NCBI GenBank assembly: GCA_013388755.1
Contig: JACAEQ010000028.1
Location: 1-64,000 of the forward strand
Reading direction: 5' to 3'
Length of the DNA stretch: 64,000 nt
Source: Chloroflexota bacterium
GTDB taxonomy: Bacteria; Chloroflexota; Chloroflexia; Chloroflexales; Roseiflexaceae
The notes under the pieces are model-generated. The model had not been told where the DNA came from. It ran no database searches and saw nothing but the letters and a program-made list of their open reading frames with translations. Within the stretch, counting starts at the first letter, position 1. Every line of letters begins with the position of its first letter. Shown here one piece after another: positions 1 through 64,000 of the stretch. The position numbers and the translations under genes were made by a program.

Positions 1-4
1 AGAG

Positions 5-152
5 CCTATCCGAATAACGGACGGGATGTCATTGCGAGCGAAGCGAAGCAATCTCCGCTCGCGCCGCTCGATTGCGTCAGCCACGCTGCGCGCGCTGCAG
101 GCGGTCGCTCGCGCTCCTCCAATGACAGCATGCCCATGGGTTTTCGGATAGG
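5..152. mobile_element. MITE-like element, family 1, complete copy
   Basis: A non-coding inverted-repeat element whose ends are CCTATCCGAA (5-14) and its exact reverse complement TTCGGATAGG (143-152). Inside is the motif ATTGCGAGCGAAGCG followed by GCAATCTC. The same ends and core recur at 9012, 11076, 19720, 30011, 30091 and 39881, always between genes. It has no coding capacity, so it would need a transposase from elsewhere. The remaining bases to the smtA start (153-374) show no convincing gene or promoter to me. Confidence 0.75.
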
Positions 153-374
153 TACTTACACGCTACGTCCAGACTACAGGATGTTGGCAGACGCCGTTGG
201 TTAAGGGCTTTCAACACGTTGTTATGTTTGTTTTACTGATACGCCGTGCATGTATTGCGTACACTGGAACAACCCACCCCACGGACATGCCGCGCCGGCC
301 CCGGCAAATGTCATCGGGCCGTCGTTGTGCCTGGCGCGGTGGCGCATGCGTTGAGAGGGAGCGGAGGCACTACG

Positions 375-1697
375 ATGGCGAAGGCGTCACGTTCGGCAAA
401 ACCGGTGGAGCAGGAGGCCATTGGCGCGAATGTCGTGAGCGGCACGCCGGACGCGCAGGGCGAACCCGATCACGAACAGGATCGCCTGCCGGAACAGGAC
501 CGGCTGCCATTAAGCGGCGTGCGAGTCATTGATGTCGGCAATTTCCTGGCTGGCCCATACGCAGCATCGATCCTCGGTGAGTTCGGCGCCGAGATCCTGA
601 AGGTGGAACATCCTATCGGCGGCGACCCGATGCGGCGTTTCGGCACGCCGACCAAGCGCCATGACGCCACCCTCGCCTGGCTGAGCGAAGCGCGCAATCG
701 CAAATCGGTCACTATTGATCTGCGGCAGAAGGAAGGCGTGAGCCTGTTCCTGAAACTGGTCGCCAGGTCCGACGTGCTGATCGAGAACTTCCGCCCCGGC
801 ACGATGGAGGAATGGGGCCTGGGCTGGGCAGAGTTGAGCGCCGCCAATCCCGCCCTGGTGATGCTGCGTGTGTCCGGTTACGGGCAGACCGGCCCATACC
901 GGCGTCGCTCGGGGTTTGCCCATATCGCCCACGCCTTCGGTGGCCTCTCGTACCTCGCCGGCTTTCCTGGTGAGACGCCAGTTCTCCCCGGTACCGCCCC
1001 GCTCGGCGACTACATGGCGAGCCTGTATGGCGCCATCGGCATCCTGATCGCGCTACGCCATGCCGAGCAGACCGGGCGCGGCCAGGTGATTGATGTCGCC
1101 ATCTATGAAGCCGTCTTCCGCCTGCTAGACGAGATCGCCGGCGCCTATGGCCTCTTCGGTAAGATCCGGGAGCGTGAAGGCGCCGGTAGTTTCATTGCCG
1201 TGCCACACGGTCATTTTCGCACGCGCGACAACAAATGGGTCGCGATCGCCTGTACGACGGATAAGATGTTCGAGCGCCTGGCCGAGGCCATGGAACGGCC
1301 AGAGCTTGCTGCGCCCGAGCTGTACGGCGATCAGCGAAAACGGCTGGCCGCTCGCGATGTGGTGAACCAGATGACGATCGACTGGGTTGGTTCGCTCACC
1401 CGCGATGAAGTCATGGCGCGCTGCCTCGAAAAAGAAGTTCCGATCGGCAAGCTGAACAGTATCGCCGACATTTTTGAGGACGAGCACTTTCGGGCGCGCG
1501 GCAATCTCACGCACGTTGATGTCGAAGGTATTGGCGAAGTCGTGGTTCCTGGCGTTGTGCCAACACTCTCGGAAACGCCGGGCCGCATTACCAACCTCGG
1601 CCCACCACTGGGCAACGCTACCTATGAGGTGCTCCGCGAGTTACTGGATATTTCGGCAGAGGAAATCAAACAACTGCGAAGCCGCAAGATCATCTAG
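375..1697 (+). CDS. smtA: Succinyl-CoA:(S)-malate CoA-transferase subunit A (class III)
   Basis: This subunit, with SmtB, transfers CoA from succinyl-CoA to (S)-malate, giving malyl-CoA in the 3-hydroxypropionate bi-cycle. The 440-aa product is a class III CoA-transferase. The catalytic Asp lies in [10 protein letters not shown] (about residue 212), and [13 protein letters not shown] and [11 protein letters not shown] are family signatures. The start at 375 is preferred over the in-frame ATG at 246. It has a purine-rich site (GGGAGCGGAGG) upstream, and the resulting N-terminus, [10 protein letters not shown], resembles the polar extension I recall for Chloroflexus SmtA. The next gene begins 27 nt downstream. 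SmtB is a clear paralogue lacking this N-terminal extension. The subunit label rests on that extension and on remembered sequence, not on a search. Confidence 0.93.
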
Positions 1698-1724
1698 GGT
1701 TGGTTCTACATATTGAGGTATCTG

Positions 1725-2945
1725 ATGACAGAGGGAAATACCAGCACCTTGCCGCTCGCCGGGATCCGCGTCATTGATGTCGCCACGGTGGTTGCCGCTC
1801 CCTACTGCGCGACAATCCTTGGCGAATTCGGCGCTGACGTGCTGAAGGTCGAACATCCTGTCGGTGGTGACGCGCTACGCCGCTTCGGTACACCCACCCA
1901 GCGCGGCGACACACTCACCTGGCTCAGCGAGTCGCGCAACAAGCGTTCGGTCACCCTCAATCTGCAACATCCCGACGGTGCGCAGCTCTTCAAGGAGTTA
2001 ATCGCCAGAGCTGACGTGTTGTGCGAGAACTTCCGGCCCGGCACGCTGGAAAAGTGGGGCCTGGGCTGGGATGTCCTGCGACAGATCAATCCTGGCCTGG
2101 TAATGTTGCGGGTCACCGGCTATGGCCAGACCGGGCCGTACCGTGACCGGCCCGGTTTCGCCCGTATCGCCCACGCCGTCGGCGGCATCGCCTACCTGGC
2201 CGGGATGCCCAAGGGCACGCCGGTAACGCCAGGTTCAACGACGCTCGGCGATTATCTTACCGGGCTCTACGGCTGTATCGGCGTACTGATGGCGCTGCGC
2301 TACCGTGAGAAAACCGGCCGCGGCCAGTTCATCGATGCCGCCCTTTATGAGTCGGTCTTCCGCTGCAGTGATGAACTGGTGCCGGCCTACGCCATGTACG
2401 GTACGGTACGCGAGCGGCATGGACCGCACCACAACGACTTCGCCTGTCCTCACGGCCACTTCCCGACGAAAGACGGCAAGTGGGTGGCAATCTCGTGCGC
2501 TACCGACAAACTCTTCGCGCGGCTGGCACAGGCGATGGGACGCCCCGAACTCGCGTCATCGAGTATCTACGGTGAGCAGAAGGTCCGGCTGGAACATTAC
2601 CAGGATGTCAACGAAATTGTACGCGACTGGTGCGGTTCTCTCACCCGTGCCGAGGTGCTGGCGCGCTGCCATGCGACGGCCACACCCGCCGCGCCGCTCA
2701 ACGATATTGCCGATATCTTCGGCGACCGCCAGGTGCATGCCCGCCGTAATCTTGTCGCCATCGATCTCGATGACACCGGCGAGACGATCATTGTTCCCAA
2801 TGTCATTCCCAAACTGTCGGAAACACCGGGCGCGATCAAGCACCTGGGCCCCCGGCTCGGCGAACATACCGACGAAGTGCTCCGCGATGTGCTTGGCATG
2901 ACCGACGAGCAGATCGCCGATCTGCACACCAGACGCGTGATCTGA
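1725..2945 (+). CDS. smtB: Succinyl-CoA:(S)-malate CoA-transferase subunit B (class III)
   Basis: This is the second subunit (406 aa) of the CoA-transferase that activates malate. It is a class III CoA-transferase with the catalytic Asp in [10 protein letters not shown] (about residue 176), plus [16 protein letters not shown] and [19 protein letters not shown] 1725 is chosen over the in-frame TTG at 1713 because a GAGGT ribosome-binding site lies six bases before it, overlapping that TTG. The gene follows smtA by 27 nt and precedes mct by 39 nt, consistent with one transcript. It is easily aligned with SmtA by eye but lacks the roughly 45-residue polar N-terminus, as expected for SmtB. Confidence 0.93.
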
Positions 2946-2984
2946 TCGGCACACCGGAGGAACCTGCAAGCGGAGAAACGTATC

Positions 2985-4220
2985 ATGGACGGCATTCTGA
3001 ACGGCCTGCGCGTCGTGGAAGGTTCAGCCTTTGTTGCCGCGCCGCTCGGCGGAATGACCCTTGCCCAGCTGGGAGCCGATGTCATTCGTTTCGACCCGAT
3101 TGGGGGCGGCCTCGACCACAAACGCTGGCCGGTCACCCTCGACGGCAGGCACAGCCTGTTCTGGGCCGGCCTGAATAAGGGCAAACGCTCGATCGCGGTT
3201 GACATCCGCACACCGCAGGGCCAGGAACTGCTGACCCGCTTGATCTGCGCACCGGGCGAACATGCCGGCCTCTTCAGCACCAACTTCCCGGCGCGTGGCT
3301 GGCTCAGCTATGACTCCCTGAAAGCGTACCGGCCCGACCTGATCATGGTGAACTTGCTCGGCCGCCGCGACGGTGGATCGGAAGTTGACTATACGGTCAA
3401 TCCGCAACTCGGTTTCCCCTTCATGACCGGCCCGACGACGTCGCCCGACGTGGTCAACCATGTCTTCCCCGCCTGGGATTTCATTGCCGGCCAGATGATT
3501 GCGCTCGGGTTGCTCGCCGCCGAACGTCACCGCCGGCTGACCGGCGAAGGGCAACTGGTGAAACTGGCGCTGAAAGACATCGGGCTGGCAATGCTGGGCA
3601 ATCTCGGCATGATTGCCGAGGTCATGATCAACGATGCCGACCGGCCCAGACAGGGTAATTATCTCTACGGCGCGTTTGGCCGCGATTTCGAAACGCTGGA
3701 CGGCAAGCGAGTCATGGTCGTCGGGCTGACTGACCTGCAGTGGCGCGCACTCGGGAAAGCGACCCACCTCGCACAGGCGCTTGACGCGCTTGGCGCGCGG
3801 CTTGGCCTCGATCTGAACGACGAGGGGAACCGGTTCCGTGCGCGCCGAGAGATCGCAGCCATACTCGAGCCCTGGTTCCATGCGCGCACATTTGCCGAGA
3901 TCCAGCGTGTGTTCGACGAACATCGCGTCACCTGGGGGCCCTATCGCACGGTGCGGGAGGCGCTCGCCAGCGATCCCGATTGTTCAGTGGCGAACCCGAT
4001 GTTCAGCATGGTCGAGCAACCCGGTATCGGGTCGTACCTGATGCCAGCTTCGCCTCTCGATTTCAGCCGGGTGCCGCGACTGCCGGCGCAGCCGGCGCCC
4101 CGTCTCGGCGAGCATACCGACGAAATCCTGCTCGAGATCCTCGGCTTGAGCGAGGGTGAGATCGGCAAATTGCATGATGACGGTATCGTTGCAGGCCCGG
4201 ACGAAACAGCGGCACCGTAA
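2985..4220 (+). CDS. mct: Mesaconyl-CoA C1-C4 CoA-transferase
   Basis: Mct moves CoA intramolecularly from the C1 to the C4 carboxyl of mesaconate, the unusual step linking mesaconyl-C1-CoA to citramalyl-CoA in glyoxylate assimilation. The 411-aa protein is a class III CoA-transferase more divergent than the Smt pair. The catalytic Asp sits in PAWDFIAGQM (residue 165), which agrees with the active-site Asp I recall for the Chloroflexus enzyme. The N-terminus GLRVVEGSAFVAAPLGG and the late motif [16 protein letters not shown] are family typical. A CGGAG ribosome-binding site precedes ATG 2985. It ends 9 nt before mcl. Position between smtB and mcl supports the specific name. Confidence 0.92.
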   Translation: MDGILNGLRVVEGSAFVAAPLGGMTLAQLGADVIRFDPIGGGLDHKRWPVTLDGRHSLFWAGLNKGKRSIAVDIRTPQGQELLTRLICAPGEHAGLFSTNFPARGWLSYDSLKAYRPDLIMVNLLGRRDGGSEVDYTVNPQLGFPFMTGPTTSPDVVNHVFPAWDFIAGQMIALGLLAAERHRRLTGEGQLVKLALKDIGLAMLGNLGMIAEVMINDADRPRQGNYLYGAFGRDFETLDGKRVMVVGLTDLQWRALGKATHLAQALDALGARLGLDLNDEGNRFRARREIAAILEPWFHARTFAEIQRVFDEHRVTWGPYRTVREALASDPDCSVANPMFSMVEQPGIGSYLMPASPLDFSRVPRLPAQPAPRLGEHTDEILLEILGLSEGEIGKLHDDGIVAGPDETAAP

Positions 4221-4229
4221 GGAGGCACC

Positions 4230-5279
4230 GTGAAACTACCGCTCAATTTCTATAAGCCACTGGCGGTCGGCGCGCCACAACCGCTGCGCGAACTGCCGGT
4301 CCGCCCCGAACGTGTGATCCATTTCTTCCCGCCATATATCGAAAAGATCCGCGCGCGCGTCCCCGAGATGGCCAGACAGGTTGACGTTCTGTGCGGCAAC
4401 CTGGAAGACGCCATTCCGGTTGACGCCAAAGAGGCGGCCCGCGCTGGCTTCATCGAGGTGGCCCGCGCGACGGATTTCGGCGATACCGCGCTGTGGGTCA
4501 GGGTCAATGCGCTCAACAGCCCCTGGTTCCTCGACGATATGACCCAGATTGTCGGCGCTGTCGGCGACAGGCTCGATGTTATCATGATCCCCAAGGTTGA
4601 AGGGCCGTGGGACATTCATTTCGTTGACCAGTACCTGGCGCTGCTCGAGGCGAAACACAACCTCCAGAAACCGATCCTGGTCCACGCTCTGCTGGAGACG
4701 GCTCAGGGCATGATGAACCTGGAGGCGATTGCCGGTGCAAGCCCGCGCATGCATGGGTTCAGTCTCGGCCCGGCGGACCTGGCGGCATCCCGAGGGATGA
4801 AGACGACCCGCGTCGGCGGGGGTCATCCTTTCTACGGCGTGCTTGCCGATGCCCGAGAAGGCGAGGAACAACGCGCCTTCTTCCAGCAGGACCTGTGGCA
4901 CTACACTATTGCCAGAATGGTTGATGTCGCCGTGGCGCACGGCCTGCGCGCCTTCTACGGGCCCTTCGGCGACTTGAAAGACGAAGCTGCCTGCGAGGCC
5001 CAGTTCCGCAACGCGTTCCTGCTTGGTTGCAGCGGCGCATGGTCGCTCGCACCCAACCAGATCGCCATCGCAAAACGCGTCTTCAGCCCCGACGTCAACG
5101 AAGTCCTCTTCGCCAGGCGCATCCTCGACGCCATGCCCGACGGCGCCGGCGTCGCCATGATCGACGGCAAAATGCAGGACGACGCGACATGGAAGCAGGC
5201 AAAGGTGATCGTGGATCTGGCGCGCATGGTAGCGAAGAAGGACCCTGACCTGGCGCAGGCATATGGCTTTGCAACGTGA
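4230..5279 (+). CDS. mcl: (S)-malyl-CoA / beta-methylmalyl-CoA / (S)-citramalyl-CoA lyase
   Basis: This trifunctional CitE/HpcH-family lyase cleaves malyl-CoA to acetyl-CoA plus glyoxylate, condenses glyoxylate with propionyl-CoA, and cleaves citramalyl-CoA to acetyl-CoA plus pyruvate. The 349-aa product (Chloroflexus enzyme about 348) has the expected landmarks: [19 protein letters not shown] with the substrate Arg, [24 protein letters not shown] (metal-binding Glu) and [13 protein letters not shown] (metal-binding Asp). The GTG start at 4230 follows a strong GGAGG at 4221-4225 that overlaps the end of mct. mch starts 3 nt after the stop, so the two are probably translationally coupled. Confidence 0.94.
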
Positions 5280-5282
5280 GAG

Positions 5283-6347
5283 ATGACCATGAGCGTCAAA
5301 ACCAATCCAGGTAATTACTTCGAGGATTTCCGGTTAGGGCAGGAAATCGTGCATGCTACGCCGCGTACCGTCACCTCAGGAGACGCGGCGCTCTATACCG
5401 CACTCTATGGTTCGCGCTTCGCCATCAACTCCTCAACTCCGTTTGCAGCCACGCTGGGGTTGGCACAGGCGCCGCTCGACAGTCTGCTGGTCTTTCATAT
5501 CATTTTCGGTAAAACCGTACCTGACATTTCGCTCAATGCCGTCGCAAATCTTGGCTACGCCGGCGGGCGATTCGGGCAACCGGTCTTTCCCGGCGACACT
5601 CTCTCGACGACCTCGACCGTGATCGGGCTCCGGCAGAATAGAGACGGCAAAACCGGTGTCGTTTATGTGCGTTCGGTCGGCGTCAACCAGCGCAACGAGA
5701 TGGTCGTCGAATATACGCGCTGGGTCATGGTGCGCAAGAAGAACCTGGATGCACCCGCGCCGGCGCCGGTCGTTCCGGACCTGCCTGTGGCAGTGGCGGC
5801 TGATGAACTGGTGGTTCCGTACACACTGCACACCGGGGCCTATGATACCGTTCATGCCGGCAGCCCGTACCTGTGGGAGGATTACACGGCCGGCGAGAAA
5901 ATTGATCACGTTGATGGCGTCACGATTGAAGAAGCCGAGCATATGCAGGCGACACGCCTGTATCAAAACACCGCGCGTGTGCATTTCAACCAGCACGTCG
6001 AGCGTGAGGGCCGCTTCGGGCGACGGATCGTCTACGGTGGGCACATTATCAGCCTGGCGCGCGCGCTTTCATTCAACGGGCTGGCGAATGCGCTGAGCGT
6101 GGCGGCCATCAACAGCGGTCGCCACACCAACCCGAGCTTCGCCGGCGACACTATCTACGCCTGGTCGGAGATTCTCGATACGATCGAACTATCGGGTCGT
6201 ACCGACATCGGCGCGCTGCGCGTGCGCACGATCGCTACCAGGGACCGTGCATGTTCCGACTTTCCATACCAGGATGCCGACGGCAACTATGATCCGGCCA
6301 TCGTCCTTGACTTCGACTATACAGTGCTGATGCCACGGCGAATCTGA
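5283..6347 (+). CDS. mch: Mesaconyl-C1-CoA hydratase (beta-methylmalyl-CoA dehydratase)
   Basis: Mch interconverts beta-methylmalyl-CoA and mesaconyl-C1-CoA in the glyoxylate-assimilating cycle. The 354-aa protein is a double hot-dog MaoC-type hydratase: the first half carries GNYFEDFRLGQEIVHATPRT and TSGDAALYTALYGSRFAIN, and the second half carries YGGHIISLARALSFNGLAN and NSGRHTNPSFAGDTIYAW. Two in-frame ATGs (5283 and 5289) are possible; the first is kept. It is the last gene of the five-gene set. An extended -10 promoter for the next gene lies 19 nt after its stop, so the transcription unit may end here, although no clear terminator hairpin is visible. Confidence 0.92.
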   Translation: MTMSVKTNPGNYFEDFRLGQEIVHATPRTVTSGDAALYTALYGSRFAINSSTPFAATLGLAQAPLDSLLVFHIIFGKTVPDISLNAVANLGYAGGRFGQPVFPGDTLSTTSTVIGLRQNRDGKTGVVYVRSVGVNQRNEMVVEYTRWVMVRKKNLDAPAPAPVVPDLPVAVAADELVVPYTLHTGAYDTVHAGSPYLWEDYTAGEKIDHVDGVTIEEAEHMQATRLYQNTARVHFNQHVEREGRFGRRIVYGGHIISLARALSFNGLANALSVAAINSGRHTNPSFAGDTIYAWSEILDTIELSGRTDIGALRVRTIATRDRACSDFPYQDADGNYDPAIVLDFDYTVLMPRRI

Positions 6348-6365
6348 TAGCGGACTGGTCAGCTG

Positions 6366-6374
6366 TGCTATAAT
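6366..6374 (+). promoter_or_regulatory. Extended -10 promoter (TGCTATAAT) for the 855-aa membrane protein
   Basis: TGCTATAAT is a perfect extended -10 element. It ends eight bases before the GTG start at 6383, so transcription would begin at or one or two bases before the start codon, giving a leaderless mRNA. No clear -35 box is visible, as is usual for extended -10 promoters. Confidence 0.55.
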
Positions 6375-6382
6375 CGAGCGCC

Positions 6383-8950
6383 GTGCCTGACAGAGTCGCT
6401 CCCGCTGCCGCTCGATCCGGTCCTGCCGTCCTGGCGCGCATTGCGCGTCTCCTGGCGCCAGGCGCGCTCGGAGTGCTCGTTGCGGCACATCTGGTGTTCT
6501 TTGCCATCCGCGCCTGGCACGTGCTGACCTACCCCTATCCGCTCGATTATGGCGAGGGGCCGCTGCTGGCGCAGGTGCAACAACTGATCGCCGGCACGCC
6601 GCTACCGCGCCTGTATAACGACCCCGGCGCTTCGCCCTACCTGGTGGTGAATTATCCGCCGGTCTACCTTGTCACCGCACACATCCTGGCAACGCTGATC
6701 ACCCTGCTGGCGCCTGATGGCCCGGATGCAGCGCTCCTGGCCGGGCGGCTCATATCATTGATCGCGACGCTCGGCTGCGTCGTGGCGATCTGGCGGCTCG
6801 CCGCGCCACTGCGCGAACCAGGGCGCCAGCAACACCCGTGGCCGGTTACGATCGTCGCGATTGCCTTTCTCGCTATTCCCGTAGTGCGTGAATGGGCGGC
6901 GCTGATGCGCGTTGATCTGCTGGGGGTCTGCCTGGGATTATGGGGGCTCGTGCTGGCGCAGCGCGGCTCACGCCGGGCGGCATTGCCGCTGGCGCTCGGC
7001 CTGCTGGTCAAGCCGTCGTTGATCGCTGCGCCGGCGGCGGCGCTGGCCTGGCTCTGGTTTCGCGATCGGCGCCGCGCGCTGGAACTGGCGCTCGGTATTG
7101 CTGCGCTGGGCGGGGCCGCCGCCGGCGCACTGCACCTGGCCTCGGGCGGCTGGTTCTGGTTCCATGCCGTCGCCGCCAACGCCAACCCCTGGTCAGCCAC
7201 GCTTGCCGAGGGGTTCTGGCACGATCAGTGTGCTATTCTGTGGCCGCTCTGGTCCGGCGCAGCACTTGCTGCGGCCGTGCTGCTCGTCGCGGCGCGCCGG
7301 GGCGCTGCTACGCCGGCCGATGCGGCGTTCGTGGCGCATGCGCCGGGCGCACCATACGGCCTGCTGCCGGTCTACTATACCTGCGCCGGCGCATTCGTCG
7401 CCTTCGGCGTTGGTAAGGTCGGCGCGTACGCCAACTATTTCTTCGAATACGACGCCGGCATGATCTGGCTCATCGCAACCCTTGCCTTTTCTACCCGCTA
7501 CCCGGGTGCTGGCTCCCGCTTCTCAGCTTCTGGACCCCGGCTCCCGGATCTTATTGCGCACGTTGCGCTGCTTCTTCTCGCCTGCGCGCTGCTGCGCTAC
7601 TACCCACTCTGGAGTGAGAACTATGTTAAACCATACGGCCTCATCGAAGGCGAGCACCCGCCACGCCTGGCATTCGGCAGTTACGGCGTCTGGCGCGACC
7701 TGCAACGCGAGCGCGACATTCTTGACACCCTGCGCCGCGTCAATGAGGCGCTCGTCGCCGAGGTGCGCGCCACCCGCGCGCCAGTGTTCACCGACTTCCC
7801 GGGGATCGCGGCGCAGGCCGGCGTCCCGGCACGGCTACAGGTCTTCGAGCACCGCCAGTTATATGATGCCGGCCTGTGGGATCAGCGCCCGCTATTGCGC
7901 GATCTCGCCGGCGGCGCCATCCCACTCGTCGTGCTCGACTACCTGGGTAACTGGCTGACACCAGAGATGATCACACTGATAACGCACCGGTATGCGCAGG
8001 ATGGTTCGCGTGGCACGTTCGACATGTACCGCCCGGTGGATCCCGGACCACGCATCAACACCTCATTCGATGCTGGCGCCGGGCTGCTGATCACCGGCGT
8101 TCACCTGGCAGCGCCCGGAAGCACAGCATACAGTCCTGGCGAGCGGGTGGTCCTGACACTGGAACTACAGCGCGCTGCTGCAACACCGAACCACCTGTGC
8201 AACACGACGACCTGTCAGATTGTCGTGCGTCTGACGACCGGAGATGGGATGGCGCTCGTAACGTGGGAACGCCCACTGCTCTACGGTGTGCTTTCGCCGA
8301 ACGACTGGGGCGATCTGCCGGTGCAACACATGCAGGCGCTCGATCTGCCGCCGGAGTTGCTGCCGGGCGTCTACCGGCTGACCGTAGCCATCACGGCCGG
8401 CAACGCCGAACTCGCGCCGGCGCGCACCGTCGCACCGCTTGCGGTTGGCGAATCGGAAGGGCGCCTGCTTGGCGAACGCGGCTACTTTGTGCCGGCGCCG
8501 CTCTTTGCCGCATGGATCGCTGAGGGCGGCTATGACGGCCCGGGCGACCCGCTGATGCCAGCAGTTCCCTTCGCCGATGGCGTGCTGCAATGCTTTGCGC
8601 GCACATGCCTGCGCCTGGCCGATGGAGGTGTGACGCGCCTGCCGCTGGGTGAGACGGTGCTGCTCGGCGACGCTGACCTGCGCCCCGCGCCGCCGGAAGA
8701 CGGTGCCGAGCGTTTCTTCCCTGAAACCGGCCATGCGCTACGCGGCGCCTTCCTGGCCGCGTGGGAAGAGCGGGGCGGTGAGACGGTCCTCGGGCCGCCA
8801 ATCACCGGAGCGTTTCGGCGCGGTATGACGACGGTGCAGTACACCCGCTACGCGCGCCTTGAACGCAGCAACGGCGGAACGATGGTGCGGCTGGCAAATC
8901 TGGGCGAGGAATATCTGCGATTGCCGGGCATGCCGTACCGCTGGCAATGA
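6383..8950 (+). CDS. GT-C-like integral membrane protein with C-terminal soluble domain
   Basis: The 855-aa protein probably transfers sugars or processes lipid-linked glycans at the cell surface, but the reaction is unknown. The N-terminal half has about ten hydrophobic segments (first near residues 27-45), followed by an acidic loop YPLDYGEGPLLAQVQQL and NYPPVYL, which resembles the first external loop of GT-C transferases such as the ArnT/PMT group. From about residue 520 the protein is soluble and mostly beta-like, with repeated GERGYFVPAPLFAAW- and ETGHALRGAFLAAW-type segments. A proline/serine-rich linker (7497-7545) interrupts the membrane part. GTG 6383 is chosen because of the adjacent extended -10 element. 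Its product class is shared with several genes at 42117-57356. Confidence 0.6.
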   Translation: MPDRVAPAAARSGPAVLARIARLLAPGALGVLVAAHLVFFAIRAWHVLTYPYPLDYGEGPLLAQVQQLIAGTPLPRLYNDPGASPYLVVNYPPVYLVTAHILATLITLLAPDGPDAALLAGRLISLIATLGCVVAIWRLAAPLREPGRQQHPWPVTIVAIAFLAIPVVREWAALMRVDLLGVCLGLWGLVLAQRGSRRAALPLALGLLVKPSLIAAPAAALAWLWFRDRRRALELALGIAALGGAAAGALHLASGGWFWFHAVAANANPWSATLAEGFWHDQCAILWPLWSGAALAAAVLLVAARRGAATPADAAFVAHAPGAPYGLLPVYYTCAGAFVAFGVGKVGAYANYFFEYDAGMIWLIATLAFSTRYPGAGSRFSASGPRLPDLIAHVALLLLACALLRYYPLWSENYVKPYGLIEGEHPPRLAFGSYGVWRDLQRERDILDTLRRVNEALVAEVRATRAPVFTDFPGIAAQAGVPARLQVFEHRQLYDAGLWDQRPLLRDLAGGAIPLVVLDYLGNWLTPEMITLITHRYAQDGSRGTFDMYRPVDPGPRINTSFDAGAGLLITGVHLAAPGSTAYSPGERVVLTLELQRAAATPNHLCNTTTCQIVVRLTTGDGMALVTWERPLLYGVLSPNDWGDLPVQHMQALDLPPELLPGVYRLTVAITAGNAELAPARTVAPLAVGESEGRLLGERGYFVPAPLFAAWIAEGGYDGPGDPLMPAVPFADGVLQCFARTCLRLADGGVTRLPLGETVLLGDADLRPAPPEDGAERFFPETGHALRGAFLAAWEERGGETVLGPPITGAFRRGMTTVQYTRYARLERSNGGTMVRLANLGEEYLRLPGMPYRWQ

Positions 8951-9011
8951 CGCGGCACGACTCGCCGCTACCTGTACTGCTTCGCGAGATGCGCGCACCG
9001 TGTGTCCTCCA

Positions 9012-9097
9012 GGTCATTGCGCGCGAAGCGAAGCCATCCCCTATTACAGACAGGAGATTGCTTCAGCCATGCGTCGCTCGCGCTCCGCGCAATGACC
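9012..9097. mobile_element. Family 1 inverted-repeat element, internal remnant
   Basis: GGTCATTGCGC (9012-9022) pairs with GCGCAATGACC (9087-9097). The interior GCGAAGCGAAG and GAGATTGCTTCAGCC match the core of the element at 5-152, but the CCTATCCGAA ends are absent. It lies between two convergent genes and could form a hairpin read from both sides, which might help termination. Confidence 0.6.
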
Positions 9098-9146
9098 GTT
9101 CTGTGGGCAAAGGTGCGTCAGCACGATGAAGCAGTCCAGCGACCGA

Positions 9147-9965
9147 CTACGACTTGCGCGCCGACTCTTCCGTCACGGTCGCCAGTGGCGCGTTGAGGTT
9201 CGTATAACTGCCGCGCAGTGCGTGCCAGCGCACCCTCAACACATCGCGCAGGTTGCGCCATGAATCGCGCAGCGGATTGACTTTGGTTTCTTCACCATAG
9301 TGCCACGGCACCGGCACTTCCGATATCCGGTAACCACGCCGCACTGCCAGGTAAAGCAACTCAACATCATAGGCCGTTACTGCTGCACCTTCGACGCGCG
9401 GCGCATCATCGCCATAGATCCGTACCCGGCGAAACAGATCCTGCGCCACCGGGCGACGCAGCGCCTTGAAGCCACACTGCGTGTCCTGAATACCGCCAAC
9501 GGCGACCAGGCGAACAATCAGATTAAACACACGCCCCATCATATGGCGATACCATGGCTCGCCAAGCCGCTGCGCCCCTAGCCCCTCACGCGACCCGATC
9601 GCCACATCATAACCACTCTCCAGCTGGGCACGCAATCGTTCCCACTCCTCAATCGGCACGGCCAGGTCGGCGTCGCACAGGAGGACATACTCGCCGCGCG
9701 CTATCATCGCGCCGGCCCGCACGGCATACCCTTTGCCCCGATGATCCAGCCGCAACAGATACAGATTACTATGCGCGTCGAGCAGACGGTCCACATACGC
9801 CGCCGTGCCATCGGTACTCCCATCATCCGCAACAATAACCTCTGTGGCATACGGTTGTTGCTCAAGATAATCAAGGACGCGCTTGAGCGTTGCCGGTAAT
9901 CGGCGCTCTTCGTTATAGGCCGGTATCACGACCGAGAGCTGCGGCAAGGATACGATCGGGGTCAC
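9147..9965 (-). CDS. GT2 glycosyltransferase, dolichyl/polyprenyl-phosphate glucosyltransferase type
   Basis: The 272-aa protein is predicted to move a hexose from a nucleotide sugar to a polyprenyl phosphate at the cytoplasmic face of the membrane. It shows the GT-A signature in order: SVVIPAYNEERRLP, VIVADDGSTDGT, LLCDADLAVPIEEW (metal-binding DxD) and TQCGFKALRR, then GYRISEVPVPWHY. The QCGFK motif and the late EVPVPW segment are typical of the ALG5/DPG-synthase branch. There is no C-terminal transmembrane pair, unlike GtrB proteins. It is convergent with the membrane protein at 6383, which could use the polyprenyl-linked sugar as donor; that link is inference from position only. Confidence 0.8.
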   Translation of the reverse strand: MTPIVSLPQLSVVIPAYNEERRLPATLKRVLDYLEQQPYATEVIVADDGSTDGTAAYVDRLLDAHSNLYLLRLDHRGKGYAVRAGAMIARGEYVLLCDADLAVPIEEWERLRAQLESGYDVAIGSREGLGAQRLGEPWYRHMMGRVFNLIVRLVAVGGIQDTQCGFKALRRPVAQDLFRRVRIYGDDAPRVEGAAVTAYDVELLYLAVRRGYRISEVPVPWHYGEETKVNPLRDSWRNLRDVLRVRWHALRGSYTNLNAPLATVTEESARKS

Positions 9966-10076
9966 TCTGGCTCCTCAAACTACGCATGTCGAGACCGCCT
10001 GCAGAGAACATCTACCGGGGCATCTCCCGGATTCGCTCAGGAAGGCTACCCCATCGTCATCAACCACCGCTGCTGA

Positions 10077-11015
10077 TCAGTTTGACAACTCAACCATGAG
10101 CTGCTGATCAACACCGGCTTGCGCGCGTCGTCGCTTGCGCACGAACTGCGGTAGCGCCCGCAATCCGGCAACCTGACCGCGCAGGCGTGCCCGCGCTGCC
10201 GGCTCGCGCACATGCCACAGCGCATGCAACGCAAACCCGAGTTGCGACCAGATCAGCCGTCCCAGATAACGCCGGACGTGGGGGGCAGGCATGTTCTTCG
10301 CCCACACCAGCATGAAATTGCGCCCACAGTAGTAGCTCGCCAGTGCACCGCCGCCCGTCGCACTCAACCGATGATACACGACCGCCTGCGGCACATACAC
10401 CGTCCGCATCCCATGCAGCCTGGCACGTACGTTCAGGTCAACATCTTCACAGTACATCACCAGATCTTCATCAAAGACCTTGCCACCCTCGGCCAGTTCT
10501 TCCAGCGCCGCGCGGCGATAGGCTGCGGCGCCAGCGCACGGCCCGAACACTTCTTCCACGGCATCGAACTGGCCGACATCGCGCTGCCAGACACCACGGC
10601 TGCCGGGGACGCCATCGGAGCGGTAGAAATCACCGGCAGAGTGCAGATAGTCGCGCCGATCAAAGAGTAACATCTTGCTGGCGGCAAAGGCATATGCCGG
10701 GTATCGTTCCAGCGTACCGATCAGGTAATCGAGCCAGCGCGGATGCACCTCGGTATCATTGTTCAACAGCACCACATACTCGCCGCCGGTCGCCTCAATG
10801 CCGGCATTGACCGCCGCCGCCAACCCGCGGTTGTGTGGTAGCGCGATCACCTGCACCTCGGGGTAACGCCGTGCCAGCAACGTCGTTGATTCGTCCGTGC
10901 TACCGTCGTCTACGACAACAACGCAGAAGTCGCGCCGGGTTTGCGCCCGCACTGCGTCAAGGCAGGTCGGCAACAGCGCCGCGCCATTATAGTTGGGAAT
11001 GATAATGTCAATCAT
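10077..11015 (-). CDS. GT2 glycosyltransferase, rhamnosyltransferase-like
   Basis: This 312-aa protein is a single-domain GT2 with IDIIIPNYNG, VVVVDDGSTDEST, VVLLNNDTEVHPRWLD and a long acceptor-side motif ending EDVDLNVRARLHG. The NNDTEV form of the DxD motif and the MYCEDVDL block are typical of the WbbL/RfbF rhamnosyltransferase-like group. The start is placed at the internal ATG (11015), where the GT-A fold begins with no lead peptide; the upstream ATG at 11039 would add eight residues. It lies 111 nt upstream of the 9147 gene on the same strand and downstream of an RmlD-like gene, consistent with deoxysugar decoration of a surface glycan. Confidence 0.8.
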   Translation of the reverse strand: MIDIIIPNYNGAALLPTCLDAVRAQTRRDFCVVVVDDGSTDESTTLLARRYPEVQVIALPHNRGLAAAVNAGIEATGGEYVVLLNNDTEVHPRWLDYLIGTLERYPAYAFAASKMLLFDRRDYLHSAGDFYRSDGVPGSRGVWQRDVGQFDAVEEVFGPCAGAAAYRRAALEELAEGGKVFDEDLVMYCEDVDLNVRARLHGMRTVYVPQAVVYHRLSATGGGALASYYCGRNFMLVWAKNMPAPHVRRYLGRLIWSQLGFALHALWHVREPAARARLRGQVAGLRALPQFVRKRRRAQAGVDQQLMVELSN

Positions 11016-11075
11016 CGCAACAACCCCACAACACGCCATTGTGATCGTATGGCGCCTGGCCGAACCCCGGTAGCT

Positions 11076-11205
11076 GGCCGAAAAACGCTACGCCTGTTGT
11101 CATTGCGCGGAGCGTGAGCGACAGCTTGCAGCGAGCGACGCCTGGCTGAAGCAATCTCCGCTCACGCCGCTCGATTGCGTCGCTTCGCGCGCAATCGACC
11201 AGCCA
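11076..11205. mobile_element. Family 1 element, divergent copy
   Basis: CCGAAAAACGCTACGC followed shortly by GTCATTGCGCGGAGCG matches the left half of the copy at 39881. It continues with AGCAATCTCCGCTC and a GATTGCGTCGCTTCGC segment as in the copy at 5-152. The terminal CCTAT has degenerated to CTGG. It occupies the gap between two minus-strand genes. Confidence 0.6.
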
Positions 11206-11222
11206 GGCAAATGCCAGTGCCC

Positions 11223-11310
11223 ATCCGCCGGCGGGACAACGTTCGTTTCCGCGTTACGACCGCCTTCCCGCTGGCGGATGATTGACCCTGGAGGGCGGCT
11301 CGCCCTCCAG
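11223..11310. repeat. Two adjacent inverted repeats in the GT2-rmlD gap
   Basis: ATCCGCCGGCGGGA (11223-11236) pairs with TCCCGCTGGCGGAT (11266-11279), 13 of 14 bases. Next to it, CTGGAGGGCG (11288-11297) and CGCCCTCCAG (11301-11310) form a perfect 10-bp stem with a 3-nt loop. The second hairpin could terminate or stabilise the minus-strand rmlD-like transcript, but no T-run follows on either strand. Confidence 0.5.
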
Positions 11311-11336
11311 TCCACCCTGCTGGTACGCCACCGCGT

Positions 11337-11441
11337 ACGTCGTGTCACATAAGGCTTTAGGCACCGCACCGCCCCCACCCAACCTCCCCTCACTGGGGGG
11401 AGGGCTGGGGTAGGGATGACGGGCATAGATGAAACGTATTG
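11337..11441. mobile_element. MITE-like element, family 2, diverged copy
   Basis: The segment ATAAGGC, then CACCGCACCGCC, CCCACCCAACCTCCCC, a GGGGGGAGGG arm and GATGACGGGCATAGATGAAACGTATTG matches, in reverse orientation, the element at 14002-14138. The inner GC-rich palindrome is intact, whereas the left terminal repeat has decayed. With the two preceding repeats this fills nearly the whole 429-nt gap, in which I see no gene. Confidence 0.6.
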
Positions 11442-11444
11442 ACC

Positions 11445-12287
11445 TCAGTGCACGGAGCTGATCTCTCGTAGATACTCCGCCAGCGCTTCTTCCCAGGGCC
11501 GCAGCCGAATCCCCAGGTCAGCAGCGGCCAGGTTACGCAACGGCGTGTAGGGCGGCACGGCGCTGGCGCGCTGATAGTCCGCCAGCGCCATTCGTTGCAG
11601 TGCAACATCGGTGCGCCCTGCCAGGCGCAATGTCGCTGAGGCCAGATCATAGCGCGAGCAGACCCCTTCGTTCACCAGATGATATGTGCCGTAATACGGC
11701 GTCTCAATCAAACGCGCAATCGCCGCCGCCGCATCTGGCGCATAGGTAGGGCTGCCAATCTCGTCGGCGACCATGGCAATCTGGGTGCGTTCGCCTGCAA
11801 GACGCAGCACCGTGCGCACAAAGTTGCGTGCGCCGCCAAACAGCCATGCCACGCGCACAATATAGAAGCGATGTAGCAACTCGCGCACTGCTTGCTCGCC
11901 GGCCCATTTCGATCGCCCATACGGATTGATAGGCGCCGCGCGATCGTACTCCAGGTACGGCGAATCTGCTGCGCCATCAAAGACTTCATTGGTGCTCACA
12001 TACACCAGCGGTGCATCGAGCAACTGGCATGCCAGCGCAACATAGCGTGTACCAAGGCCATTGACGCGGTAGGCGCGATCCGGGTCACGCGCACAGCCAT
12101 CAACGTTGGTATACGCCGCCGGGTGGATCACCAGTTGCGCACCGGTCGCCACCAGCGTTTGCACGCAGCCAGGTTGTTCAAGTTCCAGATTGTCATGGCC
12201 CAGTGGTACAAGTTCGTGGCCGGCCGCCAGCATACGGTACAACGCCTGCCCAAGTTGCCCTGCCGCACCGGTGATCGCGATACGCAT
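11445..12287 (-). CDS. dTDP-4-dehydrorhamnose reductase-like SDR protein (RmlD family)
   Basis: The 280-aa product is an extended SDR of the RmlD/RfbD type, which reduces dTDP-4-dehydro-sugars with NAD(P)H to give dTDP-rhamnose or a related deoxysugar. Visible features are the nucleotide motif GAAGQLGQAL, the substrate motif STNEVFDG (usually STDYVFDG) and the catalytic YGRSK. The start at 12287 follows a GGAGG ribosome-binding site; the ORF extends 21 codons further upstream without family similarity. Only this one rml-type gene is present here, so the remaining rhamnose genes must lie elsewhere or the substrate differs. It faces away from the radical SAM gene across a 175-nt divergent gap. 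Confidence 0.78.
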   Translation of the reverse strand: MRIAITGAAGQLGQALYRMLAAGHELVPLGHDNLELEQPGCVQTLVATGAQLVIHPAAYTNVDGCARDPDRAYRVNGLGTRYVALACQLLDAPLVYVSTNEVFDGAADSPYLEYDRAAPINPYGRSKWAGEQAVRELLHRFYIVRVAWLFGGARNFVRTVLRLAGERTQIAMVADEIGSPTYAPDAAAAIARLIETPYYGTYHLVNEGVCSRYDLASATLRLAGRTDVALQRMALADYQRASAVPPYTPLRNLAAADLGIRLRPWEEALAEYLREISSVH

Positions 12288-12462
12288 CCCGCCTCCTCGC
12301 CGCATGCTCTTGTAACGCTGTATGATAGAAGATTGCCAGGTGAGCGTCAAGAACGTGACTACACGCAGCCTTCACCATCGAGATGATATCACTTCAGATC
12401 GTCGCTCTACCGCTCACGTGCTAACCTGATGTATGATAGACATAGCAGGCAGGAGAAGTGGT

Positions 12463-13401
12463 ATGACGCATCCGATGTATCTGGCACTGTACCAACGGGG
12501 CGTTCTCCAGCAGCGCGCTGCGACGGCGCGCGAACGGCTGGCGGCCTGTACCCTCTGCCCGCGTGTGTGCCGCGCCAACCGGCTCAATGACGAAGCGGGC
12601 GAATGCCGTAGCGGCCGCTACGCGTGGGTCGCCTCGTACGGGCCGCACCTGGGTGAGGAGGATGTCCTGCGAGGCTGGCGTGGATCAGGGACGGTCTTTT
12701 TCAGCGGCTGCAACCTGCACTGCGTCTATTGCCAGAATTATGACATCAGCCAGTTGTCGAGTGGCCGGCCCGTAACTGCGGAGCAACTGGCAGGCATCTT
12801 CCTCTACATCCAGCAGGCGGGCTGCCACAATCTCAACCTGGTCACACCCACGCACGTGATTGCGCAGATCCTCGAAGCCCTGGAACATGCCGTTCCCCAG
12901 GGATTGCGCATCCCGATTGTGTACAATACATCCGGCTATGACTCAGTTGCGGCACTCCGCCTGCTGGACGGCGTCGTGGACATTTACATGCCGGATGTCA
13001 AATACAGCGACTCGCTGGTCGGCCAGTACTATTCGGGCATACCGCACTACTGGGAGGTGGCGCGCGCCGCCATTCGCGAAATGCACCGTCAGGTCGGCGA
13101 TCTGCAGATTGCCGATGGCCTGGCGGTGCGCGGGTTGCTGATCCGACATCTGGTGTTGCCTGGCGGGCTCGCCGGCTCGCAGAAGGCGCTACGTTTTATT
13201 GCCGAGGAGATCTCGCGTGACTCGTGGGTCAACCTGATGGATCAGTATTACCCGGCGTACCAGGCCCACGACTACCCGGCCATCGCGCGGCCGATCACGC
13301 CGGACGAGTATACAGAAGTCGTCGCGTGCGCCCGTTCACTCGGCCTTCACCGCGGCATTCCGCTGGAGGAAGTGCGGAAGCGGGGAGGGTTCCGCGCCTG
13401 A
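12463..13401 (+). CDS. PflX/AmrS-like radical SAM protein
   Basis: The 312-aa protein belongs to the radical SAM group related to pyruvate formate-lyase activase (COG1313, PflX-like), presumably acting on a protein or small molecule in the cytoplasm. The [4Fe-4S]-binding motif is CNLHCVYC in FFSGCNLHCVYCQNYDIS. An N-terminal CTLCPRVC plus a later Cys before GRYAW probably binds additional metal. The start at 12463 has AGGAG at 12451-12455; the ATG at 12433 lacks a site and adds ten non-family residues. A small gene follows after 12 nt, suggesting a two-gene unit. No glycyl radical enzyme is nearby, so the substrate is unknown. Confidence 0.82.
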   Translation: MTHPMYLALYQRGVLQQRAATARERLAACTLCPRVCRANRLNDEAGECRSGRYAWVASYGPHLGEEDVLRGWRGSGTVFFSGCNLHCVYCQNYDISQLSSGRPVTAEQLAGIFLYIQQAGCHNLNLVTPTHVIAQILEALEHAVPQGLRIPIVYNTSGYDSVAALRLLDGVVDIYMPDVKYSDSLVGQYYSGIPHYWEVARAAIREMHRQVGDLQIADGLAVRGLLIRHLVLPGGLAGSQKALRFIAEEISRDSWVNLMDQYYPAYQAHDYPAIARPITPDEYTEVVACARSLGLHRGIPLEEVRKRGGFRA

Positions 13402-13413
13402 AGGCAAGCATGT

Positions 13414-13932
13414 ATGAGCAGCGATAGCTACGATACGCTGCGGCGGGCCGTCGTTGAGGCGCTCGGATCACGCCCTGCGCCAGAGCGGCGTCGCCAGATC
13501 GCCGCCGAACTGCGCGCGCTTGCCGAACAGCAGGAGCGCATGGCACTCCACGCCGAACAGCGTGCCACAGGAGCGAGCGCACCGCCGGCTGGCCAGGCCG
13601 CGCCTGAGACACGTGAACGCAGCGCCGGCATGTATGTTCGCATCCGCCACGAATCAGACCCGCAGACCGGCACGCGACGGATCCGCCTCTTGCTTGGCAA
13701 GCCCATCTGGTTTGAGCTTGGTAGCCCTGAGCGTATCACCATCCAGCGCGTTGGAACGGAAATCTGGATTGTTGCGGCCAGAGGCGCGGGAGGGTTGCGT
13801 CTCAGCACCGACATTGGCCTGCCGGGCTGCATTGTCCCGAAAGGCGACCCGCTGGAACAACTGCCTCCCGGGCGATATGCCGCGACTCTACGCGCCGGCG
13901 CCCTCATCGTCGGCGCGCGTGTGGCGCAGTAG
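13414..13932 (+). CDS. Hypothetical protein paired with the radical SAM gene
   Basis: I do not recognise this 172-aa protein. Residues 1-50 look helical and charged (RRRQIAAELRALAEQQERMA). A polar Ala/Pro linker follows, and residues 70-170 look beta-rich, with IRLLLGKPIWFELGSPERI and a Gly/Pro turn pattern suggesting a small barrel. There is no signal peptide or transmembrane segment. It starts 12 nt after the radical SAM gene and is probably cotranscribed, so it may be that enzyme's substrate, chaperone or partner. That is inference from position only. Confidence 0.6.
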   Translation: MSSDSYDTLRRAVVEALGSRPAPERRRQIAAELRALAEQQERMALHAEQRATGASAPPAGQAAPETRERSAGMYVRIRHESDPQTGTRRIRLLLGKPIWFELGSPERITIQRVGTEIWIVAARGAGGLRLSTDIGLPGCIVPKGDPLEQLPPGRYAATLRAGALIVGARVAQ

Positions 13933-14001
13933 CACCGCAGCAACGTACCATCGCGTTCCCGGCACGCCCGCCATTCCCATGAGTTCTGTGTACGTTTAGA
14001 A

Positions 14002-14138
14002 GAAATACCTTTCACATACGCCCATCATCCCCACCCCGGCCCTCCCCCACCGGGGGAGGGAGTCCGACTCCTCCCCCCAGCGGGGGGAGGTTGGGTGGGG
14101 GGCGGTGCGGTGCAGAACGCCTTATTTGAAAGGTATTG
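14002..14138. mobile_element. MITE-like element, family 2, intact copy with 9-bp target duplication
   Basis: A 137-bp non-coding element with terminal inverted repeats AATACCTTTCA (14004-14014) and TGAAAGGTATT (14127-14137), a GC-rich inner palindrome (CCTCCCCC...GGGGGAGG), and flanking direct repeats CGTTTAGAA at 13993-14001 and 14139-14147. The 9-bp duplication is the signature of a transposition event. It lies between the radical SAM pair and a convergent minus-strand gene, filling most of a 297-nt gap. Confidence 0.8.
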
Positions 14139-14229
14139 CGTTTAGAAAAGCGGCACGAGCGGCTCACAAGCCGCCCGTACCGCTCACCATGGCGCGCTAT
14201 GCGCCGCCGGCACACGTGTACCCTGCCTT

Positions 14230-14448
14230 TTAGCGACGGGTGGCGGGCTTCACCGGGCAGGTGTTGATGCCCAGCACAGAGTAGAGCGGGCAGACACCGA
14301 AGATTGCCGTCGCCAGTAAGACAACCGCCACAACGCCGGCGATAATCTGCCACAGGCCACTCAGACCCATAAACGTGGCGACCAGCAGAACAATGCCAAC
14401 CACCGCGCGAATGCCGCGATCAAGTGTACCTTCATTCTGGGTAAACAT
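14230..14448 (-). CDS. DUF2892 (YgaP-like) small inner-membrane protein
   Basis: A 72-aa protein with an N-terminal polar segment (TLDRGIRAVVG), two closely spaced hydrophobic helices, and the C-terminal FGVCPLYSVLGINTCPVK typical of DUF2892 proteins. These often accompany sulfurtransferase or sulfur-trafficking genes, none of which is adjacent here; the function is unknown. The start at 14448 has AAGGAA upstream; the longer reading back to 14493 adds residues unlike the family. Confidence 0.8.
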   Translation of the reverse strand: MFTQNEGTLDRGIRAVVGIVLLVATFMGLSGLWQIIAGVVAVVLLATAIFGVCPLYSVLGINTCPVKPATRR

Positions 14449-14589
14449 TGTTGTGTTCCTTTCCGTATTGTGCAGGATGGATGAGCGCTTCACTCTTTGA
14501 ATGCGCCGGGCGCCAAAAGGTTACGTCACTGCCGGCCAATTTCGTACAACACAACCAGCGCCGCAATCGCAACATTGAGCGAGGATACG

Positions 14590-17583
14590 TTATTCCTTTC
14601 GCCGCACCCGTTCGCCAACCAGCGCCGCCGCCGCCTCGGCAATCGCAGCGGCTTCACCCGGCATGCCCAGTGCTGCTGCAACCGCCTCGTCGAGCGCCCG
14701 GCGCGGCGCGCAATCCCACGCTGATTGAATGCGCAACGGCGCCAGCGGTAGCAACGCCTGCGTTGCCTCGCTTATTGCGGCAGCGATCCCCGGCGCCAGC
14801 GCCGCAGGGAACGGCAACGCCAGTCGCCGGACATCCGGCCCCTGGGTCTTCAGCAAGCCGCCACCAAACCCGACCCGCCCGACGATCTCGCGCTGCAACG
14901 TGACCCACGACGAGAGCAGGAGGCCCAGCAGCAACAACGGCGGCACACCCTCACGCGGCATCACTGCAAAGAAGTTGTCGCTCGGTGTGACACCGTCGTT
15001 GAGCAGCACCAGATCGCGGTCGTGGTGGGCGATTGGCCACCAGATCGGGGTATGATGGCGCGCGCGAACGCTCCACCAGCGCGCGCGCGGCGCACATGTC
15101 GCCCGGCGCTGGTACCCTCGTTCCTCCCCCCACTCAATGTAGCGCAACGCACCTGTGCCCGCCAGCGCCGCGCGCGCGTCGTCGCAGGCGAACAGGCGCC
15201 ACGCCGCACGGTCCGGCGTCATGACATGCCACTCGCACTCCCGTGTATTGAGCACCGCGGGCCACAGATAGCGGCGCTCAATACACGCCTCGGTTCCATC
15301 CACGGTATAACACTGGACCATCTCGCCATCACCCGGTCCATCGGCGTACAGGAAAAAGAACTCGTTGGCGCCGGTTGTGACACCACGCCAGATCTGCGCC
15401 ATGCTGCTCAGTGGCGCCAGGCGCGCCTGTGCGCCATCGATCACGCGCCGGTACACATCCGGTGCGCGCAACAGCATGCCACCCCACGGTTGCCCGTCGC
15501 GCCGCAGGCGCCCGGGCGCAACCCGCGTTACCCGCAGACTGGCTGACGACTCCCCGCGGGCGATCCATTGCGCCAGCGCCACGCGATCATACTCAACAAG
15601 CGGATGGGCACAGGCGACAAACATATGATCACTGTCCGGCCCGCGGCCACGTTCAAACAGCGTGATAACCGTGTTAATCTCCGCCTGTGCAAACCAACAG
15701 GCAGCCCGGCTCTCGATGACGGTGCGCAGCGTACCGTGCTCTACCAGCGTGCTGCGAAGCCCTGCGCCATACGATGCATCCAGCCAGCTATTCGGAGTGA
15801 CATAGCAGATGAGCCCGTGCTCGCGTGCCAGTAACAGGCCACGCAGGAAGAAATAAACATACAGATCGGCCTGTCCGGCAATCTCCACACCTGTCAGGTG
15901 GCGATACATTCGCCGGAGTTCCTGCTTGTCAATGCCCGAAGCGCCGGCCAGTCGCTCCTGGCGCAGGTACGGCGGGTTGCCGATGACGATGTCGAATCCT
16001 GGTTGCTCAGGTGCGATCGGCTGTCTCTGCGGACGGTTATCGCGGTGCAGCCAGCAATCATCGTGCGGCGACACCAATGTGCCTGCGATGTCGTGCCCGG
16101 CGCGCGGAACGAGCGCATCTCCGGTGAACAACTGCCGCTCCAGGCATGGCAATGGCGCTGGTGCAGCATCCGTCGCCAGCAATTCGCACCATACCCGCAA
16201 CCGCGCAACCTGCACTGCGAAGTGGTCGATATCACAGCCGTAAAGCTGGTGCGCAACCGCCGAACGCCGAAACGCCGCGCTATCAGCATTCCCGAGCCGT
16301 TCGTGGACCGTTCCCAGCAATCGCAACATTGCTACAACAAACGCGCCGGCACCGAGCGCCGGATCGTAGATGGTAACGTCGCGCAATGCGGCAGTGAGCG
16401 CCTGAGCGGTGCCGTCGCGCCGCCATTCACTCGCTTCGGCCACAGGCGTATGAACCAGCCGGATGATCTGTGTGGCCGCAACATCCGGGCAACATCGTTC
16501 CAGGTAGGCGCGCAGGCTCTCGGCGCACATGAGGCTCACATCCGGTGTGTGCGTATAGTACACACCTCGTGCTTTGCGCTCGAGGACGAGCAATTCGTAC
16601 GCATCACCCAGCAGATCCGGCGTAAATGCCACTGCCTGATCACCCGGCGGCAACGCCGGCAGCGCCGCCGGCCAGCGGCCTGGCAGTCCATTGAGCCATT
16701 CCTCGAACACCTCGACTGCGATCTCGCTCACCTGGACATCCAGCGCGCCCGGAACGGTACCTACACCACGCAGCCCCATACGCGGCTGCATGCCAGCAGA
16801 TGGGGTGTCCACCAGCAATGCACACAACGGAACCAGCCAGTCGCGCCAGAGGTGCGCCCCGTGCCGTCGTAGAGCACCGGCCAGGTCAACGGCTTCTTCG
16901 GGCAGACGGCCAGCAGCAGCGGCGAACCGTAACAGTAACAGACGTACAACCAGTGCCTCGGCGACCGAGCGGCGCACCTCGTCCGGGACGCCACGCGCTC
17001 CCTGTTCCGCAGCGTCCAGCACGCGCCTGAGCGCTGCAGCGCAGGCGGCGGCCAGTCCTTGCGAATCGAACGCCTCACGACAGGCGGCGCGCCAGCGTGC
17101 CGGCTGGCGCATAGCACCCGGGGTGATCTTCAGCCGGGCCAGGTGGTGGCGGCAAAGAGGTTCCCGCAGCGGGTCATCCGGGCCGCTCCAGCCAAAGGAT
17201 GCAATCGCACCCACACGCGGCTGCCCCCCCGTCACGTGCATGATCTGAAACGCGCGCCATCCGGCCGTACAAAACACGACCAGATCGTGTGGTTGCCAGG
17301 GAGTGCCGCCGCTCTGCAATGCGAGTACATCGTCGAGTGTACGCACGAGATCATGGGCCAGGCTCGCGTTCAGTTCACCGTCGCTCTCCAGGAGCACAAC
17401 GCCGATGGGGCAGCGGCCATCCGGCACAACAAGGGGGTGCAGAAGCACCTTCCGCCCGCCCTTTGCCATTGTCGCCACCACAGGCGCATCCGCCACAATG
17501 GGCCAGCCAAACCGCAGCAATAACGCTCGCAGATCAGCCGGCCCATCGAGCGCTCCTATCATCTCCGGCGCAGATGAACACAT
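14590..17583 (-). CDS. Eco57I-family N6-adenine DNA methyltransferase, type IIG-like, orphan
   Basis: The 997-aa protein has the organisation of the methyltransferase part of type IIG or BREX/PglX-like enzymes. A long helical N-terminal region is followed by the SAM-binding motif I DPALGAGAF (about residues 407-415), the gamma-class catalytic NPPY in DIVIGNPPYLRQERL (about 536-539), and a C-terminal target-recognition-like region (about 680-990) containing RGVTTGANEFF. Residues 330-350 include LLGDAYELLVLERKARGVYYT, close to the segment that precedes motif I in this family. I cannot see a nuclease motif with confidence in residues 1-330. No separate nuclease, helicase or specificity gene is nearby. 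ATG 17583 follows GAGGT; a TTG directly precedes it. Confidence 0.8.
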   Translation of the reverse strand: MCSSAPEMIGALDGPADLRALLLRFGWPIVADAPVVATMAKGGRKVLLHPLVVPDGRCPIGVVLLESDGELNASLAHDLVRTLDDVLALQSGGTPWQPHDLVVFCTAGWRAFQIMHVTGGQPRVGAIASFGWSGPDDPLREPLCRHHLARLKITPGAMRQPARWRAACREAFDSQGLAAACAAALRRVLDAAEQGARGVPDEVRRSVAEALVVRLLLLRFAAAAGRLPEEAVDLAGALRRHGAHLWRDWLVPLCALLVDTPSAGMQPRMGLRGVGTVPGALDVQVSEIAVEVFEEWLNGLPGRWPAALPALPPGDQAVAFTPDLLGDAYELLVLERKARGVYYTHTPDVSLMCAESLRAYLERCCPDVAATQIIRLVHTPVAEASEWRRDGTAQALTAALRDVTIYDPALGAGAFVVAMLRLLGTVHERLGNADSAAFRRSAVAHQLYGCDIDHFAVQVARLRVWCELLATDAAPAPLPCLERQLFTGDALVPRAGHDIAGTLVSPHDDCWLHRDNRPQRQPIAPEQPGFDIVIGNPPYLRQERLAGASGIDKQELRRMYRHLTGVEIAGQADLYVYFFLRGLLLAREHGLICYVTPNSWLDASYGAGLRSTLVEHGTLRTVIESRAACWFAQAEINTVITLFERGRGPDSDHMFVACAHPLVEYDRVALAQWIARGESSASLRVTRVAPGRLRRDGQPWGGMLLRAPDVYRRVIDGAQARLAPLSSMAQIWRGVTTGANEFFFLYADGPGDGEMVQCYTVDGTEACIERRYLWPAVLNTRECEWHVMTPDRAAWRLFACDDARAALAGTGALRYIEWGEERGYQRRATCAPRARWWSVRARHHTPIWWPIAHHDRDLVLLNDGVTPSDNFFAVMPREGVPPLLLLGLLLSSWVTLQREIVGRVGFGGGLLKTQGPDVRRLALPFPAALAPGIAAAISEATQALLPLAPLRIQSAWDCAPRRALDEAVAAALGMPGEAAAIAEAAAALVGERVRRKE

Positions 17584-17690
17584 CAAAACACCTCGAACCT
17601 GACGACGCTGTGCCTGAGCAATGCTGTGTATCTACCCATTCATTGCAGTCATTGTGAGCGGTCACATAGCCTTCACATGTTGCGAAAATG

Positions 17691-17738
17691 TGGTACCATG
17701 GAGCCACCAGAAGCCGGGTTTCCAACATGGTACCATGG
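17691..17738. promoter_or_regulatory. Paired GGTACC palindromes in the MTase-sirtuin divergent gap
   Basis: TGGTACCATG at 17691-17700 and the 12-bp perfect palindrome CATGGTACCATG at 17726-17737 have centres 37 bp apart. They can also pair with each other as a 10-bp hairpin. They lie in the 233-nt intergenic region between the divergent methyltransferase and sirtuin genes, a likely place for a dimeric repressor to bind. No repressor gene is evident in the neighbourhood. Confidence 0.45.
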
Positions 17739-17816
17739 CGCTTTACGCGGGCAAGCGCGGCTGATGCTCGGCTGCGGAGAGGTTGTGCAGTCTGGTAAAA
17801 GCGGAGCAGGCGAAGT

Positions 17817-18587
17817 ATGAGTCGTGCTGAGATTGAGCAAGCCGCTGAGATACTACGCCAGGCCCGCAATGCGGTTGCGCTTACCGGCGCAGGTATCAGT
17901 ACACCGTCCGGTATCCCCGATTTTCGCGGCCCTGAGGGTGCGTGGAAACGCGTTGATCCCACCGAGGTCGCTTCGCTCCGCAGTTTCCTCACGAACCCGC
18001 ACGCATTCTATGCCTGGTTCCGTCCATTGCTTGAGGCAGTGCTCGCCGCCGGGCCGAATGCGGCGCACTATGCACTGGCAGCGCTCGAACGCCGGAAGAT
18101 CCTGAAGGCGATCATTACACAAAACTTTGACGGGTTGCACCAGCGTGCCGGGTCAAGCGAAGTCTATGAACTGCACGGTCACCTGCGCAGCGCAACATGC
18201 CCGAATTGTGAGCGCCAGGTGCCAACCCGGGCGTTGTTGTCCCGCCTGCGCCGCGGTGAGCCACCACGCTGTAGTTGCGGCCATCTGCTCAAACCCGATG
18301 TAGTTCTCTTCGACGAGATGCTACCGCGCGGCCTCTACTGGCTGGCGTGCCATGCCGTCGAAACCACGGACGTGATGATTGTGGCCGGGACATCGCTCGA
18401 GGTCTTTCCTGTCAATGAATTGCCGGTGCTCGGCTTGCGCCGCAAGACAAAGCTGATTATCATTAATACGACTGAAACGCACCTCGATGAGCGCGCCGAC
18501 GTGGTTATCCGTCAAGATGTCGCCGTCGCCCTGCCGGATATTGTGGAACGGGTCACCGGCGCGCCTATCCTGGAACGAATGCGATAA
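17817..18587 (+). CDS. cobB: NAD-dependent protein deacylase, Sir2 family
   Basis: The 256-aa sirtuin removes acyl groups from protein lysines using NAD. It shows ALTGAGISTPSGIPDFRG (NAD-binding), ITQNFDGLHQRAG, the catalytic His in ELHGHL, a zinc site made of CPNC and CSC, and VAGTSLEVFPVNELP. This corresponds to a complete bacterial class III/U-type sirtuin. The ATG at 17817 has GGAG upstream. prfB begins 10 nt after its stop, and the prfB ribosome-binding site overlaps the sirtuin stop codon, so the two are probably cotranscribed. In phototrophs, sirtuins often control acetyl/propionyl-CoA enzymes; a link to the 3-hydroxypropionate cycle is speculation. Confidence 0.9.
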   Translation: MSRAEIEQAAEILRQARNAVALTGAGISTPSGIPDFRGPEGAWKRVDPTEVASLRSFLTNPHAFYAWFRPLLEAVLAAGPNAAHYALAALERRKILKAIITQNFDGLHQRAGSSEVYELHGHLRSATCPNCERQVPTRALLSRLRRGEPPRCSCGHLLKPDVVLFDEMLPRGLYWLACHAVETTDVMIVAGTSLEVFPVNELPVLGLRRKTKLIIINTTETHLDERADVVIRQDVAVALPDIVERVTGAPILERMR

Positions 18588-18597
18588 GGAGCTGTGT

Positions 18598-19705
18598 GTG
18601 ACAACTATCGATCTGGAGGCCCTGCGGGCGCGCTTTGAGAGCGTCCGGGGGCGGCTTTGACCTCCCGGAAAAACAACAGCAGGTCGCTGTGCTCGAAGAA
18701 CGCTCCGCAGACCCTGACCTCTGGAGCAACCCGCAGGAAGCGCAGGCGATCCTGCAACGCCTGACCCGCCTGAAAGAAGAAGTGGAGCGCGTGGCGACGC
18801 TCGATAAGCAACTGGCTACCATTGCCGATCTGGTGGAACTTGCAGCCACCGAGGGTGATGACTCGTTGCAGGCCGATATCGCCGCTGAACTCGACCACGC
18901 CAGCGCCGGAGTTGAGGCGCTCGAAATTGAGGTGCTGCTCAGTGGCCCCTACGACGACCGTGATGCCTTCCTTTCGATCAAGGCCGGCATGGGCGGCACC
19001 GACGCGCAGGACTGGGCTGCGATGCTGTTGCGCATGTATACCCGCTGGGGTGAGCGGCGCGGCTTCCAGGTGTCGCTGGTGGACGAGAGTGAGGGGGAAG
19101 AAGCAGGCATCAAAAGCGCGACGATCGAGTTGCGTGGCCCGTATGCTTACGGCAGCGCAAAAACCGAAGCCGGCGTTCACCGCCTGATCCGCCTTTCGCC
19201 GTTCAATGCCGGCAATACGCGCCAGACGTCGTTCGCTATGGTCGAGGTCCTCCCCGAAGTCGATGACGCACCCGAAGTCGTCATTCGCCCCGAAGACATC
19301 CGCGTGGATGTCTTTCGTGCCTCCGGTCACGGCGGTCAGGGTGTCAATACCACCGACTCGGCGGTGCGCATCACGTACAGGCCGGGAACACCGGAGCAGA
19401 TCGTGGTGACCTGCCAGAACGAACGATCACAGTTGCAGAACCGCGAGACGGCCATGCGCGTGCTGCGTGGACGCCTGCTCGAGCGTGAATTGCAGCGCAA
19501 GCGCGAGGAGCGCGCCCGCCTGCGCGGGGAGTATCGCCAGGCCGATTTCGGCAGCCAGATGCGAACCTATTATCTGCATCCCTATACGCTTGTGAAGGAT
19601 CACCGCACCGATTACGAGACCAGCGACGTTCAGGCTGTGCTCGACGGCGATATTGATGCATTCGTTGAGGCGTATCTGCGCTGGAACGTGGGTCGCGACG
19701 CGTAA
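18598..19705 (+). CDS. prfB: Peptide chain release factor 2, made by programmed +1 frameshift
   Basis: RF2 reads UGA and UAA stop codons. Translation starts at GTG 18598 (AGGAG at 18587-18591), reads 20 codons to CTT (18655-18657), then meets in-frame TGA (18658-18660). A +1 slip continues at GAC 18659, giving GRLDLPEK exactly as in other RF2 proteins, for 368 aa in total. The full product has the SPF specificity motif (RLSPFNAGNTRQTSF) and the catalytic GGQ in ASGHGGQGVNTTDSAVRI. The reading from 18635 alone would miss the N-terminus. It follows the sirtuin gene by 10 nt. Confidence 0.96.
18647..18661 (+). other. RF2 autoregulatory frameshift site
   Basis: A Shine-Dalgarno-like GGGGG (18647-18651) lies three bases before CTT TGA C (18655-18661). 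This is the canonical RF2 arrangement: slow termination at UGA when RF2 is scarce lets the ribosome slip +1 on CUU. It makes prfB self-limiting. Confidence 0.95.
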
Positions 19706-19719
19706 TACCAGTGACCTGG

Positions 19720-19756
19720 CAATGACAGGCGGCGTAGCGTATTTCGGATAGGCGCT
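19720..19756. mobile_element. Family 1 element, right-end fragment
   Basis: AATGACAGG, GCGTAGCG and the terminal TTCGGATAGG (19743-19752) match the right end of the family 1 element. Only this end remains, between the convergent prfB and tadG-like genes. Confidence 0.6.
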
Positions 19757-19772
19757 TGAGAAGCGGATGGCT

Positions 19773-20951
19773 TCACTCGCGCACCAGATTGATCACACAC
19801 ACCTCGCACGGGTCGCCACGCTCGGCGTTGTTGTTGCTGCCCATCAATCCGCCATTGGTAAGATAGCGCGGCAGATACTCCACGCGAATGGTGCCGTCTG
19901 TCGTGTCCACGCTCCGTAAGCGTACCGCCATAAAGTACTCGATCACATAGGCCGGGTTCGCGCCAGACCACTGGCTCGAGTCCACGGCTTCCGCCAGGAC
20001 CGGCACAATCATCACCTGGTTCAGGCGGCTTGCAAAGAAACCGCCGCTTAACAGCGTTGCATTGAGCGAGCTATGTGCAGGAGCAACTCCCACCAGGTCC
20101 ATATCCAGGGCCGTCTGATCGCCAAAGCCGGCAATGCGCGTATTGACCCGCTGGTGCGCGCCCAGGCACCACCACGATTTCAGGGTGCTGGCCGGCGTTG
20201 CCGGGCAACTCGCGCCGCTGCCGAGGGTTGGCGCTGCGGTTGAGCCCATGCGGAGCGCCACGGCACGTACCAGACGACGTTCTGCAAATGTGTCCGGGTC
20301 CACCCAGTTGGGATGATCCTCATATGTTGTGAGCCAGGGATATAGTCCATTGTCGAAATCTGTTCGTATCTGCTGGTTACGCACTCGTATCTGATCGCTT
20401 ACATCAATCAACGCATCGCTCGGATTGCGCCGAATGAATGCTGCGGCTTCGGGAAGCAATCCGAAGGGTGCAACACTCTCCCCGATCAGGATGCCGCCAT
20501 TGCCGAAGCGTGCCGCCGACAGGCCGGTCACGGTGAGCGTTGACTGGCCGAGAATACCCATGAGATAGGTGTCGAAGGTATGGCGCACCACGACATTGAT
20601 GCCACGTGCGTTTGGCGGCGCCGCACCGGTACCTACCACGCCCATCGTCTGGCCGGCACCATTGACATAGGTCAGGGTGAAATCCGGGTTTGCCGTGCCA
20701 AGTTGCGCCTGCAAATAGGTCCGCACCGCATCCGTGATCGCCGCACCGGTAATACTGCCACGATCGACCACCAGTGCGCGGGTGGCAATCATCGCGGCGC
20801 CATCGGCGCCATTCATTACATTGCGCCGCCAGGCAAACGCCAGCGCACCATCAATCGCCAGTGCGGAGAACGCAAGCAGCACCAGCAGCGTGAGCGCCAG
20901 AATAGGAATGGCCTGTCCTGGCCGGCGATGCGTCCATCGTTTCTGTCTCAC
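19773..20951 (-). CDS. TadG-like pilus assembly protein
   Basis: The 392-aa protein resembles TadG: a short basic N-terminus, one N-terminal hydrophobic helix (about residues 13-32, ILALTLLVLLAFSALAIDGALAFAW) and a large extracytoplasmic region. It is the last gene of the minus-strand Tad operon. The start is GTG 20951, which overlaps the stop of the upstream TadE gene (GTGA) and has GGGAG before it. The longer reading to 21083 would run over that gene. Its C-terminus contains two Cys (CEVCV) that could form a disulfide. Like other Tad minor proteins it may cap or prime the pilus, but the role here is inferred. Confidence 0.75.
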   Translation of the reverse strand: MRQKRWTHRRPGQAIPILALTLLVLLAFSALAIDGALAFAWRRNVMNGADGAAMIATRALVVDRGSITGAAITDAVRTYLQAQLGTANPDFTLTYVNGAGQTMGVVGTGAAPPNARGINVVVRHTFDTYLMGILGQSTLTVTGLSAARFGNGGILIGESVAPFGLLPEAAAFIRRNPSDALIDVSDQIRVRNQQIRTDFDNGLYPWLTTYEDHPNWVDPDTFAERRLVRAVALRMGSTAAPTLGSGASCPATPASTLKSWWCLGAHQRVNTRIAGFGDQTALDMDLVGVAPAHSSLNATLLSGGFFASRLNQVMIVPVLAEAVDSSQWSGANPAYVIEYFMAVRLRSVDTTDGTIRVEYLPRYLTNGGLMGSNNNAERGDPCEVCVINLVRE

Positions 20952-21352
20952 GAGCAACTCCCAAATTGTGGTACGGTCGTTTCGCTCTGCAGGAGTACCT
21001 GCGCCGCAGGCAAGACCGCAGTGAACCAGAAGTCGTGGCGGTACGAGACGGCAACAGTGGTATCCTGACGACCAGAGACGCACCCTGTTGAAACAAACGA
21101 GACATTGAGCCGGCCAGTTTCAGTTGCGCCAGGCAGATCGCGCAACAGCTCACGGACCTGGCGCTCGGCGCCGGCCTGGTTGCCGGGATGTTGCGCGATG
21201 AAATAGCCACCCTCGGCCACTGCGCTGCGAATTGCCATCTGATTGCCGAACGCCAGCGCGAAATCGACCGTCCCGAGCAACATCACGATCAGAAGCGGGG
21301 CGATAATCGCAAATTCGACAAGCGATTGTGCTGGAGCGTTGATCTTTTTCAT
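20948..21352 (-). CDS. TadE-like pseudopilin
   Basis: This 134-aa protein has the TadE signature: a short N-terminus ending in AQSLVEFAIIAPLLIVMLLG, where the conserved Glu follows a probable prepilin-peptidase cut, then an amphipathic helix and a small C-terminal domain. The last four bases overlap the TadG-like start, and the gene starts two bases after the stop of the upstream TadE paralogue, implying coupled translation of all three. No prepilin peptidase gene is in the window. Confidence 0.82.
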   Translation of the reverse strand: MKKINAPAQSLVEFAIIAPLLIVMLLGTVDFALAFGNQMAIRSAVAEGGYFIAQHPGNQAGAERQVRELLRDLPGATETGRLNVSFVSTGCVSGRQDTTVAVSYRHDFWFTAVLPAAQVLLQSETTVPQFGSCS

Positions 21353-21354
21353 GT

Positions 21355-22662
21355 TTAGTTGCAGGTTACTTGCCCGGCGCTCACCGTTGTTCTGCGACCA
21401 TCCAGATTCGGATCCGGGTATTGCGCGCTGGTCACATCGGTTATGATGTCCAGGTTGTCACGTGCACGATACACATCATTCAGGCAGATCGTGATCTGTC
21501 CGTTGGCATCGCTGGTGCCGTTGAGCGTCGTTTCTGGCGCCGCACCGCTGATCATGATTCCGAAGCCTACTCCCGGAACAAGATTGCCCAGGTCATCGCG
21601 CACGACGATAATTATGCGTAGATCCGCTAACTCCCCTGCCGGTGCGTTCGAGTCGATCTTCTTGTAACCATACACTGAGTAGGAAATCGGGCGTGGCGTC
21701 GGCGTCGGCGTAAAAGTTGGTGTCGTAGTTGTTGTTGGCGACGGTGTCGGTGTATTCGTCCGCGTCGGCGTATTCGTCCGCGTCGGCGTGTTCGACGGTG
21801 TCGGTGTGTTCGTCCGCGTCGGTGTGTTCGTCCGCGTCGGCGTGTTCGACGGCGTCGGCGTTATAGATGGCGTACGCGTTATGGACGGCGTGCGTGTCGG
21901 CGTGCGCGTATTGGTCGGTGTACGGGTATTCGTCCGCGTCGGCGTGTTTGACGGCGTCGGCGTGTTCGTCCGCGTCGGCGTGTTCGTCCGCGTCGGCGTG
22001 TTCGACGGCGTCGGTGTGTTCGACGGCGTCGGCGTGTTCGTCGGTGTGTTCGACGGCGTCGGTGTGTTCGACGGCGTCGGCGTATTGGTGCGTGTTGGTG
22101 TGTTCGACGGCGTTGGCGTTTCTGTCGGTGTTGCGGTTTCCGTCGGTGTCGCGGTTTCCGTCGGCGTTGGCGTATTGGTCGGCGTATTCGACGGCGTCGG
22201 CGTCGCCTGGACCACTGAGGCAATGTCGCAGTCGGTCGTGATTGAACGCGCAGCGACGGCGTCAACATCAATCTGCGGGATGAATGCACCGACAATCGGG
22301 TCAAACGGGCGCAGTTCATACTGCAACGAGACGGTCACCGGATCGGTGTAACGCCAGCGCAGGTTGCCGTTGGCATCGGTGCTCCAGCTGATATTCGGCG
22401 TGATGACGCTGGTGTCGACGAATACCGGCATGCGACTACGAGTATCAGCAATGATCCTGTCAATATCGGCCTGGCTGGGGCAGGGGCGCACTGCTGCGCT
22501 CCGTGCACCTTCACGAGCGGCATTCTGCAACTGAACGTAAACGAACACCATGTACCCGAGCTCGATCACGCCCAGAATCAGCAGCAGCAAGAGCGGCAAA
22601 ATAATGGAGAACTCAACCACGCTCTGCGCGCGTCGTCGTCCGGTTGTTGTGGGCAAGGGCAT
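21355..22662 (-). CDS. TadE-like pseudopilin with Thr/Pro-rich stalk and Ig-like tip
   Basis: The 435-aa protein begins as a TadE pseudopilin ([22 protein letters not shown], conserved Glu, long helix [15 protein letters not shown]). It continues with a repeat stalk of about 170 residues (about 153-324) built from [12 protein letters not shown] and TPTETA units, and ends in a domain of about 110 residues ([23 protein letters not shown]...[13 protein letters not shown]) that looks like a bacterial Ig-like or carboxypeptidase-regulatory fold. TadE proteins are usually 120-200 aa, so this is an extended, probably surface-exposed form. Start 22662 has GAGGA; 22692 is also possible. The repeat DNA is in-frame, with a period near 18 nt. 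Confidence 0.8.
21690..22210. repeat. In-frame minisatellite encoding the Thr/Pro stalk
   Basis: On the plus strand the DNA is a degenerate array of GGCGTGTTCGACGGCGTC and GGCGTGTTCGTCCGCGTC-type 18-mers plus shorter hexamer steps. All are multiples of three, so recombination would lengthen or shorten the stalk without breaking the frame. The open frame on the opposite strand is an artefact of the repeat. Confidence 0.85.
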
Positions 22663-22767
22663 GTGGTCCTCGCTCAAGACTTGCCAATCCATCAGTCAGT
22701 TGGATACCGCTCACTCCGCTGAACGGTAACGTACCACTCCTGGTCGTATTCCCGGCGCAAACAGGCG

Positions 22768-24066
22768 CTATGGGGCAACGCGATCATCCGTGACGACGCT
22801 GGCACGCAACTGGCCGCTCTCTTCGCGCAATTCGATAAATGTCGGCAACCCTCCGCCAACATGCACGGCATCTACGGTCAGCTGGGCATCGCCGCCAATA
22901 TCTACACGGTAGACTCCTGCCGGGAGAAGGGTTGTGCTGCCGATCTGACCCTGGTACATTTCTACGCCCTGCATGTCGAATACCCGGTAGGTGAGCGCCA
23001 CTGCCTGCTCGAGCGCGTCGGCAAGCTGTGTTGCATCGGCAGCATTAAAGTATGTCCCTCCGCCAGCCGCGGCAATTGCCTCGAGACGCTGGCGCCATTC
23101 CCGTTCTTCAATGTCGAACCCGATGACACTCACCCGAAAGCGTGGGTTCGCGGCATGGATGGCTGCTGCTGCCGCAACCGGGTCGCCATCGCATGTCTCA
23201 TCGCCATCGCTGACCAGCACCACCAGGACGTCATCACTGACCCCGGCAAGTTCAGCCGCCGTTGCTTCCAGCGACACGGCAATTGGCGTACGGCCGCCAT
23301 TTACCGGTCGAACCGCATTGATCTGCGCAATCAACACATCGCGTTGGAGCGGGCTCAACTCCTGGAGAAGCTGCGAGTCGCTGCAGTCGTCGGAGCGACG
23401 GTGACCATAGGCGCGAAGTGCGACGTTCGTTCCTTCGGGAAGGCGTTGCACGAGAGCCGTCAGCGCTTGCCGGGCGATATCGGTCTTCGGCTGGCCGTCG
23501 ATGCGCCCCAGCATACTCCCCGAAGCATCGAGAATCAGTGCCAGGTTGCTGGTCGTACGTGTAAGCCGTTGACCATTCGCCACCCGAACCCCGATCGATC
23601 CCGGGATTGGCGGGGGTGGTGAAGGTGTCACTACCGGTGTCGCCGGTGGGAGCGGCGTCAGGGTTGGCAGCGGCGTCGGAGGCGGCGTACTGGTCGGCGC
23701 AATGGTCGGCAGCGTCAGATTGATGAAACTCTGCTGTGCAGCGACCGTTGTGTCAGTCGAGGCGGGGCGCAGCACGAGAACGGCGGCAAGAGCCGTGCCG
23801 AGCAGCGCAATCACAGCCAGACCGGCCCAGAGGGTCGCGCGTGCAGGCCGTCTTCGCGGCGGCGGCGTTGCAGCAGGCATTCCCAGGAGATCGATCTCGC
23901 TTTTTAACTGCGCATCGGCGATCAGCGCGTCAACGTCCGGGTATGCGTGCGACATTGCACGCAGCCGGCTCAGAACCTCAACAGCCTGTTCCCACTGGCC
24001 CTCGCGCATGTACGCGATGCCCTGGTTGTACAGGCGTTCAGTTTCCGCGTTTCGTTCAGTATTCAT
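22768..24066 (-). CDS. TPR plus membrane-anchored von Willebrand factor A protein
   Basis: The 432-aa protein has a short N-terminal TPR-like cytoplasmic part (LYNQGIAYMREGQWEQAVEVLS), a transmembrane segment near residues 78-100, a Pro/Thr-rich linker, and an external VWA domain with the MIDAS motif DASGSM (about residue 180) and later VSDGDETCDGD. The C-terminus is a small beta domain (YQGQIGSTTLLPAGVYRVDI). VWA domains with an intact MIDAS bind protein ligands through a metal. It sits between tadC and the tadE genes, so it is probably part of the pilus machine or its adhesive surface. It is separated from tadC by a strong hairpin. Confidence 0.78.
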   Translation of the reverse strand: MNTERNAETERLYNQGIAYMREGQWEQAVEVLSRLRAMSHAYPDVDALIADAQLKSEIDLLGMPAATPPPRRRPARATLWAGLAVIALLGTALAAVLVLRPASTDTTVAAQQSFINLTLPTIAPTSTPPPTPLPTLTPLPPATPVVTPSPPPPIPGSIGVRVANGQRLTRTTSNLALILDASGSMLGRIDGQPKTDIARQALTALVQRLPEGTNVALRAYGHRRSDDCSDSQLLQELSPLQRDVLIAQINAVRPVNGGRTPIAVSLEATAAELAGVSDDVLVVLVSDGDETCDGDPVAAAAAIHAANPRFRVSVIGFDIEEREWRQRLEAIAAAGGGTYFNAADATQLADALEQAVALTYRVFDMQGVEMYQGQIGSTTLLPAGVYRVDIGGDAQLTVDAVHVGGGLPTFIELREESGQLRASVVTDDRVAP

Positions 24067-24101
24067 GGTTACTTCAGCCGCTACATCAAACCCTGAACAT
24101 T

Positions 24102-24154
24102 TTCCGGGAAGGTTGAGTGAAACCGTTGATGGGTAGTGATCAACCTGCCCGGAA
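24102..24154. promoter_or_regulatory. 15-bp inverted repeat between tadC and the VWA gene
   Basis: TTCCGGGAAGGTTGA (24102-24116) pairs with TCAACCTGCCCGGAA (24140-24154), 14 of 15 bases, with a 23-nt loop. On the minus strand it lies 17 nt after the tadC stop and 35 nt before the VWA start. No T-run follows, so it may be an attenuator, a processing or stability hairpin, or a dimeric binding site. Confidence 0.6.
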
Positions 24155-24171
24155 GATACATGTGGAGGTTT

Positions 24172-25101
24172 TTAGAGTCCGCCAAAGGCTTCCAACAACT
24201 CCGGTACCGCAGGCCCCAGCAAGACGGCGAAAATCGCCGGGAAGATCAGGAACACCAGCGGAAACATCATCTTGACCGGCGCCTGGTTGGCACGCTCCTG
24301 TGCTCGCTGCCGCCGCCGTGTGCGCATCTCCTCTGCCTGTACGGTCAGCACCCGGCCAATGCTGATACCAAGCGCTTCCGCCTGTTTGATTGCCGACACA
24401 AAACTCGCGATATCGGAAACACCGGTCCGCTCGGCCATATCGGTCAGCGCCTGGCGACGCGACACACCCATCGAGATATCGCGCAGCACACGGGCAAACT
24501 CTCGCGCCAGCTCATTCGTCCACTTGGTGGTAATCTCCTGCATTGCATTCTCAAAACTGAGCCCGGCCGCGCTGGCGATGGCCAGCAAGTCGAGCGCGTC
24601 AGGCAATGAGTTGATAAGCTCAACCTGCCGCAGACTGATCCTGCGCGACAGCCAGATATCTGGGATAAAGAAGGCGCAGATGGCGATACTGCCAAGCAAC
24701 ACGAGGTTGAAGAACGTCGGTTCGCCGCCGCCATACCAGCCAATCGCGGCTACAATCACGGTTACCAGGATGAAGGTGATACCCTTGGCACCGATGAAAT
24801 CCGCGGCACTCATGTTCCACGGATTGCCTGCCATCGCCAGACGGAGACGCAACGCCTCATACCGGTTCTGCGGCAGAAGCCAGGAGAAGGCGCGTGCTGC
24901 CTGTTTGAGCAGCGGTACGATCACGCGCTCAGAGAAGGGCCTGGTCGCCTCAACCGATTGTGCAACAACCGGCTTCTCCACTTCAGGGCTGAGATACGCA
25001 TCGAGCCGCTCGCCGACGGTGGCGTCGCGACGCGTTACCGCGAGCCCGGCGAAGACGAGCATGATGGCGAACGCTGTGACGATGCCTGGCAGGATAAGCA
25101 T
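24172..25101 (-). CDS. tadC: Tad platform protein TadC
   Basis: TadC is one of two GspF-family inner-membrane platform proteins of the Tad system. The 309-aa product has an N-terminal hydrophobic segment, a central cytoplasmic T2SSF domain (LINSLPDALDLLAIASAAGLSFENAMQEI and MGVSRRQALTDMAERTGV), and C-terminal membrane helices ending FPLVFLIFPAIFAVLLGPA. Its start overlaps the tadB stop by one base (TAATG), so translation is coupled. Confidence 0.9.
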   Translation of the reverse strand: MLILPGIVTAFAIMLVFAGLAVTRRDATVGERLDAYLSPEVEKPVVAQSVEATRPFSERVIVPLLKQAARAFSWLLPQNRYEALRLRLAMAGNPWNMSAADFIGAKGITFILVTVIVAAIGWYGGGEPTFFNLVLLGSIAICAFFIPDIWLSRRISLRQVELINSLPDALDLLAIASAAGLSFENAMQEITTKWTNELAREFARVLRDISMGVSRRQALTDMAERTGVSDIASFVSAIKQAEALGISIGRVLTVQAEEMRTRRRQRAQERANQAPVKMMFPLVFLIFPAIFAVLLGPAVPELLEAFGGL

Positions 25102-26060
25102 TAGATCCTCACATCGACGATTCGCTGGATGACGATAAAACCGGCAACCGAGGAAATAAAGGCACCAATCGGAATGCAGAGCAGCAATCCCGGCTCGAAC
25201 AACCGCATCATGTAGGCAGGATTGATCGTGAAAATGATCAGTGCGAGCGCGAATGGCAGGATGCCGATGACGTAGCTCGAAATGCGTTGCATAGAGGTAA
25301 TGACGCGCACTTCGCGGCGCAGTTTGGCGCGTTCTCGCATCGTCGTGCTGATGTTTTCGAGGATCTGGCCCAGGTTCCCACCCACACGGGCATGGATCTT
25401 GATGGCCGTCACCACCAGATCGAGATCGGCGCTTTCCATACGTTGCACCAGGTTGTCAAGCGCCTGCGTGACGCTCAACCCGAGTTGCACCTCCTGGAAC
25501 ACACGGCGCAACTCGGTACGAGTTGGTTCCTGAGTATCGCTTGCGACATTCGCCAGCGACTGCACCAGGCTGAACCCGCCACGCATGGATGCGGTGATCA
25601 GGTCGAGTGTTTCGGGAAGTTGATCGCCGAACTCCTGGTTGCGGCGCTGACGCCGGTAGCGCATCCAGAACGATGGGGCAATGTAGCCGACGATCAATGC
25701 CGCCGGCACCACCAGCACCTCTCGCCAGATCAACAGCGCAAGCGCCGTGAGAATAAGGGGTACAGCCACGCGCATCAAGATATACTCAGGCACGGTCAAC
25801 GGCACACTGGCGGCGGCCAGGTCACGCTCAATGCGAGTGGCAAAACTCTGCCGGCTGATGGTCTCATTCAACCGTTCAGCGATCTGTTGATCGGCCAGGG
25901 TGATGCTGCGCCCGACGTTGCCACCGCCCAGGTACGTGCTCATGCGGCTGTCAACGCTTGTATCACGCGCCACGATGCTACGCACGGCAAACACCAGCAC
26001 CAGCACCGCCATACCGGCCACAAGCGCGGCAACGATCGGGAGAAGGAGATCAAGAGACAT
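25101..26060 (-). CDS. tadB: Tad platform protein TadB
   Basis: The 319-aa protein is the second GspF-type platform component. It has an N-terminal transmembrane helix, a T2SSF domain with FGDQLPETLDLITASMRGGFSLVQSLANV and IKIHARVGGNLGQILENISTTMRER, and C-terminal helices. The start at 26060 follows GAGGAA; the extra upstream 22 codons have no similarity. It lies 37 nt after tadA and overlaps tadC by one base. Confidence 0.9.
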   Translation of the reverse strand: MSLDLLLPIVAALVAGMAVLVLVFAVRSIVARDTSVDSRMSTYLGGGNVGRSITLADQQIAERLNETISRQSFATRIERDLAAASVPLTVPEYILMRVAVPLILTALALLIWREVLVVPAALIVGYIAPSFWMRYRRQRRNQEFGDQLPETLDLITASMRGGFSLVQSLANVASDTQEPTRTELRRVFQEVQLGLSVTQALDNLVQRMESADLDLVVTAIKIHARVGGNLGQILENISTTMRERAKLRREVRVITSMQRISSYVIGILPFALALIIFTINPAYMMRLFEPGLLLCIPIGAFISSVAGFIVIQRIVDVRI

Positions 26061-26097
26061 CTGCGCGTTCCTCGTCGTGCTTGCTCTATCGGTACAC

Positions 26098-27513
26098 CTA
26101 ACGTAGACCCGGAATGGCGTTGCCAAAGACCTGCGGTGAGAGCGTGATATTCATCTGCTGTAGCTTCTCCAGGAAGCGCGGGCGAATGCCGGTCGGCACG
26201 ATCCGGCCAATGACTCTGCCTTCGCGGACCCCCTGGGTCTGGAAGACAAACAGATCGGAGAGGGACACGACGTCGTTTTCCATGCCGGTCACTTCACACA
26301 CCTGGACAATTTTGCGTGATCCATCCTGCAGGCGTTCAAGCTGGATGATCACGTCAATGGCGGAGGCAATCTGTTCGCGGATGGCGCGCAATGGAAGATC
26401 CATACCAGCCATCATCACCATGGTTTCCATACGTCGCAGCGCATCGCGCGGGGAGTTGGCATGCAGTGTGGTCATCGAGCCATCGTGACCGGTATTCATC
26501 GCCTGCAGCATATCGAGCGCCTCACCGGCGCGGCATTCACCTACGACGATACGGTCAGGGCGCATACGCAGCGAGTTGACCACCAGGTCGCGCAATGACA
26601 CCTCGCCACGCCCCTCGATGTTGGCCGGTCGGGACTCGAGCGTCACGACGTGCCGTTGCTGGAGTTGCAGCTCGGCGGCGTTCTCGATGGTGATGATGCG
26701 TTCGTCATCCGGAATGAATGATGAAAGGACGTTCAGCATCGTCGTCTTGCCGGTACCGGTACCGCCGGAGATGATGCAATTGAGTCGCCCGAGCACACAT
26801 GCTCGCAGCAATTCCATCAGTTCGGTTGATGCCGTCCCGCGTGTGACAAGATCGGAGGCTTTGAGCGGCACACGCGAGAACTTGCGAATAGTGATCGTGC
26901 TACCATTCAGCGCCAGCGGTGGAATAACGGCGTTGACGCGTGAACCATCCGGCAGGCGCGCGTCGACCATGGGAGTCGTTTCATCGCAGCGGCGCCCAAG
27001 TGGCGAAATAATCCGGTCAATAATGCGACGTACATGATCCTCATCAGAGAAACGAGCATCGCTCTCGTGCAACTTGCCGTCGCGCTCGACCCATATCTGG
27101 TAGGGGCCATTGACCATAATCTCACTGACCGTGTCGTCGGCCAGAAGGGCCTCAAGCGGGCCAAGACCGAGCAGTTCCGACTGAGCCAGGCGAATAAGGC
27201 GTTGCCGTTCACGTTCCGGAATGACGCGCCCGCTCTTTTCGATCTGTTCCGTAACGAGATCAGCGATACGGTGCGCATAGTATTCAGGTTCGCGACGGCT
27301 GATAGTATCAGTTTCGTTAATGAGCTGCGCCTGCACAGCTTCGATCAGATCACGCTCATCGCGATTGATGTCGTCCGATGCAAGCGCGGTCGCTGAGCGC
27401 GGCGCAGCCGGTCGCAGCGGCTCGGCCGGCTTCTGCGGTTCACCGAACGGCGACGATTGCGGCGCCTGGTTCCCACCGGTTGCGCCGCTGCGCGAAAAAC
27501 GAAATCTGTTCAT
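26098..27513 (-). CDS. tadA: Tad secretion ATPase TadA/CpaF
   Basis: The 471-aa hexameric ATPase powers pilus assembly or disassembly at the cytoplasmic face. After a disordered N-terminus it has the N1 domain (LGLGPLEALLADDTVSEIMVNG), Walker A GGTGTGKTTMLN, the acidic box ITIENAAELQL, Walker B VVGECRAGEALDML and the His box NTGHDGSMTTLHANSPRDAL. All catalytic motifs are intact. It begins 33 nt after the cpaE-like gene in the same operon. Confidence 0.95.
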   Translation of the reverse strand: MNRFRFSRSGATGGNQAPQSSPFGEPQKPAEPLRPAAPRSATALASDDINRDERDLIEAVQAQLINETDTISRREPEYYAHRIADLVTEQIEKSGRVIPERERQRLIRLAQSELLGLGPLEALLADDTVSEIMVNGPYQIWVERDGKLHESDARFSDEDHVRRIIDRIISPLGRRCDETTPMVDARLPDGSRVNAVIPPLALNGSTITIRKFSRVPLKASDLVTRGTASTELMELLRACVLGRLNCIISGGTGTGKTTMLNVLSSFIPDDERIITIENAAELQLQQRHVVTLESRPANIEGRGEVSLRDLVVNSLRMRPDRIVVGECRAGEALDMLQAMNTGHDGSMTTLHANSPRDALRRMETMVMMAGMDLPLRAIREQIASAIDVIIQLERLQDGSRKIVQVCEVTGMENDVVSLSDLFVFQTQGVREGRVIGRIVPTGIRPRFLEKLQQMNITLSPQVFGNAIPGLR

Positions 27514-27546
27514 TGTTGTCTACCCTTTGCGAACTGACGATCGATC

Positions 27547-28806
27547 CTACGACTCGCGCCGCGCGAAACCAAACAGACCGCGTCGCTCAATAAGTGCAGC
27601 CAGTCCTTTCGAGCGGGGCCTTGCCGGGGCAAGCGTCAGCGTCGCGACCTGCTCGCCTGCCACGTGAGCCGCCAGTTTCAACAGGCTCTGCCCGACCCAG
27701 CTTTCCGGATGGGTGAGGACGACTGGAATGCCACGGTTCACACTATGCGTAACCAGCCGGCCTTCGCTCGGGATGTTTGCGCCGATCGGATGGCGCAGAT
27801 GTTGTTTGACATCGTCAAGCGCAATGCCATCCACACTTGGGAAACGATTGATGACCAGGGTGATCTTGCCGTGCACCAGTCCCTCGCGCTGGATGAATTC
27901 GAGGAACCGCTTCACGTTTTTGAGCGAGGGAACCTCGGGTGTGGTCACCACGAGCACGTCGTCGGCCCGACTGACGAGTGTTGCCGTCACTTCATCGAGG
28001 AACGACCAGGTATCTGCAATGACATAGCTGAAGCGATCGAGCAAGGCATCAATCACCCGGCTCAACTGTTCGCCGGTAATATCGCCGGCGGCGTCAGGGG
28101 TGTTGGGCGCCAGCAGCACATGGGTTCCCGAACTGTGCTGTTGCACGACCGAGCTGATCATGGCGTCATCCAGGTCATCGAGATGGTCAATCAGGTCAAC
28201 GAGCGTATGTTTCGACCAGAGATTGAGATGCACACCGGCATCGCCAAACTGGAGACAACAATCGGCAAGCAGAACCCGGCTTGCGCTGACCTGGCGCAGG
28301 CCGACCGCGAGGTTGGTTGCGATGGTGGTGGTACCGGAGCCGCCCTTGGGCGAAATGACGACGACGAGGCGCCCACGCGCCCTGGGGCGATCGCCGTCAA
28401 AGGCAATCAGCGCACGCGACCGGCGGTCGGTTTCGGTTGCGAGCAGTGATCGGATGCTCTGGATCAGCTCGGCATACTGCAGCGGGCGCCCGAGCACATC
28501 ACGCGCGCCGACTGCCACGAGCCGGCGCAGGATGGATGTATCCACGCGCGCAATGATCGCGATACAGATTGTCGCCGGCAGACTGGTGAATACCTGACGG
28601 ACCATCTGCTCCGCCTGATCGGCGTCACGGTCAACGATGACCAGGTCAGGACGTGTCTGCTGGATCAGATCGACGCCGGCGGTAGTCGCGGCGACGCGGT
28701 CGACACGGGCAATCTCGGGTTCTGCGGCCAGGCGGCTGATCCATTCTTGATCGAGACGCTCGGGGACCGTTACGACCACAACTCGAATGGCAGCATTGTT
28801 CGCCAC
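27547..28806 (-). CDS. cpaE: CpaE/TadZ-like localisation ATPase
   Basis: The 419-aa protein has an N-terminal atypical receiver-like domain (TRPDLVIVDRD) followed by a MinD/ParA-type ATPase with the deviant Walker A ISPKGGSGTTTIATNLA, a switch region LLADCCLQFGD, and FSYVIADTWSFLDEVT. CpaE/TadZ proteins place the Tad apparatus at the cell pole or septum. The canonical GKGGxGK signature Lys is kept, but the second Lys is replaced by T (GSGTTT), which is common in CpaE and may reduce ATPase activity. GTG 28806 has AAGGA upstream; the reading to 28842 is not preferred. Confidence 0.88.
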   Translation of the reverse strand: MANNAAIRVVVVTVPERLDQEWISRLAAEPEIARVDRVAATTAGVDLIQQTRPDLVIVDRDADQAEQMVRQVFTSLPATICIAIIARVDTSILRRLVAVGARDVLGRPLQYAELIQSIRSLLATETDRRSRALIAFDGDRPRARGRLVVVISPKGGSGTTTIATNLAVGLRQVSASRVLLADCCLQFGDAGVHLNLWSKHTLVDLIDHLDDLDDAMISSVVQQHSSGTHVLLAPNTPDAAGDITGEQLSRVIDALLDRFSYVIADTWSFLDEVTATLVSRADDVLVVTTPEVPSLKNVKRFLEFIQREGLVHGKITLVINRFPSVDGIALDDVKQHLRHPIGANIPSEGRLVTHSVNRGIPVVLTHPESWVGQSLLKLAAHVAGEQVATLTLAPARPRSKGLAALIERRGLFGFARRES

Positions 28807-28849
28807 AAAAGGTATCCTTTCTCTGCTGCCGATCAGCAGCACCGGGCGG

Positions 28850-28889
28850 GGGCGACAGGCGCATCATGCCAGATGACGACCTGTCGCCC
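28850..28889. repeat. Inverted repeat GGGCGACAGG / CCTGTCGCCC
   Basis: GGGCGACAGG (28850-28859) and CCTGTCGCCC (28880-28889) form a perfect 10-bp stem in the gap between the cpaB-like and cpaE genes. A related GGCGACAGG/CCTGTCGCC pair follows kaiC at 34895-34996. It may be an intercistronic stability hairpin or a small dispersed palindrome. Confidence 0.5.
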
Positions 28890-28909
28890 GGGTGTCACAG
28901 CATGCCTGG

Positions 28910-29689
28910 CTAGCGCATATAACGCTCGATCAGTTCCGGGAGATTGAGCGGGTCGGTTGTAAACGGCTCGGTATCGGCCGGCGAACGCAGCGCAAAGTCG
29001 ATTGTGCCGCCGGTATCTTTGATATGCTTCAGAATGATGGCATCATCAGGGCGCATCGCGCAGAGCAGGGCCGTTGGCGGCGTCCTGGTTTCACCCTCTT
29101 TCGGTTCGGAGCGGAGCACCTTGAGCACCTGAATGTTCTGCAATGTCAGAGCGGTGGTTGGTGTCGTCGGCTGGTCGGGGGTCACCGGCGCAGCCTCATC
29201 CAGAGGTGTACTGAGGGTAAGAAACAGGTCGATGCGATCACCATCTTCAATCAAACTGCTCTGTCCCATGAGGTCAATGATCGGAAACGCGAACAGGACG
29301 TAGCCCTGCGGGATCTCCTGGCTCAATGCCGCACCGCGTTCACCGACGAACATATTCATCTGGAACGGATCACCCTGGCCGACCGCACGAGCCAGGATGC
29401 GGTTCTCAATCTGTGCCGTGTCCGTGAGCGCATTCACCGGCACGATATCGAGCGGAAAATCCTTCAACAGGATGTCGTCCCTGCTGATCGCATTGCCAGG
29501 TGCAAGAGGGCGGGCTGCCACTGGCAGCTTCATTGTCGGGACCTGTGGCTGCTGTTCCAGTACCGTGCGACGTGCCTGCTCAGCAGCTGCAATGGACTGC
29601 TGCTGGAGCACAACATAGACCAGTGCGCCGGCACCAACGGCCAGAAGCAACCCGAGAGTGAGAAGTATCCATCCGCTGCGGCGTGTCAC
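28910..29689 (-). CDS. cpaB: Flp pilus assembly protein CpaB/RcpC
   Basis: The 259-aa protein has one N-terminal transmembrane helix (GWILLTLGLLLAVGAGALVYVVL), a SAF/CpaB domain (MKLPVAARPLAPGNAISRDDILLKD and later ILARAVGQGDPF) and a C-terminal RcpC/CpaB domain. In diderms CpaB supports the outer-membrane secretin; here no secretin gene is present, matching a monoderm-like envelope. GTG 29689 follows GGAGG. It is the first gene of the minus-strand Tad operon. A weak TATATT (minus strand, 29727-29732) may be the -10 box. Confidence 0.85.
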   Translation of the reverse strand: MTRRSGWILLTLGLLLAVGAGALVYVVLQQQSIAAAEQARRTVLEQQPQVPTMKLPVAARPLAPGNAISRDDILLKDFPLDIVPVNALTDTAQIENRILARAVGQGDPFQMNMFVGERGAALSQEIPQGYVLFAFPIIDLMGQSSLIEDGDRIDLFLTLSTPLDEAAPVTPDQPTTPTTALTLQNIQVLKVLRSEPKEGETRTPPTALLCAMRPDDAIILKHIKDTGGTIDFALRSPADTEPFTTDPLNLPELIERYMR

Positions 29690-30010
29690 TGCCTGCCTCC
29701 TTACGGATTAACGAAGCCAGTCTGTGAATATATCGCCGTTAGCTTGAGAATGTTATGGGGTGCGCATAACATCTTCGTAAGCCTTACGGCCAGGGAAAGA
29801 CACGGTTTTTTTATCGCAGCGGGCGGTGGCCCAGAGTGTGCGGGCAGATGTTCCCGCCAGCGCCAGCGTTGATTCATGCGTCTCTATGGGGGGCAAGCGG
29901 CGCCGATGCCAGCCGACGGGCAGGTGTGTCGAGCCACGTCCGGTCAGATGACAAGTTGTCATCCGCTGATGTGACTACGATAAGAAAACGTGGCGTCGTC
30001 GTACTATGCG

Positions 30011-30065
30011 GCTATGCGAATAACGGATGTTGGATGGCATTGCGCGCGACACGACGCAATCGAGT
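30011..30065. mobile_element. Family 1 element, left-end fragment
   Basis: GCTATGCGAATAACGGATG followed by GGATGGCATTGCGCGCGA matches the left end of the copy that begins 80 bp later. Two left ends in tandem suggest an insertion next to, or into, an older copy. Confidence 0.55.
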
Positions 30066-30090
30066 GGCACGAGCGGAGCGTGCTTTAGCG

Positions 30091-30237
30091 CCTATCCGAA
30101 TAACGGATGGTTGGATGTCATTGCGAGCGAAGCAATCTACCGGCGTGAGAGGAGATTGCTTCAGCCACACGTCGCTCGCTGCACGCTATCGCTCGCGCTC
30201 CGCGCAGTGATACGAGGCGTATCGTTTTTCGGAGAGG
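30091..30237. mobile_element. Family 1 element, nearly complete copy
   Basis: CCTATCCGAA (30091-30100) pairs with TTCGGAGAGG (30228-30237, one mismatch). The interior GTCATTGCGAGCGAAG, AGATTGCTTCAGCC and CTCGCGCTCCGCGCA match other copies. With the preceding fragment it makes up much of the 630-nt gap between the cpaB and response regulator genes. The rest of that gap (29690-30010) shows only a weak tad promoter candidate. Confidence 0.7.
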
Positions 30238-30309
30238 CCCTCTGTGGGGAGGCAGACACGCGAGGGATCGGGCTGTACTGTGGCGAGGTCAGATAACGTT
30301 GGCAGGCTA

Positions 30310-30678
30310 TCAGCCGAGCATCGACTGCACGAGGCTCAGGAATTGCTCGATATCGAACGGCTTCTGGATGATCACCGCTCCCTCGGCTTCCAGGTCAGCG
30401 AACCAGGGCTTGCGGTTCAGCGCGGTCATGATAAAGATTGGAATACCATCTTCCTGAAGCTGATCTTTCATCTGCTGGAAGGCCTCGACACCATCCATCT
30501 GCGGCATCATGATGTCACAGATGACAAGATCGGGCCGGATGGCTGCAAGTTTCCGGATGCCTTCCTGGCCATCACCGGCGAGTTCGACGCGATACCCGGC
30601 ATCCCGCAGCGCAATCTCAAGCACCGTCTGCATCGCGAGGTCGTCATCGATGACAAGAATCGTAGGCTGCTCTTCCAT
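30310..30678 (-). CDS. Single-domain response regulator (REC)
   Basis: The 122-aa protein is a stand-alone receiver: acidic pocket IDDD (residues 10-13), phospho-acceptor Asp55 in DLVICDIMMPQMDG, a Thr in IMTALN and the conserved Lys in IIQKPFD. It has no output domain, so it probably works like CheY/Spo0F or as a phosphate relay. It is transcribed divergently from the histidine kinase that opens the kai cluster. The ATG at 30678 is chosen because the receiver fold begins there; the upstream TTG at 30765 lies close to the predicted transcript start but gives an unrelated N-terminus. Confidence 0.88.
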   Translation of the reverse strand: MEEQPTILVIDDDLAMQTVLEIALRDAGYRVELAGDGQEGIRKLAAIRPDLVICDIMMPQMDGVEAFQQMKDQLQEDGIPIFIMTALNRKPWFADLEAEGAVIIQKPFDIEQFLSLVQSMLG

Positions 30679-30776
30679 GGTGGCGCAATCCTGTGTGTTC
30701 CAGGCACTGGCGATGCATCGCGGACGGATGACAGGGTGGCGCTCTTCGATCGGACCACCCGGCAACAGGCGCGCGT

Positions 30777-30785
30777 ATTATAGCA
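30777..30785 (-). promoter_or_regulatory. Extended -10 promoter (TGCTATAAT) for the response regulator
   Basis: On the minus strand TGCTATAAT occupies 30785-30777, giving a start near 30770 and a leader of about 90 nt to the ATG at 30678. It is back-to-back with the kinase promoter at 30812-30820, so both genes share a compact divergent control region. Confidence 0.5.
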
Positions 30786-30811
30786 TGAAGCGCAGCATCG
30801 CCAGAAGGAGT

Positions 30812-30820
30812 TGGTATAAT
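30812..30820 (+). promoter_or_regulatory. Extended -10 promoter (TGGTATAAT) for the kai cluster
   Basis: TGGTATAAT ends seven bases before the kinase ATG at 30828. Transcription would start at or next to the A of that ATG, predicting a leaderless message for the first gene of the kinase-REC/KaiA-kaiB-kaiC unit. The AAGGAG at 30805-30810 would then lie upstream of the transcript. Confidence 0.55.
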
Positions 30821-30827
30821 ATGCGGT

Positions 30828-32084
30828 ATGGATGACAATCGATCCGATCATGATCAGCGATCGGCAACCTGGCGCGCCGGCTCCACCATAGATGCGACGG
30901 TGGTCGGCACGATCACGGGCCAGGACGTGCTTGATGTACTGACAGCACAGATAGCAGTGCTTGACCGCAATGGCGCGATTGTCATGACAAACCAGGCCTG
31001 GCGGCGGTTCGTTGCGACGCAGAGCGGCGAGCGAGCAACGCTGGAGGTTGGCGCGAGCTATCGTGACATCTGGCGTGATGGACGCGGCATCGCTGACCCG
31101 GGGGCACGCGACGTGCAGCAGGGTATTGAGGCGGTCCTGCGCGGTGACATGGCGTATTTCGCGACGGAATATCAGCGCAGGAGCGGTTCTGCCGGTCGCT
31201 GGTTTCGGCTGGAGGCGACGTCGCTCCAGACGGGCGGCGCCGTCGTGACTCATACCGACATCACGGCGCAGCATGTGGCAGAGTACACCACCAGGCTGTA
31301 CGAGCAACGCCAGCGTCTGCGTGAGCGACTCCGGCGGCGCAGGCGCATCGCACAGGGGCGGCGTCAGTCAATGCGGCTGCTGGTGGAGCAGTCGGCACAA
31401 CTGGCGCGCGCAAATGCCGAACTCAAGCAGTTCGCATCGGTGGTGTCACACGAGTTGCATGAGCCGCTCCGGATGGTGGCTCGTTTTCTCGAGTTACTCC
31501 GGCGACGGTATGGCGGGCGTCTCGATACCCAGGCCGACGAGTATATCGGCTACGCCTATGATGGCGCTGTGCGCATGCAGGCACTGATCGACAAACTGCT
31601 GGCATACACCCGGCTGGATCGCCCGGGACGCCCGCCGCGACCGGTGGATTGCGACGATGTCCTGGCACGCGCCATCGGTGTGCTGCAGGTGGCGTTGACC
31701 GAAAGCCAGGCGGAGGTGACGTTCGACCCGATGCCGACCGTGCTGGGTGACGATGTCGAAATTGGCCTGGTGTTTCGTAATCTGATCAGTAATGCGATCA
31801 AGTTTTGCGGCCCCGGCCATCCGCGCATCCACATTGGTGCACGGCGCGAGGGGGACAGGTGGCTGTTTTCGGTGCGTGACCATGGGATTGGCGTTGCGCC
31901 CGGCGACGCAGAGCGTATTTTCGACATGTTTGTACGTGCGCAGAATCGAAATGCCTACCCGGGCAACGGCATCGGGCTGGCGATCTGTCGCAAAGTCGTC
32001 ATGCGGTATGGGGGGCGGATCTGGGTCGAAAGCCCCGCAGATGGCGGAGCGCTGTTCTGCTTCACACTGCCGGCAGCGCCATAG
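30828..32084 (+). CDS. PAS-containing sensor histidine kinase of the kai cluster
   Basis: The 418-aa cytoplasmic kinase has a PAS domain (about 35-150, IAVLDRNGAIVMTNQAWRRF), a coiled-coil linker, a HisKA domain with His208 in FASVVSHELHEPLRMV, and an HATPase domain: N box LVFRNLISNAIKF, G1 VRDHGIGVAPGDAERIF, G2 GNGIGLAICRKV. The HELHEPLR form of the H box is common in bacteriophytochrome-like kinases, but no GAF/PHY or KaiB-like sensor domain is present, so it is not a SasA orthologue by architecture. It is followed 48 nt later by the REC protein and then kaiB-kaiC, making it a candidate input or output kinase of that timer. Confidence 0.88.
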   Translation: MDDNRSDHDQRSATWRAGSTIDATVVGTITGQDVLDVLTAQIAVLDRNGAIVMTNQAWRRFVATQSGERATLEVGASYRDIWRDGRGIADPGARDVQQGIEAVLRGDMAYFATEYQRRSGSAGRWFRLEATSLQTGGAVVTHTDITAQHVAEYTTRLYEQRQRLRERLRRRRRIAQGRRQSMRLLVEQSAQLARANAELKQFASVVSHELHEPLRMVARFLELLRRRYGGRLDTQADEYIGYAYDGAVRMQALIDKLLAYTRLDRPGRPPRPVDCDDVLARAIGVLQVALTESQAEVTFDPMPTVLGDDVEIGLVFRNLISNAIKFCGPGHPRIHIGARREGDRWLFSVRDHGIGVAPGDAERIFDMFVRAQNRNAYPGNGIGLAICRKVVMRYGGRIWVESPADGGALFCFTLPAAP

Positions 32085-32132
32085 CCAGGAGCGGCAGTCT
32101 TGGGTCGTTCCACCGGAGGGCGGAGACCTGGT

Positions 32133-32981
32133 ATGAACATGGAGAGAAGCACACCGCTTCAGGTGCTGCTGGTCGAAGATAATCCGGGCGACGCTCGCCT
32201 GGTCAGTGAGGCGCTGGCAGACGCAGGCACCGGGCAGTTTGTGCTTACACAGGTTGATACCCTGGCCGATGGGCTTGCCTTACTCAAGCAACGGTCATTC
32301 GACGCCATGCTTCTCGATCTATCGTTGCCCGACAGCCAGGGATTACACACGCTTGAGCGTACACTGGAGCAGGCGCCAGGCATCCCGGTGATTGTCCTTA
32401 CTATGCTGAATGACGAAAACCTGGGCATCCGCGCCGTCCAGATCGGTGCACAGGATTATCTGCTCAAAGGGCGTAGTGACCATGAGCTACTGGTCCGGTC
32501 GGTGCGTTACGCCATCGAGCGGCAGCGGCTCCTGGCCGAGTTGCATCTGGCGCGCCAGCAGGAACAACTGGCGCGCAATGCCAGCGAGATCGCGGCCGTT
32601 GCACGCCTCTCACAGGATGCCGGCACGGCCGTAACGGCCCGGCTCTATGGATCGCCACCACTGCGAGAGGTGCAGCCGGAGCTGTTTCGTGACCTGGTAA
32701 CGCGCTATGCCAATATTCTTGACCAGTGTCTCGAGCGGCGAGCGTTCAAGATCGAAGTCAATACGTCCGACATGCTACGTGAAATGGCACACCAGCTCGG
32801 TTTTTTGCATGCCGGCCCGCGCGATGTGGTTGACGTGCACACGCACGCAATACGGCAACAGGTGCGGAATACCAGCGTACCGCGGATGCAAGCGTATGTG
32901 GAGGAGGGACGACTGCTCGTGCTTGAACTTATGGGATACCTGGCATCCTACTATCGAAGCCACGCTCTCGGGCGAGGGTAA
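32133..32981 (+). CDS. Receiver domain fused to a KaiA-C-like (or RsbU-N-like) helical domain
   Basis: The 282-aa protein has a complete receiver (residues 8-128: E15/D16 acidic pair, phospho-acceptor Asp62 in AMLLDLSLPD, Thr90, Lys112), a helical linker, and a C-terminal all-helical domain (about 182-278). The segments RDVVDVHTHAIRQQV (230-244) and GRLLVLELMGYLASYYRSH (259-277) resemble the VVEIHMEL and RLTLIDVIAHLCEMYRR blocks I remember from the KaiA C-terminal KaiC-binding domain. RsbU N-terminal domains share this fold and are the main alternative. The gene lies immediately upstream of kaiB-kaiC. A REC-KaiA chimera called KaiA3 is known from Synechocystis; this may be a Chloroflexota counterpart. 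Start 32133 has GGAG. Confidence 0.75.
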   Translation: MNMERSTPLQVLLVEDNPGDARLVSEALADAGTGQFVLTQVDTLADGLALLKQRSFDAMLLDLSLPDSQGLHTLERTLEQAPGIPVIVLTMLNDENLGIRAVQIGAQDYLLKGRSDHELLVRSVRYAIERQRLLAELHLARQQEQLARNASEIAAVARLSQDAGTAVTARLYGSPPLREVQPELFRDLVTRYANILDQCLERRAFKIEVNTSDMLREMAHQLGFLHAGPRDVVDVHTHAIRQQVRNTSVPRMQAYVEEGRLLVLELMGYLASYYRSHALGRG

Positions 32982-32996
32982 GAACAGCCGTGCGAT

Positions 32997-33015
32997 GGTC
33001 GCCGCGTGGGCGACC
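32997..33015 (+). promoter_or_regulatory. Short hairpin ahead of kaiB
   Basis: GGTCGCC (32997-33003) and GGCGACC (33009-33015) form a 7-bp GC stem with a 5-nt loop between the REC gene stop (32981) and the kaiB ribosome-binding site (about 33038). It is too weak and lacks a T-run for firm termination, but could tune the ratio of the upstream proteins to KaiB/KaiC. Confidence 0.4.
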
Positions 33016-33050
33016 CGGCAATTGGATTGTGCGCAGTGGAAAGGGATCCG

Positions 33051-33350
33051 ATGACGAGCAAGTTCGTCCTGAAGCTCTATGTCACCGGACAGACGCCACG
33101 CACTGAGCGAGCGATACAGAACTTGCGGCGAATCTGTGAGCAGAGCCTGGGGAGCCAGTATCAACTGTTCGTGATTGATGTGCTGGAACAGCCGCATCTT
33201 GCCGAGCAGGAGCGCATTCTGGCCACACCGACGTTGATCAAGGAGCTGCCATTACCGGTTCGACGCATCATTGGCGATCTGTCAGATACGCTGAAGGTGC
33301 TGCAAGGGCTGGATCTGCCCATCCCAAGGACAGGAGGAACGCAGGAGTGA
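33051..33350 (+). CDS. kaiB: Circadian clock protein KaiB
   Basis: KaiB is a fold-switching thioredoxin-like protein that binds the CI ring of phosphorylated KaiC. The 99-aa product is full length (usual length about 100) with [50 protein letters not shown] and [11 protein letters not shown], all family hallmarks. ATG 33051 follows GGAAAGGG; the in-frame reading from 33006 adds 15 residues with no similarity. Its stop overlaps the kaiC GTG start (GTGA), so KaiB and KaiC are translationally coupled. Confidence 0.95.
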
Positions 33351-34885
33351 GTCATAATCCGCATCAGTCCGCGATTGAAAAACTGGCCACTGGAATCGGG
33401 GGCTTCGATCTGATCGCCAACGGTGGTGTTCCCGAAGGCCGCACGACTCTGGTATCCGGTACAGCCGGCAGCGCAAAAACCGTGTTTGCGGCTCAGTTCC
33501 TTGCTGAAGGCATTCGCAAGCACAATGAACATGGCGTGTTCGTCACTTTCGAGGAACCACCATCCGACATCCGGCGCAACATGGGGTCGCTCGGCTGGGA
33601 CATTTCGACCTGGGAGAAGGAAGGGCGCTGGGTGTTCGTTGATGCCTCACCACAACCAGGTGAGGAGGTGATGTTCGCCGGCAGCTATGATCTTGGGGCA
33701 TTGCTGGCGCGTATCGAGAGCGCTGTGCGGCGGATCGGCGCGCGACGGTTGTCGATGGATTCGCTTGGCGCGATTTTCACCCAGTTTGCCGACGGCGCGG
33801 TGGTGCGCCGTGAGTTGTTCCGCGTCGCGTCGGCGCTGAAACGGATGGGTGTCACGGCGGTGATGACCGGCGAACGCACCCAGGAATATGGCGATATTGC
33901 ACGCTACGGCGTCGAGGAGTTTGTGGCAGATAACGTCATTATTCTGCGCAATGTGCTCGAGGATGAAAAACGCCGCCGCACCATCGAGATTCTGAAGTTT
34001 CGCGGCACTTCGCATCAGAAGGGTGAGTTTCCCTTTACGATCATGTCTGGTGAAGGCATGGTCGTGATTCCGCTGTCGGCTATCGAACTGAAGCAACGCT
34101 CATCCGATATTCGTGTCACGTCAGGTAATGTAGAACTGGACCATATGTGCGGTGGTGGGTTCTTTCGCGACTCGATCTTGCTGGTGTCCGGGGCCACCGG
34201 CACCGGAAAGACGCTGATGACCACCGAATTCATGGCCGGCGGGGTCAGGCGCGGCGAACGCTGCCTGTTATTCGCGTTCGAGGAGAGCCGTGAGCAATTG
34301 TTTCGCAATGCAACCGGCTGGGGTGTTGATTTCGAGCAGATGGAGCACGACGGGTTACTGCGCGTGGTGTGCGAGTATCCGGAGACTGCCGGGCTGGAAG
34401 ATCATCTGATCGCAATGAAGAAGATTATTACCGACTTCCGTCCTAACCGGGTGGCGGTTGATAGTCTCTCCGCACTGGAACGCGTGTCAACGATCCGCGG
34501 CTTTCGCGAGTTTGTGATCAGCCTGACGTCGTTCATCAAACATCAGGAGATCGCCGGTATGTTCACGGCGACGACGCCGAGCCTGATGGGTGGCGAGTCG
34601 GTGACCGAGACGCATATCTCGACGCTGACCGACTCGATCATCTTGTTGCGGTATGTCGAAATGTACGGCGAGATGCGTCGCGGCCTGACGGTGCTGAAGA
34701 TGCGCGGATCGATGCACGATAAGGACATTCGCGAGTTTACGATTGATAATCGCGGCATGCATATCGGACGTCCATTCCGCCAGGTCACCGGGATTCTGTC
34801 CGGCAACCCGATTCATATCACGCCTGGCGAGATCGATCGCCTCAGCGGGCTGTTTGGCGATGATGGCAACGCCGGGCAAGGCTGA
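33347..34885 (+). CDS. kaiC: Circadian clock ATPase/autokinase KaiC
   Basis: KaiC is a double-RecA ring ATPase whose CII domain autophosphorylates. The 512-aa protein (cyanobacterial 519) has CI Walker A GTAGSAKT (38-45), CI catalytic FEEPP (Glu69/Glu70), CII Walker A GATGTGKT (282-289), CII catalytic AFEESREQ, and the phosphosites Ser425-Thr426 in [16 protein letters not shown], matching S431/T432. The C-terminal A-loop region [17 protein letters not shown] is conserved, the part KaiA pulls on in cyanobacteria. CI has Ala instead of Gly before the Walker Lys. GTG 33347 has AGGAGG upstream and overlaps the kaiB stop. Confidence 0.95.
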
Positions 34886-34894
34886 TGGGAACAT

Positions 34895-34996
34895 GGCGAC
34901 AGGTGACAGGTGATAGTGTGGTGTTGATCGCGGGATTGCGCACATTGCACCTGACCGGCTCTCAGGTGATGCACCGGTGCCCTGGCGCCTGTCGCC
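34895..34996. repeat. Inverted repeat downstream of kaiC
   Basis: GGCGACAGG (34895-34903) pairs with CCTGTCGCC (34988-34996), and the neighbouring TGACAGG/CCTGGCG extend it imperfectly. The arms resemble the palindrome at 28850-28889. The 198-nt gap between kaiC and the LysM gene holds nothing else I can identify; this may end or protect the kai transcript. Confidence 0.4.
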
Positions 34997-35083
34997 CGGC
35001 ATCGTCATGAGCGCACGATCAGGGAAGCGAAGGAGGATCGGCGAGGTGCATCCGGCAAGCAATTATGCCCCCGCCTGAGCGGC

Positions 35084-35782
35084 ATGAAGCAACGAAACCT
35101 TATGTTCACCATCGTGATCGCCGTCTGTATCGCGGCGGTCGGTATTGGACTGGCGATCGCTGCGTCGTTCGGTATATTGAATGTTGCGTCTGCTCCGGCA
35201 GCAATCGCCCCGACGGCGGTGCCTACGATCGCCACACCGACCATCGCCGCGCCCGCCACCGCCATCCCGACCACCGCCATCCCGGCCACCGCCATCCCGG
35301 CCACCGCCGTCCCGGCCACCAGCGCGCCCGCTACCGCCGTCCCGACCACCACCGTTCCGGCCACCACCGTTCCGACCACCGCCGCGCCCGCTACTGCCGT
35401 CCCGACCATCACCGTTCCGGCCACCGCCATCCCGGCCACCAGCGCGCCGGAATCGCAAGGACAATATATCGAGTACACGGTCCAGCGTGGCGATACGCTC
35501 TTTGCAATCGCGCGACTGTACAATGTGACGGCCGAAGATATTCTGGCAGTCAACACAATTGCCAATCCAGCCAGCCTTACCATCGGCCAGGTGTTGCGGA
35601 TACCGACCGGCACGGCCACGACGCAGATCGTCGAATACACGGTACAGCCGGGCGACATCCTGGTCGTGATTGCGCGCCGGTTTGATGTGACCGTCGAGGA
35701 AATTCTGGCAATCAACACCATTCGCGATCCATCGAACCTGACGGTCGGCCAGGTGCTGCGGATACCGAGGAGAACACCATGA
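35084..35782 (+). CDS. Membrane-anchored LysM protein with Ala/Thr/Pro stalk
   Basis: The 232-aa protein has an N-terminal hydrophobic anchor (residues 7-30), a stalk of about 85 residues of PATAIP, PATAVP and PTTTVP repeats, and two C-terminal LysM domains (IEYTVQRGDTLFAIARLYNV... and VEYTVQPGDILVVIARRFDV...), each ending IGQVLRIP or VGQVLRIP. LysM domains bind peptidoglycan or other N-acetylglucosamine polymers, so it is an extracytoplasmic wall-binding protein. The start has only a weak ribosome-binding site; ATG 35102 is possible. The last four bases overlap glcD (ATGA), an odd coupling of a wall protein with a flavin oxidase. The stalk DNA is an 18-nt in-frame repeat. Confidence 0.85.
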   Translation: MKQRNLMFTIVIAVCIAAVGIGLAIAASFGILNVASAPAAIAPTAVPTIATPTIAAPATAIPTTAIPATAIPATAVPATSAPATAVPTTTVPATTVPTTAAPATAVPTITVPATAIPATSAPESQGQYIEYTVQRGDTLFAIARLYNVTAEDILAVNTIANPASLTIGQVLRIPTGTATTQIVEYTVQPGDILVVIARRFDVTVEEILAINTIRDPSNLTVGQVLRIPRRTP

Positions 35783-37230
35783 ACCGCGTTGACGTAGTGA
35801 ACGAGTTACGGCGCATCGTTGGCCCGCGCGCCGTCATTGACGACGAGGCAACGCTCCTGACCTACGAGGCCGACGGATGCGTCCTGGACACGCACGCGCC
35901 GAATGTGGCCGTGTTGCCGGCAACTACGGAGGAGACCGCGGCGGTGGTGCAGATCGCGAAGCGAGCAGGCATGCCGATCGTGCCACGCGGCGCCGGTACC
36001 GGCCTGTCGGGTGGAGCCACGCCCATTCATGGTGGCATTGTCATCTCAACCGCGCGGATGGAACGGGTGCTTGAGGTGGATGCGCGGAACCGGCGGGTGC
36101 GGGTACAGCCAGGGGTGATCAACTGGGAACTGTCGCAGTACCTCGCACCATCCGGGTATGCATTCATGCCGGACCCATCATCGCAAAAGGCATGCACCAT
36201 CGGGGGGAATATCGCCAACAATAGCGGCGGGCCGCATTGCCTGAAGTACGGCACGACGACCAATCATGTGCTCGCGCTGCGCGTGGTGCTGCCCGATGGC
36301 AGTGTGATCTGGACAGGTGACGGGCGAGCGGATGGGATCGGCTATGATCTGGCGGGCGTGCTGACCGGCAGTGAAGGGACGTGCGGCATTATTACCGAGG
36401 CATGGGTGCGGATGACTCGATTACCAGAGGCATTGCGCGTTGTGCTGGCGCTGTTTCCGGACATCCCTGCCGCCTCGCAGACCGTTTCGACCGTGATTGC
36501 GCGCGGTTTTTTGCCTGCCGCGCTGGAAATGATGGATCAACTGGCGATTCGCGCCGTAAATGGCATGTACCGCCTTGGCCTGCCGGAGAGCGCCGGGGCC
36601 GCGTTGTTGATCGAGCTTGACGGTGTGCACGATGGCCTGGATGACCTGCTGGCCGAGATTACCGGCATCTGCCGGGATCTGGGAGCCATGGAGGTGCGCC
36701 CGGCAAAGACCGCGGCAGAACAGGCGCAGGTGTGGGCCGCGCGTAAGAACGCCTTCGGTGCGATGGGCCGGCTGGCGCCGACATACTACCTGGTGGATAC
36801 GGTCGTGCCGCGCACCCGCTTGCCAGCGACACTGGCACGGGTCGGCGAGGTATCACGTGACTACCACCTGCCGATCGCCAATGTGTTTCACGCCGGTGAC
36901 GGCAATCTACACCCCCTCATTCTGTTCGATCGCCGCGATAAGGGGCAGCTTGAGCGCGCGCTGGGAGCGGCAACCGATATTCTGCAAGAGTCGATCCGGC
37001 AGGGAGGCGTGATCAGTGGTGAGCATGGTATCGGCGTCGAGAAGCGTGATTACATGGATCTCCTGTTCACAACCGAAGATCTGGCGGCGATGGCGGGATT
37101 GAAGCGCAGTTTCGACCCATATGAAATCTTCAACCCGGGCAAGATCTTCCCCAGAGGTGTGGGCTGCGGCGAACTGGCAACGCTGCGACGGCAGGGAATG
37201 CGGGCCACGGAACCGGGGATCGGGAATTGA
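35779..37230 (+). CDS. glcD: FAD-linked oxidase, glycolate oxidase subunit GlcD
   Basis: The 483-aa protein oxidises glycolate (or D-lactate) to glyoxylate (or pyruvate). It has the FAD-binding PCMH domain (PIVPRGAGTGLSGGATP, PDPSSQKACTIGGNIANNSGGPHCLKYG, GVLTGSEGTCGIITEAW) and the C-terminal FAD-oxidase domain with FHAGDGNLHPLI and SGEHGIGVEKRDYM. GAGGAG precedes ATG 35779. Glyoxylate produced here can be assimilated by the mcl/mch/mct cycle encoded at 2985-6347, a plausible metabolic link for photorespiration-like glycolate. glcE follows after 36 nt. Confidence 0.92.
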   Translation: MNRVDVVNELRRIVGPRAVIDDEATLLTYEADGCVLDTHAPNVAVLPATTEETAAVVQIAKRAGMPIVPRGAGTGLSGGATPIHGGIVISTARMERVLEVDARNRRVRVQPGVINWELSQYLAPSGYAFMPDPSSQKACTIGGNIANNSGGPHCLKYGTTTNHVLALRVVLPDGSVIWTGDGRADGIGYDLAGVLTGSEGTCGIITEAWVRMTRLPEALRVVLALFPDIPAASQTVSTVIARGFLPAALEMMDQLAIRAVNGMYRLGLPESAGAALLIELDGVHDGLDDLLAEITGICRDLGAMEVRPAKTAAEQAQVWAARKNAFGAMGRLAPTYYLVDTVVPRTRLPATLARVGEVSRDYHLPIANVFHAGDGNLHPLILFDRRDKGQLERALGAATDILQESIRQGGVISGEHGIGVEKRDYMDLLFTTEDLAAMAGLKRSFDPYEIFNPGKIFPRGVGCGELATLRRQGMRATEPGIGN

Positions 37231-37266
37231 ACGTGTCGTGGCGAGGATCAGGCACAGGGGGGATGT

Positions 37267-38565
37267 ATGACGAGTCTGGCAGATGCGCTGCGCGCGGCAA
37301 TCGCACCCGATGCCGTCCAGGATGATGAAGCGACGCTGGCGACATTTCGCGTTCATGGTATGTCGCCACGATGTGTTGCAACGCCAGGTAACCTGGAAGA
37401 ATTACAGGCAGTCATGCGGATCGCGGTGGAACAGCGCGCGGCGGTTGCGCCATGGGGCGGCGGAACGCAGCAACTGATCGGTGCGCCGCCGGTGCGGCTC
37501 GACCTGGTTGTACGCACGACACGTCTCAACCGTGTTCTGGCGCATGTTCCGGACGACCTGACGATCTCGGTCGAGGCGGGGATGACCTGCGGTGCGCTAC
37601 GCGATCACCTGGCGCGGCATGGCCAGATGCTGGCACTCGACCCGCCGCTACCAGAGCGAGCGACGATCGGCGGGCTGATTGCAACGGCGACAGATGGGCC
37701 ACGACGGCTGGGATACGGCACGCTGCGCGACATCTTGATCGGAATCACGGTCGTCGAAGCCGGCGGGCGTGTCTCGCGTGGCGGTGGTATGGTGGTGAAG
37801 AATGTCAGCGGCTTCGATATGATGAAGCTCTACCTGGGCAGTTTCGGCACCCTGGCGGTGATCGCAAGCGCGAACTTCAAGTTGCTTCCCGTGCCGCGCG
37901 CCTCCGGAACGCTCCTCTGCTGGTTCTCCCGCGCCGCGCAGGCATTTGCAGCACTCGACGAACTTGATGGCACGCAGTTGACCCCAACAGCAGCCGAGTT
38001 TCTGAACAGTGGCGCGCTGGCTGCGCTCGGGCGGAGCGGCGCCTGCGGCGTGGCGCTGGCCGCCGAGGGATTGGCCGGTGCGGTAGAACGCCACGTAACC
38101 GACATGACGGCGATCGTACAGCGTCACGGTGCGACCGAGACGCAACGCCTCCATGGAGACGAAGCAGCCGCGTTCTGGTCCGCCGTGGCGGATCTGTCCC
38201 GGACGACGGATGCTGGCGATGACGAGGCGCTGGTGAAGCTGGTGGTGTTACCGGCAGATGTGGCAGAAGCGATCGCGTGCGTCGAAACGCAGGCGGCACA
38301 GATTGGCGCGGCAGCAACGATCAATGCACGTGCGCTTCATGGCGTGGTCTATGCACGTATCCGGCCCGTCAGTTCCGCCAGGCTATCGGCGCTGATCGCC
38401 AGCCTGCCGGGCGTCCAGTGGGTGGCAACGATACTGCCAGCGACGCCGCGGTGGGGGCCGCCACCGGCAGGGATCGAACTCATGCAACGCATTCGTGAGG
38501 AGTTCGACCCGTCAGGGTTATTGAATCCCGGCCGGTTCGTTCCGGGGTTGGGAACTGGACACTGA
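37267..38565 (+). CDS. glcE: Glycolate oxidase FAD-binding subunit GlcE
   Basis: The 432-aa protein is a second PCMH-type FAD subunit with the GlcE pattern: VAPWGGGTQQLIGAPP, LTISVEAGMTCGALRDHLARHGQMLALDPPLPERATIGGLIA and GGRVSRGGGMVVKNVSGFDMMKLYLGSFGTL, ending with FDPSGLLNPGRF. It is longer than the E. coli GlcE (about 350 aa). The FeS subunit GlcF is not adjacent in this window. ATG 37267 follows AGGGGGG. The next gene begins 18 nt later on the same transcript. Confidence 0.88.
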   Translation: MTSLADALRAAIAPDAVQDDEATLATFRVHGMSPRCVATPGNLEELQAVMRIAVEQRAAVAPWGGGTQQLIGAPPVRLDLVVRTTRLNRVLAHVPDDLTISVEAGMTCGALRDHLARHGQMLALDPPLPERATIGGLIATATDGPRRLGYGTLRDILIGITVVEAGGRVSRGGGMVVKNVSGFDMMKLYLGSFGTLAVIASANFKLLPVPRASGTLLCWFSRAAQAFAALDELDGTQLTPTAAEFLNSGALAALGRSGACGVALAAEGLAGAVERHVTDMTAIVQRHGATETQRLHGDEAAAFWSAVADLSRTTDAGDDEALVKLVVLPADVAEAIACVETQAAQIGAAATINARALHGVVYARIRPVSSARLSALIASLPGVQWVATILPATPRWGPPPAGIELMQRIREEFDPSGLLNPGRFVPGLGTGH

Positions 38566-38583
38566 GCGCTGAGGTTTGACCCA

Positions 38584-39288
38584 ATGACGGCAGGTGACTG
38601 GATCGGGCTCGGGATTTCGTACGCATATGCTGTCGGGTTGCTGGCTTCTGGCGAGGCCCTGCACCGTTTTGCGGGATTACCGGCGGACCTGACGCGCAAA
38701 CTGATCCACGTTGGCGCGGGGATGTGGGTCTTTGGTATTCTGGCGCTGTTTGATCGCTGGGAAATCGGCATCGTTCCCTTTGCGACATTCATTCTGGTCA
38801 ACTACGTACTCTACCGCTACCGCGTCGTCCGGGCAATGGACAGCGCCGACAGTTCGCCAGGAACGGTGTATTTCGCGATCGCCATTACCATGCTGTTTGC
38901 CCTGCTATGGCGCCCGCAAGGCCCGATCGACCGCGGCGTGGCGGCGACGGCGGGAGTCATGGCGATGACATGGGGCGATGCGCTGGCAGCGCTTGTGGGG
39001 AAACGGTTTGGGCGACGAAAGTATACCGTCGGACACAGTACCCGCACACTGGAAGGGTCGGCGGTGATGTTTGCCACAAGTGCGCTGGCGATGCTACTGA
39101 CAGTCACCCTGCTGCCAGGATCGGCGCTGGCGCCGTTTGCGCCTTCCGGCGATCTGGCGCGTGGTATGACCGCGGCGCTGAGCGGCGCTGCCGCCGCCAC
39201 GCTGGTTGAGGCCGTGTCGCCCCACGGCACCGACAACCTGAGCGTCCCACTGGCGGCAGCGGCCGCGGCATACCTGGCCGGCGCCTGA
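38584..39288 (+). CDS. Phytol/dolichol kinase-like CTP-dependent membrane kinase
   Basis: The 234-aa integral membrane protein has six or seven hydrophobic segments and the motifs of the phytol kinase (VTE5)/dolichol kinase/CdsA superfamily: TRKLIHVGAGMWVF, MTWGDALAALVGKRFGRRKYTVG, LEGSAVMF and LVEAVSPHGTDNLSVPL. VTE5-type enzymes phosphorylate free phytol to recycle prenyl chains for chlorophylls or tocopherol. In a bacteriochlorophyll-making organism this would fit salvage of phytol or geranylgeraniol. It follows glcE by 18 nt. Confidence 0.82.
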   Translation: MTAGDWIGLGISYAYAVGLLASGEALHRFAGLPADLTRKLIHVGAGMWVFGILALFDRWEIGIVPFATFILVNYVLYRYRVVRAMDSADSSPGTVYFAIAITMLFALLWRPQGPIDRGVAATAGVMAMTWGDALAALVGKRFGRRKYTVGHSTRTLEGSAVMFATSALAMLLTVTLLPGSALAPFAPSGDLARGMTAALSGAAAATLVEAVSPHGTDNLSVPLAAAAAAYLAGA

Positions 39289-39310
39289 TCGCATGATCAT
39301 CACGACGGTG

Positions 39311-39865
39311 TCAGGCAACCTCGGGTTTGAGCCGGGTGGCAAACTTCTTGCGCGCCTTGAGCACCTTGGGCGCAACGACCACCATACAGTAGGGCTGGTT
39401 CGGGTTGTTGGCGAAATACTCCTGGTGGTACTCTTCGGCAACATAAAACGTATCGAACGGCTTGAGCTCGGTCACAATCGGCGCGGACCAGACGTTCGCC
39501 GCATTGAGGCGGGCGATTGTTTCTTCAGCAATCCGGCGCTGTTCATCGTTGTGGTAGAGAATGATCGAACGATACTGCGTGCCGACATCGGCGCCCTGGC
39601 GATTGGGTGTTGTTGGATCGTGGATACTGAAAAACACCTCGAGCAGATCACTGAACGTTATGACCTGGGGATCGAAGGTTATCTGTACCACTTCGGCATG
39701 GCCGGTCCTGCCGCTGCATACGTCGTGATAGGTTGGATCCGGCCTGTGCCCTCCGGCGTAGCCTGATTCGACACTGATGACACCCTCAAGTTCATCGTAC
39801 ACCGCCTCAAGGCACCAGAAGCAACCTCCACCGAGGGTTGCCGTTTCATATGTTTGTCGGGCCAC
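39311..39865 (-). CDS. msrA: Peptide methionine (S)-S-oxide reductase MsrA
   Basis: MsrA repairs oxidised methionine. The 184-aa protein carries the catalytic Cys in [15 protein letters not shown], the SGYAGG and [11 protein letters not shown] motifs, and the [13 protein letters not shown] substrate loop. It is convergent with the phytol-kinase-like gene and has no msrB neighbour. The start at 39865 gives the usual MsrA N-terminus. Confidence 0.95.
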
Positions 39866-39880
39866 GGGAACTCCTTACTG

Positions 39881-40033
39881 TCTATCCGAAAAACGCTACG
39901 CATCCTGTCATTGCGCGGAGCGTCAGCGACCGCCTGCAGCGAGCGCAGCGTGGCTGGAGCAATCGCGGCGTTTGGTACAGAGATTGCTTCGCTTCACTCG
40001 CAATGACATCCAATTATCCGTTATTCGGATAGG
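39881..40033. mobile_element. Family 1 element, complete copy
   Basis: Ends TCTATCCGAA (39881-39890) and TTCGGATAGG (40024-40033) are inverted repeats with one mismatch. The interior CTGTCATTGCGCGGAGCG and AGATTGCTTCGCTTC match other copies. It lies upstream of msrA and of the glycan locus; the remaining gap to 40224 contains the promoter described next. Confidence 0.75.
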
Positions 40034-40171
40034 CGCTTCCTACGATTGCAGAGAGTTGATGGTAGATTGCACCCTTGTGGGCCGCTGACCTCATGTGAAC
40101 GACCACGTTGTTGGCGTGGTACATGGTAGTATACGTTACGCCTGCCCGGCGGATGCTGCGGCGGCACAATA

Positions 40172-40180
40172 TGTTACAAT
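40172..40180 (+). promoter_or_regulatory. Extended -10 promoter (TGTTACAAT) of the glycan locus
   Basis: TGTTACAAT is an extended -10 with one change from consensus in the hexamer. Transcription would begin near 40187, about 38 nt before the chosen deacetylase start. It is the best promoter candidate for the plus-strand genes from 40225 onward. Confidence 0.4.
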
Positions 40181-40224
40181 GGGCCGTCTCGGAATGGTTC
40201 ACATACGTACGGCGCCGGCACTCT

Positions 40225-42129
40225 ATGCCGGTGCGGATGGCACGACGAATGCGGCGGACGGTTGGCATTGCGCTGGCAATCATAGCAGGTGTGGCGCTGG
40301 TTGGCGCAGTGTTGCTGGCTCAAGAACGCGTCGCGCGCTGCGCTGCCGTCCCGCTGATCGCCGGCGATCTGCTGGACGATCCCGATTTCGCGGCGCTTAC
40401 TGCCGGTGGACCGGGCGGGGTGCTCCTCCCCTCCGGCTGGAGCGCGCGCGCCACCGGCGTGCAGGTCGGTAAGTTTACGGTCTCCGGCACCGGTCATTCG
40501 TTCCAGCTCCTGGGCATTGCCAATCACCTCCGTACGCCGGCTGTCAGCATTCGCCCGGGCGCGGCGTATTGCGCCACCGCCCAGGCGCTTGCCGACTCCT
40601 CTTCTGCAACACGTGTACGCCTGTCGTTTCACTGGCTCGATGCCGCGGGCAATGAACTGCAGGTCGATCGTAGCGCCTGGCAAGAGGTTCGCCGTTGGAA
40701 CGGCCCTGGCGACGCCGGTGGCTGGTCGGTGGTTGGTGGAGGGTTCATCGCGCCGCCAGACGCAGCCCGGCTGGCCGTCACGTTTCAACCGGCGTCGGAT
40801 GACCGTGTCTACCTGGATGTTATCAATATCCGGTCGGGGCGCTTTCCCGCTGCGATAGGCACGCCACCTGCCGGTGAGGAACGAATGTCGCCCGTCAGCG
40901 TGCGTCCCTGGCCGAATGGCGCGCACGCAGCGCTCTCCTTTTCATTCGACTGGGAGACGGCCATGGGCGGGTTGATCCACTCCCGCTCGGTGGATGACCC
41001 GAACTCTGACCAGGACCCGGTGCTGCGCGGCATGCGCATGCGCGAGGGGATCACCACGACGCTGGACATCTTCCGGCCATACGGTATTCGCGCGACCTAC
41101 TACGCGACCGGCTACAATTTTCTGCCCGGTAACACCGAGCAACGCCGTTTTATGGGTGACCCGACGTTCGCCTGGGCCAGCCGCGACAATCGCTGGCAGA
41201 CCGACGCCTGGCAGCGCCAGCCGTGGTTCTCGCCCGACCCATACGGCACGGTGCAGAGCGATCCGGCCTGGTACTTTGGTGACCTGGTGCCGCTGGTCCG
41301 GCGCGAAGGGCATGATATTCAGAGCCATACCTTCAGCCATTTATACGGCGGCCTGGCCAGCGCCGACGAGTGGCGCAGCGACCTGGCGGAATGGCGTGCA
41401 GTCGCTACCGAACACGGTGTCGCGCCGGCGCGCTCACTGGCCTTCCCCTGGAGCGGCAGCGCGGGTATGACGTATGCGAACTGGCAGGCGCTGGCAGAAG
41501 CGGGTATCACCTCGGTGACGCGCACCAACTGGAACCCGCGCCAGCCACAGTACCATCTCGTCACCGCCGAAGAGCCGCACTGCCGGCCGGTGCCAGGGCA
41601 CGAGATGATTCTTGCCTGCCCTGATTTCTACCTGACCGAGAACAGTGCAGCGGATGCGCCAGCGATGATTGATCGGGTGATTGCCACCGGCGGTATGCTC
41701 GACCTGTGGGCGCACACCGAGGAGGTGGTCACGCCTGGCCAGATCGCAGCCTGGAGCCAGGTTGTCCGGTATGCCGCCGAACGGCGTGGTGCCGGCGACC
41801 TGTGGATCGCGCCGCTGGCGGAGATTGCCGAACGGCAGCAGGCGGTGGCAATGGTGGAAATAACCGTTGAGGATCGCGAACCCGGAACCTGGAATCTGGA
41901 GGGGGAGACGGGGAGACGGGGAGACGGGGAGACGGGGGCCGATCCGGTCAGACTACGCATTACGAATGGCAGCACGATAGATCTCGCGGCGCTGACGCTT
42001 GATCTGCCGTTTCAGGTGTTGCGTGCTGTGGGTGCGGTTGATGACAGACCTTTCTTGCTTCATGGTTCAGTGCTAATACTTGACCTGGCGGCAGGCGAGA
42101 CGGTCGAGGTGCTGGTATGGCCGGCGTAG
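40225..42129 (+). CDS. Secreted polysaccharide deacetylase-like protein
   Basis: The 634-aa protein starts with an Arg-rich N-terminus and a signal-anchor helix (VGIALAIIAGVALVGAVLLA). It continues with a beta-sandwich-like domain (about 70-220) and a NodB-type polysaccharide deacetylase domain: LSFSFDWETAM (catalytic Asp/metal Asp) followed much later by the metal-binding EGHDIQSHTFSHLYGG, and LDLWAHTEE near the end. It probably removes acetyl groups from a surface polysaccharide outside the membrane. A run of four GGGAGACG octamers (41903-41934) encodes a polar GETGRRGDGETG linker before the C-terminal domain. ATG 40225 is chosen over longer readings because they cross the promoter. It overlaps the next gene by 13 nt. 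Confidence 0.78.
   Translation: MPVRMARRMRRTVGIALAIIAGVALVGAVLLAQERVARCAAVPLIAGDLLDDPDFAALTAGGPGGVLLPSGWSARATGVQVGKFTVSGTGHSFQLLGIANHLRTPAVSIRPGAAYCATAQALADSSSATRVRLSFHWLDAAGNELQVDRSAWQEVRRWNGPGDAGGWSVVGGGFIAPPDAARLAVTFQPASDDRVYLDVINIRSGRFPAAIGTPPAGEERMSPVSVRPWPNGAHAALSFSFDWETAMGGLIHSRSVDDPNSDQDPVLRGMRMREGITTTLDIFRPYGIRATYYATGYNFLPGNTEQRRFMGDPTFAWASRDNRWQTDAWQRQPWFSPDPYGTVQSDPAWYFGDLVPLVRREGHDIQSHTFSHLYGGLASADEWRSDLAEWRAVATEHGVAPARSLAFPWSGSAGMTYANWQALAEAGITSVTRTNWNPRQPQYHLVTAEEPHCRPVPGHEMILACPDFYLTENSAADAPAMIDRVIATGGMLDLWAHTEEVVTPGQIAAWSQVVRYAAERRGAGDLWIAPLAEIAERQQAVAMVEITVEDREPGTWNLEGETGRRGDGETGADPVRLRITNGSTIDLAALTLDLPFQVLRAVGAVDDRPFLLHGSVLILDLAAGETVEVLVWPA
41903..41934 (+). repeat. Four 8-nt repeats (GGGAGACG) inside the deacetylase gene
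   Basis: GGGAGACG occurs four times head-to-tail at 41903, 41911, 41919 and 41927. Eight is not a multiple of three, so gain or loss of one unit would shift the frame and change or truncate the last roughly 65 residues. Confidence 0.8.
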
Positions 42130-43847
42130 AGCAGGCGCAATCGGCGATGACGCCTGTGCGCACAGCCTGGCTGGCGCACGCGATACCGTTCGTGGTGCTG
42201 GCGCTCGCCGCGCTGGCGATGATCCATCCGGCGCTCGGCGCGCCGGCAACGACGATCATCGGCTTGCCGGGCGATAACATCCAGTATGTCTACGCTGCGG
42301 GCTGGATTGCCGAAGCGTTACGCACCGGCACTTCGCCATTCGTCGACTGGCGGATCAACCCCCCTGTCGGGCTGGCGCTACTGGCAACGGATGTGCCATA
42401 CCTCGGGTATGCCGCCGTTGCGCCGTTGACCTGGCTCTCTGGAGCAGTCTTCGGTTACAATGCGCAACTCGTGCTGGCCCATATGCTCTCCGGCCTGGGT
42501 GCGTATCTGTGGATACGACGCCTGACCGGTAGCGTGACCGGCGGGCTGGTTGCCGGCCTGGCATTCATGCTGGCGCCGTTTCGCCTGGCGCACAGCTACG
42601 GCCATCCGCAGATCGTGAGCACCTACCCGTTGCCATTGTTCTTCTGGGCACTGGACGAATCGCTGCGCACGCACCCCGCGCGCCGGGTGTTGCTCGCGCT
42701 GGCAGGTGCGACGTTCCTGCTGAGTTCGGCGTCGCAGTACTATCTGGTCATTGGCCTGGTCAGTGGCACGGCGTATGCCGTGCTGACCCTGGCAACACGG
42801 CGGCTCAACCCGTTGCACGGCGCATGGCTGGCGGCACCGATGACGCTGGCCGGCGCGCTGCCTGGCTCAGCGCCGTATCTCATGGTGTCACGAAGCGGCG
42901 TCTACGTCCCATACGAGCTCGATGCAGTGCGTATGTGGTCGGCCAGCCCGATGAACTTCGTCATGCCGTCGCATCTGCATCCGCTGTGGGGCGCGCTGGT
43001 CGATCAGATGCGCCCGGAGACGTTGTGGGTCGAGAAAACGCTGTACGTTGGCCTGGTCGCGACGATCCTGGCGGTGGTTGCGCTGCGCGCTTTTGACCGT
43101 CGGCTGGCGTGGATCGGGACAGCACTGGTGGCGGCGATCCTGGCGCTCGGCACCGATCTGCATACAGGCAATCTGCCGGTGAACCCCGAAACCCCGTTCT
43201 GGCTGCCGGCCTATTATCTGAACCAGTTACCGGTACTGGAGTTGATGCGAGTGTGGGCGCGCTTTGGGATTGTGACGATTCTGTTTGTGGCATTGCTGGC
43301 CGGGGTAGGAGCGGCACGGCTGATGCGAGGGAGAGGGGGAGAGGGGGAGAGCCGGAGACTTGGGGATGGGAGAGCGGGGAAATGGGGATCAGCGATTGTG
43401 GCGGTGGCGCTGGTGGCGCTGGTGGTGATTGACCTGCTGCCGGGGCGGATGCAGAGTTTTACGCTAGAACCTCGCCCGATTGACCGATGGCTGGCGCAAC
43501 AACCCGGTGCTCTGACGGTCGGATTTGTGCCGGTGATTGATGATGTTACAAACTACCGCATCCTGTTCGGCACGCTGTTCCATGGTAAGCAGACGTTCGC
43601 ATTCATGCACCAGGCACACATGCCGCCCATCTTTCAGGAGTTCAATGAGCGTTCGCGTGGCTTTCCCGACAGTGCCTCCGCTATGCGGCTGCGGGATCTG
43701 GGGGTGCGTTACCTGCTACTGGAGAAGCCGATCTTCGATGGCAAACGCGCCTTTCGCTGGAGCGTGGTTGAACGGCGGCTGGCGCAAACGCCAGAGCTGT
43801 ACGTCGTAACTCAGGTTGGGGATGTTGTCGTCGTAGGGTTTCGCTGA
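42117..43847 (+). CDS. Multi-pass membrane protein, GT-C/YfhO-like
   Basis: The 576-aa protein has about eleven hydrophobic segments and the motif LPGDNIQYVYAAGWIAEAL in the first external loop, close to GPPGDNLEYVWKIQWFASAL of the 805-aa protein at 50370. Both also share RPIDRWLAQQPG or RPVDRWLAQQPG before a C-terminal soluble domain, so they are paralogues. The acidic first loop is typical of GT-C transferases that use lipid-linked sugars, but the acceptor is unknown. A degenerate GAGAGGGG octamer array (43331-43362) encodes a polar loop. The start overlaps the deacetylase gene by 13 nt. Confidence 0.65.
   Translation: MAGVEQAQSAMTPVRTAWLAHAIPFVVLALAALAMIHPALGAPATTIIGLPGDNIQYVYAAGWIAEALRTGTSPFVDWRINPPVGLALLATDVPYLGYAAVAPLTWLSGAVFGYNAQLVLAHMLSGLGAYLWIRRLTGSVTGGLVAGLAFMLAPFRLAHSYGHPQIVSTYPLPLFFWALDESLRTHPARRVLLALAGATFLLSSASQYYLVIGLVSGTAYAVLTLATRRLNPLHGAWLAAPMTLAGALPGSAPYLMVSRSGVYVPYELDAVRMWSASPMNFVMPSHLHPLWGALVDQMRPETLWVEKTLYVGLVATILAVVALRAFDRRLAWIGTALVAAILALGTDLHTGNLPVNPETPFWLPAYYLNQLPVLELMRVWARFGIVTILFVALLAGVGAARLMRGRGGEGESRRLGDGRAGKWGSAIVAVALVALVVIDLLPGRMQSFTLEPRPIDRWLAQQPGALTVGFVPVIDDVTNYRILFGTLFHGKQTFAFMHQAHMPPIFQEFNERSRGFPDSASAMRLRDLGVRYLLLEKPIFDGKRAFRWSVVERRLAQTPELYVVTQVGDVVVVGFR
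43331..43362 (+). repeat. Degenerate GAGAGGGG octamers in the 576-aa membrane protein gene
   Basis: Two perfect GAGAGGGG octamers (43331-43346) are followed by GAGAGCCG and GAGACTTG. They resemble the octamer array at 41903 and encode a hydrophilic loop. Confidence 0.6.
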
Positions 43848-43875
43848 GAACAGCAGGTACGCCGGAGCGATAAGT

Positions 43876-45693
43876 GTGGCACGTGTAGCCGTACCGACAA
43901 CCTGGATCGTGGCGCTGGGCCGGCAGCGTGGGCCATTACGAGTGTACCAGTGGCTCTGGCTGCTGATCTGTACGCTGGGGGCGCTGGTTGCTGCGGCGCC
44001 GCGCATCCTGTCGCAGCCGATCCGCTACGAAGCCATCGCCGTGACCAGCATTGACGCCGCCGGGCGCTATCGAGAACTCTACAGCGGTGGCCAACCCGAC
44101 GATGACTATCGCGCCGTTGAGGTACAGGCACTGGAGCTCCTCAAAGCGCGCCGCCCCGATCTGGGCGGCCCGACCTACAGCATACGCTTCGTACCCCGGG
44201 CCGATGGCTGGATCGAGATCATCGCCCTCGGGCGCACCCCGGCTGAAGCGCAGGCACTGGCCGACGAGGCCGCAGAGACCCTGGCGCGCGCGGTGCGCGC
44301 GGCGGGCGGGCGCGAGATTCTGCGCAACCTGATGGGCTGGGAACTGACCGAAGCATTGCAGGGGCGCGAACCGGAGACCAGGTTCCAGCGCCTGCTGCGC
44401 GAAATCATTCGGACGCAGGCCTTCCCGCTGAATCGCGCCGTCGAGCCGGTGTCGGCCCATATGACAGTGGACCAGCTACCTGCTGAGGAGCTGAGCGACC
44501 TGGCACGAGCCCTGGAGGTACGCGAGGAGCAACTCAGCCGCATTGACATACCGGGCCTGGATGCGCAGCGCGCAACCCTGACCGACGCAGCGCGGTTGCA
44601 GCAGATCACCGCCGATCTGCAACGCCTGGCGATGGGACGCCAGGCCATCCGTGATGCGCTTGGCTACCTGTATAGCAACCTGGGCGCCAGGTTTGCACCC
44701 GATACGCCGAGTGACGCCTACCGGGAAGCGCGCGCGGCATTGCCGGCAACGGCGGTTGACCGCCGGATACCACTCCTGCTGGCGCTGGCAACCGTGGTCG
44801 GGATGGTTTTTGGCGCGGCAGGCGTGGCGGTAGACAGCAGCGCCGGCGTGATGCGCAAGATCGTCGAGTTGTGGGCCTACCGCGAACTGATCCGCAACCT
44901 GGTGCTGCGCGATCTGCAGGTGCGCTACAAAGGGAGTGCGCTTGGCTATCTCTGGACGCAACTTGCGCCGCTTCTGCTCATGCTGGTTTTCTGGTTCGTC
45001 TTCAGCGCCTTCTTTCAGGCCGACATCGCCATGTTCCCGGTCTTCATCATGGTAGGCCTGCTGCCATGGAACTACGCCAATGAGGCGGTGAGCGGCGGCG
45101 CGCGCAGCGTCATTGAGAATGCGACACTTATCAAAAAGGTCTTCTTCCCACGTGAGGTACTTCCGCTGGTGGCAGTTCTCTCCAGCCTGGTTAACTTCGT
45201 GCTCTCACTACCGATGTTGTTGTTGATGATGGCAGTGGTACAACTGGCGTATGCGCCACTGCGCGCCGCAGGGCACTGGACGAATTTCTCGTGGACGTTC
45301 GCCTATGTGCCGGTGCTGCTTGGCATCCAGACGGTATTTCTGGCCGGTGTCGCACTCTTTCTCAGCGCAGTGGCCGTGCGCTATCGCGATACTGTCCACC
45401 TGATCGGCATCCTGTTGCAGTTCTGGTTCTTTCTCACGCCAGTCGTCTATTCGCTCGATCGTGTGGCCGGGCCACTGGCACAGGCGGTACGCTGGCTCAA
45501 TCCCATGGCCTCACTGGTTGAATTCTTCCGCGAAGTGCTGTATGGCAATGTTGTGGCAGCGAACCAGATCCCTACGCCCAACCTGCCCGCGCTCGACAGT
45601 GTGTTGCGCGTGTTGCTGACTGCACTGGCGACGCTGGCACTGGGTTACTGGTACTTCCAGCGCCGCAGCGGCGAGTTTGGCGAACGCCTATGA
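43876..45693 (+). CDS. Fusion of a Wzz-like domain to an ABC-2 polysaccharide export permease (Wzm-like)
   Basis: The 605-aa protein joins two modules normally encoded apart. Residues 1-320 look like a chain-length (Wzz-type) protein: transmembrane helix near 27-45, external region with YEAIAVTSIDAAG and helical heptads, second helix near 298-320. Residues 330-605 are an ABC-2 permease: IRNLVLRDLQVRYKGSALGYLWTQLAPLL, NATLIKKVFFPREVLPLVAVL, and RDTVHLIGILLQFWFFLTPVVYS. This family exports O-antigen or teichoic-acid-like polymers. The partner ATPase (Wzt) is not adjacent. GTG 43876 has GGAG; its stop overlaps the next gene (ATGA). Confidence 0.85.
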   Translation: MARVAVPTTWIVALGRQRGPLRVYQWLWLLICTLGALVAAAPRILSQPIRYEAIAVTSIDAAGRYRELYSGGQPDDDYRAVEVQALELLKARRPDLGGPTYSIRFVPRADGWIEIIALGRTPAEAQALADEAAETLARAVRAAGGREILRNLMGWELTEALQGREPETRFQRLLREIIRTQAFPLNRAVEPVSAHMTVDQLPAEELSDLARALEVREEQLSRIDIPGLDAQRATLTDAARLQQITADLQRLAMGRQAIRDALGYLYSNLGARFAPDTPSDAYREARAALPATAVDRRIPLLLALATVVGMVFGAAGVAVDSSAGVMRKIVELWAYRELIRNLVLRDLQVRYKGSALGYLWTQLAPLLLMLVFWFVFSAFFQADIAMFPVFIMVGLLPWNYANEAVSGGARSVIENATLIKKVFFPREVLPLVAVLSSLVNFVLSLPMLLLMMAVVQLAYAPLRAAGHWTNFSWTFAYVPVLLGIQTVFLAGVALFLSAVAVRYRDTVHLIGILLQFWFFLTPVVYSLDRVAGPLAQAVRWLNPMASLVEFFREVLYGNVVAANQIPTPNLPALDSVLRVLLTALATLALGYWYFQRRSGEFGERL

Positions 45694-48677
45694 ACGCTGT
45701 GGTTGTTGTTCCCCTGCATAATGGCGCTGCGCATATTGCCGTATGCCTGCACACACTCCTGGCGCAGCGGGATGTCACCTTCGACACGATCGTTGTCGAG
45801 AACGGCAGTACCGACGGGGGTGCAGAAATCGTCGCGCGCGGCTTTCCGCAGGTCGAATTGCTGCGCTTTACCGAACCGCTCGGCTTTGCCGGGGCATGCA
45901 ACCGCGGGATTGCACTGGCCCTGGAACGAGGTGTTGACGCGGTTGTCTTGCTGAACCAGGACACCGAGGTTGATCCCGGCTTTCTGGGTGCACTCCTGCG
46001 CCCGCTCGAAAACGACCGGGCCATCGGTGTCACTGGCGCCGTCGCGCGCTTCCCTGACGGGCGCATCCAGCATGCCGGCGCAGAGCTTGTGCAGCCGGCC
46101 GGCTATGGGCGGAACCTCGCCTACGGCGCGGCGGAACTCCCGCACGATCTGCCGGTGCCCGATTACCTGGCGTTCGTAGCAGCGGCTATGCGCGGATCGA
46201 TGCTGCGCACAATCGGCACGCTTGATGAAGGGTTCAACCCGGCATATTTCGAAGATGCCGATCTCTGTTTGCGCGCCGTTGCAGATGGATGGCGCCTGAA
46301 CCTGGCGCACGATGCAACACTGGTGCATCATGAAGGCGCTGTGGCGAATACCAGCTATCGCCACGCCGCCGTGATCGAGCGCAACCGTCTGCGCCTGGCG
46401 CTAAAGCATCGCGCGGTCGATGATCTCACGGGCCTGTTCTACGATGCTGAACGCGCGCAGATGCTGCGCCGCGCACTCGAAGGAAGCGCGCAGGTGCTGC
46501 GACAGGCATATGGCCGGGCGCTGATTGACCTGCCAGATATTGCGGTGCAACGCGATATGAGCGCGAAGGAGCAGGAGCAACTCGCGACCCTGCTGGCGTC
46601 ATTGCGCGATGAAGCCGGCACGCGCGAGCGGGTGAGCCGGGTGTGGGGGCTCGGAATTGGGAAGTGGGAAATTGAGACAGGAGACACGGCGAACCGGAGA
46701 CACGGCGAACCGGAGACACGGCGAACCGGAGACACGGCGAACCGGAGACATGGTGAGCGGGGGACACGGCGAGCGGGAAATGCCGAGCCTGCGGGATGGA
46801 GAGAAGAGGAGAGGGGGAAAGGCGAAGAGTGGAACAATTCAACCTGCAACGTGCCACCGTCAATCCCTGTCACCATCATCATCCTGACCTGGAACGGCCT
46901 GGAGTATACCCGGCGTTGTATTGAGAGCATTCGCGTGCACACCCGTGATGTGGATTACCACCTGCTCGTGGTTGATAACGGCAGTAGCGACGGAACGCTG
47001 GAATGGCTGCGCGAACAGCAGGATATCACACTCATTGCCAATGAGCGCAACCTGGGATTCACGCGCGGCAACAATCAGGGAATGGCCGCCGTACCACCCG
47101 AGCATGACATCCTGCTGCTGAACAACGACACCGTCATTCTGCACGATGGCTGGCTTGGCCATCTGCGCGACGTGGCTCACAGTCACCCGCGGATTGGCAT
47201 CGCCGGCTGTCTTCTGCTGCATAGCAACGGCCTGTTGCAGCACGCCGGCACATACATGCCGGGCGACAGTTTCTGGGGTCATCAGATCGGCGGCGGCGAA
47301 ACCTATATCGGCCAGTACCCCGGTGTGCGTGATGTCGAGGGAATCACCGGCGCGTGCATGTATATCAGGAATGATCTGCGCGCCGCAATCGGCGGCCTCG
47401 ACGAAGCATATGTGTCGTACTTCGAAGACACCGACTATTGCCTGCGCGCGCGCCAGGCGGGCTTCAGGGTTGTCTGCACTGGCGGCGCGCGGGTTATGCA
47501 TCACGAAAATACCAGCTCGCGGGTCAATAATGCCGCCTGGCGCGCGCTGTGGGATGTTGGGCGCGAGACATTCATACAGCGCTGGGGCGCTTATTACAGG
47601 CAAAAGTATAACCGCGCCGTCGTGTGGCACTCGCTGGTTGCAGCGCCATCAGGGTATGCGACGTCGTCGCGTGAGCTGGTGGTGGAACTCGACCGGCGTG
47701 GGATTGATGTGCGGCTGGCATGTATTTTCGGCACCGATTATACCGAGCCGCTGACCCGGGATCCGCGCGTTGATCAGATGCGCAACCGCCCAAAAGATAA
47801 CCGCCTGCCGCAGGTTGTGTATAGCCAGGCGGACGCCTTTATCAAGAACAGCGGCAGCTATCGCATCGGTTATACCATGCTGGAAGCCGATCGCCTGCCG
47901 GACGAATGGGTCTACCAGGCAAACCAGATGGACGAAGTATGGACGCCGACGCACTGGGGCGCTGACGTCTTCCGCGCCAGCGGCGTGCGCCGGCCCATTC
48001 ACGTCGTGCCCCTGGGGATCAATCCGGATTACTTCCATCCCGGCATCACAGGGCACAAGCCGGCCAACCGGTATGTGTTCCTCTCGGTATTCGAATGGAT
48101 TGAGCGCAAAGCGCCCGAACTGTTGATCCGCGCCTATCTCCGGTCGTTTCGCCGCGGCGACGACGTCGTGTTGCTGCTGAAAACCTTCAACCATGATCCC
48201 GGCTTCGATATTGCGCGCCACATAAGCGAACTGACGCGCGGTGAGGGGCCGCCGATTATCGTGTTGCCAAACCAGAAACTGGCGGCGTATCAGCTTGGCA
48301 GCCTGTACCGTAGCGCCGATTGTTTCGTTCTGCCGACGCGCGGCGAAGGCTGGGGGATGCCGACCCTGGAAGCCATGGCATGCGGTTTGCCGGTGATTTC
48401 GACCGGGTGGGGCGCGCAGAGCGAATTTCTACACAGCGGCGTCGGCTACCCATTGCAGATTCGTGGTCTGATCCCTGCCGACGCACGTTCACCCTACTAC
48501 CGTGGCCTGCGCTGGGCCGACCCGGATATCGACCATCTTTGCGCGCTCATGCGCCATGTTTATGAACATCCCGCCGAGGCACGCGCGGTGGGTGAACGCG
48601 CGGCGGCCGAGGCACAGGTGCGCTGGACGTGGGCACATGCAACGCAACGCATCATTGATCGGCTGGAGGCAATATGA
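45690..48677 (+). CDS. Three-domain glycosyltransferase: GT2-GT2-GT4
   Basis: The 995-aa protein has two GT2 domains (about 1-290: VVVPLHNGAAHIAV, VVENGSTDGG, LLNQDTEVDPGF, FEDADLCLRA; about 391-650: TIIILTWNGLEYTR, VVDNGSSDGT, LLNNDTVILHDGW, FEDTDYCLRARQAG) and a GT4 domain (about 655-995: DEVWTPTHWGADVF, VVPLGINPDYFHP, LPTRGEGWGMPTLEAMACG). The first two are joined by a charged linker encoded by six 16-nt repeats. It probably adds three successive sugars to the polymer exported by the upstream permease. The start and stop both overlap neighbours by four bases (ATGA), so translation is coupled through the locus. Confidence 0.85.
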   Translation: MNAVVVVPLHNGAAHIAVCLHTLLAQRDVTFDTIVVENGSTDGGAEIVARGFPQVELLRFTEPLGFAGACNRGIALALERGVDAVVLLNQDTEVDPGFLGALLRPLENDRAIGVTGAVARFPDGRIQHAGAELVQPAGYGRNLAYGAAELPHDLPVPDYLAFVAAAMRGSMLRTIGTLDEGFNPAYFEDADLCLRAVADGWRLNLAHDATLVHHEGAVANTSYRHAAVIERNRLRLALKHRAVDDLTGLFYDAERAQMLRRALEGSAQVLRQAYGRALIDLPDIAVQRDMSAKEQEQLATLLASLRDEAGTRERVSRVWGLGIGKWEIETGDTANRRHGEPETRRTGDTANRRHGERGTRRAGNAEPAGWREEERGKGEEWNNSTCNVPPSIPVTIIILTWNGLEYTRRCIESIRVHTRDVDYHLLVVDNGSSDGTLEWLREQQDITLIANERNLGFTRGNNQGMAAVPPEHDILLLNNDTVILHDGWLGHLRDVAHSHPRIGIAGCLLLHSNGLLQHAGTYMPGDSFWGHQIGGGETYIGQYPGVRDVEGITGACMYIRNDLRAAIGGLDEAYVSYFEDTDYCLRARQAGFRVVCTGGARVMHHENTSSRVNNAAWRALWDVGRETFIQRWGAYYRQKYNRAVVWHSLVAAPSGYATSSRELVVELDRRGIDVRLACIFGTDYTEPLTRDPRVDQMRNRPKDNRLPQVVYSQADAFIKNSGSYRIGYTMLEADRLPDEWVYQANQMDEVWTPTHWGADVFRASGVRRPIHVVPLGINPDYFHPGITGHKPANRYVFLSVFEWIERKAPELLIRAYLRSFRRGDDVVLLLKTFNHDPGFDIARHISELTRGEGPPIIVLPNQKLAAYQLGSLYRSADCFVLPTRGEGWGMPTLEAMACGLPVISTGWGAQSEFLHSGVGYPLQIRGLIPADARSPYYRGLRWADPDIDHLCALMRHVYEHPAEARAVGERAAAEAQVRWTWAHATQRIIDRLEAI
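46683..46778 (+). repeat. Six 16-nt tandem repeats between GT2 domains
   Basis: GACACGGCGAACCGGA is repeated four times perfectly (46683-46746) and twice with changes (46747-46778). Six units make 96 nt, which stays in frame, but one unit (16 nt) does not, so copy-number change would switch off the downstream GT2-GT4 part. Confidence 0.85.
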
Positions 48678-49222
48678 CGATCTACTGGGTGAATACCGAC
48701 AGCGATAATGCGCTGGATTTGATGACGGCGGTGGAACGCGCCCTGGAAAGCGGCGCCACCGGCACGCCACCACCGCCCGGCATGTCGTCTGCGCCGGCCA
48801 CACCCACCGATTCCGGCGATGCCTACCTGGCCGAGAATATGGCGCTGGCGCGCGCAACCTGGACCGTCGATCCTCACCGGATCGTGGTGTCGAGCCGGCC
48901 AGGAGTGGCAGCGGCCATCAATGCCTTTCAACGCCTGGCGCGCCGCGCGACCTGGTGGTACGCATTGCCGCAGTGGTTGCAGATCAGCGAGTTCCACGGT
49001 GCCGTGGTGCGGGCACTCGATGCGCTGGCCGAGAAAGAACGGCTGCTCGGCATCCGTGTGCGCGAGATCGAGCAGATGCGCCTGCCCGCGCACCTGTTTG
49101 CCCTGCAACAGCAGGTGGCCGGGTTGCGCACCGAACGTGATCTCCTCGAACGACGGGTGGCCGAACTGGAGGCGCGCCTGGCAACACTGGACAATCATGC
49201 CTCAACCGGAACCACAACTTGA
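48674..49222 (+). CDS. Unknown coiled-coil protein, glycan-locus helper family A
   Basis: I do not recognise this 182-aa protein. It has a short N-terminal segment (MTIYWVNTDSD), a Pro-rich stretch, the block DSGDAYLAENMALARATWTVDP, an R-rich WWYALPQWLQISEFH segment, and a C-terminal coiled coil (QQQVAGLRTERDLLERRVAELEARL). The order GDAYLA...W.V.P...WW.L...H...LD.L...E is repeated in the protein at 52941, so they are paralogues. It overlaps the GT genes on both sides (4 nt and 26 nt), suggesting a cytoplasmic scaffold for glycosyltransferases. That role is inference. Confidence 0.65.
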   Translation: MTIYWVNTDSDNALDLMTAVERALESGATGTPPPPGMSSAPATPTDSGDAYLAENMALARATWTVDPHRIVVSSRPGVAAAINAFQRLARRATWWYALPQWLQISEFHGAVVRALDALAEKERLLGIRVREIEQMRLPAHLFALQQQVAGLRTERDLLERRVAELEARLATLDNHASTGTTT

Positions 49223-50357
49223 TATCGTCTGGCAGTCGCGCTGGGGCATTCCAAACGGCTACGCGGTGTCGTCAGAGGCGCTGGCGATCGAACTGGCGGC
49301 ACGCGGCGTTAACCTGATGCACCGGCCAACACCATGGCCCGTGCGCGGCACCGTGCGTCACCCGGCGCTGCTTGCGGCCATGGCCCGCACACCGCGTGAC
49401 GATGCCCTGCAGGTCAGTTATGATCAGGCTGACCTGTTCGATATCAGCCATCCCGGGTACAGGATCGGCTATACCATGCTTGAGGTTGATGGCCTGCCGC
49501 GCGAATGGGTCGCGGCGTGTAACGCCATGGATGAAGTGTGGACGCCGAGTCGCTGGGGAGTGCAGGTCTTCGCCAGCGCCGGCGTTACCCGTCCAGTCTA
49601 TGGTATGCCACTCGGGTACGACCCGGCGCGCTTTCACCCTGACGGCCCGGCTCATCGTCTTGATGGACGGTTTACATTCCTGTCAGTATTCGAGTGGGGC
49701 GAGCGAAAAGCGCCGGAGATCTTGCTGCGCGCCTATGCCGCGGCGTTCACCCGGCGCGACGATGTGCTGCTGCTTCTGCGGGTGAACAACTTTGACGCCG
49801 AGGTTGACGTGGCGCGGCAGATCGAGGCACTCCGCCTCCCCACCGATGCCCCGCCCATTGTGTTGCTCTACAATCGCCAGATCGCCGGCGATAGCCTGGG
49901 AACGCTCTACCGCAGCACGGATTGCTTTGTGTTACCGACGCGTGGCGAGGGATGGGGGTTGCCCATTCTGGAGGCGATGGCGTGCGGTTTGCCAGTGATT
50001 GCTACGGACTGGAGTGGCCAGACCGAATTCTTCCATCAAGACGTCGGCTATCCGCTGCGTGTGCGCCGCCTGGTCAGCGCGGAGGCAAAGTGCCCCTACT
50101 ACCTGGGATGGCGCTGGGCCGAGCCGGACGGCGAGCACCTGGCAACATTGATGCGCCATGTCTATGATCATCCAGCCGAGGCGCGCACCGTGGGCATACG
50201 CGCGGCGCAGGAAGCGGCAGCGCGCTGGACGTGGGCACACGCGGCGGAACAGATTCGCAACCGGCTCATCGAAATAACCGGCACCACCACAGATGTCTCT
50301 CTCCTGGCACGGCACAGCTCCGGTAGAATCGGCAGATTGGCCGGGTTGCGCCTGTAG
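49197..50357 (+). CDS. GT4 glycosyltransferase
   Basis: The 386-aa protein is a GT-B fold GT4 transferase, a clear paralogue of the C-terminal domain of the 995-aa protein: LDIVWQSRWGIPNGYAVSSE, DEVWTPSRWGVQVFASAGVTRP, FLSVFEWGERKAPEILLRAY, and the nucleotide-sugar motif LPTRGEGWGLPILEAMACGLPV. The ATG at 49197 overlaps the previous gene by 26 nt. The longer open frame from 48819 runs through that gene in another frame and is not used. Retaining-type transfer in a surface glycan is likely; donor and acceptor are unknown. Confidence 0.85.
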   Translation: MPQPEPQLDIVWQSRWGIPNGYAVSSEALAIELAARGVNLMHRPTPWPVRGTVRHPALLAAMARTPRDDALQVSYDQADLFDISHPGYRIGYTMLEVDGLPREWVAACNAMDEVWTPSRWGVQVFASAGVTRPVYGMPLGYDPARFHPDGPAHRLDGRFTFLSVFEWGERKAPEILLRAYAAAFTRRDDVLLLLRVNNFDAEVDVARQIEALRLPTDAPPIVLLYNRQIAGDSLGTLYRSTDCFVLPTRGEGWGLPILEAMACGLPVIATDWSGQTEFFHQDVGYPLRVRRLVSAEAKCPYYLGWRWAEPDGEHLATLMRHVYDHPAEARTVGIRAAQEAAARWTWAHAAEQIRNRLIEITGTTTDVSLLARHSSGRIGRLAGLRL

Positions 50358-50369
50358 CACGGATCATGT

Positions 50370-52787
50370 ATGCGCCTGCGAATATCCCCGGCCGTCGCAA
50401 CATTCAGCGTCGACATCTTATTGACGCTTGGGATTGCCCTGGTTGCTGCCTGGTTGTTGCTGCGGCCACTCGAAACCCGGCACGTCATCACCGTTGGCGC
50501 AAACGATCGCGGCGTCAGCGGCGGATTGCATGAGCCGGAAATCAGCGCCTCGGAGGGACGCCCCTTCCGCTGGACCACGGGCCTGGCGACGATTCGCCTC
50601 GCTGCGATGGGCTTCAGTAACCATTCACTCGGGCTGCGCATGTCGAGCGCTGCCGGTGCGTCGTCGCTGCTCGTCTCCCTCAACGAAAAGGAACTCGCCA
50701 CACTGGCGGTGACCCCGGCGCCGCGTACATATCACCTGTTCATCCCCGCCGAATGGATACGCGCCAGCGGCAACACCGTGACAGTACGCAGCGCCACGGT
50801 CCAGCAACCCGGCGACCGGCGCGATCTTGGCGTGGCGCTCTTTTCTGTCGGGCTCGCGGCGCTCGACGCGCAGTGGTGGCTGGCGCCGGCACAGACGGCG
50901 GCAATCACCTGCGCGACGCTGCTGTTACTGTTCACGCTGCGCCGCCTCGACGCCGGGCGAATCCGCTGGCTGATTGCGATCCTGTTCGCCGCGATCAGCC
51001 TGAGTATGCGCCATTCCGATCTGCGCTTCAACCAGCGCTGGGAGGCGCTGCTGCTGACGCTGGGCATGGCAGGCGTATTCATACTTGGCCTGACGCTGAT
51101 CCGTGTCAGTGCGCCCGATAGCCGTCTGAAGCAATCCAGCACGGGTAACCGTCCACCTTCAACCTTCAACCTTCAACTCTCAACCCTCATTTTGTACACC
51201 TTGCTTACCATCCTCCTACTCGCCCCGCTCATCCCCAATCCCGCTACCCATATTCCCGGCCCTCCCGGCGACAATCTGGAGTATGTCTGGAAGATCCAGT
51301 GGTTCGCCAGCGCCCTGGCAGAACGGCGCTCGCCGGCCTTCGTACCGCACCTCTTTTTCCCTGCCGGTTACGAACTGGCCTATTCCGAGTTATCCCCGGC
51401 GCATACCTTGCTCGGCCTGCCTCTCACTGCCGTGAGCGGTGCGGTCATCACGTACAACGTCCTGATTGCAACCTCATTCGTGCTGACCGCACTCTTTACC
51501 ATGCTTCTGGCGGAACGTATCGGCGCAGGAACCTTCGGCGCATTCATTGCCGGCGCCGGCGTCGGGTTCTGTCTGTGGCGGTATCAGCATATTCTCGGGC
51601 AGATGAACATGATCGGCACGCAATGGGTCGTGCTGGCGATCTATGGCCTGGAAGGGTTTCTGCGCCAGCGCCGTACCATTGATGCGTTACTGACCGGGCT
51701 TGGCGTCGCACTGGCGGCATGGTCATCGTGGTATTACGGGCCGACACTCTGGCTGTTGCTGGCGCTCTGGGCGCTGCTACGCTGGCCATGGCGCGAGACG
51801 CGCGCGATCCTAGCAGCATGGCGCCCGGCCCTGGCGGCGCCGCTTGTGGCGCTCGCGCTGCTCGCCCCCTACGCCCACCCGACTGTCCAGGCCCTGCGGG
51901 GCGGTGAGACGCGCCACGATTACGCCATGCTCCTGCTCCTCTCGGCACGCCCGCTCGACTATCTCGCACCAAGCCGCTATCATGCGTTGTGGGGGGGCTG
52001 GGCAGCACGTGTCGCGTCGGACACTGCCGGGGCGCAACTGGTTGCGCCCGGTGTATCGCTACTCATCCTGGCCGGCGTCGGTTTGTGGCGCTGGCGCAAG
52101 CAACGTGTGGCGTGGATGCTGTTTACCGTGGGCACAGCAAGTGTCGTGATGAGTCTGGGACCGGAGTTACGCGTCGGTGATGCCGTCATCCCGCTGCCGG
52201 CGTTACTGGCCTACGACTATGTTCCTGTGCTGGGCAGCATTCGCAGCTGGTCGCGCGTCGCGCTGTATGCGCAGATCTGCATCGGCCTGCTGGCGGGCCT
52301 CGGCCTGGCGGGATTCGCGCAGTGGCGCCGGCCCGGGCGTATCGCGGGCGCCATCCTTGTACTGGGGGTCGTGCTGGAGATCATGCATGCCGCACCCTGG
52401 CATACGACGACCGGTCCACGTCCGGTTGACAGATGGCTGGCACAACAACCAGGACGCGGCGCGACGCTCGAGGTTCCTGACTCATTCGCCGGCCCGATTG
52501 AATACTACACCCTCTTCTCAGGGCATCCGAGCCTGACAGGGTATGGCACATTTGAACCTGCCGGCGCAACTGCCGATATGGCATGGTTGCGCGAGTTTCC
52601 GTCGGCCCGCTCCGTGACGACGATCCAGCGCCTCGGCGGTGAATATGTACTCGTCCAGCGTGACGCAATGGACCGCGCGCGGCCGGGATGGCGCGACCAG
52701 GCAATGCAGCGACCAGAACTGGCGCGGGTATATGATGATGAGACGTATACTGTTTATCAGGTTAGAACGTTGAACGTTAAACGTTGA
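50370..52787 (+). CDS. Large membrane protein, GT-C/YfhO-like
   Basis: The 805-aa protein has an N-terminal helix (about 15-33), an external beta-rich domain (about 35-165), and about a dozen hydrophobic segments. It is related to the 576-aa protein at 42117 through GPPGDNLEYVWKIQWFASAL and RPVDRWLAQQPG. Three CTTCAAC heptamers (51157-51177) encode a polar STFNLQLST loop between membrane segments. The C-terminus runs into the heptamer array, and its last codons and stop lie within it, so its true end may vary. The start is 12 nt after the GT4 gene. Confidence 0.65.
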   Translation: MRLRISPAVATFSVDILLTLGIALVAAWLLLRPLETRHVITVGANDRGVSGGLHEPEISASEGRPFRWTTGLATIRLAAMGFSNHSLGLRMSSAAGASSLLVSLNEKELATLAVTPAPRTYHLFIPAEWIRASGNTVTVRSATVQQPGDRRDLGVALFSVGLAALDAQWWLAPAQTAAITCATLLLLFTLRRLDAGRIRWLIAILFAAISLSMRHSDLRFNQRWEALLLTLGMAGVFILGLTLIRVSAPDSRLKQSSTGNRPPSTFNLQLSTLILYTLLTILLLAPLIPNPATHIPGPPGDNLEYVWKIQWFASALAERRSPAFVPHLFFPAGYELAYSELSPAHTLLGLPLTAVSGAVITYNVLIATSFVLTALFTMLLAERIGAGTFGAFIAGAGVGFCLWRYQHILGQMNMIGTQWVVLAIYGLEGFLRQRRTIDALLTGLGVALAAWSSWYYGPTLWLLLALWALLRWPWRETRAILAAWRPALAAPLVALALLAPYAHPTVQALRGGETRHDYAMLLLLSARPLDYLAPSRYHALWGGWAARVASDTAGAQLVAPGVSLLILAGVGLWRWRKQRVAWMLFTVGTASVVMSLGPELRVGDAVIPLPALLAYDYVPVLGSIRSWSRVALYAQICIGLLAGLGLAGFAQWRRPGRIAGAILVLGVVLEIMHAAPWHTTTGPRPVDRWLAQQPGRGATLEVPDSFAGPIEYYTLFSGHPSLTGYGTFEPAGATADMAWLREFPSARSVTTIQRLGGEYVLVQRDAMDRARPGWRDQAMQRPELARVYDDETYTVYQVRTLNVKR
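51157..51184 (+). repeat. CTTCAAC heptamers inside the 805-aa membrane protein gene
   Basis: CTTCAAC is repeated three times (51157-51177) with a degenerate fourth unit, TCTCAAC. Seven is not a multiple of three. The unit is close to the reverse complement of the CGTTGAA unit in the array at 52768. Confidence 0.7.
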
Positions 52788-52921
52788 ACGTTAAACGTTG
52801 CACGTTGGGCGTTGCACGTTGCACGTTGCACGTTGGGCGTTGCACGTTGCACGTTGGGCGTTGCACGTTGCACGTTGGGCGTTGCACGTTGCACGTTGAG
52901 CGTTGCACGTTGCACGTTGGG
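52768..52921. repeat. 22-copy heptanucleotide array (CGTTGCA/CGTTGGG)
   Basis: Twenty-two consecutive heptamers of the form CGTTGNN or CGTTAAA fill 52768-52921. The second half repeats a 21-nt super-unit, CGTTGCA CGTTGCA CGTTGGG. The array begins in the last codons of the 805-aa gene, carries its stop, and ends 19 nt before the next start. Related CGTTCAA/CGTTGAA motifs flank the reductase gene at 62789-63784. Confidence 0.9.
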
Positions 52922-52940
52922 AGCGGAGGAGCAAGCAACC

Positions 52941-53360
52941 GTGAATGCCGGATCAGACCCTCAAGCGCATGGAACGGCGGGCGCGCCGCTCTTCATCATT
53001 CCGCCCGGCGCCGACGGCGAACCGCTTGCGGCGCAGATCGAGCGTGCTCTGGTAGAACGCCGCGCTGCCAGCGACAGCCTGCCCCTGCTGACCGATGTTG
53101 CACAGGGAGACGCCTACCTGGCGCAACAACTCGCCGCGCTGCATGATAGCTGGGAAGTGCGACCACCGCCGTCGCGAAGCCTGCTGGAGCGGTTGCGCAC
53201 CCGGCTGGCCTGGTGGCTGCTTGGCCCGGAGATTCGTCAGATCAATGCGACCCATGCAACCCTTACGCGCCTGATCGACAGCCTGGTTGTGCTGGCCGAT
53301 AATGAACGTGCGGCGCGACGACGGATTGAAGAGCAGAATATCGCCGCCGAGTGTGAATAA
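52941..53360 (+). CDS. Unknown coiled-coil protein, glycan-locus helper family B
   Basis: The 139-aa protein is a paralogue of the one at 48674, sharing GDAYLAQQLAALHDSWEV, a WWLLGPEIRQINATHATLTRLIDSL segment, and a charged helical C-terminus. The GTG start at 52941 has GGAGGAG just upstream; the longer reading through the heptamer array is an artefact of translating the repeat. It lies between the 805-aa and 572-aa membrane protein genes. The function is unknown; the shared location with glycosyltransferases suggests it helps organise them. Confidence 0.65.
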   Translation: MNAGSDPQAHGTAGAPLFIIPPGADGEPLAAQIERALVERRAASDSLPLLTDVAQGDAYLAQQLAALHDSWEVRPPPSRSLLERLRTRLAWWLLGPEIRQINATHATLTRLIDSLVVLADNERAARRRIEEQNIAAECE

Positions 53361-53382
53361 GGCCTCACGTACGAAACAACTC

Positions 53383-55101
53383 ATGAAGCATGCAGTGTCA
53401 CTCGCCCGTTTCTGGCCGGAAGCGGGAGCATCTGTGCTATCCTGCATCATCGCCAGCGTGCTGCGCATATCCTATGTCGGCCCGCTTAATGGTTTCTGGT
53501 CGAGCGATCAGGGCGTCAAACTCATTCAGGTGCAGAGCATGCTGCTGAACAGGTTCAGCAGCAGCTCGATCATCTACCCTGGAGCAACGCTGGATCCGGA
53601 AGGTACGGTTAGCCCGCTGCGCGGGCAGTATTTTACGCACAACGGGCAAACCTATGCGATGTTCTCTGATGCGTTCGCGTTGCTGAGCAGCATCCCTTTC
53701 TTCATATTCGGGTTTGCCGGTTTGTACATCGTGCCTATCCTTTCCCTGGCGGCATTGGCGCTGCTCGGTGTACGAATTGCTCGCCCGCTGCTTGGCGCAG
53801 GCGGCGCCTTGCTGGTTGCCCTGACGATATCGCTTACATCACCGCTGCTGTTTTACAGTGTCATTTTTTGGGAACATCTCCCGGCCACACTCCTGGTGAC
53901 GCTCGGCATCTGGCAAACAATACAAGCGCATCAACGCGACAATTGGCGCCGGGCATTCGGCGCCGGATTAGCCATCGGCATCTCAGTATGGCTCCGTAAT
54001 GAGACTGCGCTGGCGGCTCCAGCCCTGATAGGAGCCGTACTCATCGCGCGCCACCCACGGGCGTTACGGATTGGAGGCTGGATCGGCGCCGGCGTGACGA
54101 TCGGTCTATTGCCCTTGCTCATCTACAATCAACTCACCTTTGGCGCGGCGGTAGGGCCGCATGTGCTGGTAGCAGGCTCAGTGCAATATCAGAACGTAAG
54201 TAACCCGTTCAGCGCGCGGATTGCATGGGCGGATTTATTGATCGTACCGCTGGATGAACCCGCACTGAACGGCGCCATAAGTGCGCTGGCCATCATCGCG
54301 GTGATCACATCGTTCCGGCGCACGCCCGGATTGATCACCGGCGCTCTGGGGTTCTCGGTCGCCCTGACACTATTGACCGCCATACTTCTCCAGGCTGTCC
54401 CGCGCGGCGGGTTGCAGACAACGCTACTCGTCACCTTTCCAGTCGTGCTCTTGAGTCTCTTCCCGACCGCACCTGATCCATCAGCAGACCGAATGTACGA
54501 ACCAGTGATCCTGGTTGTATTCGGAATGGCATTCATACTACTGGCATGGCTCGCGCGGCTACCCGATGGTGGCGCGCAGTGGGGGCCGCGAATGTTGCTG
54601 CCGGCACTACCGGCGCTGGCCATCGCAGGCGCATGGCGTGTGTTCTCGTGGATGCATCGTCCCGTGGCCGGCGCCATGGTCACAGGTGTCGCTGCAATCT
54701 TGATCTTTGTCGCACTGCTGACACAATTCGCGGGGTTACGCCAACTCCGCGCCTTCAACCTGGCGAATCATACTCTGCTCACCACGGTGGCGCAAAGTGG
54801 CGCGCGCGTCATTATCACCGATACATGGTATGGCCCGCCGCTGTTGGCGCCGATCTTCTATGACGAACGCATCATCTTTTTGATTGATGACGGCGCCGAT
54901 TTGGACTATTTGCTCGGGCAACTGCATAGCGCGAGATTCAGTACGGTCTACTACTTGAGCGGGCATGGCAATACAATCGCCGCCGAGGCGCGACGATGGC
55001 ATGAACTGGTCGCGCTTGGTGAACCCTCAGAGCTAGCGCATGGTCTCACCGGGCAGGCGTATCGAATCGGCGAGGCTGCGTCGGCTGAGCCGGCGCGTTG
55101 A
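53383..55101 (+). CDS. Multi-pass membrane protein, GT-C-like
   Basis: The 572-aa protein has about twelve hydrophobic segments, an early external loop with LNGFWSSDQGVKLIQVQSML and GQYFTHNGQTYAMFSDAFALL, and a soluble C-terminal tail (IIFLIDDGADLDYLLGQLHSARFSTVYYLSGHGN). The acidic SDQG loop recalls the catalytic loop of lipid-linked sugar transferases, but I cannot name the family. ATG 53383 is used; GTG 53353, which would overlap the previous stop, is an alternative. Base use and codons are like the neighbours. Confidence 0.6.
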   Translation: MKHAVSLARFWPEAGASVLSCIIASVLRISYVGPLNGFWSSDQGVKLIQVQSMLLNRFSSSSIIYPGATLDPEGTVSPLRGQYFTHNGQTYAMFSDAFALLSSIPFFIFGFAGLYIVPILSLAALALLGVRIARPLLGAGGALLVALTISLTSPLLFYSVIFWEHLPATLLVTLGIWQTIQAHQRDNWRRAFGAGLAIGISVWLRNETALAAPALIGAVLIARHPRALRIGGWIGAGVTIGLLPLLIYNQLTFGAAVGPHVLVAGSVQYQNVSNPFSARIAWADLLIVPLDEPALNGAISALAIIAVITSFRRTPGLITGALGFSVALTLLTAILLQAVPRGGLQTTLLVTFPVVLLSLFPTAPDPSADRMYEPVILVVFGMAFILLAWLARLPDGGAQWGPRMLLPALPALAIAGAWRVFSWMHRPVAGAMVTGVAAILIFVALLTQFAGLRQLRAFNLANHTLLTTVAQSGARVIITDTWYGPPLLAPIFYDERIIFLIDDGADLDYLLGQLHSARFSTVYYLSGHGNTIAAEARRWHELVALGEPSELAHGLTGQAYRIGEAASAEPAR

Positions 55102-55127
55102 ACGACCTATGAGTAGAGATATCCGTC

Positions 55128-57356
55128 ATGGTTCCATCCTCCGCTCGCCGGGCCGGTGAAACATCGCTCACCATGATCGTGGTGGTTGTCGCGGTGCTGC
55201 TGATGGCCGCCGCGCTGGCGACGATCCTGGCACTGGTTCAGTACCTGAACGCCATGCAGCGCCCGCCGGCGCTGGCCGATTTCTTTCCCATCGAAAGGAA
55301 TGAGAGCGGCGAGTACCGCTTCACGCGCCCGCAATCCTTCATCCTTGTACCCCCGGCACCTGACGCCGGCGGCGTGTTGTCGTTGCGGACACGCTCGCCT
55401 GAACCCCTCCCTGTGCGCACGCTGGCAATCCGTCTTGATGAACTTGTCCAATTCACACTCGCGGCGACGGCCGTTCCACGCCGACTGATGCTGCTTCTAC
55501 CACCCTCCAGTAGCGGGCGGTTACTGACGCTCGATGTGCCACCGGCACAGGCGCCGAACGACCTGCGGCGGCTTGGCGTCATGATCGATAGTGTAACGCT
55601 GCGCTTGCTGCAGCAGCCATGGATGTGGCATGCCGGACTCATGGTGCTGGCGCCTGTTGTTGGCTGCGCGATCCTTGCGGCGACGCGCTGCGGCTGGATC
55701 ACGATGGCATGCGGTACGCTCGTAATCGCCGGGTCTGCACTCTGGGGGCCGGTGGTACCGTGGATGCTGGTAACCGTTCTTGGGGCGGCACGCACGATCG
55801 ATCAAGTCGCATGGCGTGGCGCAGGCGCCGACTGGTTGCGCCAGGCTGATATTGCCATATGCCGGGCAGCGACACCGGCGTTGCTTACCATAGGAGTCGC
55901 TGCCACGTGGGCAGGGGTCGTGGGCTGGTTCAGTTTGGCGCTGCACGCACGCTACGCAACTGCAACCTACGATCTGGGATTGTTCGACCAGTGGCTGTGG
56001 CTGATCAGTCGCGGTCGACCTGCATACAGCACAGGCGCGGGCGTGCACGCTCTTGGTGATCATACCTCACTCCTGCTCTACCCCCTTGCAGCACTCTACC
56101 TGGTTGCACCCGACGTCGACATGCTCTTGCTTGTTCAGAGTATGGCAATCAGCATTGGCGGGATCATACTCTACCAGATCGGCAGCGCTCGTGGCGCACC
56201 ATGGTTCGGCATACTCATCGCCGTCGCCTATCTCATGCATCCAGCGACTCATAATATGGCACTGTTCCATTTCCATCCCGATGCTCTGGCCGCCACTACG
56301 CTGCTAGTCGCAATGCTGGGGGTCGAGAAACGTGACTGGCGCCTGATCGCCGCAGGAGCGATTGCGACATGCGCTGCCAAGGAAAACTTCGCCCTGACGA
56401 TCGCATGGCTTGGCGTCTGGCTCTGGCTTCGCGGCGATAAGCGGCTGGGAAGCGCGCTATTCCTCGGCGCGATTGTATGGTTTGGCATGGCGGCGTTCCT
56501 GATCCAGCCAGCACTGAATGGGCAGAGCCAGAGTGTATTCGTAGGACGCTTCGCCACGTACGGTGCAACACCACTCGACATTGGCCTGACGATGGCGCGC
56601 CGTCCCGATCTGCTGATCGCCGACATACTTACCGCGCGCAATGTGCAATACTTCTGGCTTGTGCTTGCGCCATTCGGCATGCTACCATTGTTCAGCCCGT
56701 GGCGCGCGGCGCTGGCGCTACCGGCGCTCGCACTGAACGCTCTCAGTAGCTTTGATGCCCAGCAGGAACTCGTCTATCACTACAACGCCCTTCCCGTTGC
56801 CTTGCTCGCCGTCTCTGGCCTTGACGCAGCGATCACCCTCCGTCGACGGCTTCCATCACGACAATGGGTTTCCGTGCTGTGTGTGGTCTACGTAGCGCTC
56901 GGCACTGCGACGGCGCTAAACGCCACACCGCTAAGGATACAGCAAGCGCTGCGGGAGTCGGCTCACAACGCAGAGCAGGTGCTGGCGCGCAACTACATCC
57001 TGGCCCGTATTCCTCCCGGCGCGCCGGTAGCGGCAAGTAACGCGCTCCAACCACATCTAACCCATCGGTCGCAAGCGTTTGCCTTCCCCAATCCCTTTGT
57101 GCGCATCAACTATGTGAATCCTGATGGCGCGCCGCTCCCCCCACGCGTCGACTACATCGTTCATGATACCTACGGCATGGGCGCAAGTGGGGCAAACCGC
57201 GACCAGGAGTTGCTCCGTGAACTCGAACGACGCGGCCTCTACGCGATCGTTGTTCGTATTGGCACCGTCGTTCTTCTGCAACGCACGAACGCCTCGCTTC
57301 CGGAGTCATGCTTCGGTGAGGGCTGGCAAGCCGCAATCTGCCATGCACCGAAGTAA
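55128..57356 (+). CDS. DUF2079-type multi-pass membrane protein
   Basis: The 742-aa protein matches the DUF2079 pattern: YDLGLFDQWLWLISRGRPAY, HALGDHTSLLLYPLAALYL, HPATHNMALFHFHPDALA and AAKENFALTIAWLG, within about thirteen hydrophobic segments after an N-terminal anchor and a beta-like external domain. DUF2079 proteins are predicted GT-C-like transferases of unknown substrate, common in Chloroflexota and actinobacteria. It is the last plus-strand gene of the glycan locus and is followed by a convergent VOC gene after 13 nt. Confidence 0.75.
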   Translation: MVPSSARRAGETSLTMIVVVVAVLLMAAALATILALVQYLNAMQRPPALADFFPIERNESGEYRFTRPQSFILVPPAPDAGGVLSLRTRSPEPLPVRTLAIRLDELVQFTLAATAVPRRLMLLLPPSSSGRLLTLDVPPAQAPNDLRRLGVMIDSVTLRLLQQPWMWHAGLMVLAPVVGCAILAATRCGWITMACGTLVIAGSALWGPVVPWMLVTVLGAARTIDQVAWRGAGADWLRQADIAICRAATPALLTIGVAATWAGVVGWFSLALHARYATATYDLGLFDQWLWLISRGRPAYSTGAGVHALGDHTSLLLYPLAALYLVAPDVDMLLLVQSMAISIGGIILYQIGSARGAPWFGILIAVAYLMHPATHNMALFHFHPDALAATTLLVAMLGVEKRDWRLIAAGAIATCAAKENFALTIAWLGVWLWLRGDKRLGSALFLGAIVWFGMAAFLIQPALNGQSQSVFVGRFATYGATPLDIGLTMARRPDLLIADILTARNVQYFWLVLAPFGMLPLFSPWRAALALPALALNALSSFDAQQELVYHYNALPVALLAVSGLDAAITLRRRLPSRQWVSVLCVVYVALGTATALNATPLRIQQALRESAHNAEQVLARNYILARIPPGAPVAASNALQPHLTHRSQAFAFPNPFVRINYVNPDGAPLPPRVDYIVHDTYGMGASGANRDQELLRELERRGLYAIVVRIGTVVLLQRTNASLPESCFGEGWQAAICHAPK

Positions 57357-57369
57357 ATCGCCGGTCGCT

Positions 57370-57822
57370 TCAATCATGCTCCAGCAACTCGATCACCGCT
57401 CCCAAGCGCGCCGTGCCATCCACATAGGCATAGCGCCCGCCGGTGTATTCGCCGCGCTGCACCAGCGATGCACCGTGCGCGGCCAGAATCGCAAGCTGTT
57501 CATTCATTCCCTTGATCTGAAAGGCAATATGGTGCAGACTCGGCCCGTGCGCGTCGAGACCGTCTTTCCAGGTGCTTGGCCCATCAATCGGTTCGATCAA
57601 TTCGAGTGAGACCTGGCCCAGACGGAAAAACGCCAGTTTTGCGCGCGCCGGCGTTGGTGCGCCCCGATATTCGGTGTGAGCCTGTTCCAGCGGATCGGTG
57701 ATCATAATCGGCGGCTTGGGCACACCGAGTAGCGCGGCCCAGGCACTGGCCGCGGCGTCAATATCCGGCACCGTTATTGCAACCTGAACGACGACGGTGC
57801 TGCCAAGGGTGGGCCATTCCAT
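57370..57822 (-). CDS. VOC (glyoxalase/epimerase fold) protein, methylmalonyl-CoA epimerase-like
   Basis: The 150-aa protein has two beta-alpha-beta-beta-beta modules: VVVQVAITVPDIDAAASAWAALLG and LHHIAFQIKGMNEQLAILAAHG. The metal-ligand positions resemble methylmalonyl-CoA epimerase except that the first His is replaced by Gln (VQVAI); His is present in LHHIAF and Glu in VIELLEH. That enzyme is needed in the 3-hydroxypropionate cycle, but this gene is far from the cluster and the identity is uncertain. The start at 57822 follows GGGAGGAG; the longer reading to 57948 overlaps the divergent gene. Confidence 0.7.
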   Translation of the reverse strand: MEWPTLGSTVVVQVAITVPDIDAAASAWAALLGVPKPPIMITDPLEQAHTEYRGAPTPARAKLAFFRLGQVSLELIEPIDGPSTWKDGLDAHGPSLHHIAFQIKGMNEQLAILAAHGASLVQRGEYTGGRYAYVDGTARLGAVIELLEHD

Positions 57823-57906
57823 GGCTGTCGCTCCTCCCTGCTGACATGGCTGGTAATGAATGTGATTGTACCGCGTTCCGCTTATCCTGCACAGATACAG
57901 ACTGTG

Positions 57907-57915
57907 TGGTATGAT
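57907..57915 (+). promoter_or_regulatory. Extended -10 promoter (TGGTATGAT)
   Basis: TGGTATGAT is an extended -10 with one hexamer mismatch, ending 20 bases before the ATG at 57936 of the nucleotidyltransferase-like gene, with a GAGGAG ribosome-binding site (57926-57931) between. A short leader of about 14 nt is predicted. Confidence 0.45.
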
Positions 57916-57935
57916 CAGCGCATAAGAGGAGTGCC

Positions 57936-58568
57936 ATGTCAGGCTCAAGCATCAAAAATCCATACATCCGGATCGCGCTCCGGCGCGCCCAGGCCGGAAC
58001 AGGATCGTCTGTCGTTTCTCTGGATCGGAGAACCGCAGTGCAACAGTTACCCGACTTGAACCATATTCTTGGCGAAATCCCATGGGCCCTGGTTGGCGCG
58101 ATGGCTTTACGCGCTTATGCCCCTGCACGCACGACCCGGGACGTAGATATCATCATTCACGCTGATGACGAACATGCGGCGCGGGCAGCATTGATTCGCG
58201 CTGGTTATCGCATCGGCGAAACACTCATGATCGGCGATTTTGCCGCTCATCCAGATGCCCAGGATGGTTATAGCATTGATGTATTGGTCAGTCACGAGGG
58301 CTGGTTGGAGCAGGCGTTGTTACAGCCATCGCGCGATCCGGCAGGCTTTCCGACATTACCACGCCGTTACCTCATCCTGATGAAACTCAAAGCCGGAAGA
58401 GCGCAAGATATCGCCGATATCACCCGCCTATTGCGCGGCACCACCGAAGCGGAACGCGCCGCAATCCGTGCTACGATCGTTCAATATGCCGCGGAGCTGC
58501 TTGAGGATTACACTGCGCTGGTAAGTCTGACTGATCTTGAATTCGGTCCGCCGCCACCAGAACCATAA
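57936..58568 (+). CDS. Nucleotidyltransferase-fold protein (AbiEii/MNT-like)
   Basis: The 210-aa protein has the shape of a substrate-limited nucleotidyltransferase: GAMALRAYAPARTTRDVDIIIHADDE, where the Asp pair in DVDIII would bind metal, then helices and LPRRYLILMKLKAGRAQDIADITRLL. Similar proteins act as AbiEii-type toxins or as orphan MNT proteins, often with an antitoxin gene; none is adjacent. The G-S motif that usually precedes the Asp pair is not obvious, so activity is doubtful. ATG 57936 has a strong ribosome-binding site (GAGGAG) and its own promoter. Confidence 0.7.
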   Translation: MSGSSIKNPYIRIALRRAQAGTGSSVVSLDRRTAVQQLPDLNHILGEIPWALVGAMALRAYAPARTTRDVDIIIHADDEHAARAALIRAGYRIGETLMIGDFAAHPDAQDGYSIDVLVSHEGWLEQALLQPSRDPAGFPTLPRRYLILMKLKAGRAQDIADITRLLRGTTEAERAAIRATIVQYAAELLEDYTALVSLTDLEFGPPPPEP

Positions 58569-58605
58569 CCCAGCAAGCCACTTTGTTTCCACTTATGAGG
58601 TTTGT

Positions 58606-60678
58606 ATGCAACTTCACTTTCTCCGCCTGACCGCGATACTGCTTCTCGGCATCTTTCTCGCCGCGTGCAGCATCACCACCCCGCCGCCGCCCGCGGCGGC
58701 GCCGGCCGCCGCGGATGCAACGACGGTCAAGCCGCCGGTTGCCGTGTCTGCGTCGGCCACCCCCGCACCTGCACCAACCACGGCACCTGCCCGCACGATC
58801 GCCGGCGGTGGAGTGGAACTCATCACTGGCGAGTTCAGCTACACCAATGACATCATTACTGTCTATTATGTCGAGCACGCAGTCGGGCTGATCGATCTCT
58901 ATGGCTTCATCACGCGCGACGAGGAATGGGAACTCCCGGTCGAAAGCCAGGTACTCGGCCCGATGACGATTGACACCGCGCAGCAGCGTGGAACCTTCCG
59001 CCTGGCGTTGCCGGCACGGCCCGAGGGCGTTGCAACTGACGTTGACAACGACGCGCAGCAGGACACTGGCGTCCAGGTCTTCGTCATATCATACTGGCCG
59101 AACCTGTACGGCGGGCCGTTCTCCGAGGGTGACGACCGGAGCTACGGCTGGCCCAGTTACCTGGCATCCACCACCAACGACCCGGAAAATAACGATGAGA
59201 TCACCGGCGGCAAACTGGTCGTCTGGGCCCCTGATGACGCCCAGCAATTCCCGACCGGGTTCGGACCCGACGGTTTGCTCTTCACCGCCGACGACCCGAC
59301 TGGCCCGATTCCTGCGGGTTACTCGGTCATCGATCTCGATCAACAGCCATTTGCGATCATTCGTGATCGCGAGACGACGGTCACCCTCTATGAGCCGCCG
59401 GACTCGGCCATCAAGGATTATTCGGATCTCTCGTACACCGAAGCATTCGACACCATGTTCAAAAAGATCCGTGCAGAGTACGCATTCAACGGTATTGCCG
59501 GCAAGGAACCTGATTGGGATGCGGTGTACGCCGAACTGGCGCCGCGCGTGGCCGAGGCCGAACGCCGCCGCGACCGGCGCGCTTTCTTCCTGGCAATCCT
59601 CGACTTTACCAATGCCTTCCGCGACGGTCATGTCGGCGTCAGTTCACCACTGGAGGGGTCATTGTTCCGCGACCGAACCACCGGCGGCTACGGCTTTGCC
59701 ATCAGGGAGCTTGACGATGGACGCGCGCTGGTGGTTTTCGTGACGCGCGACGGGCCGGCGGATCGCGCCGGCATGCGCGTCGGTGCAGAGTTGATTGCCT
59801 TCGACGGCACACCGGTGAACGACGCGATCAGTGCCGTCGAACCGCTGGGTGGGCCATTTTCGACCGATTTTGCGTTACGCTACCAGCAAGCACGGTACCT
59901 GCTGCGCGCCCCTGCGGGAACCGAAGTAACGGTCACCTTCGCCAACCCCGGCGGCCCACCACAGACGGTGACCCTGCGCGCCATTCAAGAAACCGACAGC
60001 TTCCGCGCCACGTCAATCTTCCAGCCACGCAACCCGGCGGCATTGCCGGTCGAGTTCGAATTGCGATCGTCCGGCGTGGGCTATATTCGCATCACTGATA
60101 ACTATGACGACCTGCACCTGATCATCACCCTGTTCGAACGCGCGTTGCGCACCTTCGACGACCTGGAAGTTCCCGGCGTTATTATTGACATGCGCCAGAA
60201 TGGTGGCGGCGCACCGCTGGGTCTGGCGGGATTCCTGACCGATCAGGATATTATCGTCGGTCAGGATGAATATTACAGTGAGGAAACCGGCAAATTTGAG
60301 GCGGAAGGCCCGATTGACCGAATCTTCCCCAACCAGAACCAGTATCGCTTCGACAAGATTGTGCTGCTCGTCGGTCAGGCCTGTTTCAGCGCATGCGAAT
60401 ACGAGTCGTATGGATTCAGCAAGGTCCCGGGGATGATTGTGGTGGGCGAGACGCCGACTGCCGGCGTGTATGCCGAAGTCTCGCGCGGGCAGTACCGCCT
60501 GCCGGATGATATCTCGTTGCAGGTGCCAACCGGGCGCACGATTCTACCTGATGGGACGCCATTGCTGGAGGGGGTCGGGGTCGTCCCGACGATTCGCATC
60601 CCGCGCACGGTCGAGACGGTGCTGGCCGAGGGGGATGTCGTGCTGGAACGGGCAGAACAGGAGATTGTGGGGCGATGA
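58606..60678 (+). CDS. S41-family peptidase lipoprotein
   Basis: The 690-aa protein has a lipoprotein signal ending at LAAC (Cys about residue 21), a Pro/Ala-rich linker, and a large N-terminal beta domain. A central PDZ-like domain follows (VTRDGPADRAGMRVGAELIAFDG), then a tail-specific (S41) protease domain with the nucleophile in GQACFSACEYESYGF and VIIDMRQNGGG before it. It probably processes or degrades proteins outside the membrane while anchored to it. ATG 58606 has GAGG upstream; the reading to 58537 overlaps the previous gene without a signal peptide. It is convergent with the next gene (16-nt gap). Confidence 0.85.
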   Translation: MQLHFLRLTAILLLGIFLAACSITTPPPPAAAPAAADATTVKPPVAVSASATPAPAPTTAPARTIAGGGVELITGEFSYTNDIITVYYVEHAVGLIDLYGFITRDEEWELPVESQVLGPMTIDTAQQRGTFRLALPARPEGVATDVDNDAQQDTGVQVFVISYWPNLYGGPFSEGDDRSYGWPSYLASTTNDPENNDEITGGKLVVWAPDDAQQFPTGFGPDGLLFTADDPTGPIPAGYSVIDLDQQPFAIIRDRETTVTLYEPPDSAIKDYSDLSYTEAFDTMFKKIRAEYAFNGIAGKEPDWDAVYAELAPRVAEAERRRDRRAFFLAILDFTNAFRDGHVGVSSPLEGSLFRDRTTGGYGFAIRELDDGRALVVFVTRDGPADRAGMRVGAELIAFDGTPVNDAISAVEPLGGPFSTDFALRYQQARYLLRAPAGTEVTVTFANPGGPPQTVTLRAIQETDSFRATSIFQPRNPAALPVEFELRSSGVGYIRITDNYDDLHLIITLFERALRTFDDLEVPGVIIDMRQNGGGAPLGLAGFLTDQDIIVGQDEYYSEETGKFEAEGPIDRIFPNQNQYRFDKIVLLVGQACFSACEYESYGFSKVPGMIVVGETPTAGVYAEVSRGQYRLPDDISLQVPTGRTILPDGTPLLEGVGVVPTIRIPRTVETVLAEGDVVLERAEQEIVGR

Positions 60679-60694
60679 GAATGCTGGCTCACCC

Positions 60695-62734
60695 TCACCG
60701 CAAATACTCGCTCACCTGGCGCACCCCGTCGGCGGCGCCATACCAGAGCAGGTATGCGACGATCGTGATGGTCAGTGCAATTCCGGCGCGGCCGCGGCGG
60801 CGCCAGAGCGCCAGCGCCACACCCGCGCCCAGGCACAGCGCCGGGTAGAGAAAGAGCGTCCAGCGCACCGGTTGGTCGCTGACAATGAGGGTGCCCAGGC
60901 TCAGCAGCGTGCCAATCCAGCACGCCGCCAGCACGCCGCCGAGATCGGCCTTGCGCGACCGCACGATCAGCACCGCGCCGGCCGCGCCCGCCGCCAGTAT
61001 GAATGGCGATACCGGCGCGGCCGCGCCAAGAACCAGCCCTGCCACCCACCAGTTCAGTTTGTCGGGCAGCAGATCGCCGGGCGGGCAGATCACTCCCTGC
61101 GCGGCAAGTTCCTGCTGTGCAATACGCCGCGCGTCGGCAACGTAGCCGAATGCAGAGTAGAAGAGCGCCAGCGCAAGGATACCCGCAGCAACCATCGCAA
61201 CGCCGTGCGTCCAGGCGAGACGGGCGCGAACGTGGCCATCATTCGCCTGCGCCGCCCACAACTGCAACGAGAGCCAGACCGCCAGCGCCGCGCCGGTGGA
61301 GAGGGCAACACCGCCATGGCTGAGCAGGATCATCGCCAGGAGTGCAGCGCTGGCCGTCGCCAGGCACCGTGAACCGTCGCGCGTGGCCAGCGTGAGCCAG
61401 ATCAGCAACGGAGCAACAAGCGCCTGCGCCAGCAGATTCGCCATTTCACCAACCGAGTAGGAACGCAGCAGCGGCGGCGCGAGCGTATACAGCACCGCAC
61501 TCACCAACGCCGCGCGCCGGCTCACTCCCACGCGCCGCAATAGCAACCAGAGCAGCGCCGTCGTCAGACTCTCAAGCAGCGCCGTACCACCGCGCACCAG
61601 CAACGTCAGCGCCTCGCGATCCGCGCCGCCGAGCAGTACGCCCGGCAGCAGCACCAGGTAGCCGCCCGGCGGGTAGGGCTGCGGCCCGGCGCCCGCGCGG
61701 CACGGCAACCCTTCGGTGAACAGGATCATGCCGCGCGCAACATCGGCCAGGTTGTTGACGTGCAATCCCAGATCGCTGGTGCGTGCATACGGATGCAGCA
61801 TCCCACCCATACGTGCAATGAACGCAGTTGCCGTCAACCCTGCGGCTGCCGCTCCGTCCTCGCGCTGGATGGCGCGCAACCCCGCCTCGACCATTGCGGC
61901 AAGTGGGTACGCTGCCCACAGCAGACCGGTAACAATCGGTGCAAACACCGCCAGATCCATGCGGCGCGCAGCAAGCATCCAGGCGCCGAACGCTACAACC
62001 GCCAGCGCCAGGAGCAAGGCAAACCGGTCGCCGACCCTGCCCGGCGGCAGGGAGCGCCGGGCCAGCACGTACATCCCGATGATCGCTGCCGCCAGCGTGA
62101 GCAGCATCACCGGCGCCGGGTGGTAGGGTGCGGCACCTGCCGGCCCGGCCATAACGCGGAACACAACCAGCCCGAGGGTGCGCGGGTCCGCCGGTGCCAC
62201 AAAGGGCGCCGTTTCCAGCATGACCTGCAGGTTCCCCACAGGATCGGCGTGAGCAAGTACGGCATATGTGCGCGGCCGGGCATCGATCTGGAGCGTGGCA
62301 GACATGGCACCGGTGCGCCAGACGCTTGCGATCGACCGACCATCCGGCCACCCGCTGGCGGCGGTCACATGCACCACCCACAGGTCGCCGCCGGCAGCCG
62401 GCAAGGTGATTGCCGCACGGTCAGTGGCCCAGCGGTAGGGCGGCGGCGCACCGGCGTGCCAGGGGCGGCCCGGCAGATCGGCAGGTTCCGCGTCGTTAAA
62501 ACCGGTAAGAAACGGAGTATCGAAACCGCGCAGGCGCGATACGGCGTCGCCGCCAATATCGAGGCGCACCGGCGACGCTGCCTGGTAGGCAAGGGTCCAG
62601 AGGAACAGACCGGCACCCAGCGCAAGCCACAACGGCAGCGCACGTACAATCGCGCCGAGCCGTCGGAGTTCGGCGACAACCCGGCGCGCGGGAGAAAGAT
62701 GAGCGGCGCTAGAATGCGAAGATACCCGGTTCAA
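60695..62734 (-). CDS. Multi-pass membrane protein, GT-C-like
   Basis: The 679-aa protein has an N-terminal helix (about 38-55), an external domain (about 60-205) and about twelve hydrophobic segments, with TEGLPCRAGAGPQPYPPGGYL in a loop. The architecture, an early anchor followed by an external beta domain and then the membrane part, matches the 805-aa protein. The start is uncertain: only a TTG at 62734, inside a CGTTCAA repeat cluster, gives a full N-terminus, and no ribosome-binding site is clear. A TTG near residue 36 is possible but would cut into the helix. Confidence 0.55.
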   Translation of the reverse strand: MNRVSSHSSAAHLSPARRVVAELRRLGAIVRALPLWLALGAGLFLWTLAYQAASPVRLDIGGDAVSRLRGFDTPFLTGFNDAEPADLPGRPWHAGAPPPYRWATDRAAITLPAAGGDLWVVHVTAASGWPDGRSIASVWRTGAMSATLQIDARPRTYAVLAHADPVGNLQVMLETAPFVAPADPRTLGLVVFRVMAGPAGAAPYHPAPVMLLTLAAAIIGMYVLARRSLPPGRVGDRFALLLALAVVAFGAWMLAARRMDLAVFAPIVTGLLWAAYPLAAMVEAGLRAIQREDGAAAAGLTATAFIARMGGMLHPYARTSDLGLHVNNLADVARGMILFTEGLPCRAGAGPQPYPPGGYLVLLPGVLLGGADREALTLLVRGGTALLESLTTALLWLLLRRVGVSRRAALVSAVLYTLAPPLLRSYSVGEMANLLAQALVAPLLIWLTLATRDGSRCLATASAALLAMILLSHGGVALSTGAALAVWLSLQLWAAQANDGHVRARLAWTHGVAMVAAGILALALFYSAFGYVADARRIAQQELAAQGVICPPGDLLPDKLNWWVAGLVLGAAAPVSPFILAAGAAGAVLIVRSRKADLGGVLAACWIGTLLSLGTLIVSDQPVRWTLFLYPALCLGAGVALALWRRRGRAGIALTITIVAYLLWYGAADGVRQVSEYLR

Positions 62735-62787
62735 CGTGTAACGTTCAACGTTGAACGTTCAACGTTTCGGCGTTCAACATTCAACGT
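62735..62787. repeat. CGTTCAA-type repeat cluster
   Basis: ACGTTCAACGTTGAACGTTC continues with CAACGTTTC, CGTTCAACATTC and AACGT up to the stop of the AcuI-like gene. A smaller version (CGAACGTTCAACGCTC) lies beyond the other end of that gene at 63818-63833. The AACGTT centres are palindromic. Confidence 0.7.
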
Positions 62788-62788
62788 C

Positions 62789-63784
62789 CTAAGCATTGAC
62801 ATCAAGGACGACCCGCCCACGCACCTGGCCCGCCACGATTGCCTCGCACAGGTCAACCACCCGGCTGAGCGGCTCTACCTGTGTCATCCGGTCAAGCAGG
62901 GCAGGCGGCAGATCGCGCGCCAGGCGATCCCACGCCACGCGCCGACGTTCTGTGGGGCAGAGCACCGAGTCGATGCCAATCAGGCGTACACCGCGCAGAA
63001 TAAACGGAAACACCGTTGTGGTCAATCCGACACCGCCGGCATTGCCGCACGCCGCCACCGCGCCGTGGGTCGCCGTCGCGCTCAGAGCGCGTGCCAGCGC
63101 ATCACCACCCACCGTATCCACCACGCCGGCCCAGCGCTCCGACTCAAGCGGCCGGCCAGGTTTCATCAATTCTTCGCGTGGAATGATCGTTGCAGCGCCA
63201 AGCTCACGCAGGTAATCGTGCGTTTCGCTGCGCCCGGTTGATGCAGCGACGCGGTAGCCGAGATGCGCCAGCACAGCAACGGCAACGCTGCCGACACCGC
63301 CAGCGGCGCCGGTCACCAGCACCTCGCCTGCACCCGGCGCCACACCAGCTTCTTCCAGCGCCATGACTGCCAGCATCGCAGTGAAACCTGCCGTTCCAAT
63401 GGCCATCGAATGCAACAGTGCCATGCCATGCGGCAATGGAACCAGCCACTCCGACCTGACACGCGCCCGTTGCGCATACCCTCCCCAGTGCCGCTCGCCA
63501 ATCCCCCAGCCGGTCAGCACGACCTGATCGCCGGGGCGATAGGCGGCACTGGCAGACTCAACGACCGCTCCTGCCAGGTCAATCCCCGGCACCATCGGGA
63601 AGAAACGCGAAATCTTACCCTTGCCGGTAATATTCAGGCCATCTTTGTAGTTCAGGCTGGAATATGCCACCTCCACCAGGGTATCGCCTTCCGGCAGATC
63701 TGCATTCGTCAACTGGCGAAACTCGGCATGGATCGTACCATCCACCCGGGTCAGCACAAGCGCTCTGAAGGTCTCCTGGCTCAT
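62789..63784 (-). CDS. acuI: AcuI/YhdH-type acrylyl-CoA reductase, zinc-less MDR family
   Basis: The 331-aa medium-chain reductase resembles AcuI/YhdH, which reduces acrylyl-CoA to propionyl-CoA with NADPH. It has FRALVLTRVDG, SSLNYKDGLNITGKGKI, MVPGIDLAGAVVES, the nucleotide site TGAAGGVGSVAVAVLAHLGY and VVDTVGGDALARALS, with no structural zinc Cys cluster. In 3-hydroxypropionate-cycle organisms the main acrylyl-CoA reduction is part of propionyl-CoA synthase, so a separate AcuI may scavenge leaked acrylyl-CoA, which is toxic. The gene is flanked on both sides by CGTTCAA repeats. Confidence 0.8.
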   Translation of the reverse strand: MSQETFRALVLTRVDGTIHAEFRQLTNADLPEGDTLVEVAYSSLNYKDGLNITGKGKISRFFPMVPGIDLAGAVVESASAAYRPGDQVVLTGWGIGERHWGGYAQRARVRSEWLVPLPHGMALLHSMAIGTAGFTAMLAVMALEEAGVAPGAGEVLVTGAAGGVGSVAVAVLAHLGYRVAASTGRSETHDYLRELGAATIIPREELMKPGRPLESERWAGVVDTVGGDALARALSATATHGAVAACGNAGGVGLTTTVFPFILRGVRLIGIDSVLCPTERRRVAWDRLARDLPPALLDRMTQVEPLSRVVDLCEAIVAGQVRGRVVLDVNA

Positions 63785-63831
63785 AGGTCAACCCTTTCAG
63801 CATCGCACATTGAGCGTCGAACGTTCAACGC

Positions 63832-64000
63832 TCACCGTTTGTCCGGCAGCAGCGTATAATCAGGGAAGTTGCCATACAGCCGCTCACCTGGCGCACCGAC
63901 GGTCACCGCCTCAACCAGATATTTCCCGCCGACGAAGCATCCCTTCCAGCTCTGGCCGAAGCCGCCGAATACCTCATCCCGATCGCCGCGCGATCGGATC
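63832..64000 (-). CDS. Aldehyde-dehydrogenase-like protein, C-terminal fragment cut by the window edge
   Basis: Only the last 56 codons are visible, ending in TGA at 63832. The reading contains [19 protein letters not shown], which looks like the C-terminal oligomerisation region of an aldehyde dehydrogenase (usual FGG...S..G pattern), then [12 protein letters not shown]. The catalytic Cys and Glu are outside the window, so the substrate cannot be judged. Confidence 0.45.

What the first reader, a model, noticed from the sequence alone, without database searches (positions are those of the whole stretch)
13993..14147. Second MITE-like family with a clean 9-bp target duplication
Seen: a 137-bp element with AATACCTTTCA/TGAAAGGTATT ends is flanked by CGTTTAGAA direct repeats (13993-14001, 14139-14147). 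A diverged relative lies at 11337-11441. The intact duplication suggests recent transposition by a transposase that makes 9-bp duplications, such as IS4 or IS5-group families.
Basis: partly seen in the sequence, partly recalled or inferred. Interest (0 to 1): 0.55.

Follow-up and report, generated by a model that had tools for sequence, protein, structure and literature searches.

The report
IS4-type MITE with CRISPR-like hairpin duplications
The repeat is one copy of a large family of small non-coding jumping elements, ordinary in itself, but several sister copies carry an exact doubling of their inner hairpin around a short unique DNA piece, a footprint resembling the way CRISPR systems store new memories.

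Summary
Window 14003-14138 is a 136-bp non-coding element of a high-copy family in this Roseiflexaceae genome: the 12-bp end occurs 207 times with up to one mismatch, against 5 for the reversed pattern. It is a genuine MITE. The family duplication is 10 bp, not 9, on a palindromic GNNCTAGNNC target (36 of 52 analysed copies match at 9/10 or better; re-paired flanks average 0.9). The window copy carries one mismatch, which hid the tenth base. Ends and duplication length match the published signature of the IS4 subgroup; no partner transposase was found.

Beyond the finding: at six loci of this genome and one in another family, a 37-bp unit symmetric about the second hairpin (window 14062-14098) is duplicated, with the same borders, around a 34-38 bp insert. 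The inserts are mutually unrelated and found nowhere else in the genome. This genome's two real CRISPR arrays have 37-bp repeats and 35-39 bp spacers. I propose Cas1-Cas2 spacer integration into the MITE hairpin, confidence 0.5. Against it: no protospacers, one spacer per locus, and a relative with similar arrays but no detected Cas1.

The parts
14003..14138 (+). MITE copy, 136 bp, no coding function
   Evidence: high-copy family in own genome; ends and duplication checked.
13993..14002 (.). left target-site duplication CGTTTAGAAG
   Evidence: 9 of 10 identical to the right copy.
14139..14148 (.). right target-site duplication CGTTTAGAAA
14003..14014 (+). left terminal inverted repeat (family CAATACCTTTCA; first base A here)
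14127..14138 (-). right terminal inverted repeat (rc CAATACCTTTCA)
14040..14060 (+). first C/G hairpin (9-3-9)
   Evidence: never found duplicated at CRISPR-like spacing.
14062..14098 (+). 37-bp unit (8 nt, 9-3-9 hairpin, 8 nt); single here, duplicated around a 34-38 bp insert at six other loci of this genome
11337..11441 (-). diverged relative: right-end part of a longer composite element, left terminus lost
13414..13932 (+). flanking gene, 172 aa, no Pfam family; converges on the MITE
14230..14493 (-). flanking gene, 87 aa, YgaP-like transmembrane domain (PF11127); converges on the MITE

Best explanation
Window 14003-14138 is a MITE of the IS4 type: a non-autonomous element moved in trans by an IS4-subgroup transposase that recognises CAATACCTTTCA ends and makes 10-bp duplications on palindromic GNNCTAGNNC sites (anatomy shown; transposase inferred). 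It lies between two convergent genes, where its strong hairpins probably act as a two-way transcription terminator (inferred). In addition, its second hairpin with 8 nt on each side (37 bp) can serve as a stray target for Cas1-Cas2 spacer integration. In six sister loci a 34-38 bp foreign-looking insert sits between two copies of exactly this unit, as expected if prespacers were joined to the two edges of a mimicked CRISPR repeat and the unit was then copied by gap repair. Two of those loci were later expanded as tandem arrays with the same spacer (inferred). The RT-Cas1-Cas2 module on contig C140, whose 37-bp repeat has its hairpin in the same register, is the likeliest agent (inferred).
For: MITE part: copy number, ends, 10-bp duplication and target; IS4-subgroup signature. 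Hairpin-duplication part: (1) Same unit borders at 6 of 6 loci found in the own genome (C1, C75, C83, C86, C120, C79/C84) and at one in G043, another family of the order. (2) Insert lengths 38, 34, 37, 37, 37, 37 and 36, close to the real spacers of this genome (35-38 in the I-B array, 13 spacers; 36-39 in the C140 array, 5 spacers), and unit length 37 equal to both real repeats. (3) Inserts unrelated to one another and without other copies in the own genome. (4) Three of the carriers (C75, C83, C86) have both MITE ends and target duplications of 10/10, 10/10 and 9/10, so the insert lies inside a transposed MITE. (5) Two cas1 genes, with an RT-cas1-cas2 row at C140. (6) Of 200 windows on the two strands of the window MITE, the duplicated unit is the best match to the C140 repeat (18 of 37), but not to the I-B repeat (12 of 37, 20th place).
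Against: No protospacer: none of six insert cores in viral contigs, no convincing hit in phages or plasmids; one real-array spacer core used as a yardstick also had none, so this is uninformative rather than supportive. Every locus holds only one distinct spacer, and C1, C79/C84 and G043 repeat it in tandem, which also suits ordinary tandem repeats. Relative G015 has hairpin arrays of period 60-62 and no Cas1 by PF01867, so something else may make such arrays. 18 of 37 is a weak identity; 211 windows of 127,928 in the 64-kb window reach it. The C75 spacer is 34 bp, below the range of the real arrays. No leader was looked for or identified next to the MITE units. No autonomous partner for the MITE was found.
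Confidence: 0.5

Rival explanations
1. Plain MITE only: the R-S-R structures are minisatellite-like by-products. The C/G hairpin stalls replication, template switching copies in a short stretch of other DNA and recopies the hairpin, and slippage then multiplies the unit.
For: G015 has tandem hairpin arrays and no Cas1; C1, C79/C84 and G043 are tandem with one spacer; a MITE with an internal 23-nt minisatellite lacking spacers is known in Porphyromonas gingivalis (PMC4596501, abstract read); false-CRISPR tandem repeats are common (PMC5294841, passages read).
Against: Slippage does not explain an insert that is absent from the MITE and from the rest of the genome, nor identical unit borders at 6 of 6 loci with different inserts, nor insert lengths confined to 34-38 bp. 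The first hairpin of the same element is never found duplicated at that spacing.
Confidence: 0.33
2. The R-S-R elements descend from a single MITE that carried one insert; the units spread by transposition and the inserts have since diverged or been replaced.
For: The units are nearly identical between loci; three carriers belong to the CAAATAAGCTCTTCGCC end type and two to the CACATACG type.
Against: The inserts show no pairwise similarity above shuffled controls while the flanking MITE halves remain well conserved; carriers occur in different end types and in another family of the order.
Confidence: 0.1
3. The MITE is moved by a transposase of another family that also makes about 10-bp duplications, such as ISAs1 (recalled to make 8-10 bp), rather than IS4.
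For: The 371-aa DDE transposase at C13 carries DDE_Tnp_1 and DDE_Tnp_1_assoc domains, a combination I recall from ISAs1.
Against: No CAATACCTTTCA-like ends (3 mismatches at best) near that transposase; the end signature fits the IS4 subgroup in 39 of 52 copies at both ends.
Confidence: 0.15

Closest known systems
IS4 subgroup of the IS4 family (IS4 family goes genomic, 2008, PMC2266710; passages read)
   Same: End consensus -AATR--------WTW and 10-13 bp direct repeats fit the MITE ends and its 10-bp duplication.
   Different: No transposase gene in the element; no autonomous relative found in the genome.
BrickBuilt MITE of Porphyromonas gingivalis (PMC4596501; abstract and outline read)
   Same: A MITE that carries an internal array of direct repeats.
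   Different: BrickBuilt repeats are 23 nt without spacers; here 37-bp hairpin units flank unique 34-38 bp inserts.
Non-canonical (off-target) spacer integration by Cas1-Cas2 (Nivala et al. 2018; not held; known here only through passages of PMC9456107 and PMC11788318)
   Same: Spacers integrated outside CRISPR arrays.
   Different: That report, as cited, concerns overexpressed Cas1-Cas2 in the laboratory; here the putative products are natural and repeatedly hit one hairpin of one MITE family.
Mini-CRISPR arrays of prokaryotic viruses (described in PMC8616872; passage read)
   Same: A single spacer between two repeats on a mobile element.
   Different: Viral mini-array repeats copy the host CRISPR repeat; the MITE unit shares only 18 of 37 positions with it.

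Membership tests
MITE | short, non-coding, many copies, terminal inverted repeats | tested here: met
   136 bp; 207 end matches vs 5 control; 52 two-ended copies analysed.
MITE | target-site duplication | tested here: met
   10 bp; 36 of 52 at 9/10 or better.
MITE | autonomous partner with the same ends | tested here: inconclusive
   Not found near the 4 PF01609 hits or among the fetched single ends; the draft genome has 145 contigs and not all single ends were fetched.
IS4 family, IS4 subgroup (as source of the ends) | ends -AATR--------WTW | tested here: met
   Left 43, right 45, both 39 of 52.
IS4 family, IS4 subgroup (as source of the ends) | 10-13 bp direct repeats | tested here: met
   10 bp.
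IS4 family, IS4 subgroup (as source of the ends) | DDE transposase with YREK motif | not testable with these tools
   No transposase with these ends found.
IS5 family | short duplications in most groups (recalled; 9 bp in the IS903 group, recalled) | tested here: not met
   Duplication is 10 bp.
CRISPR array (R-S-R loci) | equal direct repeats separated by unique spacers of similar length | tested here: met
   37-bp units, 34-38 bp inserts at 6 loci plus G043.
CRISPR array (R-S-R loci) | several different spacers in one array | tested here: not met
   One distinct spacer per locus; tandem loci repeat the same one.
CRISPR array (R-S-R loci) | repeat shared with a cas-linked array of the host | tested here: not met
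   Best 18 of 37.
CRISPR array (R-S-R loci) | spacers match foreign elements | tested here: inconclusive
   No matches; a real-array spacer also had none.
CRISPR array (R-S-R loci) | transcription and processing into crRNA | not testable with these tools
   No expression data.

The most novel reading that the evidence does not exclude
A MITE family has come to mimic a CRISPR repeat, so that the host's own RT-Cas1-Cas2 writes spacers into MITE hairpins across the genome. These dispersed, transposable mini-arrays show in nature how new CRISPR loci can be born from a transposon hairpin.
Probability: 0.35. Interest if true: 0.85.

Novelty: new variant of a known kind. Interest (0 to 1): 0.55.

Why it matters
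The MITE itself is ordinary. If the hairpin duplications are Cas1-Cas2 products, they would be natural off-target spacer integrations with one preferred hairpin target. They would make the origin of new CRISPR repeats from transposon palindromes directly testable in one genome, with six ready-made sites and many unoccupied sister copies as controls. If they are not, a Cas-independent process is inserting 34-38 bp pieces with a fixed 37-bp duplication, which would itself need a new mechanism.

Tried and rejected
Empty-site test: the nearest named relatives (Roseiflexus MAGs and others, L151-L154) share the upstream neighbour at 65-68% identity, but their contigs end or diverge before the insertion point, so no empty site could be read.

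Partner IS: searched by exact ends and by transposase family PF01609; none found. The single ends at contig breaks mostly run into the same C-rich core; three (L077, L089, L091) run into a different IS nested in the MITE.

Known RNA: no Rfam family in the window. Own-genome origin of the inserts: not supported. Viral, phage or plasmid origin: no usable match. Duplication of the first hairpin: none found.

Wider occurrence: 1 of 100 genomes (the own genome) with the strict unit pattern; 4 of 100 with the looser hairpin pattern, of which G045 shows a short-period repeat of another kind and G015 a period of 60-62.

Literature on MITE-embedded spacer integration: searches listed nothing that describes it; this covers only the held open-access library.

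Full report
What is in the window. The described element is real. Its ends are AATACCTTTCA at 14004 and TGAAAGGTATT ending at 14137, flanked by CGTTTAGAA on both sides. It lies between a 172-aa gene (13414-13932, +) and an 87-aa YgaP-like membrane protein gene (14230-14493, -), which converge on it. Folded as RNA it is far more stable than shuffles on both strands (z -5.4 and -4.8), so a two-way terminator role is plausible; this is inference.

Family. The own genome (G000, 5.08 Mb, 145 contigs) holds many copies. The first search reported about 40 near full-length matches, but it scored only 40 of 170 candidates. The 12-base end CAATACCTTTCA with up to one mismatch occurs 207 times, against 5 for the reversed pattern. 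I analysed copies with two recognisable ends from the fetched loci: 54 pairings, of which I dropped 2 as spurious overlapping pairings (lengths 197 and 229), leaving 52. Not all genome copies were fetched. The commonest length is 136 bp (23 of 52). Flanks match best at 10 bp: mean identity 0.86 at length 10, against 0.15-0.30 at lengths 4-9 and 11-15 (on the 54). Of the 52, 25 are 10/10 and 11 are 9/10; random re-pairing gives a mean of 0.9 and a maximum of 4 at 9/10 or better. The target consensus is GNNCTAGNNC. The window copy is 9/10 with a mutated first base, which is why a 9-bp duplication was seen.

Which transposase. In the IS4 family review the IS4 subgroup has ends -AATR--------WTW and 10-13 bp direct repeats (PMC2266710, passages read). 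The MITE fits this at the left end in 43, at the right in 45 and at both in 39 of 52 copies. No autonomous partner was found: the four PF01609 hits have no such ends, and the single ends inspected run into the same C-rich core or into another nested IS. Full-length MITE matches occur only in the own genome among 25 genomes searched in the family; G004 and G015 match only in the core.

Duplicated hairpin units. Some copies carry more than the usual core. A 37-bp unit, GTCCGACTCCTCCCCCCAGCGGGGGGAGGTTGGGTGG, single at window 14062-14098, occurs twice or more around a short insert at C1, C75, C83, C86 and C120; a diverged copy at the ends of contigs C79 and C84 shows the same. That C79 and C84 are two ends of one array is inferred. 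The unit is symmetric: 8 nt, 9-3-9 hairpin, 8 nt. The left border falls before GTCCGAC (or GCCCGAC) and the right border after GGTTGGGTGG (or its variant) at all six. C75 has lost one G in its first unit; C120 lacks the last base of the second unit and the MITE right end. Inserts are 38 (C83), 34 (C75), 37 (C86), 37 (C120), 37 (C1) and 37 bp (C79/C84), with no pairwise similarity above shuffled controls at the 10% level. A joined query of the six finds only these loci in the genome; everything else is at E 0.5 or worse. C75, C83 and C86 lie inside MITEs with both ends and target duplications of 10/10, 10/10 and 9/10 (rows L069, L258, L070). C1, C79 and C84 run off contig ends; in C1 and C79 the same insert recurs in tandem at period 74.

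Comparison with real CRISPRs. The genome has two cas1 genes. C36 is type I-B (cas8b1, cas7, cas5, cas3, cas1, cas4) with 14 repeats of 37 bp and 13 spacers of 35-38 bp. C140 has a reverse transcriptase, cas1 and cas2 in a row, with CARF-type proteins nearby, and a 37-bp repeat with 5 spacers of 36-39 bp. The reverse complement of the MITE unit shares 18 of 37 positions with the C140 repeat in the same register, the best of 200 windows on both strands of the window MITE; for the I-B repeat it scores 12 and ranks twentieth. The match itself is modest: 211 of 127,928 windows in the 64-kb window score 18 or more.

Relatives. With the strict pattern, only the own genome among 100 has the duplication. 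With a looser hairpin pattern and free spacing of 54-84 bp, 4 of 100 match. G043, of another family in the order, has a related MITE (left end CAATACCATTCA) with three units of 35-37 bp with the same borders and a 36-bp insert, twice, nearly identical. G015 has arrays of period 60-62 with shorter units, and no Cas1. G045 has a short-period repeat of a different kind.

Reading. Insertion of a piece of fixed length together with duplication of a target of fixed length at one symmetric site is what Cas1-Cas2 does at a CRISPR repeat (established knowledge). Stem-loop preference of Cas1 and integration outside arrays are on record (PMC9456107 and PMC11788318, passages read). I therefore favour stray spacer integration into the MITE hairpin at about even odds. 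The weak points are the lack of protospacers (none for six inserts, but also none for one real spacer), the single spacer type per locus, and G015. The R-S-R loci do not pass as CRISPR arrays: two defining features were tested and not met.

Novelty. The MITE is a new member of a known kind. The hairpin duplications are, as far as the listed searches of one open-access library show, undescribed; a MITE with an internal minisatellite without spacers is known.

Noticed in passing
L088, L022, L028, L043, L069, L070 and others (flanks of MITE copies): 13 of 52 MITE copies lie next to GGAYAGG/CCTRTCC motifs of another palindromic repeat (GGTGTTCGGAYAGGCTCT..), often at its CTNAG centre; it resembles IS5-type ends (recalled)..
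   Followed up: partly
L077, L089, L091 (C117 end, C65 start, C97 start): A different IS with ends like CTCTCAAGGGTAGAGTTTTT is inserted inside the C/G core of three MITE copies..
   Followed up: no
L113 (C120:51659): Element without a right terminus whose second hairpin unit directly abuts a perfect 10-bp duplication (TGTCTAGAAC on both sides)..
   Followed up: partly
L094 (C36:73656-73726): 71-bp element with the same ends and a perfect 10-bp duplication but a different, non-C-rich core..
   Followed up: no
   Followed up: partly
L232, L239, L259 (relative G015): Tandem hairpin arrays with roughly 36-38 bp inserts and 23-25 bp units in a genome without detected Cas1..
   Followed up: partly
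window 51147-51189, 52767-52919, 62729-62787: Seven-base tandem repeats (AACCTTC, ACGTTGC, GTTCAAC)..
   Followed up: no
window 21739-22185 and 35230-35448: Long tandem repeats with 18/54-bp and 15/30/60-bp periods, multiples of three and so possibly coding..
   Followed up: no
L114:11653-15015 (C140): Reverse transcriptase, Cas1 and Cas2 in a row near CARF-type CRISPR proteins, possibly an RNA-spacer-acquiring system..
   Followed up: partly
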